Below, piece by piece: positions 1-48,133 of a stretch of DNA of 48,133 bases. This DNA comes from Prochlorococcus sp. AG-409-P01 (GTDB lineage: Bacteria > Cyanobacteriota > Cyanobacteriia > PCC-6307 > Cyanobiaceae): contig QCKM01000011.1 in the NCBI GenBank assembly GCA_003215335.1, positions 1 to 48,133 on the forward strand, read 5' to 3'. Numbering within the stretch: the first letter of the stretch is position 1; each line of letters opens with the position of its first letter. Below the pieces are notes generated by a model, which was not told where the DNA came from, searched no databases, and was given only the letters and a program-made list of their open reading frames with translations. Position numbers and translations under genes: made by a program.

Positions 1-1
1 A

Positions 2-916
2 GGCCAAGACTCAATGGCCCTTCTAGGACTATTGCTTGGCATGAAACATTTACATCACTGGAAACTTCTTATCTGGCATGGAGACCATGGATGGCACCCA
101 AAATCGCATGAATGGTCGAATGAATTAAAGGGTTGGTGCAAAACAAAAAATCTGACCTTCTTCTGTTCAACTGCAAAACCAGAAGAAACAAAAACTGAAG
201 CAGATGCTCGAAATTGGCGATATGAACAATTAGCGATGCAAGCTACAAGCTGGTCCACTACCAACAAAAATAAGTCTTGCAATCATGTCCTAACAGGCCA
301 CACAGGAACCGATCGTGCAGAAACTGTGCTGCTTAATTTGGCTAGAGGAACAGATCTTGCTGGACTTGGCAGTCTGCGCGCTTCACGAAAACTAAATAAG
401 ACTAATCATCCAAATATTCACCTAATTAGGCCCCTACTGAATTTCAGTCGAGAAGAAACTCTTGATATCTGTTTAAAAATGCAGCTGCCAATATGGCTTG
501 ATCCTTCAAATAGTAATCAAGCTATTAGTCGCAATAAAATCCGGCAAAAAGTCTTGCCAATACTTGAAACACTTCACCCAGGCTCAACTTTACGCATTTC
601 CGCATTAGCTGAGAGACTAAGCAAAAGTTCTGATGAAAGAAATCAATTAATATCCCTAGCCCTTAGTTCGATTACTCATCAAAAAGGCCTGTGTCGTCAA
701 ACACTTGCAGAATTGTCAATTTCAACCAGAGCTACTCTATTGGCAGCATGGATGCAACGTTCAGGCGCTCCAGTCATATCAGCCGCACAACTTGAAGAGC
801 TAAGCCAAAGCATTGGACCAAACAAAAAACCTGGCCTAAGAGACCTTCCAAACAAATGGAAGATTCATTGGTGTAAAGATTCAGTGCAAATCAAACAGCC
901 AAACCTAAAGGAATAA
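2..916 (+). CDS. tilS: tRNA(Ile)-lysidine synthase, 5'-truncated by window edge
   Basis: TilS is a cytoplasmic enzyme that converts C34 of tRNA-Ile(CAU) to lysidine using ATP and lysine, so that the tRNA reads AUA. The frame is already open at base 2 and reads G-Q-D-S-M-A-L-L, the end of the SGGxDS PP-loop, so the true start lies just outside the window. Downstream are the conserved TGHTGTDRAET block (about residue 94 counted from base 14), the IRPLL segment and the D-P-S-N...RNKIR..VLP signature that defines TilS. The C-terminal part (about residues 195-300) is the less conserved tRNA-binding region. It converges on rnj, with about 90 bp between the stops. Identification is secure; only the 5' end is missing. 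Confidence 0.93.
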   Translation, partial: GQDSMALLGLLLGMKHLHHWKLLIWHGDHGWHPKSHEWSNELKGWCKTKNLTFFCSTAKPEETKTEADARNWRYEQLAMQATSWSTTNKNKSCNHVLTGHTGTDRAETVLLNLARGTDLAGLGSLRASRKLNKTNHPNIHLIRPLLNFSREETLDICLKMQLPIWLDPSNSNQAISRNKIRQKVLPILETLHPGSTLRISALAERLSKSSDERNQLISLALSSITHQKGLCRQTLAELSISTRATLLAAWMQRSGAPVISAAQLEELSQSIGPNKKPGLRDLPNKWKIHWCKDSVQIKQPNLKE

Positions 917-1005
917 CCAGCAAAAAGCAGTTATCCAAAAGGTTCCTTTGCTTGTTTTCGAAAAGTCTCACCCCTTCAGAAAACAACAAAACAGCAATTA
1001 TTCAT

Positions 1006-3012
1006 TTAAGCAGCAGCCGAACGACGACGTCGCGTCCTGCCAGGAGCGGTTTTGTCACCGAGAGATTCATCTTGGGCTGACTTCTCAGGATTATTGGAGG
1101 TTTTGGAAGTAGCAACAGCACTTGATGAACCTTTTGCTCCAATTTTTACTGGCGCCGGTGCTCCAGTTGTACGGCCTATTCGACTGGACTGTCGAGAAGA
1201 CTTGGTTGCTTGTGAATCAGGCTCTTCTTCAACTCGTCCTTTATAAGCAGGAGTACCACCTGGAGCAGGCTGAACAAGACAAAGAATCAATGGTTCAACC
1301 TGCAATTCGCGACGCATGCGTCGCGACAAACCTACTTCAACTTCTCTCTGGACACCCATCCAATCAACCTCTGGAGCACTACCACCAGTACTTCTCGCTA
1401 ATTGCTTCCAACGATTCTCAAGAACCCAACTAATTTCCCTTTCTGTCCAAAGAGACATTTTGCGCGCATCAATAGTAGTTACAACTCCTCTCAAATTGAC
1501 CCTAGGAGGAGCAACCATCACCCCATCCGTACTGATGGCCGCCAAAACTGTGACTACACCATCTTCAGCAAGTTGTTGACGCTCCTTTAAAACACGTGTA
1601 TCAACAATCCCATTGCGTGAAGCATCAAGCAATTCAATCCCAGCCTTTACAGGTTCTCCTTTGGCAATGGAATCAGGTGTTAATTGAACAACATCTCCAT
1701 TATCCAAAATCAAAATATTGTCTGATGGAACACCCATCGACTGCGCACTCTTACTATGACAAATGAGCATGCGATGCTCACCATGGACTGGAACAAAGAA
1801 CTTTGGCTTTGTAAGAGCCAACATCAACTTCTGATCCTCTTGGAAGCCATGTCCAGAAACATGAATACCCTCACCTTTCCCATAAACAACCTTTGCACCA
1901 AGCATCATCAAGCGATCAATAGTATTTACTACTGAAATAGTGTTGCCTGGTATTGGACTAGCAGAAAAAATAATCGTGTCACTAGTTTTAACCTGCACAT
2001 GAGGATGCTCGCCTCGAGAGATTCGACTTAAAGCGGCTAGAGGCTCACCTTGACTTCCAGTCATAAGTAATAACGTCTCACGGTCTGGTAAATCACGAAT
2101 CTGTTTAATAGGAACAAATAACTCATCTGGTGCACGCATATAACCAAGCTCTCTAGCTTTAGCTATCACATTCAGCATTGATCTACCTAGCAAGCCAACC
2201 TTTCTACCGTTCTTAAGAGCTAATTCCAAAATCATAGAAACTCTATGAATAGAGCTTGCAAAAGTAGTAACAATTACGCGTCCATCAGCTTGCGAAATGT
2301 GTCTATCTAAAGAGGGGAAAACTGAACGTTCAGGCGGACAAAAGCCAGGGACTTCTGCGTTTGTCGAATCACTAAAAAGACACAAAACGCCCTGTTCACC
2401 ATGATGGGCTAAACGGGCGAGATCAAAATGCTCCCCATCAACAGGAGTATGGTCAAACTTAAAGTCACCAGTAAATATTATCGTGCCAACTGGAGTAGTA
2501 ATGGCAAGTGAAAAACTATCAGCCATGGAGTGAGTATTCCTTATAAACTCTACAGAAAAATGTTGCCCAACCTTGACAACATCTCTAGGCCCAACTGTCT
2601 GAATAGTTGTCCTATCTGTAACTCCTGCTTCTTCCATTTTTCCTTGGAGCATTGACATGGCCAATCGTGGTCCATGGATGACAGGAATATTGAAATGTTT
2701 TAGATGGTGAGATATTCCACCAATATGATCTTCATGGCCATGGGTAACAATCATCCCGCGAATTCGTTCCTGGTTATCGCGGAGATAACTGGTGTCAGGC
2801 ATTACAACATTGACGCCATGCATTCCATCACTTGGAAATGCAAGACCAGCATCGACAAGCATGATGTCGTTGCCATATTCAAAAACACAAGTGTTCTTAC
2901 CAATCTCATGTAAACCTCCAAGAGGTATTACGCGAAGGCAAGCCTGCTTGGAATTGCCATCCACACTTGGAACACTTTTGGAATTCACTGAACTGTTTGT
3001 AATGGGAGTCAT
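1006..3012 (-). CDS. rnj: Ribonuclease J
   Basis: RNase J is a metallo-beta-lactamase/beta-CASP nuclease with 5'-3' exo- and endonuclease activity on mRNA and rRNA, acting in the cytoplasm. The zinc motif HGHEDH is at residues 91-96, preceded by LGGLHEIGKN and VDAGLAFP. The beta-CASP core follows (MTGSQGEP, HVSGHG and the PVHGEHRM motif). The last 100 or so residues are a low-complexity, basic, Ser/Thr/Pro-rich tail ending in RTRRRRSAAA, longer than in Firmicutes RNase J but common in cyanobacteria. The longest frame starts at a TTG (3042); the ATG at 3012 is preferred and gives 668 residues. It lies about 75 bp downstream of dapA on the same strand, so co-transcription is possible. Confidence 0.93.
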   Translation of the reverse strand: MTPITNSSVNSKSVPSVDGNSKQACLRVIPLGGLHEIGKNTCVFEYGNDIMLVDAGLAFPSDGMHGVNVVMPDTSYLRDNQERIRGMIVTHGHEDHIGGISHHLKHFNIPVIHGPRLAMSMLQGKMEEAGVTDRTTIQTVGPRDVVKVGQHFSVEFIRNTHSMADSFSLAITTPVGTIIFTGDFKFDHTPVDGEHFDLARLAHHGEQGVLCLFSDSTNAEVPGFCPPERSVFPSLDRHISQADGRVIVTTFASSIHRVSMILELALKNGRKVGLLGRSMLNVIAKARELGYMRAPDELFVPIKQIRDLPDRETLLLMTGSQGEPLAALSRISRGEHPHVQVKTSDTIIFSASPIPGNTISVVNTIDRLMMLGAKVVYGKGEGIHVSGHGFQEDQKLMLALTKPKFFVPVHGEHRMLICHSKSAQSMGVPSDNILILDNGDVVQLTPDSIAKGEPVKAGIELLDASRNGIVDTRVLKERQQLAEDGVVTVLAAISTDGVMVAPPRVNLRGVVTTIDARKMSLWTEREISWVLENRWKQLARSTGGSAPEVDWMGVQREVEVGLSRRMRRELQVEPLILCLVQPAPGGTPAYKGRVEEEPDSQATKSSRQSSRIGRTTGAPAPVKIGAKGSSSAVATSKTSNNPEKSAQDESLGDKTAPGRTRRRRSAAA

Positions 3013-3086
3013 GGGAAAAAGGGTATAAAAGCTAGCTATCAAAAAAGAGAGTGCACTAACTTAAAGAACAAGTTGAAGCCGTTTAG

Positions 3087-3995
3087 TCAGGTGTGACATA
3101 AGGCATTGAGAGTCTGAGAAAGTTCAAACCGCATTTCATTAGAGAGAGGGAGCAAAGGACTTCGAGGAGGCCCAACTGGCCAGCCACTAAGTTCAAGAGC
3201 TGCTTTAACTGGAATTGGGTTTGTTGTAGCAAATAAAGCCTTAAAAAGTGGTTGCAACTGCTCATGTAGGACTAATGCGTCTGCAATTTGGCCTTTTAAA
3301 TAAGCCTCAATCATCGCCTTCAATCTGCGACCAACCAAATGACTAGCCACACTCACAACCCCAACCGCCCCTACTGACAACATTGGCAAAAGCAAGCCAT
3401 CATCACCGCTATAAACAGCCAAGTTTGGACCGCACTGCAGCCTCAACTGCGTAACTTCATCAGTAGTACCACTTGCGGCCTTAAAGCTAACCACATTCGT
3501 ACATTCCATTAAACGTGCAACAGTCTTTGGAGAAATCGAGCAGCCAGTTCGACCTGGAATGTTGTAAAGCATTAAAGGCAAGGAAGGAGCAGCATTAGCA
3601 ACTGCTCGAAAATGAGTCTCAAGACCCTCTTGAGGCGGCTTGTTGTAATAAGGAACAACTACTAGAGCACCATCAGCTCCTGCTGACGCTGCCTCACGGG
3701 TAGCTTCAACTGCTTCAGCAGTGCTGTTACTTCCTGTACCAGCAAGAACCTTTACTCCTGGACCTACTGCTTGACGTACAGCCTCAAACAATTGATGCTG
3801 CTCATCCCAGCTAAGGGTAGGCGACTCGCCAGTCGTGCCACAAACGACTAAACCATCAGATCCCTGTTCAACAAGATAACGGGCAAGTCTTCCTGCCAAA
3901 GCAAGATCAACGCGGCCTTCAGCATCAAAAGGAGTAACCATTGCAGTAAGCAATCGGCCAAAAGGAATAGGGGATAACACTGATAAGGAACTCAT
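3087..3995 (-). CDS. dapA: 4-hydroxy-tetrahydrodipicolinate synthase
   Basis: DapA condenses pyruvate with aspartate semialdehyde, the first committed step to diaminopimelate and lysine. The protein is 302 residues, typical for the family. The GTTGES substrate loop is at residues 53-58, the catalytic Tyr in the [11 protein letters not shown] segment at 144, and the Schiff-base Lys in VSFKAASG at 172. The ATG at 3995 overlaps the asd stop in an ATGA arrangement, so the enzyme that makes its substrate (Asd) is translated immediately upstream. This is a classic coupled asd-dapA pair. Confidence 0.96.
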
Positions 3996-5023
3996 GAGGG
4001 ACTAAGCAATAATTCAGCGATTTGAATAGCGTTTAAAGCTGCCCCTTTGCGAATCTGATCACCACAAAGCCATAATTCCAATGCATTTGAATCGCTGATA
4101 TCCTGTCTGATTCGACCCACAGCAACTTGATCACGACCAGTGACATCTACTGGCATAGGAAAACGATTTTCCTCAACATCTTCAATCAACTCAACACCTG
4201 GTGCCGTAGAGATAATTTGCTTAGCCAGGTCAACTGAAAGAGGCTCGTTAAATTCAATATTGACAGACTCAGAATGTGCCCTTAAGACTGGAACTCTGAC
4301 ACAAGTTGCAGTCAGACGAAAATCAGGCTTATCCATTATTTTTCTAGTTTCATTCAACATTTTCATTTCCTCTTCGCAATAACAATTAGATTCCAAGGGT
4401 GAATTATGAAGAAAAAGATTAAATGCCAAAGAATGTGGCAAAACCTTACTTTCAGGAATTCTGCCTTCTAGTACATCTTTGCTAAGAGATTTAAGTTCTT
4501 CCATAGCTCTAGCTCCTGCTCCACTGGCTGATTGATAAGTACTCACAACAACCCTTTTGATTTCCGAATGATTCGACAAAGGTGCAAGCACTAAATTCAA
4601 CAAAATCGTTGTGCAATTGGGATTGGCAATAACTCCTTGATGTTTCAACGCAGCCTCTGGATTTACCTCTGGCACAACAAGTGGAACATCTGGTGCCATA
4701 CGAAAAGCATTGGAATTATCAATCATCAATGCCCCTTCTCGAGAGATAACAGGGCGCCAGTTACGAGAAACAGCTCCCCCTGCTGAAGCAAAAACTAAAT
4801 CGACCCCTTCAAACGCCTTGTCATTCACCTCTGTAATGGTATGAGCTTTGCCCTTCCAATTGTGAATACTTCCAGAAGATCGACTGGAACCAAGCAGCCT
4901 CAACTCTTCAACAGGAAATAACCGCTCCTCCAATAAATGAAGAAGCTCTTGTCCTACTGCACCACTGGCACCAAGTACTGCAACTTTGAGAGGACGGTCA
5001 GAAAAAAAAGGAGGGTTTAACAA
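3992..5023 (-). CDS. asd: Aspartate-semialdehyde dehydrogenase
   Basis: Asd reduces aspartyl phosphate to aspartate semialdehyde with NADPH, feeding the lysine/diaminopimelate and threonine/methionine branches. The nucleotide-binding GASGAVG is at residues 18-24 and the catalytic Cys of the NPNCTT motif at 137. The length of 343 is normal. The only start upstream of the Rossmann fold is TTG at 5023; no ATG or GTG lies close by, so a TTG start is inferred. It heads the asd-dapA overlap and is divergent from tig across about 170 bp. An A8 run lies near the start (5002-5009). Confidence 0.94.
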
Positions 5024-5193
5024 GCGTTTTGAACAGGTATAGATCTAAAAGGAGAAGGATGACTTGACCGAAGGACTTTGACCCGCTGGGAAAAAGCGCT
5101 ACAGCCTTGTTAAACAAAACATTGCTGCCACAATAAGCCTCCACGGTGGCCTCGCCATTTCTTAAGGTGTTCAGCGGCCTGTCCTAGCCCAAC

Positions 5194-6633
5194 ATGAGTG
5201 CCGCAAACCTGAAGTTAAAAACTGAGAAACGCCCTAAGAGTCGCATCTCAGTAGAAGTAGCCGTTCCAGCCGAAAGATGTAAGGCCAGTTTTGAAGATGC
5301 GCTTTCAAGACTGAGCCGATCAGTCAAGCTTCCTGGATTTCGCAAAGGGAAAGTTCCCAAAGCTGTCCTGTTACAAAGAGTTGGCCTCATTCAAATCAAA
5401 GCAACTGCCCTTGAAAGTCTTGTTGATGGCATCTGGAGAGAATCCATCAACCAAGAATCCTTAGAACCCTTGTGTGAACCGGAAATATGCGGAGGCTTTG
5501 AAGCCTTACTAGAAAATTTCAAGCCAGATGAAGAGCTCAGCCTTACTTTCGAAACAGATATAGCCCCTCTTCCAAAATTAAAAGTAACTAAAGGTTTAAC
5601 AGCAGAAATTGAATCAATTGAATATGACCCTGCCAAAGTTGATGAACTAATAGAACAATCAAGAAAACAACTTGCAACGATTGTCCCAGTAGAAGATAGA
5701 CCTGCAAAAATGGGAGATATTGCTGTTATCAACTTCCAAGGAACTTATGCAGACAATGGCAATGCTATTGAAGGTGGAAGTTCAGACTCAATGGATATTG
5801 ATCTAGAAAAAGGCCGAATGATCCCTGGCTTCATAGAAGGGATTATTGGAATGAAATTAAACGATCAAAAAACAGTAGAGTGCCTATTCCCAGAGGATTA
5901 CACAAATGAAGAGGCACGGGGTCGTAAAGCTAACTTTGAAATAACCCTCAATGACCTCAAAACACGAGAGTTACCTGCATTAGATGATACATTTGCTCAA
6001 CAAGCCAGTGACAAAAAGAATTTAAAAGAGCTACGAAAAGATCTAGAAGAAAGGCTCAGAGAAGATGCAAGTCGAAGAAACAGCAGCAATCGTCAGGAGG
6101 CACTTTTAAAGACATTAGCTGAACAATTAATCGTTGAATTACCAGAAACTCTTATCCAACAAGAAGTACGAACCCTTATTGAGCAAACGGCAACCAATTT
6201 TGCTCAGCAAGGAATGGATGTCAAATCAATGTTTACACCTGAACTTGTCAAATCATTAATGGAGTCTTCCAGGCCTGAGGCAGAAGAAAATCTTCGTAAA
6301 ACCTTAGCTGTAAGCGCCCTTGCTGAAGCAGAAGGCATCAAACCAAAAGAAGAAGATATAGAAAACAAATACAAAGAAGTTAAACAGCAACTAAGTGGAG
6401 AAAGCAAAATCGATCATCAAAAGTTGAGAGAAGCAGTAATAGAAGATCTACTTCGAAAAGAGGTACTTGAATGGCTTGAGACAAATAGCACAATTACCGA
6501 GACAGAACCGATAAAGAGCATTGAAAACAAACAATCTTCTGCTAAAAGCTCAAGGGGAAAAGCTACCTCCTCTCAGTCACAAAAAAGCAAAGGCAATACC
6601 AAGAGCCCTTCATCTAAGAAACCCAAAGAATGA
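5194..6633 (+). CDS. tig: Trigger factor, ribosome-bound chaperone/PPIase
   Basis: Trigger factor binds the ribosome exit tunnel and shields nascent chains. The N-terminal ribosome-docking signature GFRKGK is at residues 48-53. The FKBP-type prolyl isomerase domain ([13 protein letters not shown]... through the [11 protein letters not shown] segment) spans about 170-260, followed by the helical arms. The last 40 residues are a Ser/Lys-rich low-complexity tail, an extension beyond the usual C-terminus. The ATG at 5194 is the first in the frame. Its stop overlaps the clpP start (ATGA), giving the conserved tig-clpP-clpX order that couples folding to proteolysis. Confidence 0.96.
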
Positions 6634-7325
6634 ATACCACTCATAGATTGTTTAAAACACCGTCAAAAGTAATTCGTGTGATAGAAGCCACTCGCAATCA
6701 TCAAATCAAAAACCAATGGGAAGGAGCTCTTCCCATTTCAGGACCAGGCGTATTGCCTACCGTCATAGAACAATCTGGTCGTGGCGAAAGAGCTTTCGAC
6801 ATCTATTCCCGTCTCTTACGAGAAAGAATCATTTTTCTCGGTACCGATGTAAATGACCAAGTAGCAGATGCACTCGTAGCGCAAATGCTTTTTCTAGAAG
6901 CAGAAGATCCCGAAAAAGACATTCAGATCTACATAAATTCGCCTGGAGGGTCTGTAACAGCCGGTCTGGCTATTTACGACACGATGCAGCAAGTAAATCC
7001 TGATGTAGTGACAATCTGTTATGGCCTCGCCGCCAGCATGGGAGCTTTTTTGCTATCAGCAGGCACCAAAGGCAAACGTCTAGCACTTCCAAATTCAAGG
7101 ATCATGATTCATCAACCCTTAGGGGGAGCACAAGGCCAGGCAGTGGATATAGAAATACAAGCAAAAGAAATTCTTTATCTGAAAGAAACCTTAAACAGCC
7201 TTTTATCAGAGCACACTGGCCAATCCCTCACAAAAATTGCTGAAGACACTGACCGAGACCACTTCCTTTCCCCGCAAGAAGCGGTTGAATACGGCCTGAT
7301 CGACAAAGTAGTGGACAGCCTCTAG
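6630..7325 (+). CDS. clpP: ATP-dependent Clp protease proteolytic subunit
   Basis: This is a ClpP serine peptidase that forms the tetradecameric chamber served by ClpX or ClpC. The catalytic triad is visible: Ser136 in GLAASMGAF, His161 in [10 protein letters not shown] and Asp210 in [10 protein letters not shown]. The protein is 231 residues, about 30 longer at the N-terminus than a typical ClpP. The extension before the [20 protein letters not shown] start of the conserved region may be a propeptide or tail. The ATG at 6630 overlaps the tig stop. A TTG near 6753 (GVLPT) would give a family-size protein, but the coupled ATG is preferred. clpX follows 113 bp downstream. Confidence 0.96.
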
Positions 7326-7344
7326 TCAGAAGGAATAGTTACGG

Positions 7345-7363
7345 AAAGCTGACTAAAAGCTTT
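7345..7363 (+). terminator. Weak hairpin in the clpP-clpX gap
   Basis: A perfect 6-bp inverted repeat AAAGCT / AGCTTT (7345-7350 and 7358-7363) with a 7-base loop lies 20 bases after the clpP stop and is followed only by TCTCC. It could attenuate clpP read-through into clpX or stabilise the clpP 3' end. It lacks a U-run, so a true intrinsic terminator is doubtful. Confidence 0.25.
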
Positions 7364-7438
7364 TCTCCAACGATCCTATGAATTAAGGCTGACCAATTCA
7401 GTCAGATCTGTGAACCACATTTAAGTGATCAGCGCCCG

Positions 7439-8803
7439 ATGGCAAAGTTCGACGCCCATCTGAAGTGCTCATTCTGCGGCAAGTCCCAGGACCAGGTACG
7501 AAAACTAATCGCCGGACCAGGCGTTTACATCTGTGATGAATGCATAGATCTATGCAACGAAATTTTGGATGAAGAGCTCATAGATAGCCAAGGAAACTCA
7601 CGCCATGCCCACGAATCAACTCGAAAAGCAACAGGGGCGACCAAAAACAGTGGCAAACCTGCACCAACACTTGCCTCAATACCTAAACCACTTGAAATCA
7701 AAAGCTTCTTAGACCAACAAGTAGTTGGGCAAGAATCAGCCAAAAAAGTTCTCTCAGTTGCGGTTTACAACCACTACAAACGTCTTGCATGGCAAGGAGA
7801 TGGCAAAGGAGAAACCAATCAAACGGCAACAAAGCTGCAAAAATCAAATATTCTTCTAATCGGACCTACAGGATGTGGAAAAACCCTCCTGGCTCAGACC
7901 TTGGCAGAGCTTCTAGATGTACCTTTTGCTGTAGCTGATGCCACAACTCTTACTGAAGCGGGCTATGTAGGCGAAGATGTTGAAAACATTCTGCTGCGGT
8001 TATTACAAAAAGCGGACATGGATGTAGAACTTGCTCAACGGGGAATTATTTATATCGATGAAATTGACAAAATCGCGCGCAAAAGTGAAAACCCATCAAT
8101 TACTAGAGATGTTTCTGGAGAAGGGGTTCAACAAGCATTGTTAAAGATGCTAGAAGGTACAGTTGCAAATGTGCCTCCCCAAGGTGGGAGAAAGCATCCT
8201 TACCACGACTGCATTCAAATAGATACAAGTCAAATATTATTTGTCTGCGGGGGAGCATTTGTAGGTCTTGAAGATGTAGTGCAAAGAAGGCTGGGAAGAA
8301 ATTCAATTGGCTTTATGCCAACTGACAATCGTGGCAGAACTAACATCACAAAAGACCTAAAAACTGCCCAAGTTCTTCATAATCTTGAACCCGATGACCT
8401 TGTTAGATATGGCTTGATTCCTGAGTTCATTGGTCGTATGCCAGTTAGTGCCGTACTAGAACCTTTAGACGCAGAAGCACTGCAATCAATTCTGACTGAA
8501 CCAAGAGATGCACTTGTAAAACAATTCCGCACACTACTAAGCATGGACGATGTGCAATTGGAATTTGAAACCTCTGCAATCGAAGCAATCGCTCAAGAAG
8601 CACATCGAAGAAAGACCGGTGCAAGAGCACTAAGAGGAATTGTGGAAGAGTTAATGCTCGACTTGATGTACGACTTGCCGTCTCAAAAAAGTGTCAAAAA
8701 ATACACGATTACAAAAGAGATGGTCGATAACCACACACATGGGAAAATTCTCTCATTACCTGATAAAAAAGACTCCTCTCCATCAGAGAAGGAATCGGCC
8801 TAA
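7439..8803 (+). CDS. clpX: Clp protease ATPase subunit ClpX
   Basis: ClpX is a hexameric AAA+ unfoldase that delivers substrates to ClpP. The N-terminal zinc-binding domain has Cys10, Cys13, Cys32 and Cys35. Walker A GPTGCGKT is at 142-149, the pore loop GYVG at 175-178 and Walker B IIYIDEID at 203-210. The IGF loop used for ClpP docking appears in GRNSIGF, and sensor/arginine elements in EFIGRMP and [10 protein letters not shown]. The length of 454 is normal. The gene after it begins 4 bases past its stop, so clpX, the LRAT-like gene and dnaX look like one transcript. Confidence 0.97.
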
Positions 8804-8807
8804 CGAA

Positions 8808-9515
8808 ATGACAGCTGCCGATCACCTTACGGTGCCAAGGCAGCATGGCCTCTTTATGCACCATGGAATAGATCTTGGTGATGGCACAGTTGCGCATTAT
8901 TTAGAAGGCAAAGAAATTCTTCGCAGTTCTTTAGAAGAGTTTTGTTGTGGAGAAACAGTAACAGTTGTTGAACATCAAAATTCCTCTACTGCTGGCGTGA
9001 CTCTTCGACGAGCCATGGGGAGAATTGGGGAACAAAAATACAACCTCCTATTCAACAACTGTGAGCATTTTGCTAACTGGTGTAAGACCGGTCTGCATCG
9101 CAGCCTTCAAATGGAGGAATGGCTTCAAACCTCCAGCATGGGAGCTCTTGCCCTTGGACAGCTAATGCCAGCAGCTCTACTAGGAGGCTTGAGACTGCTA
9201 CTTCGTGAAGGCCTCACAGATGAAAGCGCCAAGCAAAAAGCTTTGAAAGGACTTAAACAATTAACAAAACTAAGGTTGCTCTTACAAAACAAACTGGAAG
9301 AGGTTCTTAGTGAAATAGAAACTTGGACAGAAGCCAATTCAAGCAAGACTTCTTTTAATGAAAACAAGACTGCATCCACTAACCTTTTAAACACAGGACA
9401 CAGGATCGCTGATGAACTAAATGCTGTAGAAGATCTCGAAGAACGTATAAATTCACTAATAAATCATCGAAGTCCAAAAGCTAAGTATTCTCAATACCCC
9501 GACAGCAGCGAATGA
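8808..9515 (+). CDS. LRAT/NlpC-P60-like papain-fold protein
   Basis: The open frame extends into clpX to 8691, but the ATG at 8808 lies 4 bases after the clpX stop and begins just ahead of the conserved domain, giving 235 residues. Residues 8-95 match the LRAT/HRASLS layout: an early His in MHHGIDLGDG (18/19), a second His at 30 (VAHY), and the NCEHF signature with the candidate nucleophile Cys85. Members act as thiol acyltransferases or lipid/amide hydrolases. After this domain comes a hydrophobic stretch (about 111-133) and a Lys/Glu-rich helical, probably coiled-coil, tail. Its stop overlaps the dnaX start (ATGA). The substrate cannot be read from the sequence. Confidence 0.8.
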   Translation: MTAADHLTVPRQHGLFMHHGIDLGDGTVAHYLEGKEILRSSLEEFCCGETVTVVEHQNSSTAGVTLRRAMGRIGEQKYNLLFNNCEHFANWCKTGLHRSLQMEEWLQTSSMGALALGQLMPAALLGGLRLLLREGLTDESAKQKALKGLKQLTKLRLLLQNKLEEVLSEIETWTEANSSKTSFNENKTASTNLLNTGHRIADELNAVEDLEERINSLINHRSPKAKYSQYPDSSE

Positions 9516-11296
9516 GCCAGCCATATCAACCGCTGCATCACAAATACAGACCACAACGTTTCAGTGATCTGGTGGGGCAAGAAGCAATTGCGGCAACACT
9601 GACTCAAGCAATAATCACCAATCGAATTGCACCGGCATATCTCTTTAGTGGCCCCAGAGGAACTGGTAAAACCTCAAGCGCAAGAATCTTTGCACGATCT
9701 CTAAATTGTCTAAATAGTGAAGAGCCAACACCCACACCCTGCGGAACTTGTGCAATATGCACATCAATTGCCACAGGAACCGCTCTAGACATAATCGAAA
9801 TAGACGCAGCGTCGAATACAGGCGTAGAAAATATTCGCGAGCTTATTGAAAGATCAAGATTTGCCCCAGTAAAAGCAAGATGGAAGGTTTATGTCATCGA
9901 CGAATGCCACATGCTGTCCACAGCCGCATTCAATGCTCTATTGAAAACATTGGAAGAACCACCGCCAAAAGTAGTTTTCGTCATGGCAACTACAGATCCC
10001 CAAAGAGTCCTTCCAACAATTCTGAGCAGATGTCAGCGCTTTGATTTCCGGCGAATCCCTTCAAAAGCTTTAGAAGATCGCCTCAAAATGATCGCGTCCC
10101 ATGAAGAGATTTCAATACAACCAGAAGCATTGCGTTTAATCGCAGAAAGAGCGCAAGGAGGACTTCGTGATGCAGAAAGCTTGCTCGACCAGCTAAGTCT
10201 TCTTCCGCAACCAATAAAAACCACTGCTGTATGGGAATTGCTTGGAACAGTTCCGGAACAAGAGCTTCTGAAACTAGTTAATTTCTTGTCTACTAAAAAT
10301 CCTGTCTTGTTATTAGAAACCTGTAGAAGCCTGCTAGATCAAGGGAGTGACCCCGGCGCCATCCTTCAAGGATTCGCAACAATCCTTAGAGATCTAGTAC
10401 TAGTTAATGCAGCTCCTGATAAGCCAGAGCTTTGCAGCCTGTCACAAGATTGTCATGGTGAACTGATCTCACTTGCAAGCCAGGTTGATCCTCAACAACT
10501 CTTGGAATGGCAATCACAATTAAAAGGTACTGAAAGTCAACTCCGCCACAGCCTCCAACCAAGACTTTGGCTAGAAGTTCTACTTCTAGGCCTACTGGCA
10601 AAAAATAAAAATCAATTCGAATCAAGCGATTCAAAAGACAAGGATTTGAAGCAACAAGAAATCAAAGCAAGTATGACATCAATCAATTCAAAAGTGAACA
10701 ACAATGGGAAAGATTTACTTATTAAAAATAATAATCAAGAATTATCTTTCACCCCCCCTCAATCAGATCTTACGCCCAAATTAGATTCAGAAAAAAAAGA
10801 TCTTAACGAATTATGGAAACAAATACTGGGCAGTCTTGAATTACCCTCTACCAGAATGTTGTTATCACAACAAGCCAAGCTGGTCCGTATTACGTCAGAC
10901 CGAGCAGTTATTCAGGTCGCAAGCAATTGGATGGGAATGGTTCAAAGCCGAGTCAACCTTTTAGAAGAAGCTGTTCAAAAAGCCTTGGGGACTCACAAAC
11001 AAATCATTCTTGAAATGCAAAATGAAAAAAAAGCATCAGAAAAACCTTTGCCAGAAAATTCTATTGCAATTGAGCAGACAAAAAAACAAAGTCATTCATC
11101 TTTTAATTCGCAAACTATAAATACTCCAAATCAATCTTCAGAAAAGAAAAAAGATATAAAACCCCAAGCAAATATGTCTTCACAAGAACGAGACTCACAA
11201 GCACCAAATTCTGCACAAGAATTAGAACAGATAGATAATCAAGCAAAAAATTTAGCTGATTTTTTTAATGGGAAAGTATTAGATATTGAACTTTGA
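9512..11296 (+). CDS. dnaX: DNA polymerase III subunits gamma/tau
   Basis: DnaX is the AAA+ motor of the clamp loader and, as tau, links loader to polymerase. Walker A GPRGTGKT is at 47-54, the zinc cysteines at 66, 77, 80 and 83, Walker B DECH at 130-133, and the sensor region MATTDPQRVLPTILSRCQRF follows. The clamp-loader core ends near residue 365. After it come a hydrophilic linker, a second folded segment (about 430-505, LNELWKQILGSLELPSTR onward) and a Ser/Gln/Lys-rich tail. An A8 run in the linker may yield a shorter gamma form (see separate entry). The ATG overlaps the preceding stop. Confidence 0.95.
   Translation: MSQPYQPLHHKYRPQRFSDLVGQEAIAATLTQAIITNRIAPAYLFSGPRGTGKTSSARIFARSLNCLNSEEPTPTPCGTCAICTSIATGTALDIIEIDAASNTGVENIRELIERSRFAPVKARWKVYVIDECHMLSTAAFNALLKTLEEPPPKVVFVMATTDPQRVLPTILSRCQRFDFRRIPSKALEDRLKMIASHEEISIQPEALRLIAERAQGGLRDAESLLDQLSLLPQPIKTTAVWELLGTVPEQELLKLVNFLSTKNPVLLLETCRSLLDQGSDPGAILQGFATILRDLVLVNAAPDKPELCSLSQDCHGELISLASQVDPQQLLEWQSQLKGTESQLRHSLQPRLWLEVLLLGLLAKNKNQFESSDSKDKDLKQQEIKASMTSINSKVNNNGKDLLIKNNNQELSFTPPQSDLTPKLDSEKKDLNELWKQILGSLELPSTRMLLSQQAKLVRITSDRAVIQVASNWMGMVQSRVNLLEEAVQKALGTHKQIILEMQNEKKASEKPLPENSIAIEQTKKQSHSSFNSQTINTPNQSSEKKKDIKPQANMSSQERDSQAPNSAQELEQIDNQAKNLADFFNGKVLDIEL
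10791..10806 (+). promoter_or_regulatory. A8 slip site with immediate stop in dnaX
   Basis: Eight A at 10791-10798 read in frame as gaA-AAA-AAA followed by GAT, so the last seven sit in the X-XXY-YYZ phase used for -1 slippage. A -1 ribosomal shift, or RNA polymerase inserting one extra A, gives two codons (Arg, Ser) and then TAA at 10804-10806, ending the product at residue 431, right after the clamp-loader core. I see no upstream Shine-Dalgarno stimulator and no clear downstream hairpin, which favours transcriptional slippage as in Thermus over the E. coli mechanism. Confidence 0.45.
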
Positions 11297-11306
11297 AAAT
11301 TTCAAT

Positions 11307-12620
11307 CTATCCCTCACCACTATGAGCAGTCTTAGCCCAAACTAAACGCTTTGGCATAATTGCCATTCTTAAAGTTACCCATGGAATTACTACAAACCAA
11401 TGGATCAAATAAACAATTGCTAAAAAGAGCCTCCATGGAGTTGGTCTAGGCAAAGGTGGACCCGCACTACTACTTCTACAGCCGCGCCAATAAGCCAAGC
11501 CTGAAATACTAAAAGCCACAATAGAAAGAGGCCAATATGTAGGGATGGTTTTCGTTAAAGCACTAGTGACTAAATCCCAAAAAGAGACCACAGGAAGTGC
11601 ATATTGAAGAAGAAAGAAACATGCCAAGTCACGACGTTGACCAAACGTCAACTGACCGGATATCAAAGTAGGCCAATAATCAAAAAATCGCTGCAATCCA
11701 CCCTCAGCCCAACGTTGGCGTTGTCTCCACAATGCTGAAACATTCGACACTCCCTCCTCCTGAACAGGAGGATCCCAAAGTATGCCAATAAGAGCTCCAG
11801 CAGCGAGAAAACGAAAACTCAGGTCAAGATCATCAGTCACTGTCTCTTCATTAAATCCACCACAAGATTCAAGAACACTGCGTTTTAGAAGCTGACCATT
11901 GCCTCGCAACTCAGCGACACCCCCTCCTGCCAAACGACCTTGCTGAATAAGCGCATCCATTGCCATCTCCATCGCCTGCAACCTAGTGAGAAAATTATGC
12001 TGAGCATTCACAACTGCTTTTCGCAATTGGACAGCTGACCATCCACCACTCCTGGCAAAAAGAACCAACCGCTGAAGTAGATCCTCCTCAAACTGAGCAT
12101 CAGCATCAAGAATCAAAAGCCAATCTCCCTTTGACTGATGAAGCACAAGATTCAATGCGCCCGACTTCCCACCTCCTGCACCCCTTTCACGACGAAGCAC
12201 TTGAAGCTGAGGAAACTGTTGCTTCAACTCCTCTAATAAAACTGGTGTGCGATCCTCACTTCCATCATCAACAATCCATAGAGCAAGTTTGTCTTGAGGG
12301 TATCTAAGAGTCCCTAGACGTTTCACCAATCTGCCCACAACGGCTTCTTCATCTCTAGCGGCCACCAAAACATCCACTGAAGGCCATGTCCCTGGAAAGG
12401 TTTCTGGCTTTATGGAAGCATCCTGGAGATTAGGCTTAGTGCGATCTTGCAATACAGTTCTTAATCCATAACCTCCCAACAAAAACGCCAGAGTTATGGC
12501 AGGGAAAAGACTTTTACCAACTTCCAACCAGTGTGGCGCTGCACCTGCCCAACCACAAGCAAGTAAGAACAGGGCTGTTTTGCCGCGTCTGTGATCAGCA
12601 GTAACTGAAGCGGCGACCAT
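11307..12620 (-). CDS. Membrane processive family-2 glycosyltransferase
   Basis: This is a GT2 enzyme of the cellulose/chitin/hyaluronan synthase type, transferring sugar from a nucleotide sugar at the inner face of a membrane. Seen in order: an N-terminal hydrophobic region (about 15-55), VDVLVAARDEE, WIVDDGSED, the DAD metal-binding motif (about 172-174), TDD (about 262-264) and QRQRW (about 300-304), the mark of processive enzymes. Three or four C-terminal hydrophobic segments follow. The frame opens at TTG 12626, but ATG 12620 is preferred (437 residues). It sits 38 bp downstream of a SpoIID-like gene on the same strand, so an envelope polysaccharide role is inferred; the sugar is unknown. 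Confidence 0.82.
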   Translation of the reverse strand: MVAASVTADHRRGKTALFLLACGWAGAAPHWLEVGKSLFPAITLAFLLGGYGLRTVLQDRTKPNLQDASIKPETFPGTWPSVDVLVAARDEEAVVGRLVKRLGTLRYPQDKLALWIVDDGSEDRTPVLLEELKQQFPQLQVLRRERGAGGGKSGALNLVLHQSKGDWLLILDADAQFEEDLLQRLVLFARSGGWSAVQLRKAVVNAQHNFLTRLQAMEMAMDALIQQGRLAGGGVAELRGNGQLLKRSVLESCGGFNEETVTDDLDLSFRFLAAGALIGILWDPPVQEEGVSNVSALWRQRQRWAEGGLQRFFDYWPTLISGQLTFGQRRDLACFFLLQYALPVVSFWDLVTSALTKTIPTYWPLSIVAFSISGLAYWRGCRSSSAGPPLPRPTPWRLFLAIVYLIHWFVVIPWVTLRMAIMPKRLVWAKTAHSGEG

Positions 12621-12658
12621 GTACAAACCTTAGTTCCTCGACTCTAGGAGGCTTTCCG

Positions 12659-14203
12659 CTAGTCAGGCAAAGGTCCATAAATTGTTCCTGGGTAATAGTG
12701 ATTAAGTATTTCTTCAGTAGTCCAATAATTTCGGGCTAAATCAATTGCCCCAGCCTGTGATAAGCCAGCACCATGACCAAAACCACCTCCAGAAAAACTC
12801 CAGATTCCTTGAGCAATAGGTTCGACGACAAACAAAGTGCTCGGCAATTGACGCAAGGTTCTACGAATATTGTCCAAGCGCAATACAACTGAAGGCTCAT
12901 TCTTTCTACCTACAACCTCCAAAGCAATCGCTCTTCCGCTAACTCCGCGTTCAATCACTGAAACACTCTTTGGCAAGCCAAAATCAGGAACATAAGAAAG
13001 TAAGGCTTTCTGTAATTGAGCAGAAGTCAAAGTGCGAACCCACCTAAAACGACTATGTTTCCTTCCATAAACTCCTTCTTGCGAACTCAAAAGTTCTTTT
13101 ACAGCAAAATTATTCTTAATAGGCAACTTAAAGCGATCAATCCATTGCTTTGTTCCATCTAATTGCGCCCTCAAATAAGGCACAGGTGCCATATCCCAAG
13201 CCTCTTGCCCAGAAGCCATAACACCACCATTACTTGCATGATATACAGCATGAATTGGCTTTCCTTTCCAACTGAGAACATTGCCTGATGTATTAACTAT
13301 TGCCTGCCTAACTTGAGCACTAGCTTTCCGTGGATCTTTATATACCTGGCATTGAGTATCACTGCATAAATGATATCCATCGACAGCAAATCTATGACTA
13401 TTCGCTAAAGCCCAAGTACGAGCCAAAACACTTTGAGCTGCTAATGCAGCTGGAGGTGATGATGATCCAATCTCATGAGGCACAACGCCCTCCAAATACT
13501 CCTCCAAAGGAACTTCTTGAATTAAAGTCCAAGTTCCATAAGCATCAGGCTGCAAGATAAAAGTCCCGCGATAAACACCACCATTCCATTTCAATCCATC
13601 AGGAGCCTCAATTTTGATTGGACCCATCAGAGTAGTTTCACCATTAAGGCTATTAATAACTGGTTTAATTATTGAATGAACCTTTTTCTTCCATGAAAAA
13701 GATTGAAAGCCATCTGGAATCGGTACACCTTCTGGAAGCCAAACCTGCCAACTATTCGGACGTGCAATTAAAGATTGCAACCCCAACATTCTTAATTTAA
13801 GAGCAATTTTTTCCGCCGATTCAAAACTTGCAAAAGGGCCTATCACCTGCCTACTTATATTATAAGTAATGTCCAGAGGAATCCTTTTCCAATTAAGAAA
13901 AAACGCTACTTCCTTATATTCTTTCTGACTATGTAAATCCCTCAATAACAAAGGTTTACCAGCACTTTGAAGAAGCACTGGCGATGAAACCCCAAACCCC
14001 TTCTCTTTTCCCAAATGAGATTCCAAAGCAACGAACAAAGTTGGATTTCTGCCATAAAGTTCTGGTGCTTCAGAGACTTCTAAATGGGTTGAGAAAATTT
14101 CTCGATTCGGGGTTTTTACCTTTTGGAATTGACACCCAAAGCTCAAACCACTTAGAAGAAATATGCACCAGTATCTACTTGATCTCAATCTCAAAAAGTC
14201 CAT
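12659..14203 (-). CDS. SpoIID/LytB-domain lipoprotein
   Basis: The SpoIID/LytB domain occupies about residues 210-510: PLEEYLEGVVPHE, the AQSVLARTWAL segment, CSDTQCQVY, YHASNGG and the closing GGGFGHGAGLSQ-GA block with the family's catalytic-type residues. SpoIID is a lytic transglycosylase on denuded glycan strands, and cyanobacterial relatives are thought to act on cell wall or septal peptidoglycan. The N-terminus has a short basic stretch, a hydrophobic run and a lipobox-like LSFGC. Starts at TTG 14266, ATG 14215 and ATG 14203 are all in frame; 14203 puts the signal peptide at the N-terminus and frees the rpmI upstream region. An SPOR-like stretch (about 95-155) may bind glycan. Confidence 0.82.
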   Translation of the reverse strand: MDFLRLRSSRYWCIFLLSGLSFGCQFQKVKTPNREIFSTHLEVSEAPELYGRNPTLFVALESHLGKEKGFGVSSPVLLQSAGKPLLLRDLHSQKEYKEVAFFLNWKRIPLDITYNISRQVIGPFASFESAEKIALKLRMLGLQSLIARPNSWQVWLPEGVPIPDGFQSFSWKKKVHSIIKPVINSLNGETTLMGPIKIEAPDGLKWNGGVYRGTFILQPDAYGTWTLIQEVPLEEYLEGVVPHEIGSSSPPAALAAQSVLARTWALANSHRFAVDGYHLCSDTQCQVYKDPRKASAQVRQAIVNTSGNVLSWKGKPIHAVYHASNGGVMASGQEAWDMAPVPYLRAQLDGTKQWIDRFKLPIKNNFAVKELLSSQEGVYGRKHSRFRWVRTLTSAQLQKALLSYVPDFGLPKSVSVIERGVSGRAIALEVVGRKNEPSVVLRLDNIRRTLRQLPSTLFVVEPIAQGIWSFSGGGFGHGAGLSQAGAIDLARNYWTTEEILNHYYPGTIYGPLPD

Positions 14204-14284
14204 ATAGGAATACATACATAAATCAAAAATTTGGCGACTGGCAGGTCTAGGTCGTAATCTTGTCAATTGTGCAAGCTGTCAGAC

Positions 14285-14482
14285 ATGCCTAAGCTAAAGA
14301 CCCGCAAAGCTGCTGCAAAGCGGTTCAAGGCAACAGGCACTGGCAAATTTATGCGCCGCAGAGCATTCCGCAACCACCTTCTTGACCACAAGAGCCCAAA
14401 ACTCAAGCGCCATTTGGCTACTAAAGCAGTAGTAGATGAACGTGATGAGGACAATGTGCGTCTAATGCTCCCTTACTCCTAA
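14285..14482 (+). CDS. rpmI: 50S ribosomal protein L35
   Basis: L35 is a small basic protein of the large ribosomal subunit. The 65-residue protein starts [20 protein letters not shown], the family signature, and ends with the LPYS type C-terminus. The frame is open 18 bases further upstream, but the ATG at 14285 is the family start. rplT follows after 64 bp. infC, which precedes rpmI-rplT in many bacteria, is not upstream here. Its start faces that of the SpoIID-like gene across about 80 bp. Confidence 0.96.
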
Positions 14483-14546
14483 GGTAAGGTCCGCTCTGAG
14501 AAGATCGTTCACTTTTAGCTGATTCCCCACTTATCAATTCGTTCCC

Positions 14547-14894
14547 ATGTCCCGCGTAAAGAGAGGCAATGTAGCCCGCAAACGTCGCAATAAGATTCTC
14601 AAACTCGCTCGTGGTTTCCAAGGAAGCAATAGCAGGCTTTTTCGCACAGCCAATCAACGCGTGATGAAAGCGCTTTGCAATGCCTATAGAGACCGAAGAC
14701 GCAGAAAGCGTGACTTCCGCCGTCTTTGGATCGCAAGAATTAATGCTGCAGCAAGGATTAATGGCTTGAGCTATAGCCGCCTAATAGGCGGGCTAAAAAA
14801 AGCCGATGTGCGCCTGAACCGTAAAATGTTATCCCAGCTAGCTGTAATTGATCCTAAAAGCTTCAGCCAAGTCGTTGCTTCAGCAAAAGGATAA
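14547..14894 (+). CDS. rplT: 50S ribosomal protein L20
   Basis: L20 binds 23S rRNA early in 50S assembly and in many bacteria represses its own operon. The 115-residue protein has the basic N-terminal arm ([19 protein letters not shown]) and the [20 protein letters not shown] core typical of the family, followed by the globular RNA-binding half ([12 protein letters not shown]). It forms an operon with rpmI. A hairpin follows 24 bases after its stop. Confidence 0.97.
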
Positions 14895-14918
14895 CATTTT
14901 ACTAAATACATCTATAAA

Positions 14919-14942
14919 GAAAGCAACTATTAAATTGCTTTC
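14919..14942 (+). terminator. Hairpin after rplT
   Basis: A perfect 8-bp inverted repeat, GAAAGCAA and TTGCTTTC, encloses an 8-base loop (14927-14934) shortly after the rplT stop. There is no U-run directly after the stem. It probably marks the 3' end of the rpmI-rplT transcript by termination or by blocking 3' exonucleases. Confidence 0.5.
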
Positions 14943-15160
14943 TCAATGTCAAATAAAAGAGTATTGAGATTATTTCTGTCTTAAGCCAAAATTCATGAAG
15001 AGATAGTCTAAAACTTATAAATTAAATCTCAACTTTTTGAAGTATATAGATTATTTTATTTCAGTCACTACACTTATGAATTGAAATCAAATTGAAGAGC
15101 TTCAAACCTTATGCTTGAAAGTCCCAAACGCATACCAGTTTCTAGATCTGCTCATTAGCC

Positions 15161-15724
15161 ATGAACATTCTCCAGCCTCAGACCTATCTAATCGGCCTGA
15201 TTGGCTTGCTAGCTATTGTTGCAGTACTAGTAGGACGGCAACTTCTTCGAGTCAGGAAAGACGAGATGAAGCTTCTTCGTCTCGAAAAAGCTGGAGCTTC
15301 TTCATCCAAAGAGGCTGCCGATTTATACGAACTAGCATCAGTTCAATTGAAAAAGCGTCTTTATACGCAAGCCACTGGGACTCTCCGTCAAGCATTGAGA
15401 AAGCTCAAAGATGAACCAGACGAAGCGAAAGCACTTATAGAAAATGCGCTTGGTTTTGCAATAGCAGCGCAAGATGACTTTGAAGCAGCAGTGATTCACT
15501 ACCGAGCTGCCTTATCAGCAAAAGAAGATTATCCAGTTGCACTTAATAACCTTGCTTATGCCCAACAGCGTCTAAATAAACCTAACGAAGCATTAGAGCT
15601 CTATAAAAAAGTTTTAACAATCGAACCCAACAATAAAACCGCTGCCAAACAACTAAAGCGATTAGAAAAAAATCAAGGGAAAGTCAATGAAAATATTCTA
15701 AAAGCTGAGGATAAAGGATTTTAA
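15161..15724 (+). CDS. ycf37: Ycf37-like TPR membrane protein
   Basis: The 187-residue protein has one N-terminal transmembrane segment (about 9-29, LIGLIGLLAIVAVLVGRQLL) and then TPR repeats: an ADLYELASVQLKKRLYTQA unit, an ENALGFAIAAQDDFEAA unit and a YPVALNNLAYAQQRLNKPNEA unit, closing with a Lys-rich tail. This size, topology and repeat number fit Ycf37, a thylakoid protein that helps assemble or stabilise photosystem I in cyanobacteria and algae. The match is by architecture, so another membrane-anchored TPR protein is possible. It stands alone between rplT and thiG with gaps of about 265 and 145 bp. Confidence 0.65.
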   Translation: MNILQPQTYLIGLIGLLAIVAVLVGRQLLRVRKDEMKLLRLEKAGASSSKEAADLYELASVQLKKRLYTQATGTLRQALRKLKDEPDEAKALIENALGFAIAAQDDFEAAVIHYRAALSAKEDYPVALNNLAYAQQRLNKPNEALELYKKVLTIEPNNKTAAKQLKRLEKNQGKVNENILKAEDKGF

Positions 15725-15869
15725 ATTAAGAGAAATAGTTCACTAAAAAGGAATTTAGAAAAATCATTCCATGAAATCTGTCTTAAGATTAATTCCTGCC
15801 CGTCAAACATTTGAAACATAAAAAAACACACCTGAGATATCATTTTCAAAACGACCTTTAAATGCACTC

Positions 15870-16673
15870 ATGGATAAAAATACTAATGATCCTCTAACTA
15901 TTGGGAACAAGATTTTTCATAGTCGGCTTTTGACTGGTACAGGGAAATATCCAACTGTTGAAACAATGCAAGAAAGCTTACTTAACTCAGGCTCAGAGAT
16001 GGTCACGGTAGCGGTGCGTAGAGTCCAATCAGGGCAGGCAGGCCATCAAGGGCTACTCGAAGCAATTGACTGGTCAAAATTCTGGATGCTGCCTAATACA
16101 GCAGGCTGCACCAATTCAGAAGAAGCTATTCGCGTTGCAAGATTAGGTCGAGAACTTGCAAAATTAGCTGGCCAAGAAGACAACAATTTCGTGAAGCTAG
16201 AAGTTATTCCAAAGAACAATCACTTATTACCCGATCCAATTGGAACGCTTGCAGCCGCCGAACAACTTGTAAAAGAAAAGTTCATCGTTTTGCCTTACAT
16301 AAATTGCGATCCAATACTTGCCAAGCGGCTCGAGGAAGTTGGATGCGCCACTGTCATGCCATTGGGATCACCAATAGGCTCGGCTCAAGGAATTAGAAAT
16401 GAAGCAAATATTGCATTAATTATCGAAAACGCAAACGTACCTGTAGTTGTTGATGCAGGTATTGGTGTACCTAGCGATGCAGCACTTGCTCTAGAAATGG
16501 GTGCGTCCGCAGTCTTAATAAATAGTGCGATTGCTCTTGCCCAAAAACCCAGTGAGATGGCTAAAGCAATGGCATATGCAGTTGAAGCAGGGCGCAAAGC
16601 ATTTCTTGCAGGCCGTCTAATAGAAAGTCCAACGGCATCCCCCAGTTCGCCCGTGCAAGGCATCATTAATTAG
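15870..16673 (+). CDS. thiG: Thiazole synthase
   Basis: ThiG forms the thiazole phosphate ring of thiamine from deoxyxylulose 5-phosphate, dehydroglycine and the ThiS thiocarboxylate. The 267-residue TIM barrel shows [30 protein letters not shown] with the probable Schiff-base Lys109, PLGSPIGS and [15 protein letters not shown] with the phosphate-binding loop near VLINSAIA. No TPP riboswitch-like structure is evident in the 145 bp upstream. thiL, also for thiamine, is 20 kb away in this window. Confidence 0.95.
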
Positions 16674-16763
16674 CAACAATTGATGAAGCCGCATAAAGGA
16701 AGGTAACGGAACTGACTCAAAAGACGATTGACTCCATAAGGTCCGCCGAGCTGTATTTACAAA

Positions 16764-16931
16764 ATGCCGATTACCGAAGAAGGCGGTGGACGGCTCAACT
16801 CTTTTGCACAAGAACCTGAAATAGAGGTGATTGAAACAGGGTCGAGTTCTGGCAGTGGTTTTCGTCTACTGCTTATATTTGGCATATTGCTTATAACGGC
16901 ACTAATCACTTTCAGAGTTACCACTAGCTGA
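16764..16931 (+). CDS. psb34: Psb34-like small photosystem II-associated protein
   Basis: This 55-residue frame starts MPITEEGGGRLNSFAQEPEI and ends with a single transmembrane helix (about residues 33-50). The N-terminal EEGGxRLNxFAxEP stretch resembles the N-terminal arm of high-light-inducible proteins and of Psb34, a single-helix protein that binds CP47 in photosystem II assembly intermediates. It lacks the chlorophyll-binding ExxNxR helix motif, which separates it from true Hlips. It lies 58 bp ahead of sqdB on the same strand, next to genes for a lipid found in photosystem II. The name is my inference from motif and size. Confidence 0.65.
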   Translation: MPITEEGGGRLNSFAQEPEIEVIETGSSSGSGFRLLLIFGILLITALITFRVTTS

Positions 16932-16989
16932 AAACGCTGTAGTAGCTTGAGCCTAGTGAGCAAATAGCTCTTTCCTACAGGAGTTTGGG

Positions 16990-18186
16990 TTGAAAGTTCT
17001 CGTTCTAGGTGGAGATGGCTTTTGTGGCTGGCCTTGTGCTGTAAACCTTGCCGACCAAGGGCACGATGTTTTGATCGTAGACAACCTCAGTCGCCGCAAG
17101 ATAGATATCGACCTAGAGGTTGAATCTCTCACCCCAATAACAAACATCAAAACTCGCCTACAAGCCTGGGAAGAAATAGGTGGTAATCCGATGCAATTCG
17201 AGCACATCGATATTGCCCGTGAATACGACCGGCTAGTTGCACTCCTACAGAAAGAAAAGCCCAATGCAGTTATTCATTTTGCAGAACAAAGGGCAGCTCC
17301 CTACTCAATGAAGACAAGTGCAACCAAGCGCTACACAGTCGACAACAACGTCAATGGAACTCACAATCTCTTAGCAGCAATTGTTGAAAGCGGTCTTGAT
17401 ATTCACGTTGTTCACTTAGGGACTATGGGGGTTTATGGCTATGGATCCCATAGAGGCGCAACTATTCCTGAAGGATATTTAAAAGTCGAAGTTCCTCAAC
17501 CAGATGGAAGTCGCTTCAAAGAAGAAATTCTTCATCCAGCCAATCCTGGCAGCGTTTATCACATGACCAAAACGCTAGATCAATTGCTATTCCTCTATTA
17601 CAACAAAAACGACCAAATTCGCATTACTGACCTTCACCAAGGCATTGTCTGGGGAACAAATACAAATGCAACAAACCGCGATCTAAGGCTCACTAACCGT
17701 TTTGATTACGACGGGGATTACGGGACAGTCCTAAATCGTTTCCTAATGCAAGCCGCTATTGGTTACCCCCTCAGCGTGCATGGCACAGGAGGGCAAACTC
17801 GTGCATTTATACATATCCAAGATTCTGTTAGATGCGTACAACTAGCTCTAGAAAATCCACCAAAACAAGGTGAAAGAGTCAAAATCTTCAACCAAATGAC
17901 AGAAAGTCACCAAATAGGCGAACTTGCGAAAAAAATAGCAGGACTAACTGGCGCAAAACTGAATTACCTCCCCAATCCCAGAAATGAAGCTATCGAAAAC
18001 GATTTAATTGTCGACAATCGTTGTTTTATTGAGTTGGGTCTCAAACCAACCACACTCGACGATGGATTACTTACTGAAGTTGTAGAAGTTGCACGACGTT
18101 GGGCTGATCGTTGTGACCAAAGTCGTATCCCATGCATGTCAGCATGGACCTCAACACAAGCTCAAGCGATCAAGCAGAATCCCTAA
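16990..18186 (+). CDS. sqdB: UDP-sulfoquinovose synthase
   Basis: SqdB makes UDP-sulfoquinovose from UDP-glucose and sulfite, the head-group donor for the thylakoid sulfolipid SQDG. It is an extended short-chain dehydrogenase: NAD-binding GGDGFCG at 7-13, Thr145 in LGTMGVYGYG, and the YxxxK pair Tyr190/Lys194. The 398-residue length and GFCGWP motif are diagnostic. The start is TTG at 16990: an AGGAG (16979-16983) sits six bases before it, and no ATG lies ahead of the first beta strand. sqdX follows after 26 bp. Confidence 0.96.
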   Translation: MKVLVLGGDGFCGWPCAVNLADQGHDVLIVDNLSRRKIDIDLEVESLTPITNIKTRLQAWEEIGGNPMQFEHIDIAREYDRLVALLQKEKPNAVIHFAEQRAAPYSMKTSATKRYTVDNNVNGTHNLLAAIVESGLDIHVVHLGTMGVYGYGSHRGATIPEGYLKVEVPQPDGSRFKEEILHPANPGSVYHMTKTLDQLLFLYYNKNDQIRITDLHQGIVWGTNTNATNRDLRLTNRFDYDGDYGTVLNRFLMQAAIGYPLSVHGTGGQTRAFIHIQDSVRCVQLALENPPKQGERVKIFNQMTESHQIGELAKKIAGLTGAKLNYLPNPRNEAIENDLIVDNRCFIELGLKPTTLDDGLLTEVVEVARRWADRCDQSRIPCMSAWTSTQAQAIKQNP

Positions 18187-18212
18187 ACGTCTGATTTATC
18201 AATGGTGTCCCA

Positions 18213-19358
18213 GTGAAGATTGCCTTTTTCACAGAAACTTTCCTTCCAAAAGTTGATGGCATCGTCACTCGGCTGACTAAAACATTGCAACACCTCATAA
18301 AAGCAGGTGATGAAGTGTTGGTTTTCTGCCCAGAAGGCGCCCCTACCAATTACATGGGTGCCTCGGTTATCGGGGTCCCAGCAATGCCATTACCTCTATA
18401 CCCAGAACTCAAACTTGCTCTTCCAAGACCTGCAGTTTCTGAAGCTCTTGAATCTTTCCAACCAGATCTAGTTCACGTAGTAAACCCAGCAGTTCTGGGA
18501 TTAGGTGGGATTTGGCTAGCTAAAACAAATGGCATCCCTCTATTAGCTAGCTATCACACTCATCTCCCTAAATATCTAGAGCATTACGGCATGGGGATGC
18601 TAGAGCCATTGCTTTGGGAATTGCTAAAAGCAGCCCACAACCAAGCAGAACTCAATCTATGCACTTCTACTGCGATGGTGGCTGAACTTAGTGAGAAAGG
18701 GATTCAACATACCGCGCTTTGGCAAAGAGGAGTAGACACAGAAATTTTTAGGCCTGAGCTCCGCAGTAATGAAATGAGGAAACGTCTTTTAGGAAAACAC
18801 GATGATCAAGGAGCACTCTTGCTCTATGTAGGAAGACTGTCAGCCGAGAAGCAAATTGAGCGCATCAAACCCGTATTAGATGCACTTCCTCAAACAAGAT
18901 TGGCTCTCGTTGGAGATGGACCACACCGACAACAATTAGAAAAAACCTTTGAAAATACAGCAACAACATTCGTGGGCTACCTAAGTGGCCAAGAATTATC
19001 TAGTGCATATGCAACTGGAGATGCCTTTCTTTTCCCATCCAGTACAGAAACATTAGGACTAGTTCTGCTGGAAGCAATGGCAGCTGGTTGCCCTGTCGTA
19101 GGTGCCAACCGTGGTGGAATTCCTGACATCATCACTGATGGAGAAAATGGTTGTTTATACGAACCTGATGACCCAAATGACGGTTCCAAAAGCCTAATCA
19201 AAGCAACAAAAAGACTTTTAGGTAATGAAGTCGAACGCAAGGCAATGCGCAACGCAGCTCGTGAAGAAGCAGAGAGATGGGGGTGGGCAAGTGCTACAGA
19301 ACAACTAAGAGGCTATTACCAAAAGGTCATAACTGATTCATTGAAGCTAGTGGCTTAA
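18213..19358 (+). CDS. sqdX: Sulfoquinovosyltransferase (sulfolipid synthase)
   Basis: SqdX transfers sulfoquinovose from UDP-sulfoquinovose to diacylglycerol to make SQDG at the thylakoid/cytoplasmic membrane. It is a GT4, GT-B fold protein of 381 residues. The N-terminal domain opens MKIAFFTETFLPKVDGIVTR, with HVVNPAVLG and SYHTHLPKY. The C-terminal domain has YVGRLSAEKQIE, LVGDGPHR and the nucleotide-sugar loop PSSTETLGLVLLEAMAAG. The start is GTG at 18213. Together with sqdB it forms a two-gene sulfolipid operon that spares phosphate in membranes. Confidence 0.93.
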   Translation: MKIAFFTETFLPKVDGIVTRLTKTLQHLIKAGDEVLVFCPEGAPTNYMGASVIGVPAMPLPLYPELKLALPRPAVSEALESFQPDLVHVVNPAVLGLGGIWLAKTNGIPLLASYHTHLPKYLEHYGMGMLEPLLWELLKAAHNQAELNLCTSTAMVAELSEKGIQHTALWQRGVDTEIFRPELRSNEMRKRLLGKHDDQGALLLYVGRLSAEKQIERIKPVLDALPQTRLALVGDGPHRQQLEKTFENTATTFVGYLSGQELSSAYATGDAFLFPSSTETLGLVLLEAMAAGCPVVGANRGGIPDIITDGENGCLYEPDDPNDGSKSLIKATKRLLGNEVERKAMRNAAREEAERWGWASATEQLRGYYQKVITDSLKLVA

Positions 19359-19387
19359 GAACTGAGCAAGAATCCATCCAGAAACTA

Positions 19388-21187
19388 TCAATTTGTTCGA
19401 TTCGCATTCCATACCTCAAGGACACTTCTAGCCATAGGTAAAGCATGAACAGACCCTCCCCCAGGAGTGTTCTGTGCAAAAGCAACAACAACTATTTCAC
19501 TTGCTTGAAAAGGAGCAAAACAAACAAACCAAGCGTGATCCAATCCTCCAGAACTGTCTTCGGCAGTCCCTGATTTTCCTGCAACTGGTGGAAGCGTAGA
19601 GACATTAATCGCATAGCCAGTACCCGCTTGAACAACTTTCAGCAGTCCTCGTCTCAAAGTTTCATATGTAGTGTGCTTGATCACAACTTTCTTTTTCTTT
19701 TTTGGAGAAAGCCAATCAGTATTCCCATTCACCAAATGAGGTGTAACAAGGTAGCCACCATTGGCAAACACCGCATAAGCACGTGCGAGCTGCAAAGGAG
19801 TGACCTGAACAACAGACTGGCCTATCGAAGCACTGGCCATGTCTTCAAGCATCCATGGAGTACTTCCTGGGGCGCTCCAGTCTCTTCCTTGTGCAGCCCA
19901 TTTCTCATGGCCGACTAATCCGTTGTTTTCCTCATAAGCAAGCTCACTCCCAGTGGGTGAATCAAATCCAAGTTTTACCGCAGCCTCATAAAGCGCATTA
20001 GAACCAACGCCTACCCCTACCTGATAAAAAAAAGTATTACTAGAAAAACGTAATGCATCCTCATACCCAATAGTTCCAAAACCCTTACCGTTATGGTCAG
20101 GAAAACAATGACTCCCATAAGTTATACATTTCTTTGTAGTCAAAAGGACTTCTGGAGGAAACTTACCTGTCTCCATTCCAGCCATACCAGTTACTAATTT
20201 AAAAGTGCTTCCAGGATCATACGCATTAATAGCTCGACTCAATAATGGTTTCTTAGATGAAAAGAAAAGGTTATTATATTCCTTCTGGTTAAGAACAAAT
20301 CTTGAAAAGAAATTAGGGTTAAATGTAGGTCTACTCGCCATGGCAAGGATAGAGCCATCACGCGGATCCAAAGCAACTATGGCTCCAGCTTTTTTATCTG
20401 ACAAAGCCTTCTCAGCAGCTAACTGCAATTCAAAATCAAGGGTTAAAGTAAGATCCCTGCCAGAAATAGCCGTTTTTTCGCCAAGGTTACGTTGAACCAT
20501 TCCCATGGCATCTACCTCTAGCATTTGCCCACCCCATTGACCTCTTAAATGATCCTCAAAAGCTGCTTCAATACCTCTTCTGCCAATTCGATCTCTGATC
20601 AAATAACCCTTTTTAGACAACCATTTATATTCATCTTTGGTAATCAACTGAGTATAACCAAGAACATGAGAGGCTAGAGTTGCATGAGGATAATAACGAA
20701 GGAAATCAACATCTACTTGAACACCTTTAAAAGTAGACCTTTGCTCTTCAAAACGTAAAACTTGATTGATCTTTAAATCGGTAGCCAAAGTGATTCGATA
20801 CAATTGCTTTTCAAGACCTTCTTTACGTCTTTTATTAAGAGCATCCCGAGGAATGTTTAATAACCTAGAAAGACTTTCCGAAAGAGCATCCCATCTCTCA
20901 ACACTTACAAGTCGAGGTTGTAGATAGAGGTTATAAGTGAGTCTGCTAGTAGCAAGTACTTCACCCTTACGGTCTAAAAGTCTTCCCCGAAGTGGTGAAC
21001 GAGCAATCAATCGAATACGATTCTCATCTGCAAGTTCTCGATAACGGGAACCTTGCCAAACTTGCAGCCAAAAAAGCCTTCCCACCATCACAAAACATAA
21101 CCCCATCACCAAAGTGATGAATAAGGTGGGCTGATTACTTAAACCGCTTTTCCGCTCTGTTGTAGGTAAATTCGGCTTATGTTCCAT
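19388..21187 (-). CDS. mrdA: Penicillin-binding protein 2 (elongasome transpeptidase)
   Basis: This is a class B PBP that cross-links peptidoglycan during cell elongation. There is one N-terminal transmembrane helix (about 19-40), a dimerisation domain with SPLRGRLLDRKGEVLA, and a transpeptidase domain with the three active-site motifs: SxxK (Ser327 and Lys330 in DPGSTFK), SxN (382-384 in FSSN) and KSGT (538-541). The length of 599 and motif spacing fit MrdA rather than FtsI. The frame is open to 21289, but that would overlap the preceding gene; the ATG at 21187 starts four bases after that gene's stop. It converges on sqdX. Confidence 0.92.
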   Translation of the reverse strand: MEHKPNLPTTERKSGLSNQPTLFITLVMGLCFVMVGRLFWLQVWQGSRYRELADENRIRLIARSPLRGRLLDRKGEVLATSRLTYNLYLQPRLVSVERWDALSESLSRLLNIPRDALNKRRKEGLEKQLYRITLATDLKINQVLRFEEQRSTFKGVQVDVDFLRYYPHATLASHVLGYTQLITKDEYKWLSKKGYLIRDRIGRRGIEAAFEDHLRGQWGGQMLEVDAMGMVQRNLGEKTAISGRDLTLTLDFELQLAAEKALSDKKAGAIVALDPRDGSILAMASRPTFNPNFFSRFVLNQKEYNNLFFSSKKPLLSRAINAYDPGSTFKLVTGMAGMETGKFPPEVLLTTKKCITYGSHCFPDHNGKGFGTIGYEDALRFSSNTFFYQVGVGVGSNALYEAAVKLGFDSPTGSELAYEENNGLVGHEKWAAQGRDWSAPGSTPWMLEDMASASIGQSVVQVTPLQLARAYAVFANGGYLVTPHLVNGNTDWLSPKKKKKVVIKHTTYETLRRGLLKVVQAGTGYAINVSTLPPVAGKSGTAEDSSGGLDHAWFVCFAPFQASEIVVVAFAQNTPGGGSVHALPMARSVLEVWNANRTN

Positions 21188-21191
21188 CAAA

Positions 21192-21590
21192 TCAATCGCT
21201 TTGATTGAGAGTATTGGATGAATCACAAGAAGAATGATCCAACTGCTTCCTAAAAGAATCCAAACGCCCTTCAATACGTTGAAGAGCATTCTCTAAAGCC
21301 TTTTGTTCTTCCAGGTCTGGTTCTTTATCAAAATCATTGGCAATATCGACCCTCACTTCCATCACCGGGTTACCAAGGCCTGGGTGAATTTGATCCAAAT
21401 AATCACGTAAATATCTTGCTGCTGAGTCCCCCTCTTTCTTAAGACTGTCGAAAGGATCCGTTGATTCGTTAAAAGCTTCAGCAACCTTTCCGGGTCCACC
21501 TTTTCTCACCCTTTCGACCATTGCCAAGCCAACAGGAAGAAATTCCTGCATAAAAGTCAAACGAATACTTTCTAAAGGATCCTCAGCCAT
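21192..21590 (-). CDS. Conserved hypothetical protein upstream of mrdA
   Basis: A 132-residue soluble, acidic protein beginning MAEDPLESIRLTFMQEFLPVGLAMV, with no signal peptide or membrane segment. The middle is rich in charged residues, and the C-terminal third (about 95-125) is a predicted helix with heptad-like Leu/Ile spacing. I do not recognise a named family. It is tightly packed between a membrane protein gene (14 bp upstream) and mrdA (4 bp downstream), so it is probably co-translated with the PBP2 and may serve cell-wall elongation or simply be expressed with it. Confidence 0.75.
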   Translation of the reverse strand: MAEDPLESIRLTFMQEFLPVGLAMVERVRKGGPGKVAEAFNESTDPFDSLKKEGDSAARYLRDYLDQIHPGLGNPVMEVRVDIANDFDKEPDLEEQKALENALQRIEGRLDSFRKQLDHSSCDSSNTLNQSD

Positions 21591-21604
21591 TTCAGCCTCA
21601 GAAG

Positions 21605-22216
21605 TTATCTGACCCTAGTCTGCTCGGAAGGCATCAAGTATGTAGACGATGAGACTTGAGAAACTCCCATTGACCAACCTCCAACTCCAGCAAGTAAAAC
21701 CAAAGCAATTAAGGGTCCAAAAGCTTGATGCGTAGTTTCTAAAGCCATCCATTCTTTCCACCTTCGCCAAAATCGTTCTCGAGCAAAGCGCCGCCTTTCG
21801 CTCATTTCAACTCGATCTCGACGCCGAAATGATTTTTCAACCCAGCGCTCAAAAGCACGTTTCTTAGTGACAGCCATTTTTCTCTCAACTTCAAGAAGCT
21901 GGCCTGCGGTCAGTTCAGGGTGAAATGTCCCGATCAACTCAAGAGTCTTCAGAAACATCTCAACAGCGGCATCTTTAATGACTCGTTGGTCATCATCCAA
22001 GAAGGTCCAATCAAGTTCTGGGTAAAAGCGTGTCCTATTAAGGGTGATTTGATCTTCACCTAATTGCCCTGGCTCTCTCAACCATCGATCAGTGTTGCTA
22101 TCAAACCGTCTCCAATAAAGAAAAGGGTTGATAAAGATGGACTTTCCAGCAACCTCAATACTGTCTTGCTGCAAACGACGCTGTAGTTGCACGTCCTGCT
22201 GTTGCGAAACTGTCAA
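21605..22216 (-). CDS. Conserved hypothetical single-pass membrane protein
   Basis: A 203-residue protein: a soluble N-terminal part with FINPFLYWRRFDSNTDRWLRE, then a long strongly basic, Arg-rich helix (about 115-160, KRAFERWVEKSFRRRDRVEM and onward), and one transmembrane segment (about 168-188, LIALVLLAGVGGWSMGVS) near the C-terminus. The topology is therefore tail-anchored-like. The start is TTG at 22216, the only start in the frame. It is the first of three closely spaced genes ending with mrdA. No function can be assigned; the basic helix next to the membrane suggests binding to RNA, lipid head groups or an acidic partner. Confidence 0.7.
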   Translation of the reverse strand: MTVSQQQDVQLQRRLQQDSIEVAGKSIFINPFLYWRRFDSNTDRWLREPGQLGEDQITLNRTRFYPELDWTFLDDDQRVIKDAAVEMFLKTLELIGTFHPELTAGQLLEVERKMAVTKKRAFERWVEKSFRRRDRVEMSERRRFARERFWRRWKEWMALETTHQAFGPLIALVLLAGVGGWSMGVSQVSSSTYLMPSEQTRVR

Positions 22217-22621
22217 TGGACTACCGCCAGTAGACCAGATTATCTAGATCAGCTCAGAAGAACCAGCCCTATCTCAAATTCAGTCACTAAAAAATTTCTC
22301 AGCATTTTCAAGGTCTAGAAAGAACACTATGCATATCCTTAAAATCATCGATTTAAGGCAAAACCCCTGAATACAAAAATAAATAATCTATAGATCTAAA
22401 GAACACAAGCTCTTTATCATTAAGAATGATATTTAATGCCAATCAATTTTATTCAATGTAAAAGTTCAGAGCAATAAAAGAAACCTTCAAATTACAAAAA
22501 CTTTATCATCAAACAAAAAGTAAGTTCAGAAAGAAGATTTGATGCCTTAAATTAAATTATTAAAGCAATTTGCAAACAAATAGGTAAACACAAGATCAAT
22601 ATACTGGTCAACTTATTTCTA
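22217..22621. other. AT-rich intergenic region without a gene
   Basis: About 405 bp, strongly AT-rich, with no frame longer than about 15 codons behind a plausible start. The one clear structure is a perfect 7-bp inverted repeat, TATCATT and AATGATA, at 22415-22431 with a 3-base loop. It must hold the promoter of the 203-residue gene to the left (read leftward) and the 3' end of the TPR gene to the right. No tRNA or known small RNA is recognisable. Confidence 0.5.
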
Positions 22622-23341
22622 CTACATACCTCTACACCAGGCTCCTCCACTACTATCTAACCATTCACTTGTAGATGCATCTCCTTTGGAAACAGCAATC
22701 TTATAGTCTTCACAAGCCCCCTCCTTATCACCTATCTTCTGTTTTGAGATACCACGATTTGTATAAGCCTTAATATACTCAGGGTCAATTTTGAGAACCT
22801 TGTCATATGGTTCCAGTGATGCCTCAAAATCTCCTTTACCACTGAACGCATTTCCCAATTGATAATATGCATCTAAATACTTAGAATTTATCTTGAGAGC
22901 CTGAAGATAATCATCTATTGATCCTTGGAAATCACCTAAAGTTTTTTTGGAATTGGCTCGATTGTAATACGCATCTGCATCTCTTGGACTATATTTAATA
23001 GCTTTGGTATAATCATCAATTGATCCTTGAAAGTCACCAATTGCAGCTTTATCGTAAGCACGATTATAGTAGGCATCTGCATTTTTTGGATTTAACTCTA
23101 TTGCCTTCTTGTAATCAGCTATTGCACCCCTGATATCCCCACGCTTTGCCTTGTCAATTCCTCTCTTTACATAAAATTCAGAAGTTTGAGCTGTTGCCTT
23201 CAAAGGAGAAAGAACCTCAAAAGCAGTACTAACAACAGCCACAGTTCCTATCGTAAGCGAATGTCCAAAAGGGCTTAAGGACAACGCAGCGGCAAAAGCA
23301 GCAATGCGACGAGATTTCAAAAGACACCATCTGCTACTCAT
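22622..23341 (-). CDS. Exported TPR-repeat protein
   Basis: A 239-residue protein with a basic N-terminus and hydrophobic segment typical of a signal peptide (about 1-50, possible cleavage near KATAQTSE). Five tandem TPR units of 34 residues follow, each with the form GDxxGAIxDYxKAIxxxPxxADAYYNRA. The last ends in a short cap containing GACEDYKIA and two Cys. TPR arrays mediate protein-protein contact, here probably in the periplasm or thylakoid lumen. The repeats are so alike that recent internal duplication is likely. It stands alone between AT-rich gaps of 405 and 262 bp. Confidence 0.78.
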   Translation of the reverse strand: MSSRWCLLKSRRIAAFAAALSLSPFGHSLTIGTVAVVSTAFEVLSPLKATAQTSEFYVKRGIDKAKRGDIRGAIADYKKAIELNPKNADAYYNRAYDKAAIGDFQGSIDDYTKAIKYSPRDADAYYNRANSKKTLGDFQGSIDDYLQALKINSKYLDAYYQLGNAFSGKGDFEASLEPYDKVLKIDPEYIKAYTNRGISKQKIGDKEGACEDYKIAVSKGDASTSEWLDSSGGAWCRGM

Positions 23342-23537
23342 ACCTTAGTCAATGTCATAGGAAAAGCCTCTATCAACAACATCTCTACAAAGACAAGTGA
23401 CTGAATAAAATCAAATAAAAATTAATCTAGTAATCAATACACTAAGAGAAATCAGGAAAACTAGAAATTAGTCTTTTGAATATTTCCCAATTCCTGCGGA
23501 CAAGTAATCACAACAATTATTTGCATTTAAGAAAAAG

Positions 23538-23550
23538 ATAGGTGACCTAT
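23538..23550. promoter_or_regulatory. Palindrome ATAGGTGACCTAT
   Basis: A perfect 6-1-6 palindrome in the AT-rich gap between guaA and the TPR gene, about 200 bp before the TPR gene start and 54 bp after the guaA stop. It could be an operator for the TPR gene. Its distance from that start is large, and nothing else supports the call. Confidence 0.25.
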
Positions 23551-23576
23551 TTGATCATAAATAGTGATGAAATATT

Positions 23577-23598
23577 ATAAAGCAAATCATGGCTTTAT
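23577..23598 (-). terminator. Probable guaA terminator
   Basis: A 7-bp perfect stem (ATAAAGC with GCTTTAT; loop 23584-23591) lies six bases past the guaA stop. Read on the minus strand it is followed by AATATTTC, a weak AT-rich tail. It fits an intrinsic terminator in an AT-rich genome, although the stem contains only two G-C pairs. Confidence 0.42.
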
Positions 23599-23603
23599 CT
23601 CAC

Positions 23604-25190
23604 CTATTCCCATTCTATTGTTCCTGGTGGTTTACTTGTAATGTCGTAGATAACCCTGTTAACACCTTCGACTTCATTCACTATTCGATTCGATATACAT
23701 TCCAATAAATCATAAGGCAATCTAGACCAATCAGCTGTCATGCCATCCTCACTGGATACACACCTCAAAACAATCGGCCAAGCATATGTACGCTTGTCAC
23801 CCATAACCCCTACTGAACAAACTGGTAATAAGACAGCAAAAGCCTGCCAAACATTGTGATACAAACCACTATTTTGAATCTCCTCTCGCACTATCAAGTC
23901 TGCATCACGCAAACAATTTAGCTTTTGATTAGTCACCTCACCAAGAATACGAATTGCTAATCCAGGGCCTGGAAATGGATGCCTTCTCACAATCTCATCT
24001 GGAAGACCTAATGATTGTCCAACCTTGCGAACCTCATCTTTAAATAATCTACGCAAAGGTTCAACTAATTTAAATTGTAAATCCTTTGGCAACCCGCCAA
24101 CATTATGATGACTCTTGATTTTCACAGCCACACGCTCACCAGTCTGGGGATCAACATTAGTACCTGCACTTTCAATAACATCTGGATACAAAGTGCCCTG
24201 GGCCAGATAATCAAAAGGTCCCAAACGGATACTTTCCTCCTCGAAAACTCGAATAAACTCTGCTCCAATAATTTTACGTTTCTCTTCTGGGTCGATTACT
24301 CCTTTTAGCTTAGATATGAATCTTTCTCTGGCATTAATATATTCAACATTAATATGAAACTTCTGATCAAAGAAGTTCATTAAGAATTCAGGCTCACCCT
24401 TACGCATAAACCCTTGATCAATAAACATACAAGTCAATTGATTTCCAATTGCTTTATTTAATAAAAAAGCCAGGGTTGAAGAGTCAACTCCTCCTGATAA
24501 TGCAAGTAAGACTTTTTTATCACCAACTTGTTCTCGCACATTACCAATTGCCTCCTCAACAAAAGTGCTAGTCGTCCAATCTGGCTCACAAGTGCAAATG
24601 TGATATACAAAATTTCTTATTAAAGCCATGCCATGCTCAGAGTGAACAACCTCTGGATGAAATTGCACGCCATATAAATGGCGTTGATGATCAGCAATAG
24701 CAGCCTCAGATGTATTTAAAGTATGAGCTAAGCGGACAAATCCATTAGGCAAAGATTGGACAGAGTCCCCATGACTCATCCACATAGTCGATCCACTTTC
24801 AACATTGATAAGAAGTTGTTTCGGATCATCTACTAGTAAAGGTGCCTTGCCATATTCAGCTTTACCAATTGCAGGCTCAACTCGACCTCCTAGCTGTTGA
24901 ACCATTAACTGCATTCCATAACAAACACCCAAGATTGGAATGCCAAGATTCCAAATCGAAGGATCACAAACAGGGGCTCCTACGTCATAAACCGAGCTGG
25001 GACCACCACTCAAAATGATCCCTTTGGGGGCAATGCGAAGAAGTTCTTCAGCTGGTGTTTGATAACTCATGACCAAGGAAAAAACCTCGGTTTCCCTAAC
25101 CCTCCTAGCGATCAGCTCAGAATATTGAGACCCAAAGTCAAGTATGAGAATGGAAGGTTTTCGTTGATCATCGGGCTGAAGATTGGACAT
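23604..25190 (-). CDS. guaA: GMP synthase (glutamine-hydrolysing)
   Basis: GuaA aminates XMP to GMP using glutamine and ATP. The class I amidotransferase domain (residues 1-205) has the catalytic triad Cys90 (GVCYG), His178 and Glu180 (QFHPE). The ATP-pyrophosphatase domain has the PP-loop SGGVDS at 232-237. The C-terminal dimerisation domain ends KPPGTIEWE, the invariant family end. The longest frame starts at 25214, but the ATG at 25190 gives the usual 528 residues. It lies 56 bp downstream of cbiD on the same strand. Confidence 0.96.
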
Positions 25191-25246
25191 ATCACCAAAA
25201 AATTGAAATCTCAAACATGCTCAGATAATTCAGATTAGAGAAGCAG

Positions 25247-26422
25247 TCATGAAGAGCCATAAAGTTTCAAACCAAATTGATCTAACAATTTCACGCCATT
25301 CGGGCCTGCCCACCTCAATCGCCTCTTTCGATCAAATGCTGCAGCTCCTATCAACATTGTCCAAGTGCCATAACGCTGAATATAAGCAGCACTGCGTTCT
25401 TCAACTCTCAGAACCAAACGTTTCCAAAGTCTTCTAGCAAGCTCAAAATCTCTGCCTTCTAAAAAGATCAATGCGGATTCAATCGTGTCAAATTCCATGA
25501 GGGCATTGATGAATTGCAATGGCAACCCCTCCTGAACAGCTAAAGCAGTAAGTATCTCCAAACGACCATCTGCCAAATGATGATGAGTGTGAAAAATGCC
25601 TCCCGCTAATTTCACCAATTTGCCGTGATATCCAAAAACAAGTAAACGGCCAACCCTTTCCTCTGCAGCAGCAACCATTAAAGGGCCCAACCAATTGCCA
25701 GTCTTTATCAAAGGGCACGCATCTAACCCAAGATTATGAGCCAAATCAAAACCATTGGCACCAATAACCAATGCAAGAGTCCCTCTAAAAGCAGGCGACC
25801 TACATAGCCTTCGCAACTCATGAAGAGTCTTCTCAAGCTGCTCAGGGGAAGCACTGCGTTGCACCTCAGCCTGAGTACCAAGCAGCGCTAATCCATCAAC
25901 AACGCCAAAAGCAGAATTGCTAGTCCGCTCTGCCAATTCTTTACCTCGAGGAAAAACAACTTCAAGTTTGAGCTGTTTATCTTTAGCTACTAGAGGCCTC
26001 AAATTTTCTTCTAATAGTTCACGAGCAAATGCAGAAATACAAATTGCTCCACCAGCGCCATAAGTCCCTACACCCATTCCCGCGTCAATTTTTAACCAAG
26101 CTTTTGAATCAGTTCTGAGATCCTTCTCGGATGAGTGAATAGGCTCAAGCCATTGAACATAAACCCAAATTTCTAGCCCTCGTGTGAGATCTAAAACCGC
26201 ACCTGACTCACAATGACTTATAGCCATTGCTCTATCGCCATGAGCCAATAAAGCAGCTGAAGTAACAGGAACATTAATTGACATGTCCTCTTCTGGAACA
26301 ACAAGTGACTGCTGAGCTTCAAAAGAAGAGCCACGCAAAGTTTTTGTAGCAGCACAAGCTGCGGCAGTTACCCAAAGAGGCAAAATCCACTCCTTAGAAC
26401 CTCTACGAAAATTTCTGCTCAA
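25247..26422 (-). CDS. cbiD: Cobalt-precorrin C1-methyltransferase CbiD
   Basis: CbiD methylates C-1 during anaerobic ring contraction in cobamide synthesis, using S-adenosylmethionine. Seen: LPLWVTAAACAATKTLRG at the N-terminus, MSINVPVTSAAL, and the diagnostic block GRLLVFGYHGKLVKLAGGIFHTHHHLADGR (about residues 256-285, split here by family convention), which matches CbiD and no other methyltransferase. The 391-residue length is normal. The start is TTG at 26422; no other start lies before the conserved region and an in-frame stop lies 36 bases upstream. The cell therefore probably makes its own corrinoid ring. Confidence 0.88.
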   Translation of the reverse strand: MSRNFRRGSKEWILPLWVTAAACAATKTLRGSSFEAQQSLVVPEEDMSINVPVTSAALLAHGDRAMAISHCESGAVLDLTRGLEIWVYVQWLEPIHSSEKDLRTDSKAWLKIDAGMGVGTYGAGGAICISAFARELLEENLRPLVAKDKQLKLEVVFPRGKELAERTSNSAFGVVDGLALLGTQAEVQRSASPEQLEKTLHELRRLCRSPAFRGTLALVIGANGFDLAHNLGLDACPLIKTGNWLGPLMVAAAEERVGRLLVFGYHGKLVKLAGGIFHTHHHLADGRLEILTALAVQEGLPLQFINALMEFDTIESALIFLEGRDFELARRLWKRLVLRVEERSAAYIQRYGTWTMLIGAAAFDRKRRLRWAGPNGVKLLDQFGLKLYGSS

Positions 26423-26471
26423 AGCCCCTGATTCGGTATTTTTAGGATGACAAATTCTTAACCATTAGACC

Positions 26472-27629
26472 GTGCAGGAGAAACTAACTCTGATGATCCC
26501 CGGTCCTACTCCGGTTCCTGAAAGCGTGCTCCATGCATTAGGGAAACATCCAATAGGCCATAGGAGTGCAGAATTTCAATCAATAGTTAGAACAACAACA
26601 GAGCATCTGCAATGGCTTCACCAAACAAAAAACGAAGTCTTGGCAATAACAGGGAGTGGCACGGCAGCCATGGAGGCTGGAATAATCAATACCCTTAGTA
26701 AAGGAGAGAAAGTTCTATGTGGAGAAAATGGAAAATTTGGTGAAAGATGGGTAAAAGTCGCAAAGGCCTATGGGTTAGATGTTGAAGTAGTGAAATCAGA
26801 ATGGGGTCAACCCCTTGACATAGAAGCAATTGGGAATGCACTTGAAACAGACAAAGAGAAAAAGATCAAAGCAGTAATTGTTACGCATTCAGAAACTTCA
26901 ACAGGGGTGATAAATGACCTGGAATCAATTACTAAGCATGTAAAAAGGCATGAAAAAGCATTGACCATTGCCGATTGCGTAACAAGTCTTGGAGCTTGCG
27001 ATGTCCCAATGGACAAATGGGGAATAGATGTTGTCGCATCAGGCTCCCAAAAGGGTTACATGATGCCACCAGGATTAAGCTTTGTAGCCATGAGCGATAA
27101 AGCTTGGGCCGCAAATCAAGATTCTGACTTGCCAAAGTTCTATCTAGATTTAAAGCAATACAGAAAAGCGTCGTCAAAAAATAGTAATCCGTTTACACCA
27201 GCAGTAAATCTTTATTTTGCACTTGAATCTTCACTACAAATAATGAAAAAAGAAGGTCTACCACAAATCTTCGCTCGTCACAGCCTTCATAGGGATGCAG
27301 TAGTGGCTGCAATGAAAGCAATTGGACTCAATCTCTTTGCTGCTGATGGTCATGGCAGCCCAGCGATTACAGCAATAGCTCCACAAAATCTTGATGCAGA
27401 AGACCTCCGAAAATCAGTAAAAGAGCGATTCGACATATTGCTTGCGGGTGGACAAGATCATCTAAAAGGAAAAGTTTTCAGAATCGGTCATCTAGGGTAC
27501 GTATGTGATCGCGATATGCTGACAGTAATCGCAGCAATTGAAGCGACACTTGAATCAATGGGAAAACATCCCACCACAATCGGAGCAGGTGTTTCTGCTG
27601 CTACAAAACTTCTTAATCAAGCACAATAA
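26472..27629 (+). CDS. Class V aminotransferase (serine/alanine-glyoxylate type)
   Basis: This is a PLP fold-type I enzyme of 385 residues. It opens LMIPGPTPVPESVL, has AITGSGTAAMEAG (cofactor phosphate loop), THSETSTGVIND, IADCVTSLGACDVPMD and the PLP lysine in ASGSQKGYMMPPG. It ends with FRIGHLGYVCDRD. This pattern is that of alanine/serine-glyoxylate aminotransferases, which remove photorespiratory glyoxylate; related genes are sometimes mislabelled as soluble hydrogenase small subunit. The GTG at 26472 is taken as start; an ATG at 26493 would cut into the conserved N-terminus. It is divergent from cbiD with 49 bp between starts. Confidence 0.87.
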   Translation: MQEKLTLMIPGPTPVPESVLHALGKHPIGHRSAEFQSIVRTTTEHLQWLHQTKNEVLAITGSGTAAMEAGIINTLSKGEKVLCGENGKFGERWVKVAKAYGLDVEVVKSEWGQPLDIEAIGNALETDKEKKIKAVIVTHSETSTGVINDLESITKHVKRHEKALTIADCVTSLGACDVPMDKWGIDVVASGSQKGYMMPPGLSFVAMSDKAWAANQDSDLPKFYLDLKQYRKASSKNSNPFTPAVNLYFALESSLQIMKKEGLPQIFARHSLHRDAVVAAMKAIGLNLFAADGHGSPAITAIAPQNLDAEDLRKSVKERFDILLAGGQDHLKGKVFRIGHLGYVCDRDMLTVIAAIEATLESMGKHPTTIGAGVSAATKLLNQAQ

Positions 27630-27660
27630 TCCAATGGTGATTACAAAGACTAAGGTAAAC

Positions 27661-27666
27661 TAAAAT
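27661..27666 (+). promoter_or_regulatory. Probable -10 box of tRNA-Gly
   Basis: TAAAAT lies eight bases before the first base of the mature tRNA. A poor -35 candidate (GTGATT at 27637-27642, spacing 18) precedes it. Position is the main support. Confidence 0.3.
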
Positions 27667-27674
27667 ATAAAAGT

Positions 27675-27746
27675 GCGGGTGTAATTCAGTGGTAGAATGT
27701 CAGCTTCCCAAGCTGAACGTCGCCGGTTCGAGTCCGGTCACCCGCT
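27675..27746 (+). tRNA. trnG: tRNA-Gly (anticodon CCC)
   Basis: A 72-base cloverleaf: acceptor stem GCGGGTG/CACCCGC (7 bp), D stem ATTC/GAAT, anticodon stem TCAGC/GCTGA with loop TTCCCAA, and T arm GCCGG-TTCGAGT-CCGGT (one G-U pair). The anticodon CCC is at 27707-27709, so it reads GGG. The discriminator is T and CCA is not encoded. A T6 run follows closely (27757-27763 region) and may terminate the transcript. Confidence 0.95.
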
Positions 27747-27857
27747 TGAATGTATGTTTTTTATCTTATAAATAAATTCTTCATTATTGCTATTCGCTTA
27801 AAGTTCCAATATAACTTAAGTCCAAGGTATAGATAAGATTCTAATATTGATAAGCTA

Positions 27858-28049
27858 TCAATTTCTAGGTTTGATCAATTGTAAAATCTGTGGTCCAAGA
27901 GCACCAGCCCGACGTTCTTGATCTAATGCCTTCAAAATCAAAGTTCCTGCAGCCTCAAGGTCACCAGCTTCTGCTTGTTGAGAAGCTGAATGAAAATAAC
28001 TTACTGATGTCTGCAAACAAATTTCACGTTTATTCTGCGCGGCATGCAT
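27858..28049 (-). CDS. Small hypothetical protein, 63 residues
   Basis: The frame is open to 28085 from a TTG, but the ATG at 28049 (MHAAQNKREICLQTSVSYF) is a better start. The protein is a helical, soluble 63-mer containing a TPR-like half unit (SASQQAEAGDLEAAGTLILKALD) and a basic end (LIKPRN). No family is recognised. A near-perfect inverted repeat lies 31 bp upstream of this start. It faces the tRNA gene. It could be a conserved small picocyanobacterial protein; evidence is the helical pattern and spacing only. Confidence 0.5.
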   Translation of the reverse strand: MHAAQNKREICLQTSVSYFHSASQQAEAGDLEAAGTLILKALDQERRAGALGPQILQLIKPRN

Positions 28050-28079
28050 TGTAGTAAAGATGATATGAAGGTGATGACG

Positions 28080-28098
28080 GGTCAATCATATGATGACC
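28080..28098. promoter_or_regulatory. Inverted repeat GGTCA-A-TCATATGA-TGACC
   Basis: A near-perfect 19-base inverted repeat with one extra A between the left arm and the centre. It sits 31 bp upstream of the ATG of the 63-residue gene, where a repressor or activator site would be expected. Confidence 0.35.
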
Positions 28099-28458
28099 TT
28101 TCATTAAATTTTAACGTGAATTGCCTAAATAAACGCTAATTGGAACAAATTACTAAATTATTCCTATAAAAACAATGAAACTGACCAATTAAATCTTGTG
28201 GTCTTTCTAGAACAAGGTTCCACCATATTCCCTGCCATATCTGCGATCTGATCTGGAAGTAAGTCTCAGCGAATTAATCCCATGAATTAAAACATGAATT
28301 AAAAAGTGTCCTGAGCAAATTCTAGTTTTGTAAAAAATGGCAATTCTCAAAAATCCTCTCAAGCTCATGCAATTTGTTTAAAACGAACATGCTTATGCAA
28401 AAACGCTAAAAACTTTAATGATCTGCACCAAAAGATTGGTTTTGAGAAGCTAGAAATA
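28099..28458. other. Gene-free AT-rich gap with a 12-bp tandem repeat
   Basis: About 360 bp with no credible frame (longest 14 codons). CATGAATTAAAA is repeated exactly in tandem at 28281-28292 and 28293-28304. The GC-richer segment 28197-28272 contains a GAAC-aag-GTTC hairpin and stands out from its surroundings, so a small RNA is possible, but I could not match one. Confidence 0.4.
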
Positions 28459-28737
28459 TTAAGCGGCAAGGTTGTCTTGTTCCTCAGACCATGGCTGAGC
28501 ATCAGTTTGTTGATGATCTGAACCATCAAGCAACTCTTTACATTCACGAAGGATCTGCTCGACACCATCAAGCATGGCTATTTCTTCAGCAGAAGTTTCT
28601 TGAGACAAATTTCGAGAATGCAACTCAAGGGCCTCTTGACGTTGCTCAAGTTTTACCAAACGTTGAGACAATGCATTAATAGTCTGAGCAAGGTCTTCTG
28701 CCGTACGAGTAATACGAAAGGAACAAGAAGAAGTCAT
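28459..28737 (-). CDS. Small coiled-coil hypothetical protein, 92 residues
   Basis: The start is the ATG at 28737 (MTSSCSFRITRTAEDLAQTI); the longer frame to 28770 adds a hydrophobic leader but uses a weaker start. Residues 12-45 form a heptad pattern (LAQTINALSQRLVKLEQRQE), then an acidic helix and a Gln/Asp-rich end. It is soluble and acidic. No named family is recognised. Divergent from the AbrB-type gene with 115 bp between starts. A coiled-coil adaptor role is possible but unproven. Confidence 0.55.
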   Translation of the reverse strand: MTSSCSFRITRTAEDLAQTINALSQRLVKLEQRQEALELHSRNLSQETSAEEIAMLDGVEQILRECKELLDGSDHQQTDAQPWSEEQDNLAA

Positions 28738-28852
28738 GTTGAAAAATACCTTTAGCAGATAACAACACATAGAAACAATCTGCTCAAGCCTAAATGCAGT
28801 ATCTGCTCAAAAAGCCCCAGACAATCAGGCTGAAAAAATTGCTCGTTAAGCC

Positions 28853-29356
28853 ATGAATGCGCTGGCTAATCTTTTTATATACACTTTTGCAGGGACAATT
28901 GTTGGGCTGCTCACTCTTCTAACCAAAATCACAGCAGCTCTACTTGCCGGAGCTCTTTTAGAAGCCAGATTTGTAATTATGAGTGGTCACCTAAATTTTG
29001 CTGAATGGCCTCAAGGAACAAGAACAGTACTCGTGATTGGAATGGGAATAGGTCTAACTAAAGAATCGTTAGAGCAACTGCAAGTACTATGGCAAACAAC
29101 AGTTTTAATAACACTAACTCTTATTATAATTGGGCTTATCCTTGAACTTTGGAATAGCAGATTACTTGATATCTATCCAATCATTTCGTTATTAGGTGCA
29201 GCTCCTGGAGGAACAAGTGGGATGAACATTGTTAGATCAGAATTTGGAGTTGGTGCAGTTTTCGCGGCTGTGCAAACAGTCCGATTAATTACTGTTCTCA
29301 TGGTTCTGCCAATAACTATCCAATTTTTCGCCACTATGAGACAAATCAGTTCCTGA
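28853..29356 (+). CDS. Half-size AbrB-family membrane protein
   Basis: A 167-residue membrane protein with four or five hydrophobic segments. The APGGTSGMNIVRSEFGVGAVFAAVQTVRL block near residues 121-150 (here given by its ends) is the mark of the AbrB membrane family (old name: ammonia monooxygenase-like), unrelated to the AbrB DNA-binding protein. Most members are about 350 residues with two copies of this unit; this one has a single copy and looks complete, with its own start and stop. E. coli AbrB affects aidB expression; transport activity has been suggested but not shown. It could work as a homodimer. Confidence 0.75.
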   Translation: MNALANLFIYTFAGTIVGLLTLLTKITAALLAGALLEARFVIMSGHLNFAEWPQGTRTVLVIGMGIGLTKESLEQLQVLWQTTVLITLTLIIIGLILELWNSRLLDIYPIISLLGAAPGGTSGMNIVRSEFGVGAVFAAVQTVRLITVLMVLPITIQFFATMRQISS

Positions 29357-29418
29357 AGAGGTCTGGACAGAAGCCTAAAAGTCGATAATTTGAGTTGTGC
29401 TTAGTTGCTAGTCAAATC

Positions 29419-29847
29419 ATGTCCAAGAATCGAAATTGGATGGTTCTTCCGCTAATAGCGATTTGCCTTGGGGGTACTTGCCTCCAAATAGAGGAAGTAA
29501 AAGCAGCTAGTAATGAACCTGGCAGCAAAGGAGCAAAGATTTACTGCTTTATGCGCTCAAATGGCAATGAGCATGAAGTGAGCTGGAAAGCTTCCTATGA
29601 ACTTATTAAGCGTCAAGCAAGCAGTCTGTTTAAAACTTCTCCTCGCCACGCTGCAGTAATGATCACTGAAGCTGTAGTCAAAGAGCCAAATAGTTTTGCG
29701 AACTGTGGTAAATATCTAGGAGATCTATTCCAACCAATAGAAAGAGCTGCTATTGATAAATCAAATTTGAAGAATTCTAGAATCAAAAACACTTCCTATA
29801 GCAATACTACTGAAGAGATAAGGAGTGAAGATCGATATAGTTATTAA
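29419..29847 (+). CDS. Small exported protein, 142 residues
   Basis: The ATG at 29419 begins MSKNRNWMVLPLIAICLGGTCLQIEEVKAASN, a signal peptide with a likely cut after VKA. The mature part has two spaced Cys (in KIYCFMRS and FANCGKYL) that could form a disulfide, a helical core (SWKASYELIKRQASSLFKTS), and a Ser/Asn-rich tail. It resembles short secreted proteins that are conserved and unnamed in marine picocyanobacteria. It overlaps the next frame by 23 bp if that one starts at 29825. Location is inferred to be the periplasm or thylakoid lumen. Confidence 0.65.
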   Translation: MSKNRNWMVLPLIAICLGGTCLQIEEVKAASNEPGSKGAKIYCFMRSNGNEHEVSWKASYELIKRQASSLFKTSPRHAAVMITEAVVKEPNSFANCGKYLGDLFQPIERAAIDKSNLKNSRIKNTSYSNTTEEIRSEDRYSY

Positions 29848-30238
29848 AGCTAAAATAGTGATTGGAAGATTTCTTATTTGTGGGGTCTTGCTTTCCATTT
29901 TTGGCTGCAGAATGCCTGCAACAACAAAAGATCAATTAAACACAATAAGCGTTTCATCACAAGCTTGTCTCGAAGAGCTCAACCTAGCCTTTTTGGAAAA
30001 AGCTCTAAAAGATTGCAATGAAGTAATCACTCAATATCCAAATAATCCTGAGCCTCTAAACGACCGCTCACTAATTTATACCTTGATGGGTGATATGAAT
30101 TCTGCTTGCAATGATGTCAATCAAGCATTAAAATTGCTTGACACTAAAGTCAGTGAAGCAGACCCTTTAGTCCGTCACGAGTTAATTGTACGAAAAGACT
30201 CTTGCATAAAACGAGTAAACATGCTTGGCATAGATTGA
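29825..30238 (+). CDS. Small TPR lipoprotein
   Basis: The N-terminus has a hydrophobic segment and lipobox-like LSIFGC (Cys near residue 28 from the 29825 start). The body has a TPR-like pair: LEKALKDCNEVITQYPNNPEPLNDRSLIY and MGDMNSACNDVNQALKLLD (shown in two parts). Two GTG starts are possible, 29825 and 29858; the second gives a tighter signal peptide. The last 64 bp overlap the 3' end of the SNF2 gene on the other strand. It follows the 142-residue exported protein, and both may be expressed together. Confidence 0.6.
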   Translation: MKIDIVIKAKIVIGRFLICGVLLSIFGCRMPATTKDQLNTISVSSQACLEELNLAFLEKALKDCNEVITQYPNNPEPLNDRSLIYTLMGDMNSACNDVNQALKLLDTKVSEADPLVRHELIVRKDSCIKRVNMLGID

Positions 30239-31704
30239 CGTTCAATAGTTATACGGCGATTGCCTAATAGAATGTCTATTTGCTTAGCTTTTGATTCCAA
30301 TATTCCATCTACTAACTGATCTGCTAAACCCAATTGAAACCAATGGCTTGTAAGTGAGTCTTGCATGCCAATTCTATGGCAACGATCCTCAGCCTGCTCA
30401 ACATCACCTGGAGTCCAAGGCCTTTCCAAAAGCACTACATGCTTGGCAGTCTGCAAAGAGAAACCTAATCCACCAACCCCGTATGATGCTAATAACAAAG
30501 GATTAAGCCCTTTCTGAAACCTCTGAACAATTTCCAACCGCTGATTAATAGTTTGTAACCCAGTCAGTAGTTCACCACCTATCTTTTGCTGTAAAAGAAG
30601 TAATGGTTGAATAAAATTACTAAAAAGTACAACTTGTTGTCCACCAACAATTAAATCAGTCAAGAAACTACTAACTACAGGCAATTTAAATTCTGAACTA
30701 ATTTGCCGCATAGCAGTTAAAACAGCTAAGGATTCAGTCTCTGAACGAACTAAGCCTTGCTGAACCCTATATCGATAATCCTCAACAACCAAAGAAATTC
30801 GATGTTGAAAACCAATAGCCTCTAAACCTTTTAACTTAATCTGATGAAACTTGCGATTTTTTGGTCGTAATCCAATTAAAGCCTTCTTTTTCCTATGTAA
30901 AATAAATTGACGAGTGTGATTTCTAAGATCTTCTAAATTAGTAACGTCAAAAGAAGACCATTTTCTTTGGCCAGAATGAATACTGCAGTGATCTTGGCAA
31001 AAATATTCTTCAAATTTGCGCTGATCACGAGCTAAAGGATGATCAATAGCCGCCAAAAGAGGATATAGCTGTGCTGGTCGTCCATTTTTCATAGGAGTCC
31101 CAGTCAGCATCCATATAGCCTGCAAACGAGGATGACGTGCAAGTCGCAAAAGAGCCTTAGTGCGTTTTGCGTTTAAAGATTGCGCAAAATGCGCCTCATC
31201 CACAATTAAAAGTGTTCCTGTAGAAGATAACAACTCCACTGGAAGGCTTGCCCAGCTATGTAATTCAATTATTAAATCCAAACTTTTTGCCTCACTCCAC
31301 CAATGGGCATGCAAACCCACAGGAGCAACAACCAAGACCTTTACATGAGACGAACGAACCATCCCACGTGCAGCCAAAAGAGCTGTAAGTGTTTTACCTA
31401 ATCCCATCTCATCAGCTAGAACTGCTCCTCGCCGAGCTAGCAACCACCGAGCTCCAGAACATTGATGCAGAAATGGGATTCGACCATCACTCAACTGAGT
31501 ATGCAACTCTGCTTTCTCCACCAACACACGATGTATTGGCAAAGGTGGCAATGGGTTTTCTAAACAATTCAACCAATTAGCCAAATCATCTTGAACTACA
31601 AAACGAGAGCCAAGCTCCTGCTTTAAATTCAACCAAGCCCCTAAAGGGAATTCCCAAACTTTCCGATTGGCAGACCAAAAACCTCTAGGTCTAATCTTTC
31701 TCAA
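30175..31704 (-). CDS. SNF2-family helicase, SMARCAL1/ZRANB3-like, start uncertain
   Basis: A superfamily 2 SNF2 ATPase. Motif I DEMGLGKT is at 98-105, motif II VDEAH follows, then motif III LTGTPMKN and motif VI QAEDRCHRIGMQ, with a bridging second RecA domain (LFSNFIQPL, LASYGVGGLGFSLQTA). The first 40 residues (GFWSANRKVWEFP) look like the end of a HARP-like module found in fork-remodelling helicases. Coding sequence of the same style continues upstream of the TTG at 31704 to about 31812 without an ATG, GTG or TTG, so the real start is unresolved. Likely role: DNA annealing or fork repair. It is divergent from an HNH nuclease gene. Confidence 0.83.
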   Translation of the reverse strand: MRKIRPRGFWSANRKVWEFPLGAWLNLKQELGSRFVVQDDLANWLNCLENPLPPLPIHRVLVEKAELHTQLSDGRIPFLHQCSGARWLLARRGAVLADEMGLGKTLTALLAARGMVRSSHVKVLVVAPVGLHAHWWSEAKSLDLIIELHSWASLPVELLSSTGTLLIVDEAHFAQSLNAKRTKALLRLARHPRLQAIWMLTGTPMKNGRPAQLYPLLAAIDHPLARDQRKFEEYFCQDHCSIHSGQRKWSSFDVTNLEDLRNHTRQFILHRKKKALIGLRPKNRKFHQIKLKGLEAIGFQHRISLVVEDYRYRVQQGLVRSETESLAVLTAMRQISSEFKLPVVSSFLTDLIVGGQQVVLFSNFIQPLLLLQQKIGGELLTGLQTINQRLEIVQRFQKGLNPLLLASYGVGGLGFSLQTAKHVVLLERPWTPGDVEQAEDRCHRIGMQDSLTSHWFQLGLADQLVDGILESKAKQIDILLGNRRITIERQSMPSMFTRFMQESFRTINS

Positions 31705-31835
31705 ATGGGCATGAGTGACTGCATCAAAAGGAAAAGAAACCTTGATCAGACCTTCTGGGGTTAACCCTAAAGAACAACTAGATGGAAAGACAGTTCCCCT
31801 AATCAGACGAATTTAAACTTACTTAATTCCACCTT

Positions 31836-31851
31836 TATTGCAATAGCAATA
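31836..31851. promoter_or_regulatory. Inverted repeat TATTGC-aata-GCAATA
   Basis: A perfect 6-4-6 inverted repeat in the divergent gap between the SNF2 helicase and the HNH nuclease genes. Its position suits a shared operator. There is no matching known site. Confidence 0.3.
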
Positions 31852-31953
31852 TCGTCCACTAATCAAAGCGCCGCCCTCTTAGCAAAATTAATTTCTCAAC
31901 CATATTGACTGGAATAGCAATCACGGCAAACTGCGAGCAACCGATTCACTCGG

Positions 31954-32385
31954 ATGCATAACAGAGATGCAGTATTTCTAGAAGATCTCTGTCCAAAATT
32001 ACGTGTCCGACGATGGAGACAGTCATTGCATTCCTTTACTGGGCAAAGTTGCATTTACTGCGGCAAACCCTCTGAATCCATTGATCACGTCCTTCCAAGG
32101 AGTCGAGGAGGCTTAAGTGTGACAGAAAACTGTGTGCCGGCCTGTCTATCCTGCAACGGACATAAGTCCGATGCAGATGCTTTCGATTGGTACAGGCGTC
32201 AACGTTTTTATGACCCTCGAAGAGCTATGGCAATACGAGCCTGGATAGATGGAGATCTACGCCTTGCATTGAGACTTCTTCAATGGGCACAACCCCATCA
32301 AGAAAACAAATCGATTAATGATCTACAAGAAAAGAATCATGACGCTGAAGTCATAAAGCCAGACTGGTCCTTACAAGTGGCTTAA
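31954..32385 (+). CDS. HNH endonuclease
   Basis: The 143-residue protein carries a complete HNH fold: CIYCGKPSESIDHVLPRSRGG with zinc Cys33 and Cys36 and the catalytic Asp44-His45, then ENCVPACLSCNGHKSD with Cys64, Cys67 and the Asn. N-terminal residues 1-28 are basic (LRVRRWRQSL). The C-terminal part is helical (WYRRQRFYDPRRAMAIRAWI). Such proteins nick or cut DNA with one metal ion. In animals ZRANB3 carries a SNF2 helicase and an HNH nuclease in one chain; here they are separate, divergent neighbours. It may equally be an independent housekeeping nuclease. Confidence 0.88.
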   Translation: MHNRDAVFLEDLCPKLRVRRWRQSLHSFTGQSCIYCGKPSESIDHVLPRSRGGLSVTENCVPACLSCNGHKSDADAFDWYRRQRFYDPRRAMAIRAWIDGDLRLALRLLQWAQPHQENKSINDLQEKNHDAEVIKPDWSLQVA

Positions 32386-32392
32386 AACTGAC

Positions 32393-32614
32393 TCAAAAAA
32401 CCTGACAAGCCACAACAGAATTGTGTTTTTCACAAATAGAAGCTAACTGTTGAGGACTCTCCGGAACAAATACAATTACACAGCCAACCAGAACTGAAGC
32501 GACCAAGGCAGAACACATGTTGCCAATTTGCTTATCCCTAATAAGGCAGCGAAATGAATTGTTCGAGACCATAGCTCGAGCAGGAGCCGAAACCGGAACA
32601 AAAGAAGCAACCAT
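32393..32614 (-). CDS. Small membrane protein of unknown function
   Basis: Starts at ATG 32614 (MVASFVPVSAPARAMVSNNS; a TTG six bases upstream and an ATG at 32572 are alternatives). The 73-residue protein has one transmembrane segment (about 37-53, SALVASVLVGCVIVFVP) and a short conserved-looking end, ICEKHNSVVACQVF, with two Cys near the membrane. The combination of ER/lumen-like Cys and a hydrophobic helix suggests the tail faces the periplasm or lumen. No family name is known to me. Confidence 0.55.
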   Translation of the reverse strand: MVASFVPVSAPARAMVSNNSFRCLIRDKQIGNMCSALVASVLVGCVIVFVPESPQQLASICEKHNSVVACQVF

Positions 32615-32646
32615 GACCAACTACCGCAAGTAATACATTTGTACTC

Positions 32647-33543
32647 ATGTTGACAGCGCTTGTCAAGAGATCAAAGCCTCTGCCGTCTAATTCAAAGCTT
32701 TTGATCCTAGGCGGAGGATTCAGTGGTCAGCGAATTGCTGCACTAACGAAAGCATTAGGGAACAATGTTTTATGTACCCGTCGAGAAGCAAGCAAGCCCG
32801 GAGCCGATATCATTTTCGACAGTAGAACTCAACAGTTACCTCCCAAAGAAGCGCTTGAAGGAGTAACCCATTTAGTGAGCTGCATCCCACCTTCAGAAGA
32901 CGGAACAGATCCCGTAATAACGAACCTAATCGAACACCTCAAAGTGATGCCCCTGGAGTGGGTTGGATATCTATCAACAACAGGGGTATATGGAGACTCC
33001 AAAGGGGATTGGGTCACAGAGAAGGATCATCCGCGACCAACACTTCTCAGAAGTAAGCGGCGGCTCGCTTGTGAAGAAGCCTGGAAAGCAACTGGCCTAC
33101 CTCTTCAAATCCTAAGACTGCCTGGTATCTATGGCCCAGGACGATCAGTGCTTCAAAGCGTCCTTAATGGCAACAGTAAAATGATAGATAAGCCTGGCCA
33201 AGTCTTTTCGAGAATCCATTTAGACGATATTGCTTGTGCCACTCTGCATCTCATCCACCAAGCAAAAATAGGTCAACGTCCAACTGTGATCAATGTGGCA
33301 GATGACATCCCAATTGCAAATACAGAAGTTATTCGCTATGCATCCAAATTGCTTGGACGTTCACTTCCTCCAGTTGAACCATTTGAAAGCGCAGCGACAA
33401 AAATGAGTCCAATGGCTCTTTCCTTCTGGCAAGAAAATCGAAGAATAAGCAACAAGTTACTTTGCAAAGATCTTGGCTACACGCTCATCCATCCTGACTA
33501 TCAATCAGGATTAAAGGACTGTTTACTAAAAGATGGACTTTAG
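32647..33543 (+). CDS. NAD-binding epimerase/dehydratase-like protein
   Basis: An extended short-chain dehydrogenase-like protein of 298 residues. The NAD-binding loop LILGGGFSGQR is at about 18-28. The STTGVYGD stretch holds the Thr/Ser that lies next to the cofactor, and the active-site Tyr position is present in that segment, but the usual YxxxK is replaced by RSKRRLACEE, as in the YeeZ-like atypical group. LRLPGIYGPGRS follows. Its substrate is unknown. It begins 33 bp after the divergent small membrane protein start and is followed by a convergent small gene. Confidence 0.8.
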   Translation: MLTALVKRSKPLPSNSKLLILGGGFSGQRIAALTKALGNNVLCTRREASKPGADIIFDSRTQQLPPKEALEGVTHLVSCIPPSEDGTDPVITNLIEHLKVMPLEWVGYLSTTGVYGDSKGDWVTEKDHPRPTLLRSKRRLACEEAWKATGLPLQILRLPGIYGPGRSVLQSVLNGNSKMIDKPGQVFSRIHLDDIACATLHLIHQAKIGQRPTVINVADDIPIANTEVIRYASKLLGRSLPPVEPFESAATKMSPMALSFWQENRRISNKLLCKDLGYTLIHPDYQSGLKDCLLKDGL

Positions 33544-33559
33544 GTTTCAACCACTATTT

Positions 33560-33745
33560 CTATTGAGCAGTTGAATTGTCCTGATCTTCAAAAATGAGAT
33601 CCTTCCAATCAAAAGGCTGATCAGGTTGAATCTGTGTAAACCCTGCATCATGAAATAATTGAGCCCACTGGATTACCAACCAGCCTCGTCGCAGACCAGT
33701 CATCAATCCAAAGAGCAACAAACCAAGTAGCAATAAACGGAGCAT
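33560..33745 (-). CDS. Small single-pass membrane protein
   Basis: The frame opens at TTG 33775; the ATG at 33745 gives MLRLLLLGLLLFGLMTGLRR, a transmembrane helix starting at the N-terminus, followed by a soluble 40-residue tail ending in Asp/Glu-rich residues. The tail motif WLVIQWAQLFHDAGFTQI looks structured. The start codon shares the CATG palindrome with the pdxA start on the other strand. No family is recognised; a 61-residue membrane-anchored adaptor is plausible. Confidence 0.5.
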   Translation of the reverse strand: MLRLLLLGLLLFGLMTGLRRGWLVIQWAQLFHDAGFTQIQPDQPFDWKDLIFEDQDNSTAQ

Positions 33746-34769
33746 GTCAATAACAAATAAATTTCCCAAACCCAATCAGCGAATCGTGATCTCCCTAGGA
33801 GATCCCGCAGGAATTGGAATGGAGGTCACACTGAAAGCTCTGGACTCCGTAGATTTCCAATCAAAAATTTATCCAATACTTGTAGGTTGCCGCAAGAGCC
33901 TAAAAAACACCCATGCTCTTTTGAAAAAAAAAGGTATTAATGCTTTAGCTGATCCAGACGATCTAGAAATCGTCGATATTCCTTTGGAAGGACAACTACA
34001 ACCAGGCATCTCAAGCGCAAAGACTGGAGCTGCAAGCTTTAAGTGGTTAACAAAAGCCACTCAATTGGTCACAGAAAGAAAAGCTAGAGCACTAGTCACT
34101 GCACCGATAGCGAAGCATGCCTGGCATGCATCAGGACATAACTACCCAGGACAAACAGAGCGACTAGCTGAGCTCTCAGGGGTCAAAGAAGCATCCATGA
34201 TGTTTACTGCTGTCTCACCCCAAAATGGCTGGCGCATGAATACTCTCTTGGCCACAACGCACATCCCTCTGGAATCGGTACCTAAAACACTATCTCCAAC
34301 ATTATTAACAGCAAAACTCAATACACTTTTGAACTTCTGTAGGCAATTCAAGGAATATCCTCAACTTGCAATTGCTGGGTTAAATCCACATTCCGGAGAA
34401 AATGGGCAACTTGGAAAAGAAGAGATCAACTGGATCATTCCGCTCATAAATCAATGGAGAAAGGACCATACCAATATCAAACTCATTGGTCCCACCTCTC
34501 CTGACATATGTTGGCTTTCAGCCGCTCAAGCTTGGCAAAAGGGTCCTGACAAGAACAGTCCTGATGGCATTTTGGCTTTGTATCATGACCAAGGTCTAAT
34601 CCCCATGAAGCTTCTGGCATTTGATTTGGCAGTAAATACCACTTTAGGGCTGCCATTCCTGAGGACCTCACCAGACCATGGAACTGGGTTTGATATAGCT
34701 GGCACAGGTTGTGCCAAACCAGACAGCATGATGGCTGCAATCAATACAGCGTGGGACCTCACAAACTGA
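33744..34769 (+). CDS. pdxA: 4-hydroxythreonine-4-phosphate dehydrogenase
   Basis: PdxA oxidises 4-phosphohydroxy-L-threonine in the DXP-dependent pyridoxal phosphate pathway. Seen: ISLGDPAGIGMEV at residues 16-28, VTAPIAKHAWHASGHNYPGQTE with the metal and substrate histidines, LNPHSGENGQLG, and the closing LYHDQGLIPMKLL, TSPDHGTGFDIAG. The length of 341 is normal. The ATG at 33744 shares bases with the opposite-strand ATG at 33745. An A9 run at 33924-33932 is translated as three Lys. It converges on accB with a 6-bp gap. Confidence 0.95.
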   Translation: MSITNKFPKPNQRIVISLGDPAGIGMEVTLKALDSVDFQSKIYPILVGCRKSLKNTHALLKKKGINALADPDDLEIVDIPLEGQLQPGISSAKTGAASFKWLTKATQLVTERKARALVTAPIAKHAWHASGHNYPGQTERLAELSGVKEASMMFTAVSPQNGWRMNTLLATTHIPLESVPKTLSPTLLTAKLNTLLNFCRQFKEYPQLAIAGLNPHSGENGQLGKEEINWIIPLINQWRKDHTNIKLIGPTSPDICWLSAAQAWQKGPDKNSPDGILALYHDQGLIPMKLLAFDLAVNTTLGLPFLRTSPDHGTGFDIAGTGCAKPDSMMAAINTAWDLTN

Positions 34770-34775
34770 TAGTTA

Positions 34776-35273
34776 TCAACCAGGCTTAACTCTCATCAAA
34801 ACCTGTCCAAACTCAACAGGGGTTCCATTTTCAACAAGGATCTCAACTACTTCGCCACTCGTCTCTGCTTCTAACTCATTCATTAATTTCATTGCCTCAA
34901 GGATACAAACCGTTTGTCCAACAGCTATGCGATTGCCAACTTCAACAAACGGAGAGTCCTCCGGCGAAGGTGCTCTATAAAACGTCCCCACCATTGGAGC
35001 AGTCACATCAACCAAATCAGATCTGGAACCAGGCACCACAGGAGGAGGGGTGCTTGGAAGAGGAGCGGCCTCAGGCCTTAATTCACCACTGTGTTGAATC
35101 AAGGTCTCTGAGGACTGAACAGGCACTGACTGAGCAACAACAGATGTAGTTGGAAGATTCCGCCTAACTTCCAAGCGAAAATCTTCCCCCTCCAAGCGGA
35201 ACTCTTGAATGTCACTGTCACCCAGTGCCTTAAGCAAACGATGCAGTTGTTCGTGATCAAGCTGCATAGTCAT
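34776..35273 (-). CDS. accB: Biotin carboxyl carrier protein of acetyl-CoA carboxylase
   Basis: AccB carries CO2 on biotin between the carboxylase and carboxyltransferase of acetyl-CoA carboxylase, the first step of fatty acid synthesis. The C-terminal biotinyl domain has EAMKLMNE with the modified Lys129, preceded by VGTFYRAPSP. A Pro/Ser-rich flexible linker (about 42-88) joins it to a short N-terminal segment. The 165-residue size is usual. The ATG overlaps the efp stop by one base (TAATG), so efp-accB is a coupled pair, a common order in cyanobacteria. Confidence 0.96.
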   Translation of the reverse strand: MTMQLDHEQLHRLLKALGDSDIQEFRLEGEDFRLEVRRNLPTTSVVAQSVPVQSSETLIQHSGELRPEAAPLPSTPPPVVPGSRSDLVDVTAPMVGTFYRAPSPEDSPFVEVGNRIAVGQTVCILEAMKLMNELEAETSGEVVEILVENGTPVEFGQVLMRVKPG

Positions 35274-35833
35274 TAGTTCTCCCGACCTAGGTAACTATCG
35301 TTTCGAGTGTCAACCTTGATCTTCTCACCAATAGAAATAAATAAAGGGACCATTACCTGAGCACCTGTTTCAAGAATGGCAGGCTTAGTTCCGCCTGTAG
35401 CAGTATCACCCTTTACCCCAGGATCTGTCTGGGTAACTTCCAAAACAACTGAATTTGGTAACTCCACTTCAAGAGGCTTGCTATTCCATGACACAACATT
35501 AACTTCCATTCCTTCTTTTAAATACTTGCGACTCTCTCCAATCTGTTTCGCTGTAAGCCTAGTTTCCTCATAAGAAGACATGTCCATAAAGACATAATCA
35601 CCTGAATCCATATAAGTGTGCTGAAGAATAGTCTTCTCAAGGATCGCTTGAGGAAGCATCTCACCTGCCCGAAAGGTTTTTTCCACTACATTCCCAGTCT
35701 GCACAGCTTTCAACTTCGTTCGAACAAATGCTGAGCCCTTTCCAGGTTTGACATGAAGAAACTCAACAACTCGCCATACAGCTCCATCAAGTTCAATGGT
35801 GGTGCCAGTGCGAAAGTCGTTACTGGAGATCAT
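35273..35833 (-). CDS. efp: Translation elongation factor P
   Basis: EF-P relieves ribosome stalling at polyproline stretches. The ATG at 35833 gives the canonical [17 protein letters not shown] start and 186 residues; the longer frame to 35851 adds six residues. The KOW-like N-domain, OB-fold middle and C-domain ([16 protein letters not shown]) are all present. The tip residue in [10 protein letters not shown] is Lys32, which may be modified or unmodified as in different lineages. accB follows with a one-base overlap. Confidence 0.97.
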
Positions 35834-35895
35834 TCCCACAGCACATATCAAGCGATCATAAGGCTGTATGAAACTCCTGCATCAGTTGGTTATCC

Positions 35896-36972
35896 ATGAC
35901 CCACAAACAAATTCTAATTTCTCTATTAACAATCTTCGCAACACTAGGGCTGACATGGACTGAGCCTGCTGTTGCTGGGTTACCTCCTGGAAATGCGATC
36001 AAAGATCCCTATGAGATTCTGAGGAATTCATTGCCTGTAGAGCAACCGGACATCAGAGATATCCAACACACTCTTGAAGAAACTAACGAATCGCTCAAAG
36101 GGAAGCGATGGCCTCTACTCAGCAAAGCCATTTCTCATGACCAATTTTTACTCAGCAGAAGCAAGCAAAAAATCCTTGAAGATTTACCCAAAGAAAACCG
36201 TCAAGAAGGTGAAAGGCTGCTTTCTGAATTAGCTGAAAACCTTGACAATCTTCAAAATGAAACAATTGAGCAAAATAAATCAAGATTCTTAGATGAAAGG
36301 CGCAAAAGCCTCACAAAAATAAGTGATCTTGAAGCCTTGCTTCTAGGCGATGATTTTCCATACAGTATTCCAGAAGAATTTAATGATCTGCCAAGGCTTC
36401 TAGGCAGGGCAAACGTAACAATAAAAACAACAAAAGGTGACTTAGCTGCTGTAATTGATGGTTACAATGCACCTCTAACATCTGGGGCTTTTGTGGACTT
36501 AGCCTTAAAAGGTTTCTATGATGGCTTACCAATATCTAGAGCAGAAGATTTTTATATTCTACAAAGTGGTGATCCTAAAGGTCCTGAAAAAGGTTATATA
36601 GATCCAAATACAAAGGAAGAGCGCCATGTTCCATTGGAGATTCGAGTTAAAGGAGAGCAAGAAACTTTTTACAACAAAACATTTGAAGAGCTTGGCTTAT
36701 ATCAAGAAACACCCATTCTTCCATTCTCAACATTTGGAACATTGGGGTGGGCGCATTCAAGCCAAGCCCTCGATGATGGATCCTCCCAATTCTTCTTTTT
36801 GCTCTATGAAGCAGAACTAAATCCTGCTGGACGCAATCTTGTTGATGGTAGAAATGCTGCTTTTGGCTATGTAGTCGAAGGGGGTGAGATCTTGAAAAAG
36901 CTAACAGTGGAAGATGAAATAATCTCTATCAAAGTTGTAACTGGAGAAAATCGATTAGAAAGTCATGCTTGA
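35896..36972 (+). CDS. Lumenal cyclophilin-type peptidyl-prolyl isomerase
   Basis: The N-terminus (MTHKQILISLLTIFATLGLT... to AVAG) is a signal peptide with a likely cut near residue 27. A helical region follows (about 40-155), then a cyclophilin domain (about 170-350) with TTKGDLAAVIDGYNAPLTSGAFVDL (start and end quoted), FYDGLPISR and SSQFFFLLYEAEL. The layout matches TLP40-type thylakoid lumen cyclophilins. Some catalytic positions differ from cyclophilin A, so isomerase activity may be weak. thiL starts 10 bp after its stop, so the two may share a transcript. Confidence 0.85.
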   Translation: MTHKQILISLLTIFATLGLTWTEPAVAGLPPGNAIKDPYEILRNSLPVEQPDIRDIQHTLEETNESLKGKRWPLLSKAISHDQFLLSRSKQKILEDLPKENRQEGERLLSELAENLDNLQNETIEQNKSRFLDERRKSLTKISDLEALLLGDDFPYSIPEEFNDLPRLLGRANVTIKTTKGDLAAVIDGYNAPLTSGAFVDLALKGFYDGLPISRAEDFYILQSGDPKGPEKGYIDPNTKEERHVPLEIRVKGEQETFYNKTFEELGLYQETPILPFSTFGTLGWAHSSQALDDGSSQFFFLLYEAELNPAGRNLVDGRNAAFGYVVEGGEILKKLTVEDEIISIKVVTGENRLESHA

Positions 36973-36981
36973 GGAATAATA

Positions 36982-37962
36982 ATGAAAGAAACACTTGGGG
37001 AAATAGGCGAAATAGAACTTCTAAATCGCTTAAAATCTTTTGTCCCCAAAGGTCAAATAGATGATGATACAGCGCAAGTAAATACTTTAGGTAAAGACTT
37101 ACTTATTAATACAGATGTCTTAGTAGAAGGTGTGCATTTTAGTGATAAAACTACTTCTCCAGAAGATGTAGGGTGGAAGGCAATTAGTACAAACTTTTCA
37201 GACCTTATCTGTAGCGGTGTGAATAAAATAATAGGAGTCACTATTGGACTTATAACTCCACCTGATACGACTTGGGAATGGGTAGAAAAAGTCTATAAAG
37301 GCATGGATCAGGCAATGAACAAGTATGGAGGAAACTTACTAGGAGGAGACTGCTCAAAAGGTACGGCAAGAATCATCTCAGTAACTGCAATAGGAACACT
37401 TGGACCAATAAGACTTCATAGATCATATGCAAAACCTGGCGACTATCTAGTAACCAGTGGTCCTCATGGACTTAGTCGCCTTGGGCTCGCTCTACTTCTA
37501 TCCGACCCTTTAGCAGAAACTCACAAATTAAGTGAAGATCTGAAATCGAAAGCTATTCATGCCCATCAAAAACCTCACGCACCTTTAGATGCTTTACAAG
37601 CACTCGAAAAGTGCAAACCTAAAGACATCCCATGGAGAGCAGCAGGGACTGATAGCAGTGATGGCCTATTAGAAGCCATTCAAGGTATATGTAGAAGCAG
37701 TCGCTGCAAAGCAGTACTGGATCCATTCATGCTGCCCAAAAACCATGATTGGCCAACAGGAAATCACTGGGATGATTGGTGTCTTAATGGAGGAGAAGAC
37801 TATGAGCTCATCTTGAGCATGCCTCCATCCTGGGCAAAAGCATTACTTCAATCACTACCAAATAGCAAACAAATAGGCATGATCACCAATGGGGCTCCAA
37901 TAATAGAGTGGTGTAATAATTCACAAGAAATAAATGTGAAGTCTGACTTTAAACACTTTTAA
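36982..37962 (+). CDS. thiL: Thiamine-monophosphate kinase
   Basis: ThiL phosphorylates thiamine monophosphate to thiamine diphosphate. The 326-residue protein shows the Asp-rich metal motifs DDTAQV and DVLVEGVHFS, the NFSDL segment, GNLLGGDCSKG and the C-terminal DSSDGL and GGEDYELI motifs. A Shine-Dalgarno GAGGAA (36971-36976) lies five bases before the ATG. It follows the cyclophilin gene closely and converges on gap2. No TPP riboswitch is seen in the 10-bp gap. Confidence 0.94.
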   Translation: MKETLGEIGEIELLNRLKSFVPKGQIDDDTAQVNTLGKDLLINTDVLVEGVHFSDKTTSPEDVGWKAISTNFSDLICSGVNKIIGVTIGLITPPDTTWEWVEKVYKGMDQAMNKYGGNLLGGDCSKGTARIISVTAIGTLGPIRLHRSYAKPGDYLVTSGPHGLSRLGLALLLSDPLAETHKLSEDLKSKAIHAHQKPHAPLDALQALEKCKPKDIPWRAAGTDSSDGLLEAIQGICRSSRCKAVLDPFMLPKNHDWPTGNHWDDWCLNGGEDYELILSMPPSWAKALLQSLPNSKQIGMITNGAPIIEWCNNSQEINVKSDFKHF

Positions 37963-38029
37963 AATTAACCATCAATATATTTTAATTACTGAAAATTCAA
38001 CGACAACATATAACTAGGTCTTCTTCACC

Positions 38030-39052
38030 CTATTTCCAATTTTTTGCAACCACCTCTGCTAGATCTACTACTCGTTGGCTATACCCCCATTCATTGTCAT
38101 ACCAGGCAAGTACCTTAATTAGATTATCTCCAATAGACATAGTCAAGTCTGCATCAACAATTGTAGATTCATTTGTGCCTGCATAATCGCTAGAAACTAA
38201 TGGCAAATCACCATACTTAATTATTCCCTTCATGGCCCCTTGAGAAGAAGCTTTTAGTACTGAATTGACCTCTTCAGCAGTAGTCGGGCGTCCAGACTCA
38301 AAAACCAAATCAACAGCGGAAACATTTGGAGTTGGAACTCTCATTGCGATTCCTGTCAACTTACCTTTCATTTTTGGATAAACCAATGCAACTGCTTTAG
38401 CTGCTCCTGTAGAAGTAGGAACAATGTTCATTGCAGCTGCTCTGGCTCGCCTCAAATCTCTATGACTATTGTCTAAGATTCTTTGATCACCTGTATAGCT
38501 ATGAATAGTTGTCATCAAGCCTTTATTGATTCCAAACTTTTCATGTAAAACTTTAACAATTGGTGCGAGGCAATTAGTTGTGCAACTTGCATTGCTAATG
38601 ATGTTATAAGCATCATGATTATATTCTGTGTCATTTACACCAACAACATATGTCCCTACTCCATCACCTTTACCTGGTGCAGTCAAAATAACTTTCTTTG
38701 CACCTGCTTCTATATGCTTACTTGCACCTACATCAGTATTAAATACACCAGTAGATTCTATTACTAAATCAATACCCCATTCCTTCCATGGAAGATTCAA
38801 TGGGTTCCTGTCAGAAAAACATTTAATCGTCTTGCCATTGATAACAAACGTATCATCTGTATATCCAATCTCAGCGTCCTTTATCTGACCAAGAATCGAA
38901 TCATATTTAAGCAAATGAGCGTTAGTCTTTGGGTCCGAGGTGACATTAATTCCAACCACCTCAATGCCTGTATTTGCTCCTCTACTCAACCAGCAACGCA
39001 TAAAGTTGCGACCAATTCGTCCAAATCCATTAATCGCAACGCGCAGAGTCAT
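38030..39052 (-). CDS. gap2: Glyceraldehyde-3-phosphate dehydrogenase (Gap2 type)
   Basis: The 340-residue protein has NGFGRIGRN at 8-16, the catalytic Cys157 in [12 protein letters not shown] and the His in IHSYTGDQR. The sequence INVTSDP at the end of the second beta strand, lacking the Asp that restricts binding to NAD, fits the NADP-accepting cyanobacterial Gap2 that works in the Calvin cycle and gluconeogenesis. The start is the ATG at 39052. No Shine-Dalgarno sequence is visible; instead a strong hairpin ends six bases upstream (see separate entry). Confidence 0.94.
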
Positions 39053-39058
39053 GAGAAA

Positions 39059-39088
39059 AGCGGCTAATCCGCAAGCTTATTGGCCGCT
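39059..39088 (-). promoter_or_regulatory. Hairpin in the gap2 leader
   Basis: The arms AGCGGC-T-AAT and ATT-G-GCCGCT form a 10-bp stem (one T-G pair) with a 10-base loop CCGCAAGCTT. On the gap2 strand the hairpin is followed by TTTTCTC and then the ATG. The stem would occupy the ribosome-binding zone, and with the T-run it also looks like an attenuator. Confidence 0.5.
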
Positions 39089-39247
39089 GATCATACAGAA
39101 ATACGCGGGAGCCCCTATATTTTTCGCTGAGATCAGAGCTATAGGCTTAAAAAGCAAAAACCCCCATGCAAAAAATCTCTCCAAAACATGGAGATAATGG
39201 GCGCCCCTCTAGAACCTGACGTATCTTTCTTCTAAGAGTTCGATGAG

Positions 39248-40693
39248 TTGAAAATCTTGCCAAACCGCCAAACACCCATCCATTTCATAGGTATAGGCGG
39301 AATTGGAATGTCTGCATTAGCCCTGATCCTTGCTGAAAGAGGACATACGGTTACGGGCTCAGACATCAAACACACCAAAGGAATCAACAAGCTTGTTGGA
39401 AAAGGAATAAAAATATTTCCCACACAAAGCAGTACAAACATCAAAACCATTTGCAAAGGGGCCAATGCAGGACCTCTAATTGTTGTCAGCACTGCTATTC
39501 CAAAAAATAATCCTGAATTAGAAGCAGCCCAAGAGGCCAAATTGGCAATTATCCATAGATCAGATCTCTTGGCAAATCTTATTAATGAACAACCCTCAAT
39601 CGCAATAGCTGGTAGTCATGGCAAAACCACAACAAGCACAATCATTACGACACTTTTGGCATTTGCAAACGAAGATCCAACAGCTGTAATCGGCGGATTA
39701 GTTCCCTACTACAACAGCAATGGACATGCTGGGGGAGGGCGATTGCTGATTGCTGAAGCAGATGAATCTGACGGAACCCTAGTCAAATTCAAAGCAGAGC
39801 TAGGAGTAATTACAAACCTTGAGCTTGATCACACAAACCATTTCTCTAACCTTCAGGAAATGATCAAAACAATGCAGCGCTTCGGAAAAGGCTGCAGAAA
39901 CTTACTTGCGAATAAAGACTGTCCAATTCTCAGCAAGCACTTCGAACCTTCAGCTTGGTGGTCTATTTCGAAAGTAGAAGGAGTCGATTTTGCAGCAATA
40001 CCAATATCACTAGATGGCAATCAAACAATCGCAGACATTTATGAGAAAGAAGAATTAATAGGTCAAATCACTTTACCTTTGCCAGGACTACACAACCTAA
40101 GCAACACAATTGGAGCAATTGGTGCCTGCAGAATGGAAGGAATACCCTTTGATGAAATTCAAAAAGGAATTTCCAAGCTTCAAGCTCCACATCGCAGATT
40201 TGATTTTCGAGGTCATTGGCAAGGTAGACAAATTGTGGACGACTATGCCCACCATCCGAGCGAAGTGTCTGCAACTCTCTCACTTGCACGCTTAATGATT
40301 AACAGTGCAAGTACAACTCTGCCAAAACAACCCCAGCGACTTGTAGTTGTTTTCCAACCTCATCGATATAGCAGAACAAAAGAATTCTTGGAAGAATTTG
40401 CAATTGCCTTAGGCAAGGCAGACACATTACTTTTAGCCCCAGTTTATGCGGCTGGAGAACAACCAATAGAAGGAGCCGATAGCAAAAAACTATCCGAAAT
40501 GATTAAAAAAAATTATCCAAAGCTACCTGTTTCGATAGCAACAGAGCTTAATGAGATACCAGTCTTACTAGAAAAAGAAAGCCTTATAGATGACTTAGTT
40601 CTCTTTATGGGAGCTGGCGATATAAATACCCTCTGGGAAAAACTAAACCATAAGGACTCCTCAAAAAGATGGGAGCCAAGGCTCGCAGCATGA
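39248..40693 (+). CDS. murC: UDP-N-acetylmuramate-L-alanine ligase
   Basis: MurC adds L-Ala to UDP-MurNAc in peptidoglycan precursor synthesis. The 481-residue protein starts with a Rossmann-like [15 protein letters not shown], has the P-loop GSHGKTTT at 122-129, [12 protein letters not shown], and the C-terminal DYAHHPSEV and FQPHRYSRT motifs. The start is TTG at 39248; the ATG at 39243 is in another frame. murB follows with an ATGA overlap if its start is taken as 40690. This is the classic murC-murB pair. Confidence 0.95.
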
Positions 40694-41592
40694 GCCCCTT
40701 GAAGGGCCTAAACATCCATTCATTAACTCCTCTCGCCAACTTCACAACATGGCGCGTTGGAGGACCCGCTGAATGGCTAGCAGAGCCAACAAGCATTCAT
40801 GAACTACGAGCTCTTATCTCATATGCAAATGAACAACAAATCCATTATCAAATCATTGGCGCAGGTTCCAACCTGCTAATTCATGATGATGGCCTCAAAG
40901 GCTTAAGTCTTTGTACACGAAAGCTAAATGGAAGCACAGTAGATAGAAACACAGGCATTGTTGAAGCATTAGCTGGAGAACCTATCCCTAGCTTGGCCCG
41001 AATTGCTGCAAGGGAAGGGCTTCACGGCCTTGAATGGGCTGTAGGAATTCCTGGAACAATTGGCGGAGCAGCTGTCATGAACGCTGGTGCACAAGGTGGA
41101 TGTATTGCAGATTGTCTGGATTCAGTAAAAGTAATAAGCCCAAAAAGCAATGAGCCTTTCGAATTAACTAAAAAAGAACTTTGTTATGGGTATCGCCACA
41201 GTCGACTACAAGAAGAAAAACTAACAGTTGTATCTGCACGCTTGCTTCTTGAACCTGGACACAAAAAAGAAGATTTGGCACTCAAAACAAATATGAATCT
41301 GACGCACCGTACAACAACTCAACCTTATCACCTCCCAAGCTGTGGAAGCGTATTTAGAAATCCAGAACCATTAAAAGCAGGCCAATTAATAGAAAATCTA
41401 GGCCTAAAAGGCCATCGAATAGGAGGAGCAGAAATTTCCAAACTGCATGCAAATTTCATTGTAAATATCGATAATGCAACAGCGAAAGATATCAAAAACT
41501 TAATCGAATTCATCCAAATTAAAGTGCGTGAAGCCCATGGTCTGATACTGCAACCTGAAGTAAAGCAACTTGGTTTCGTAGTTAACGCCTAA
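40690..41592 (+). CDS. murB: UDP-N-acetylenolpyruvoylglucosamine reductase
   Basis: MurB is the flavoprotein that reduces the enolpyruvyl group to give UDP-MurNAc. Seen: [46 protein letters not shown] and the active-site region [11 protein letters not shown]. The frame opens at 40669 inside murC, but the ATG at 40690 overlaps the murC stop (ATGA) and begins [12 protein letters not shown], giving 300 residues. It is co-translated with murC, and ybaB follows 24 bp later. Confidence 0.95.
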
Positions 41593-41616
41593 CCTGCAAA
41601 TCATTCTAAAAATCCC

Positions 41617-41958
41617 ATGGCAGCATTCGGACTACCCAATTTCAGTCAACTTGCAGAAGCATTTAAGAAAGCCCAACAAATCCAGAAAGACGCTCAAAAG
41701 CTGCAAGATGAACTGGACTCAATGGAAATTGAAGGCACAAATGAAGATGGTCGTGCCAGTATTTGGCTATCAGGGAACCAACAGCCAATTCGAGTGCGCC
41801 TAGAAGAATCGCTAATTTCTGGAGGTAAAGAACTAACAGAAGAAGCTACACTTCAAGCCCTCCAAGATGCATACCAAAAATCGACAACAACAATGAAAGA
41901 TAAAATGGAAGAGTTAACAGGAGGGCTTGACCTCAACCTCCCTGGAATTGGCGATTAG
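41617..41958 (+). CDS. YbaB/EbfC nucleoid-associated protein
   Basis: A 113-residue protein of the YbaB/EbfC family that binds DNA as a dimer. Seen: a helical N-terminus ([20 protein letters not shown]), the mid-section [20 protein letters not shown] and the Leu-rich C-terminal [14 protein letters not shown]. It follows murB by 24 bp. Its last 26 bp overlap the end of rsgA on the other strand. Family assignment is secure; target genes are unknown. Confidence 0.88.
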
Positions 41959-42874
41959 AATCAACCATTTCTTCAATACAATTAAGATACAAAGAATATC
42001 TTTCCCAATCTTTATTAATACAGCAACCAGGTTCATCTCTATGTAAGCAATCACGAAATCGACAAGAATGGTCCTTTAATTGCTCGCGAATTTCTGGAAA
42101 TAAAAAAGATAGCGTACGCGGGTCTTCATGAAGTTCAGGGCGGTTAAAGCCAGGAGTGTCTGCCAGAAAAGTATCTCTTCCAAATTTGTATAGTTCCACA
42201 TGACGTGTTGTATTCATCCCACGCTTTAACTTTGAAGAAAGCTTACCAATTCTAAAGGCATCATAAGAAATAAAATGTTTCAAAATACTGGTTTTTCCGA
42301 CTCCAGAGGGGCCACAAATAACTGCTAATCCTGCTACTTTTAAGGCTCTTTCAAAAGACTCTATACCTTCACCAGTCTTAATTGAAATTGCCAAAGGTTT
42401 ATACCCCCAAGCCTGTATCCTTTCTATCTCAAATTCCAACTCCTTTTGATTAATCAAATCAGACTTTGTAAGTAATAAATTCACAGAAGCACCAGTCTGC
42501 TCAGCCGCCATTAAAAAACGTGTTGCCTGTTCAAAATCAAATAAAGGCTGGCGTAAAGAAATGGCAACTATTATGTCAGTCACATTTGCAACCGAAGGAC
42601 GATTTAACCAACTTTTTCTAGGAAGTACATCGCTAATTACAGCAGTCTTTTCTTCTAAATTAATTGCTTCAACTAAAACACTATCACCTACATGAACAGA
42701 TAGACCTCGATGATGAAGTCTTTGACGCTTAGTGCAAAGCAGGCGCATTGACATAACATTGAATCCAATATCATCTTGCTTCAAAAGTGACGAATCAGGC
42801 ATATTAATTTCAACTTCAAGAAAATTTGCCTTTAAAGCAACAACTAAGCCCAAAATTGAATTTGGTTTATTCAT
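41933..42874 (-). CDS. rsgA: Ribosome small-subunit GTPase RsgA
   Basis: RsgA is a circularly permuted GTPase that assists late 30S maturation. Order seen: an N-terminal OB-fold, G4 TKSD (LLLTKSDL), G1 [10 protein letters not shown]3 DTPGF and a C-terminal zinc region [16 protein letters not shown]. The G4-before-G1 order proves the permutation. The start is ATG 42874; a GTG three bases upstream is in frame. The start overlaps the TusA-like stop by 8 bp. Confidence 0.94.
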
Positions 42875-43112
42875 CACTACAGGTGATCTTCAAAATTATT
42901 GAACTAGCTTTTTTCTGAAAAACCTCAACAACATAACCCTTCTCTTTTAAACCAGGTATAACCATAGACTCTGGCTCACCTTTATCTATTTCCACTTGAA
43001 GAGTTTCATTTGACTCTAAAGTTTCTAATGCCAAACAAATACGAACATAATTAATAGGACAAGAGACCCCTTTTAAACTCAGTTGCTTACTTGCAGCCGA
43101 GTCAAAATCCAT
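42867..43112 (-). CDS. TusA-like sulfurtransferase family protein
   Basis: An 81-residue protein with the short SirA/TusA fold. The conserved CP pair is at Cys18-Pro19 in LKGVSCPINYV; the second Pro of the usual CPxP is Asn. A helix (RICLALETLES) and the beta-strand pair with PESMVIPGLKEKGYVVEV follow. Family members carry sulfur on the Cys for tRNA thiolation or other uses. Its start overlaps the dnaJ stop by one base and rsgA follows, so it is in a dnaJ-tusA-rsgA string. Confidence 0.8.
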   Translation of the reverse strand: MDFDSAASKQLSLKGVSCPINYVRICLALETLESNETLQVEIDKGEPESMVIPGLKEKGYVVEVFQKKASSIILKITCSDE

Positions 43113-44236
43113 CAGTTTTGGCCAAATAATCGCCCAAACAAACCACTATTATGATGGTGATGTTGTTTACCCTTCGCAGAATAATGAGTTGCTAATTCCT
43201 CCAACAAGGAACGCTCTTCTTCAGAGAAACGAGTAGGCAGCTTTACATTTACAGAAATACGTTGATTACCTCTTGCAACAGGATTACCTAATTTAGGAAT
43301 TCCCTTATTTTCCAAAGTAAGTATTGAATTCGGTTGGGTCCCTACAGGAATCTCAAGATTTGCTGGGCCATCAACTGTTTCAACTTCAATCGTATCTCCA
43401 AGAATTGCTTGCAAATAACTTACATGTACTTCTGACAAAACAGTGAGTCCATCACGGCGTAGCTTTGAATGATTTTTAACCTTAAGAAACACGTAAAGGT
43501 CTCCAGAAGGTCCTCCACGGAGTCCTGCGTTTCCTTCACCTGCGACACGTAAACGAGTTCCAGTATCGACTCCAGCAGGAATGTTAATTCTCAATTTCTT
43601 TCGCACCTGCTTAACACCTTGGCCATTACAAGAACCACACGGATCAGAAATTACTTGACCAGTCCCATTGCAAGCTGGGCACTCGGCAACCTGAGTAAAG
43701 CTTCCAAAAGGAGTTCTTGTTGCCCTTCTTACTTGTCCTACACCACCACAAGTTGCGCAATTAGTCGGACCACTTCCAGGCTTTGCCCCAGACCCATCAC
43801 AGGTGTCACAAGTTTCTAAATGGGGGATTTTAATTTCTCTTTCCTGGCCAAAAACAGCCTGAATAAAATCAATGGTCAAGTCATAACGCAAATCCTCCCC
43901 TTTTTGAGGACCACTCCTTTGAGGTCCAGAACTAGGGCCTCCACCAAAACCACTAAAAAATGTCTCAAACAGATCTGCAAAGCCGCCCATATCCCCCATA
44001 TCCGGCATGCCACCACTACCACCCAAGCCAGCCTCACCAAATTGGTCATAACGAGCACGAGTTTGTGGATCTCCCAAGACCTCATAAGCTCTGCCTATCT
44101 CTTTAAAACGTTCTTCAGCCCCTGGTTCTTTATTAATGTCTGGATGGTATTGACGTGCCATACGCCTATAAGCGCGCTTAAGGGTGTCGCCATCAGCATC
44201 CCTACTGACACCAAGCAAGTCGTAATAATCAGCCAT
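43112..44236 (-). CDS. dnaJ: Chaperone DnaJ
   Basis: A type I Hsp40 of 374 residues. The J domain has HPD at 31-33, followed by a Gly-rich segment (about 70-105). The zinc region has four CxxCxGxG repeats ([32 protein letters not shown]). The substrate-binding C-terminal domains follow, and the protein ends [11 protein letters not shown]. DnaJ delivers substrates to DnaK and stimulates its ATPase. grpE lies 41 bp upstream on the same strand; dnaK is not in this window. Confidence 0.96.
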
Positions 44237-44277
44237 CAGAGCTCAATACTCCATCACCCTAAAGGTCAACCACTTCA

Positions 44278-44997
44278 TCAGCTTTCCTCATCAGAAGAAT
44301 CTGAAACCTCAAAAGAAGGCTCAGCAACAGGATCATTTGTTGATTCTGAAGAAGAAGACTCAGAATCATCATTCTGAGGTCCTGGTCCCATAGAAACCTT
44401 CACCAAAGCATGCCTAAGAACTTTGCCGTTTATATGGTATCCACGCTGTAATTCCTCTATAACGACATCCTCAACTTGTTCCTGACTAGGTTCTCGTAAA
44501 ACCGCCTCATGAAGGTTTGGATCAAAAACCTGACCTACAACCTTCATCGGTGCAACTCCAAGTTGCTTTAAAACATCTACAAGTTGTTTATAAAGACCCT
44601 GATAGCTCCTATGCAAAGCCAATGATTCTTCACCCTGAGGATCAAGCTGTTGACGTGCACGTTCGAAATTATCTACTACTGGAAGAATCTCACTCAGAGT
44701 GCTGCATAAAAGCTGTAATCGCAAATCATCCTGGTCACGACTCTGACGTTTACGGAAATTATCAAAATCAGCAGCAATGCGCATGTATTGACTGCTCATT
44801 GCTTCATGCTCTTGACGCAAACCAGCATGCTCTTGCTCTAATTGCTGTAAGCGCTCTTCATTACTAGCAGAAGACGTTGACTCACTCTCTGATGAAGGCT
44901 CCTCAGAAATAGTTGGCATTAGAGGTTCCTGAGACTCATTCGGCTCGGAAGTCTCAGGCCCTGGATCACGGGATGGTGTGGGGGTGTCTCCACTCAT
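44278..44997 (-). CDS. grpE: Nucleotide exchange factor GrpE
   Basis: GrpE swaps ADP for ATP on DnaK. The 239-residue protein has an acidic, Ser/Glu/Pro-rich N-terminus (about 1-50), a long helix (about 51-105, with [20 protein letters not shown] near its end) and the beta-wing domain with [14 protein letters not shown] and [17 protein letters not shown]. The Ser/Asp-rich C-terminal extension (last 35 residues) is unusual. No CIRCE element is visible in the 214 bp upstream, so heat control may be by a sigma factor. Confidence 0.94.
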
Positions 44998-45058
44998 ACT
45001 GAGCAGGTTGAAGATTGAGTTGTAATCATGTTGAAGGGCAAAGCACTATTCAGACAAG

Positions 45059-45072
45059 CGGGGGAAGCCCGC
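45059..45072. terminator. Hairpin GCGGG-GAAG-CCCGC before grpE
   Basis: A 5-bp all-GC stem with a GAAG loop, followed on the + strand by ACCTTTTATT and on the - strand by TTGTCTG. It lies 62 bp before the grpE start and 140 bp after the flavoprotein stop. It could end the flavoprotein transcript or shape the grpE leader. Confidence 0.35.
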
Positions 45073-45211
45073 ACCTTTTATTAAAAGCTTCAAAACCGAG
45101 ATGCCTTAAAAAGAAAAAGTACAAAGCAAATAAATTCAACAATAAAGAAATTTAAGTTGATTAAATTAATTTCCCTTAACATAAATCATACATTCAAATC
45201 TCTAAAGGCAA

Positions 45212-46459
45212 TCATTTAATAATAGCCTTACCAGCCAACCAACCACTACTCCAACAATGCTGAAAATTAAAACCGCCTGTAACACCATCTATATCAAGAA
45301 TTTCACCTGCAAAATAAAGTCCTGTAATTTTTCTACTCTCCATATTGGAAAGATTTACTTCACCCAACATCACACCACCAGCTGTTACAAACTCTTCGCC
45401 AAAAGGCCCCCTACCATTAATGAAATACTTGCTTGAGACAATCGTTTCAGCAAGTTTATTCTGAGAATATCTTGAAAAGTCAGCCCATTTCTTTTTAGGG
45501 TCACACTCTGCCTGTTCGAGAAGAGCAATCCAAAATCTTTTAGGAAAAGTACTAAAAGGTTTCACCACACCCATAGTTCGAGTGGCGTGCTTATAACGAA
45601 AACTATTTAACAAAGAATGTACTGTTTCCCTACTAGAATTGCCCAGCCAATTCACAATTAACTCCGTCTGATAACCAGCCAAATGCAACGAACGTGCAGC
45701 AAAAGCAGTCAAACGCAAAGTTGCAGGACCACTCAAGCCCCAATGAGTAATTAAAACTCTACCCATCTCCTTAAAACTTTGACCAGAGGCCTCAAGAATC
45801 AAACAAACATTATCCAAAGCGATCCCGGGACAAGCACAAATAAAAGGAGCGTCAAGAGACAATGTAAAAAGAGAAGGGACAGGCTGTTCGATTTTGTGCC
45901 CTAAAGAAGCAGCTAAATACCTCCCACTTGGATGCCCACCTGTCGCTAATAAAACCTTTTTGGCCTCAAATAAAGAGCCATCTCGACATCCAACCAAAAA
46001 ACCTTTTTGACCTTGATATTTCAAACTAGTGACTGCTTTTTTAGTAAGAATATGAACTCCTGCTTTCTTAGCAGCCTGCTTAAGACAAGAAACAACTACT
46101 GACGAGGAATTTGCGAGAGGAAACATACGTCCATCGGCCTCTTCAACTAAAGGCACACCATGATCAGCAAACCAGGCAACTGAATCAGCAACCGCAAAAC
46201 GACTGAATGGTCCTCGTAAAGGCCTGCTTCCTCTCGGATAATTAGCCGCTAATTGCTCTGGTTCCCAACAAGCATGAGTGACATTGCAACGCCCACCACC
46301 ACTTCTCTGAACCTTCTCTAAAGGCTTGTTAGTTGCCTCAAGAACCAAAACAGAACAACAACCTTCAGCCGCAGCAGTAACAGCCCCCATATAACCTGCT
46401 GCCCCCCCCCCAACAACAATCAAATCAAGAGGCTGGCCTGAATGAGAGAGCAACTCCAT
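45212..46459 (-). CDS. BaiN/HI0933-type flavoprotein
   Basis: An FAD-dependent oxidoreductase of the HI0933/BaiN group, about 415 residues. The dinucleotide-binding LIVVGGGAAGYMGAV is at the N-terminus, RSGGGRCNVTHA follows, then LLATGGHPSG and the C-terminal GLYFAGEILDIDGVTGGFNFQHCWSSG (quoted by its ends) that closes the FAD site. Substrate is unknown. The longest frame (46558) overlaps msrB deeply; the ATG at 46459 still overlaps it by 35 bp. The three Gly of VVGGG and the first base of the next codon are written by ten consecutive G. Confidence 0.85.
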   Translation of the reverse strand: MELLSHSGQPLDLIVVGGGAAGYMGAVTAAAEGCCSVLVLEATNKPLEKVQRSGGGRCNVTHACWEPEQLAANYPRGSRPLRGPFSRFAVADSVAWFADHGVPLVEEADGRMFPLANSSSVVVSCLKQAAKKAGVHILTKKAVTSLKYQGQKGFLVGCRDGSLFEAKKVLLATGGHPSGRYLAASLGHKIEQPVPSLFTLSLDAPFICACPGIALDNVCLILEASGQSFKEMGRVLITHWGLSGPATLRLTAFAARSLHLAGYQTELIVNWLGNSSRETVHSLLNSFRYKHATRTMGVVKPFSTFPKRFWIALLEQAECDPKKKWADFSRYSQNKLAETIVSSKYFINGRGPFGEEFVTAGGVMLGEVNLSNMESRKITGLYFAGEILDIDGVTGGFNFQHCWSSGWLAGKAIIK

Positions 46460-46931
46460 TGTTGCAATATCGCTTGCCTGTAGGTCTTGGTCCATCGTTA
46501 AAGACATGACCCTGATGGCCTCCACACCGCCTGCAGTGATACTCCGTACGAGGAACAATCAACTTGAAATCTACTTTCGTATCGATTGCATTGTCCAACG
46601 GTTGCCAAAAGCTTGGCCATCCCGTTCCACTATCAAACTTCTGAGCAGAAGAAAACAATGGCAAATCACAAGCAGCACAATGATAAATGCCTGCTCTTTT
46701 TTCATTATTTAAAGGACTCGAAAATGGCCTCTCTGTGCCCTCTTCACGTAGAACCACATAAGACTCTGGGGATAGCCTTTTGCGCCATTCTTCTTCAGAC
46801 AAAGCCCATTCAATCTCAGTTCCTTTCGTTTCCGCACTCACAATTCGTGGGAATCCAAGAAAACCAAGAAAACTGCTAAAACCAGCCATAAGAATTGAGC
46901 GACGAGTCAAAATAGAGGGAATGTTATTCAT
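46425..46931 (-). CDS. msrB: Tat-exported methionine-R-sulfoxide reductase
   Basis: MsrB reduces the R form of methionine sulfoxide in proteins. The N-terminus has a twin-Arg motif (LTRRSILMAG at about 8-17) and hydrophobic core ending near IVSAET, a probable Tat signal, so the enzyme would act in the periplasm or thylakoid lumen. Zinc Cys are at 85, 88, 133 and 136, and the catalytic Cys156 is in KRYCNNGVALSF. The RYC-N-N end is typical. It overlaps the start of the flavoprotein gene downstream. Confidence 0.92.
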   Translation of the reverse strand: MNNIPSILTRRSILMAGFSSFLGFLGFPRIVSAETKGTEIEWALSEEEWRKRLSPESYVVLREEGTERPFSSPLNNEKRAGIYHCAACDLPLFSSAQKFDSGTGWPSFWQPLDNAIDTKVDFKLIVPRTEYHCRRCGGHQGHVFNDGPRPTGKRYCNNGVALSFRPAS

Positions 46932-46995
46932 ACAAACAAAAAAACCAAATAAAAATTTCTAAAAGCTCAATTCAGTCATATAGACATTCTCAAGA

Positions 46996-48000
46996 ATGAC
47001 TAACCAATATCTACCAATCGTTAATAGAGCATATCGAATCAGCGTGGCTCCAATGCTCGATTGCACCGATAGGCATTTCAGAGTGTTGATGCGACAAATT
47101 ACACACAGAGCACTCCTATATACAGAGATGGTGGTCGCAAAAGCGCTGCATCACAGCAATAGAAGAAATCGACTTTTAGATTTCGATGCCATTGAACATC
47201 CCATTGCTCTTCAGATCGGAGGGGATAGTCCAAGCCTTTTAGCCGAAGCAGCACGAATAGCAGAAGACTGGGGCTATGACGAAATCAACCTAAATCTGGG
47301 GTGTCCTAGTCAAAAGGTGCAATCAGGGAACTTTGGGGCATGTCTAATGGCTCACCCCGAACTAGTTGCAAAATGCATTGAGGCCATGTCAAATGCAACC
47401 AAGATTCCAGTCACGGTCAAACACCGACTTGGGATAGATGACTTAGATAGTGACGAACTTCTTAGAGAATTTGTAGATCAATTAGCCGAAGCTGGTGCTC
47501 AACGATTTGCTGTTCATGCACGCAAAGCATGGCTAAAAGGGCTAGACCCAAAACAGAACCGGACGATCCCACCACTTCAATATGAGCGAGTAGCTCATCT
47601 AAAACAACAAAGGCCTGAACTCTTAATCGAACTAAATGGGGGATTAGAAACACCAGATGCCTGCGTAAAAGCACTAGAAATTTTTGATGGAGCAATGATT
47701 GGACGTGCTGCATATTCCCATCCCCTTAGATGGAAAAAAATCGACGAGATTTTCTATGGAGAACCTGCTAATTCATTAACAGCATCACAAGTGATTCGCG
47801 GACTTATCCCTCACGCGCAAAATCACTTAAATAAAAATGGTCGAATGTGGGATCTCTGCAGACATCTCGTACAACTTGTAGAAGGAATACCTGGAGCACG
47901 TCTGTGGAGACAGGAATTCAGCTTGAAATCCCAAAAAGCCGAAGCAGATCTATATGTCTTAGAAGAAGCTGCCCGACAACTAGAAGATGCCGGGCATTAA
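46996..48000 (+). CDS. dusA: tRNA-dihydrouridine synthase A
   Basis: DusA reduces U20/U20a in the tRNA D-loop using FMN and NADPH. The 334-residue TIM barrel opens with SVAPMLDCTDRHFR, has ALQIGGDSPSLLAEAA, and the catalytic Cys103 in LNLGCPSQKVQSGNFGACLM (20 residues). KHRLGID, FAVHARKAWLKGL and MIGRAAYSHP follow and separate DusA from DusB/C. It ends six bases before the stop of the convergent downstream gene. Confidence 0.94.
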   Translation: MTNQYLPIVNRAYRISVAPMLDCTDRHFRVLMRQITHRALLYTEMVVAKALHHSNRRNRLLDFDAIEHPIALQIGGDSPSLLAEAARIAEDWGYDEINLNLGCPSQKVQSGNFGACLMAHPELVAKCIEAMSNATKIPVTVKHRLGIDDLDSDELLREFVDQLAEAGAQRFAVHARKAWLKGLDPKQNRTIPPLQYERVAHLKQQRPELLIELNGGLETPDACVKALEIFDGAMIGRAAYSHPLRWKKIDEIFYGEPANSLTASQVIRGLIPHAQNHLNKNGRMWDLCRHLVQLVEGIPGARLWRQEFSLKSQKAEADLYVLEEAARQLEDAGH

Positions 48001-48006
48001 TCACTA

Positions 48007-48133
48007 TCAGCCCTCTGCTCCGCCGTAATCATCATTATTGGAAGAATCACTGCCACCTTCTGAAGCAGTACCTCGCCTACGACGGCTTCTACCTTCGTCA
48101 TAAGAACCGCCCTCTGGAGAAGAACCGCCATAA
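48007..48133 (-). CDS. C-terminal end of a Gly/Ser/Arg-rich protein, probably RNA-binding
   Basis: Only the last 41 residues lie in the window: YGGSSPEGGSYDEGRSRRRR followed by a Ser/Asn/Asp/Gly-rich end (SDSSNNDDYGGAEG) and TGA. Low-complexity Gly/Tyr/Arg tails of this type are found on cyanobacterial Rbp proteins with one RRM domain, but the RRM itself is outside the window, so the function is inferred from composition alone. The frame is open through the window edge. It converges on dusA. Confidence 0.55.
   Translation of the reverse strand, partial: YGGSSPEGGSYDEGRSRRRRGTASEGGSDSSNNDDYGGAEG

Follow-up and report, generated by a model that had tools for sequence, protein, structure and literature searches.

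The eukaryotic protein ZRANB3 combines an SNF2 motor and a C-terminal HNH nuclease domain of the zinc-binding ββα-metal type in one chain. In the cited part of the respective study, a helical insert (residues 975-1013) precedes the catalytic D1020-H1021 of this domain, deletion of the insert abolishes cleavage, the nicking endonuclease GmeHNH (4H9D) figures among the closest structures, and a figure legend mentions bacterial ZRANB3-like proteins (PMC5481773). In the annealing helicases of the SMARCAL1/HARP family, the HARP domain (PF07443) precedes the SNF2 motor. No paper title on an SNF2-HNH pair of the kind described here was found among the open-licence papers listed; the sources used, each in part, are PMC5481773, PMC12841045, PMC2921402, PMC6083498 and PMC10448857.

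The window, i.e., the whole stretch of 48,133 nucleotides analyzed here (contig 11 of the 1.78 Mb assembly G000), contains an SNF2/SWI2 ATPase ORF (30175-31704, minus strand; 509 aa counted from a TTG; motifs GLGKT, DEAH and QAEDRCHRIG) that is divergent from a predicted HNH endonuclease gene (31954-32385, plus strand; 143 aa). The first-pass annotation had described these as an SNF2 ATPase and a complete HNH nuclease separated by about 140-250 bp, and this description stands: both ORFs occupy these positions, each has Pfam support, and the gap measures 249 bp when counted from the TTG and 141 bp when the whole open frame is considered. The SNF2 ORF matches SNF2-rel_dom (PF00176, E 2.6e-22) and Helicase_C (E 1e-13), with the motifs present and the predicted fold in agreement, whereas the HNH ORF matches HNH (PF01844, E 4.3e-10, 40 bits against a gathering cut-off of 21.4), retains the zinc and catalytic residues and has no Pfam domain above cut-off other than HNH types. 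The SNF2 ORF is convergent with, and overlaps by 64 bp, a TPR-like gene (29825-30238, plus strand), and downstream of the HNH gene lies an NAD-dependent epimerase-like gene (32647-33543, plus strand), which served as the synteny and tree control.

Domain architecture of the SNF2 and HNH proteins

Orthologues of the SNF2 protein align about 24-30 codons upstream of the TTG of the window, the coding homology reaches approximately position 31782, past the ORF end at 31704, and several relatives have TTG or CTG at one conserved Leu in the upstream stretch. Judging from these alignments, the TTG at 31704 is too short a start, which cuts into a conserved domain. Because the homology runs upstream and yet the frame there (31705-31812) contains no ATG, GTG or TTG, the protein probably begins at a non-canonical codon, for which 31801-31812 offers ATT and CTG, or else at another start. 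Many relatives have one in-frame stop inside the aligned SNF2 stretch, so that the C-terminus of the window protein may have been extended into the neighboring TPR-like gene.

In an AlphaFold2 model built from 16 sequences (mean pLDDT 83), residues 11-70 of the extended frame (31603-31782, minus strand), a region that begins upstream of the TTG, are predicted to form an ordered b-b-a-b-b-a domain (pLDDT ~90). The HARP-like character of the N-terminal residues, noted in the first-pass annotation, is suggested by profile comparison but not by a direct Pfam match. Pfam HARP (PF07443) is not among the matches of the window protein or of 10 host N-termini, and at E <= 0.001 it was found in 0 of 194 class genomes; nevertheless, a profile of the host N-termini finds viral relatives with 93% probability (E 3.4e-7, a single comparison), and six of the seven viral relatives match Pfam HARP, with E values ranging up to 1 and as low as 1.6e-5. 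Profile comparison and structural modeling thus favor a motor with a putative HARP-like domain. The domain order would be that of the SMARCAL1/HARP family, to which the protein is linked through the HARP-matching viral relatives, but the window protein is bacterial and small and its domain lacks a canonical start codon. The best SNF2 matches in plasmid records are DEAD/DEAH helicases of cyanobacterial plasmids (PCC 7502, PCC 7524, SO-36 and NIES-88; 34-37% identity), which differ in being plasmid-borne and longer (671-801 aa by coordinates) and in that no HNH gene is annotated within 5 kb. Further SNF2 relatives are found on cyanobacterial plasmids and viral contigs; among the plasmid and viral relatives fetched, the shortest distance between an SNF2 and an HNH gene is 4.2 kb (L209).

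The zinc/ββα-metal core of the HNH protein (32050-32166, plus strand) comprises C33, C36, D44-H45, N59, C64, C67, N68 and K71, and the nine zinc or catalytic residues are identical in all 87 host loci (loci that overlap in genomes). The folds nearest to the predicted structure (mean pLDDT 85) are Cas9 HNH domains (AcCas9, Z 8.6, rmsd 2.3, 86 aligned residues, tied with the next rows), and GmeHNH is also among the near structures and matches the protein in phmmer (E 9.2e-7). The likeness to GmeHNH and to the Cas9/IscB HNH domains lies in the modeled fold and the active-site layout; the window protein differs in being stand-alone, and the best Foldseek E value is only 3.5e-3.

With ZRANB3, the locus shares the two predicted activities, the zinc-binding ββα-metal HNH and GmeHNH as a near structure, but here the SNF2 and HNH proteins are encoded by separate divergent ORFs. 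Only 7 residues separate C36 from D44-H45, the ZRANB3-type helical insert is absent from the host rows of the HNH alignment and from the model, and the position of ZRANB3 H1045 is, to judge from the spacing, probably occupied by N68. Because the insert that ZRANB3 needs is missing, the window HNH is, on the evidence of alignment and model, not ZRANB3-type. The ZRANB3 HNH structure (5MKW) lies outside the fold matches listed, which is no test of likeness.

Gene order, presence and loss in the family

Among 251 genomes of the family, relatives at E <= 1e-6, distant paralogues included, were found in 247 for HNH and in 212 for SNF2. Under strict cut-offs (HNH <= 1e-40, SNF2 <= 1e-30; counts read by eye), the 167 near-complete genomes of the family (at least 90% complete, at most 5% contaminated) include 122 with both genes, 36 with HNH only (15 in group g18, 15 in g56, 3 in g11, 2 in g39 and 1 in g4) and 9 with neither (7 in g9, 1 each in g26 and g49), and none with SNF2 only, so that SNF2 occurs without HNH in 0 of the 122 near-complete SNF2-bearing genomes. 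A candidate for this missing class (locus L062 of G183) was omitted from the counts, given a genome completeness of 55% and an epimerase gene that likewise lacks its start. Nineteen of the SNF2-less genomes were recognized by subtraction from the list of HNH-bearing genomes. The class searches covered 214 genomes; none of the 190 outside the family has a strict HNH match, and the sole SNF2 relative among these (40%, in G422) adjoins ParA-like and ParB-like ORFs, as read by eye.

The two genes are divergent neighbors in all 103 family genomes that have both matches listed (matches were listed for 150 genomes per gene), with a median gap of 256 bp to the TTG-equivalent position. The first-pass annotation would have counted against joint action either an adjacency limited to one or two strains or an HNH gene common without the helicase and in unrelated settings; the former is not the case across picocyanobacteria, whereas the latter holds in part, HNH occurring without the helicase in 36 of the 167 near-complete genomes. 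The neighboring genes are, in turn, comparably fixed. In 51 HNH-centered loci, the epimerase gene is present in 50 and SNF2 in 37, and the 36 SNF2-centered loci contain HNH in 36, epimerase in 35, DUF6554 in 35 and TPR in 34; these loci are the best-scoring ones rather than a random sample, the two sets share genomes, the loci that lack the epimerase (L015 and L037) have a short flank on the epimerase side of HNH, and the 36 do not include L062 and L097. The SNF2-HNH adjacency is more than chance, but so is the adjacency of the flanking genes, and because the latter are equally conserved in place, it says little on this particular pair and is mostly inherited synteny. Pair-specific adjacency was accordingly dropped as the main argument once the whole block proved syntenic. 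A contig titled Bifidobacterium breve MAG (L121) also carries the picocyanobacterial block and is probably mis-binned.

Of the 14 SNF2-less HNH loci, 13 have DUF6554 on the SNF2 side (L022 reaches a contig edge) and all have the epimerase gene on the opposite side, and the TPR gene has no match in any of them, so SNF2 and the TPR gene appear, from this gene order, to have been deleted while HNH stayed. The catalytic HNH residues are kept in 14 of 14 loci without SNF2. The median dN/dS of HNH is 0.087 in 32 SNF2-less pairs versus 0.097 in 76 SNF2-containing pairs, and in the same 30 pairs the medians are 0.106 for HNH and 0.070 for SNF2 (the pairs are not independent in either comparison). Purifying selection thus acts on both genes, by dN/dS somewhat more strongly on SNF2, and it is not relaxed on HNH where SNF2 is absent. 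The mean protein distances in the 36 loci are 0.25 for HNH, 0.45 for SNF2, 0.52 for DUF6554 and 0.65 for the epimerase.

In G025, the gene order is AbrB-DUF6554-TPR-epimerase-PdxA, and SNF2 and HNH are unmatched. Because this genome is nested among genomes with both genes in the RpoB tree of 30 genomes (100/95, starred), the absence is a loss of both genes with retention of the neighbors. In G048, which has no SNF2 match, the TPR-like gene is kept and an HNH fragment (L399, 7004-7102, with masked bases nearby) is apparently a decaying copy. This genome groups with four g9 genomes in a single clade (100/99, starred), which the outgroup places as sister to the rest, at a fork (92/70) that is unstarred; in the four g9 loci read, the epimerase gene adjoins AbrB, SNF2 and HNH both lack a match, and one locus has a TPR-like ORF in between, as judged by eye. 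The three HNH-only rows of the RpoB tree form one clade (98/84, starred). On the small trees, SNF2 loss takes 3-4 changes, of which the starred branches force only 1 (L022, which reaches a contig edge, was counted among the SNF2-less rows). Such events are few in number: a single joint loss favors a link, and a single lasting HNH-alone clade disfavors dependence.

Direct signs of coupling were sought in other ways. In the distance matrices of the 36 loci, the SNF2-HNH partial r is 0.37 (permutation p 0.005), lower than for SNF2-DUF6554 (0.58) and SNF2-epimerase (0.76), and mirror-tree coevolution was set aside given this weaker signal than in the two control pairs. Natural SNF2-HNH fusions, which the first-pass annotation had suggested looking for, were not found in 259 SNF2-matching ORFs scanned with a narrow HNH profile or in the loci from L097 on scanned with a loose pattern.

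Taken together, these data lead us to favor, with moderate confidence, two conserved, separately selected DNA-processing genes within a family-wide syntenic block, one for a SMARCAL1-like motor and one for a phage-type HNH nuclease, with coupling between them possible. The SNF2 protein would be a small motor in which the modeled HARP-like domain is followed by a two-lobe SNF2 translocase on dsDNA, and by analogy with its families it would most likely re-anneal or regress DNA at ss/ds junctions, e.g., at stalled forks. The HNH protein, as its predicted fold and active site suggest, would be a stand-alone metal-dependent nuclease of the free-standing cyanophage kind in a fixed chromosomal place, which most likely introduces nicks or breaks during DNA repair or cleaves incoming DNA; its gene has a conserved promoter-like element of its own and persists where the motor gene is missing. 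A loose functional link could exist beside the inherited synteny, and several observations pull against this favored reading, namely the consistent presence of HNH with SNF2 (a pattern not required of independent genes), the joint loss in G025, the pattern in G048 and the positive partial r.

The first two of these observations, together with the divergent adjacency in 103 of 103 genomes and the motifs retained in both proteins, would fit a split ATP-dependent nuclease, as the first-pass annotation proposed, in which SNF2 and HNH cooperate at forks or annealed junctions like ZRANB3, and HNH in SNF2-less genomes works alone or with another motor. We consider such joint action unlikely: the adjacency is that of a syntenic block, HNH, unlike the ZRANB3 nuclease, persists under unrelaxed selection where the motor is missing, the ZRANB3 insert and any fusion were not found in the sequences searched, and the SNF2 relatives on the four cyanobacterial plasmids have no HNH gene annotated nearby.

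Phage relatives of the HNH protein

At E <= 1e-6, HNH matches 202 phage records, of which 132 have names that begin with Synechococcus (102), Cyanophage (15) or Prochlorococcus (15), 27 are from Mycobacterium phages and 20 from Microbacterium phages, in addition to others. The phage proteins listed are 37-44% identical to the host HNH, similar in size and alignable over approximately residues 8-107, most of the phage protein; a conserved C-terminal part (RQ.FYDPRR...RAW..GD...RLL.W) marks the host proteins off from them. In the four phage loci read, the HNH gene is free-standing in differing contexts, whereas the host gene is chromosomal and fixed in place. The best match outside the family among class genomes has E 3.1e-14. 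By sequence similarity, then, the best outside matches in the class-genome, phage and viral collections searched are viral, many of them from cyanophages, and closer bacterial relatives may exist beyond the class.

In the HNH tree (104 rows, 132 columns), the host sequences and the extra copies of g18 form one clade of 46 rows (99, starred), with viral rows nearest; the tree has a midpoint root and weak deep forks, its bacterial rows come from the class alone, and a viral-to-host direction of transfer would rest on this topology. An IMG/VR "viral" contig with an 81% HNH (L115, a row in alignments A3 and A4) was dropped as viral evidence, given that AGT, AbrB and DUF6554 matches adjoin and the contig looks like a Prochlorococcus chromosome.

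It can be imagined, although we regard it as distinctly improbable, that a cyanophage-type HNH was captured early in picocyanobacteria, became near-core and, in most lineages, came to work with the neighboring HARP-SNF2 motor, yielding a split ATP-driven fork nuclease convergent on ZRANB3, whose motor a streamlined clade later dropped while keeping the nuclease. If the two proteins were shown to cooperate, they would represent a bacterial equivalent, in two proteins, of a fork-repair enzyme of animals. Under the favored reading of separately selected genes, if the HNH assignment is true, picocyanobacteria retain a small nuclease related to the enzymes of their own phages even in genomes of 1.6-1.7 Mb. 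The SNF2 protein would offer biochemistry a minimal bacterial HARP-type motor. Both proteins belong to known kinds and are retained as neighbors, and the chief interest is a phage-type nuclease that seems to be maintained even where family genomes are complete and small.

The free-standing phage relatives at varied places and the extra copies elsewhere in g18 genomes would also fit a selfish homing endonuclease that sits at this chromosomal site by chance. Homing genes usually decay, however, and HNH lies beside the epimerase gene in every HNH-centered locus but one, which ends first, keeps its nine key residues throughout, has low dN/dS and forms one supported host clade, which makes a selfish homing endonuclease very unlikely. 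An anti-phage defense module is the least credible option, quite remote in our assessment: PADLOC profiles of defense SNF2 helicases and HNH proteins match the two proteins scanned, but only partially and at the level of shared domains, HNH is near-universal in the family at one place whereas defense islands are variable, and no methylase or known defense partner was found by Pfam in the four neighbors scanned.

Further HNH copies were noted in several genomes. The g18 copies (L360-L368) have similar surroundings in the four fully listed loci, and some contain stop codons; in G151 there is also a third one, with 69% identity. G000 itself encodes a second HNH protein (L001, C2:99886-100017; open frame of 192 aa), and similar weak matches recur across the class. 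PMM1528 is described, in the cited part of PMC2921402, as a UV-induced "HNH endonuclease"; its position suggests that its counterpart is probably this second, class-wide HNH, and the UV induction was therefore not applied to the HNH of the window.

The intergenic gap and the promoter-like element

The first-pass annotation had pointed to a 6-4-6 inverted repeat in the gap (31836-31851). The repeat exists, but it is at chance level and not conserved: it occurs in 1 of 45 distinct gaps, that of the window itself, the window contains 16 repeats of this kind, and mononucleotide shuffles of the gap yield repeats with 6-bp arms in 52 of 1000 cases for a spacer of 4 and in 266 of 1000 for spacers of 2-8. 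A regular expression for LexA-like sites found none in the 45 distinct gaps, and shared regulation of the two genes was rejected on these two grounds.

In the aligned upstream sequences, ATTGAC and GGCAAACT-like elements recur ahead of the HNH start, followed by a short inverted repeat that runs to the start codon. In the window, this candidate promoter spans 31904-31934 (plus strand), with ATTGAC at 31904-31909 and GGCAAACTGC at 31925-31934, and the repeat occupies 31941-31953 (plus strand; CCGA..TCGG, CCGAG..CTCGG in many relatives). Among distinct upstream sequences, a stem of at least 4 bp is present in 30 of the 44 from loci with SNF2 and in 5 of the 22 without it (9 of the 22 being extra copies at other loci), compared to ~10% of mononucleotide shuffles, and ATTGAC is present in all 13 SNF2-less primary HNH loci. 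A transcript from this promoter-like element would carry a very short leader.
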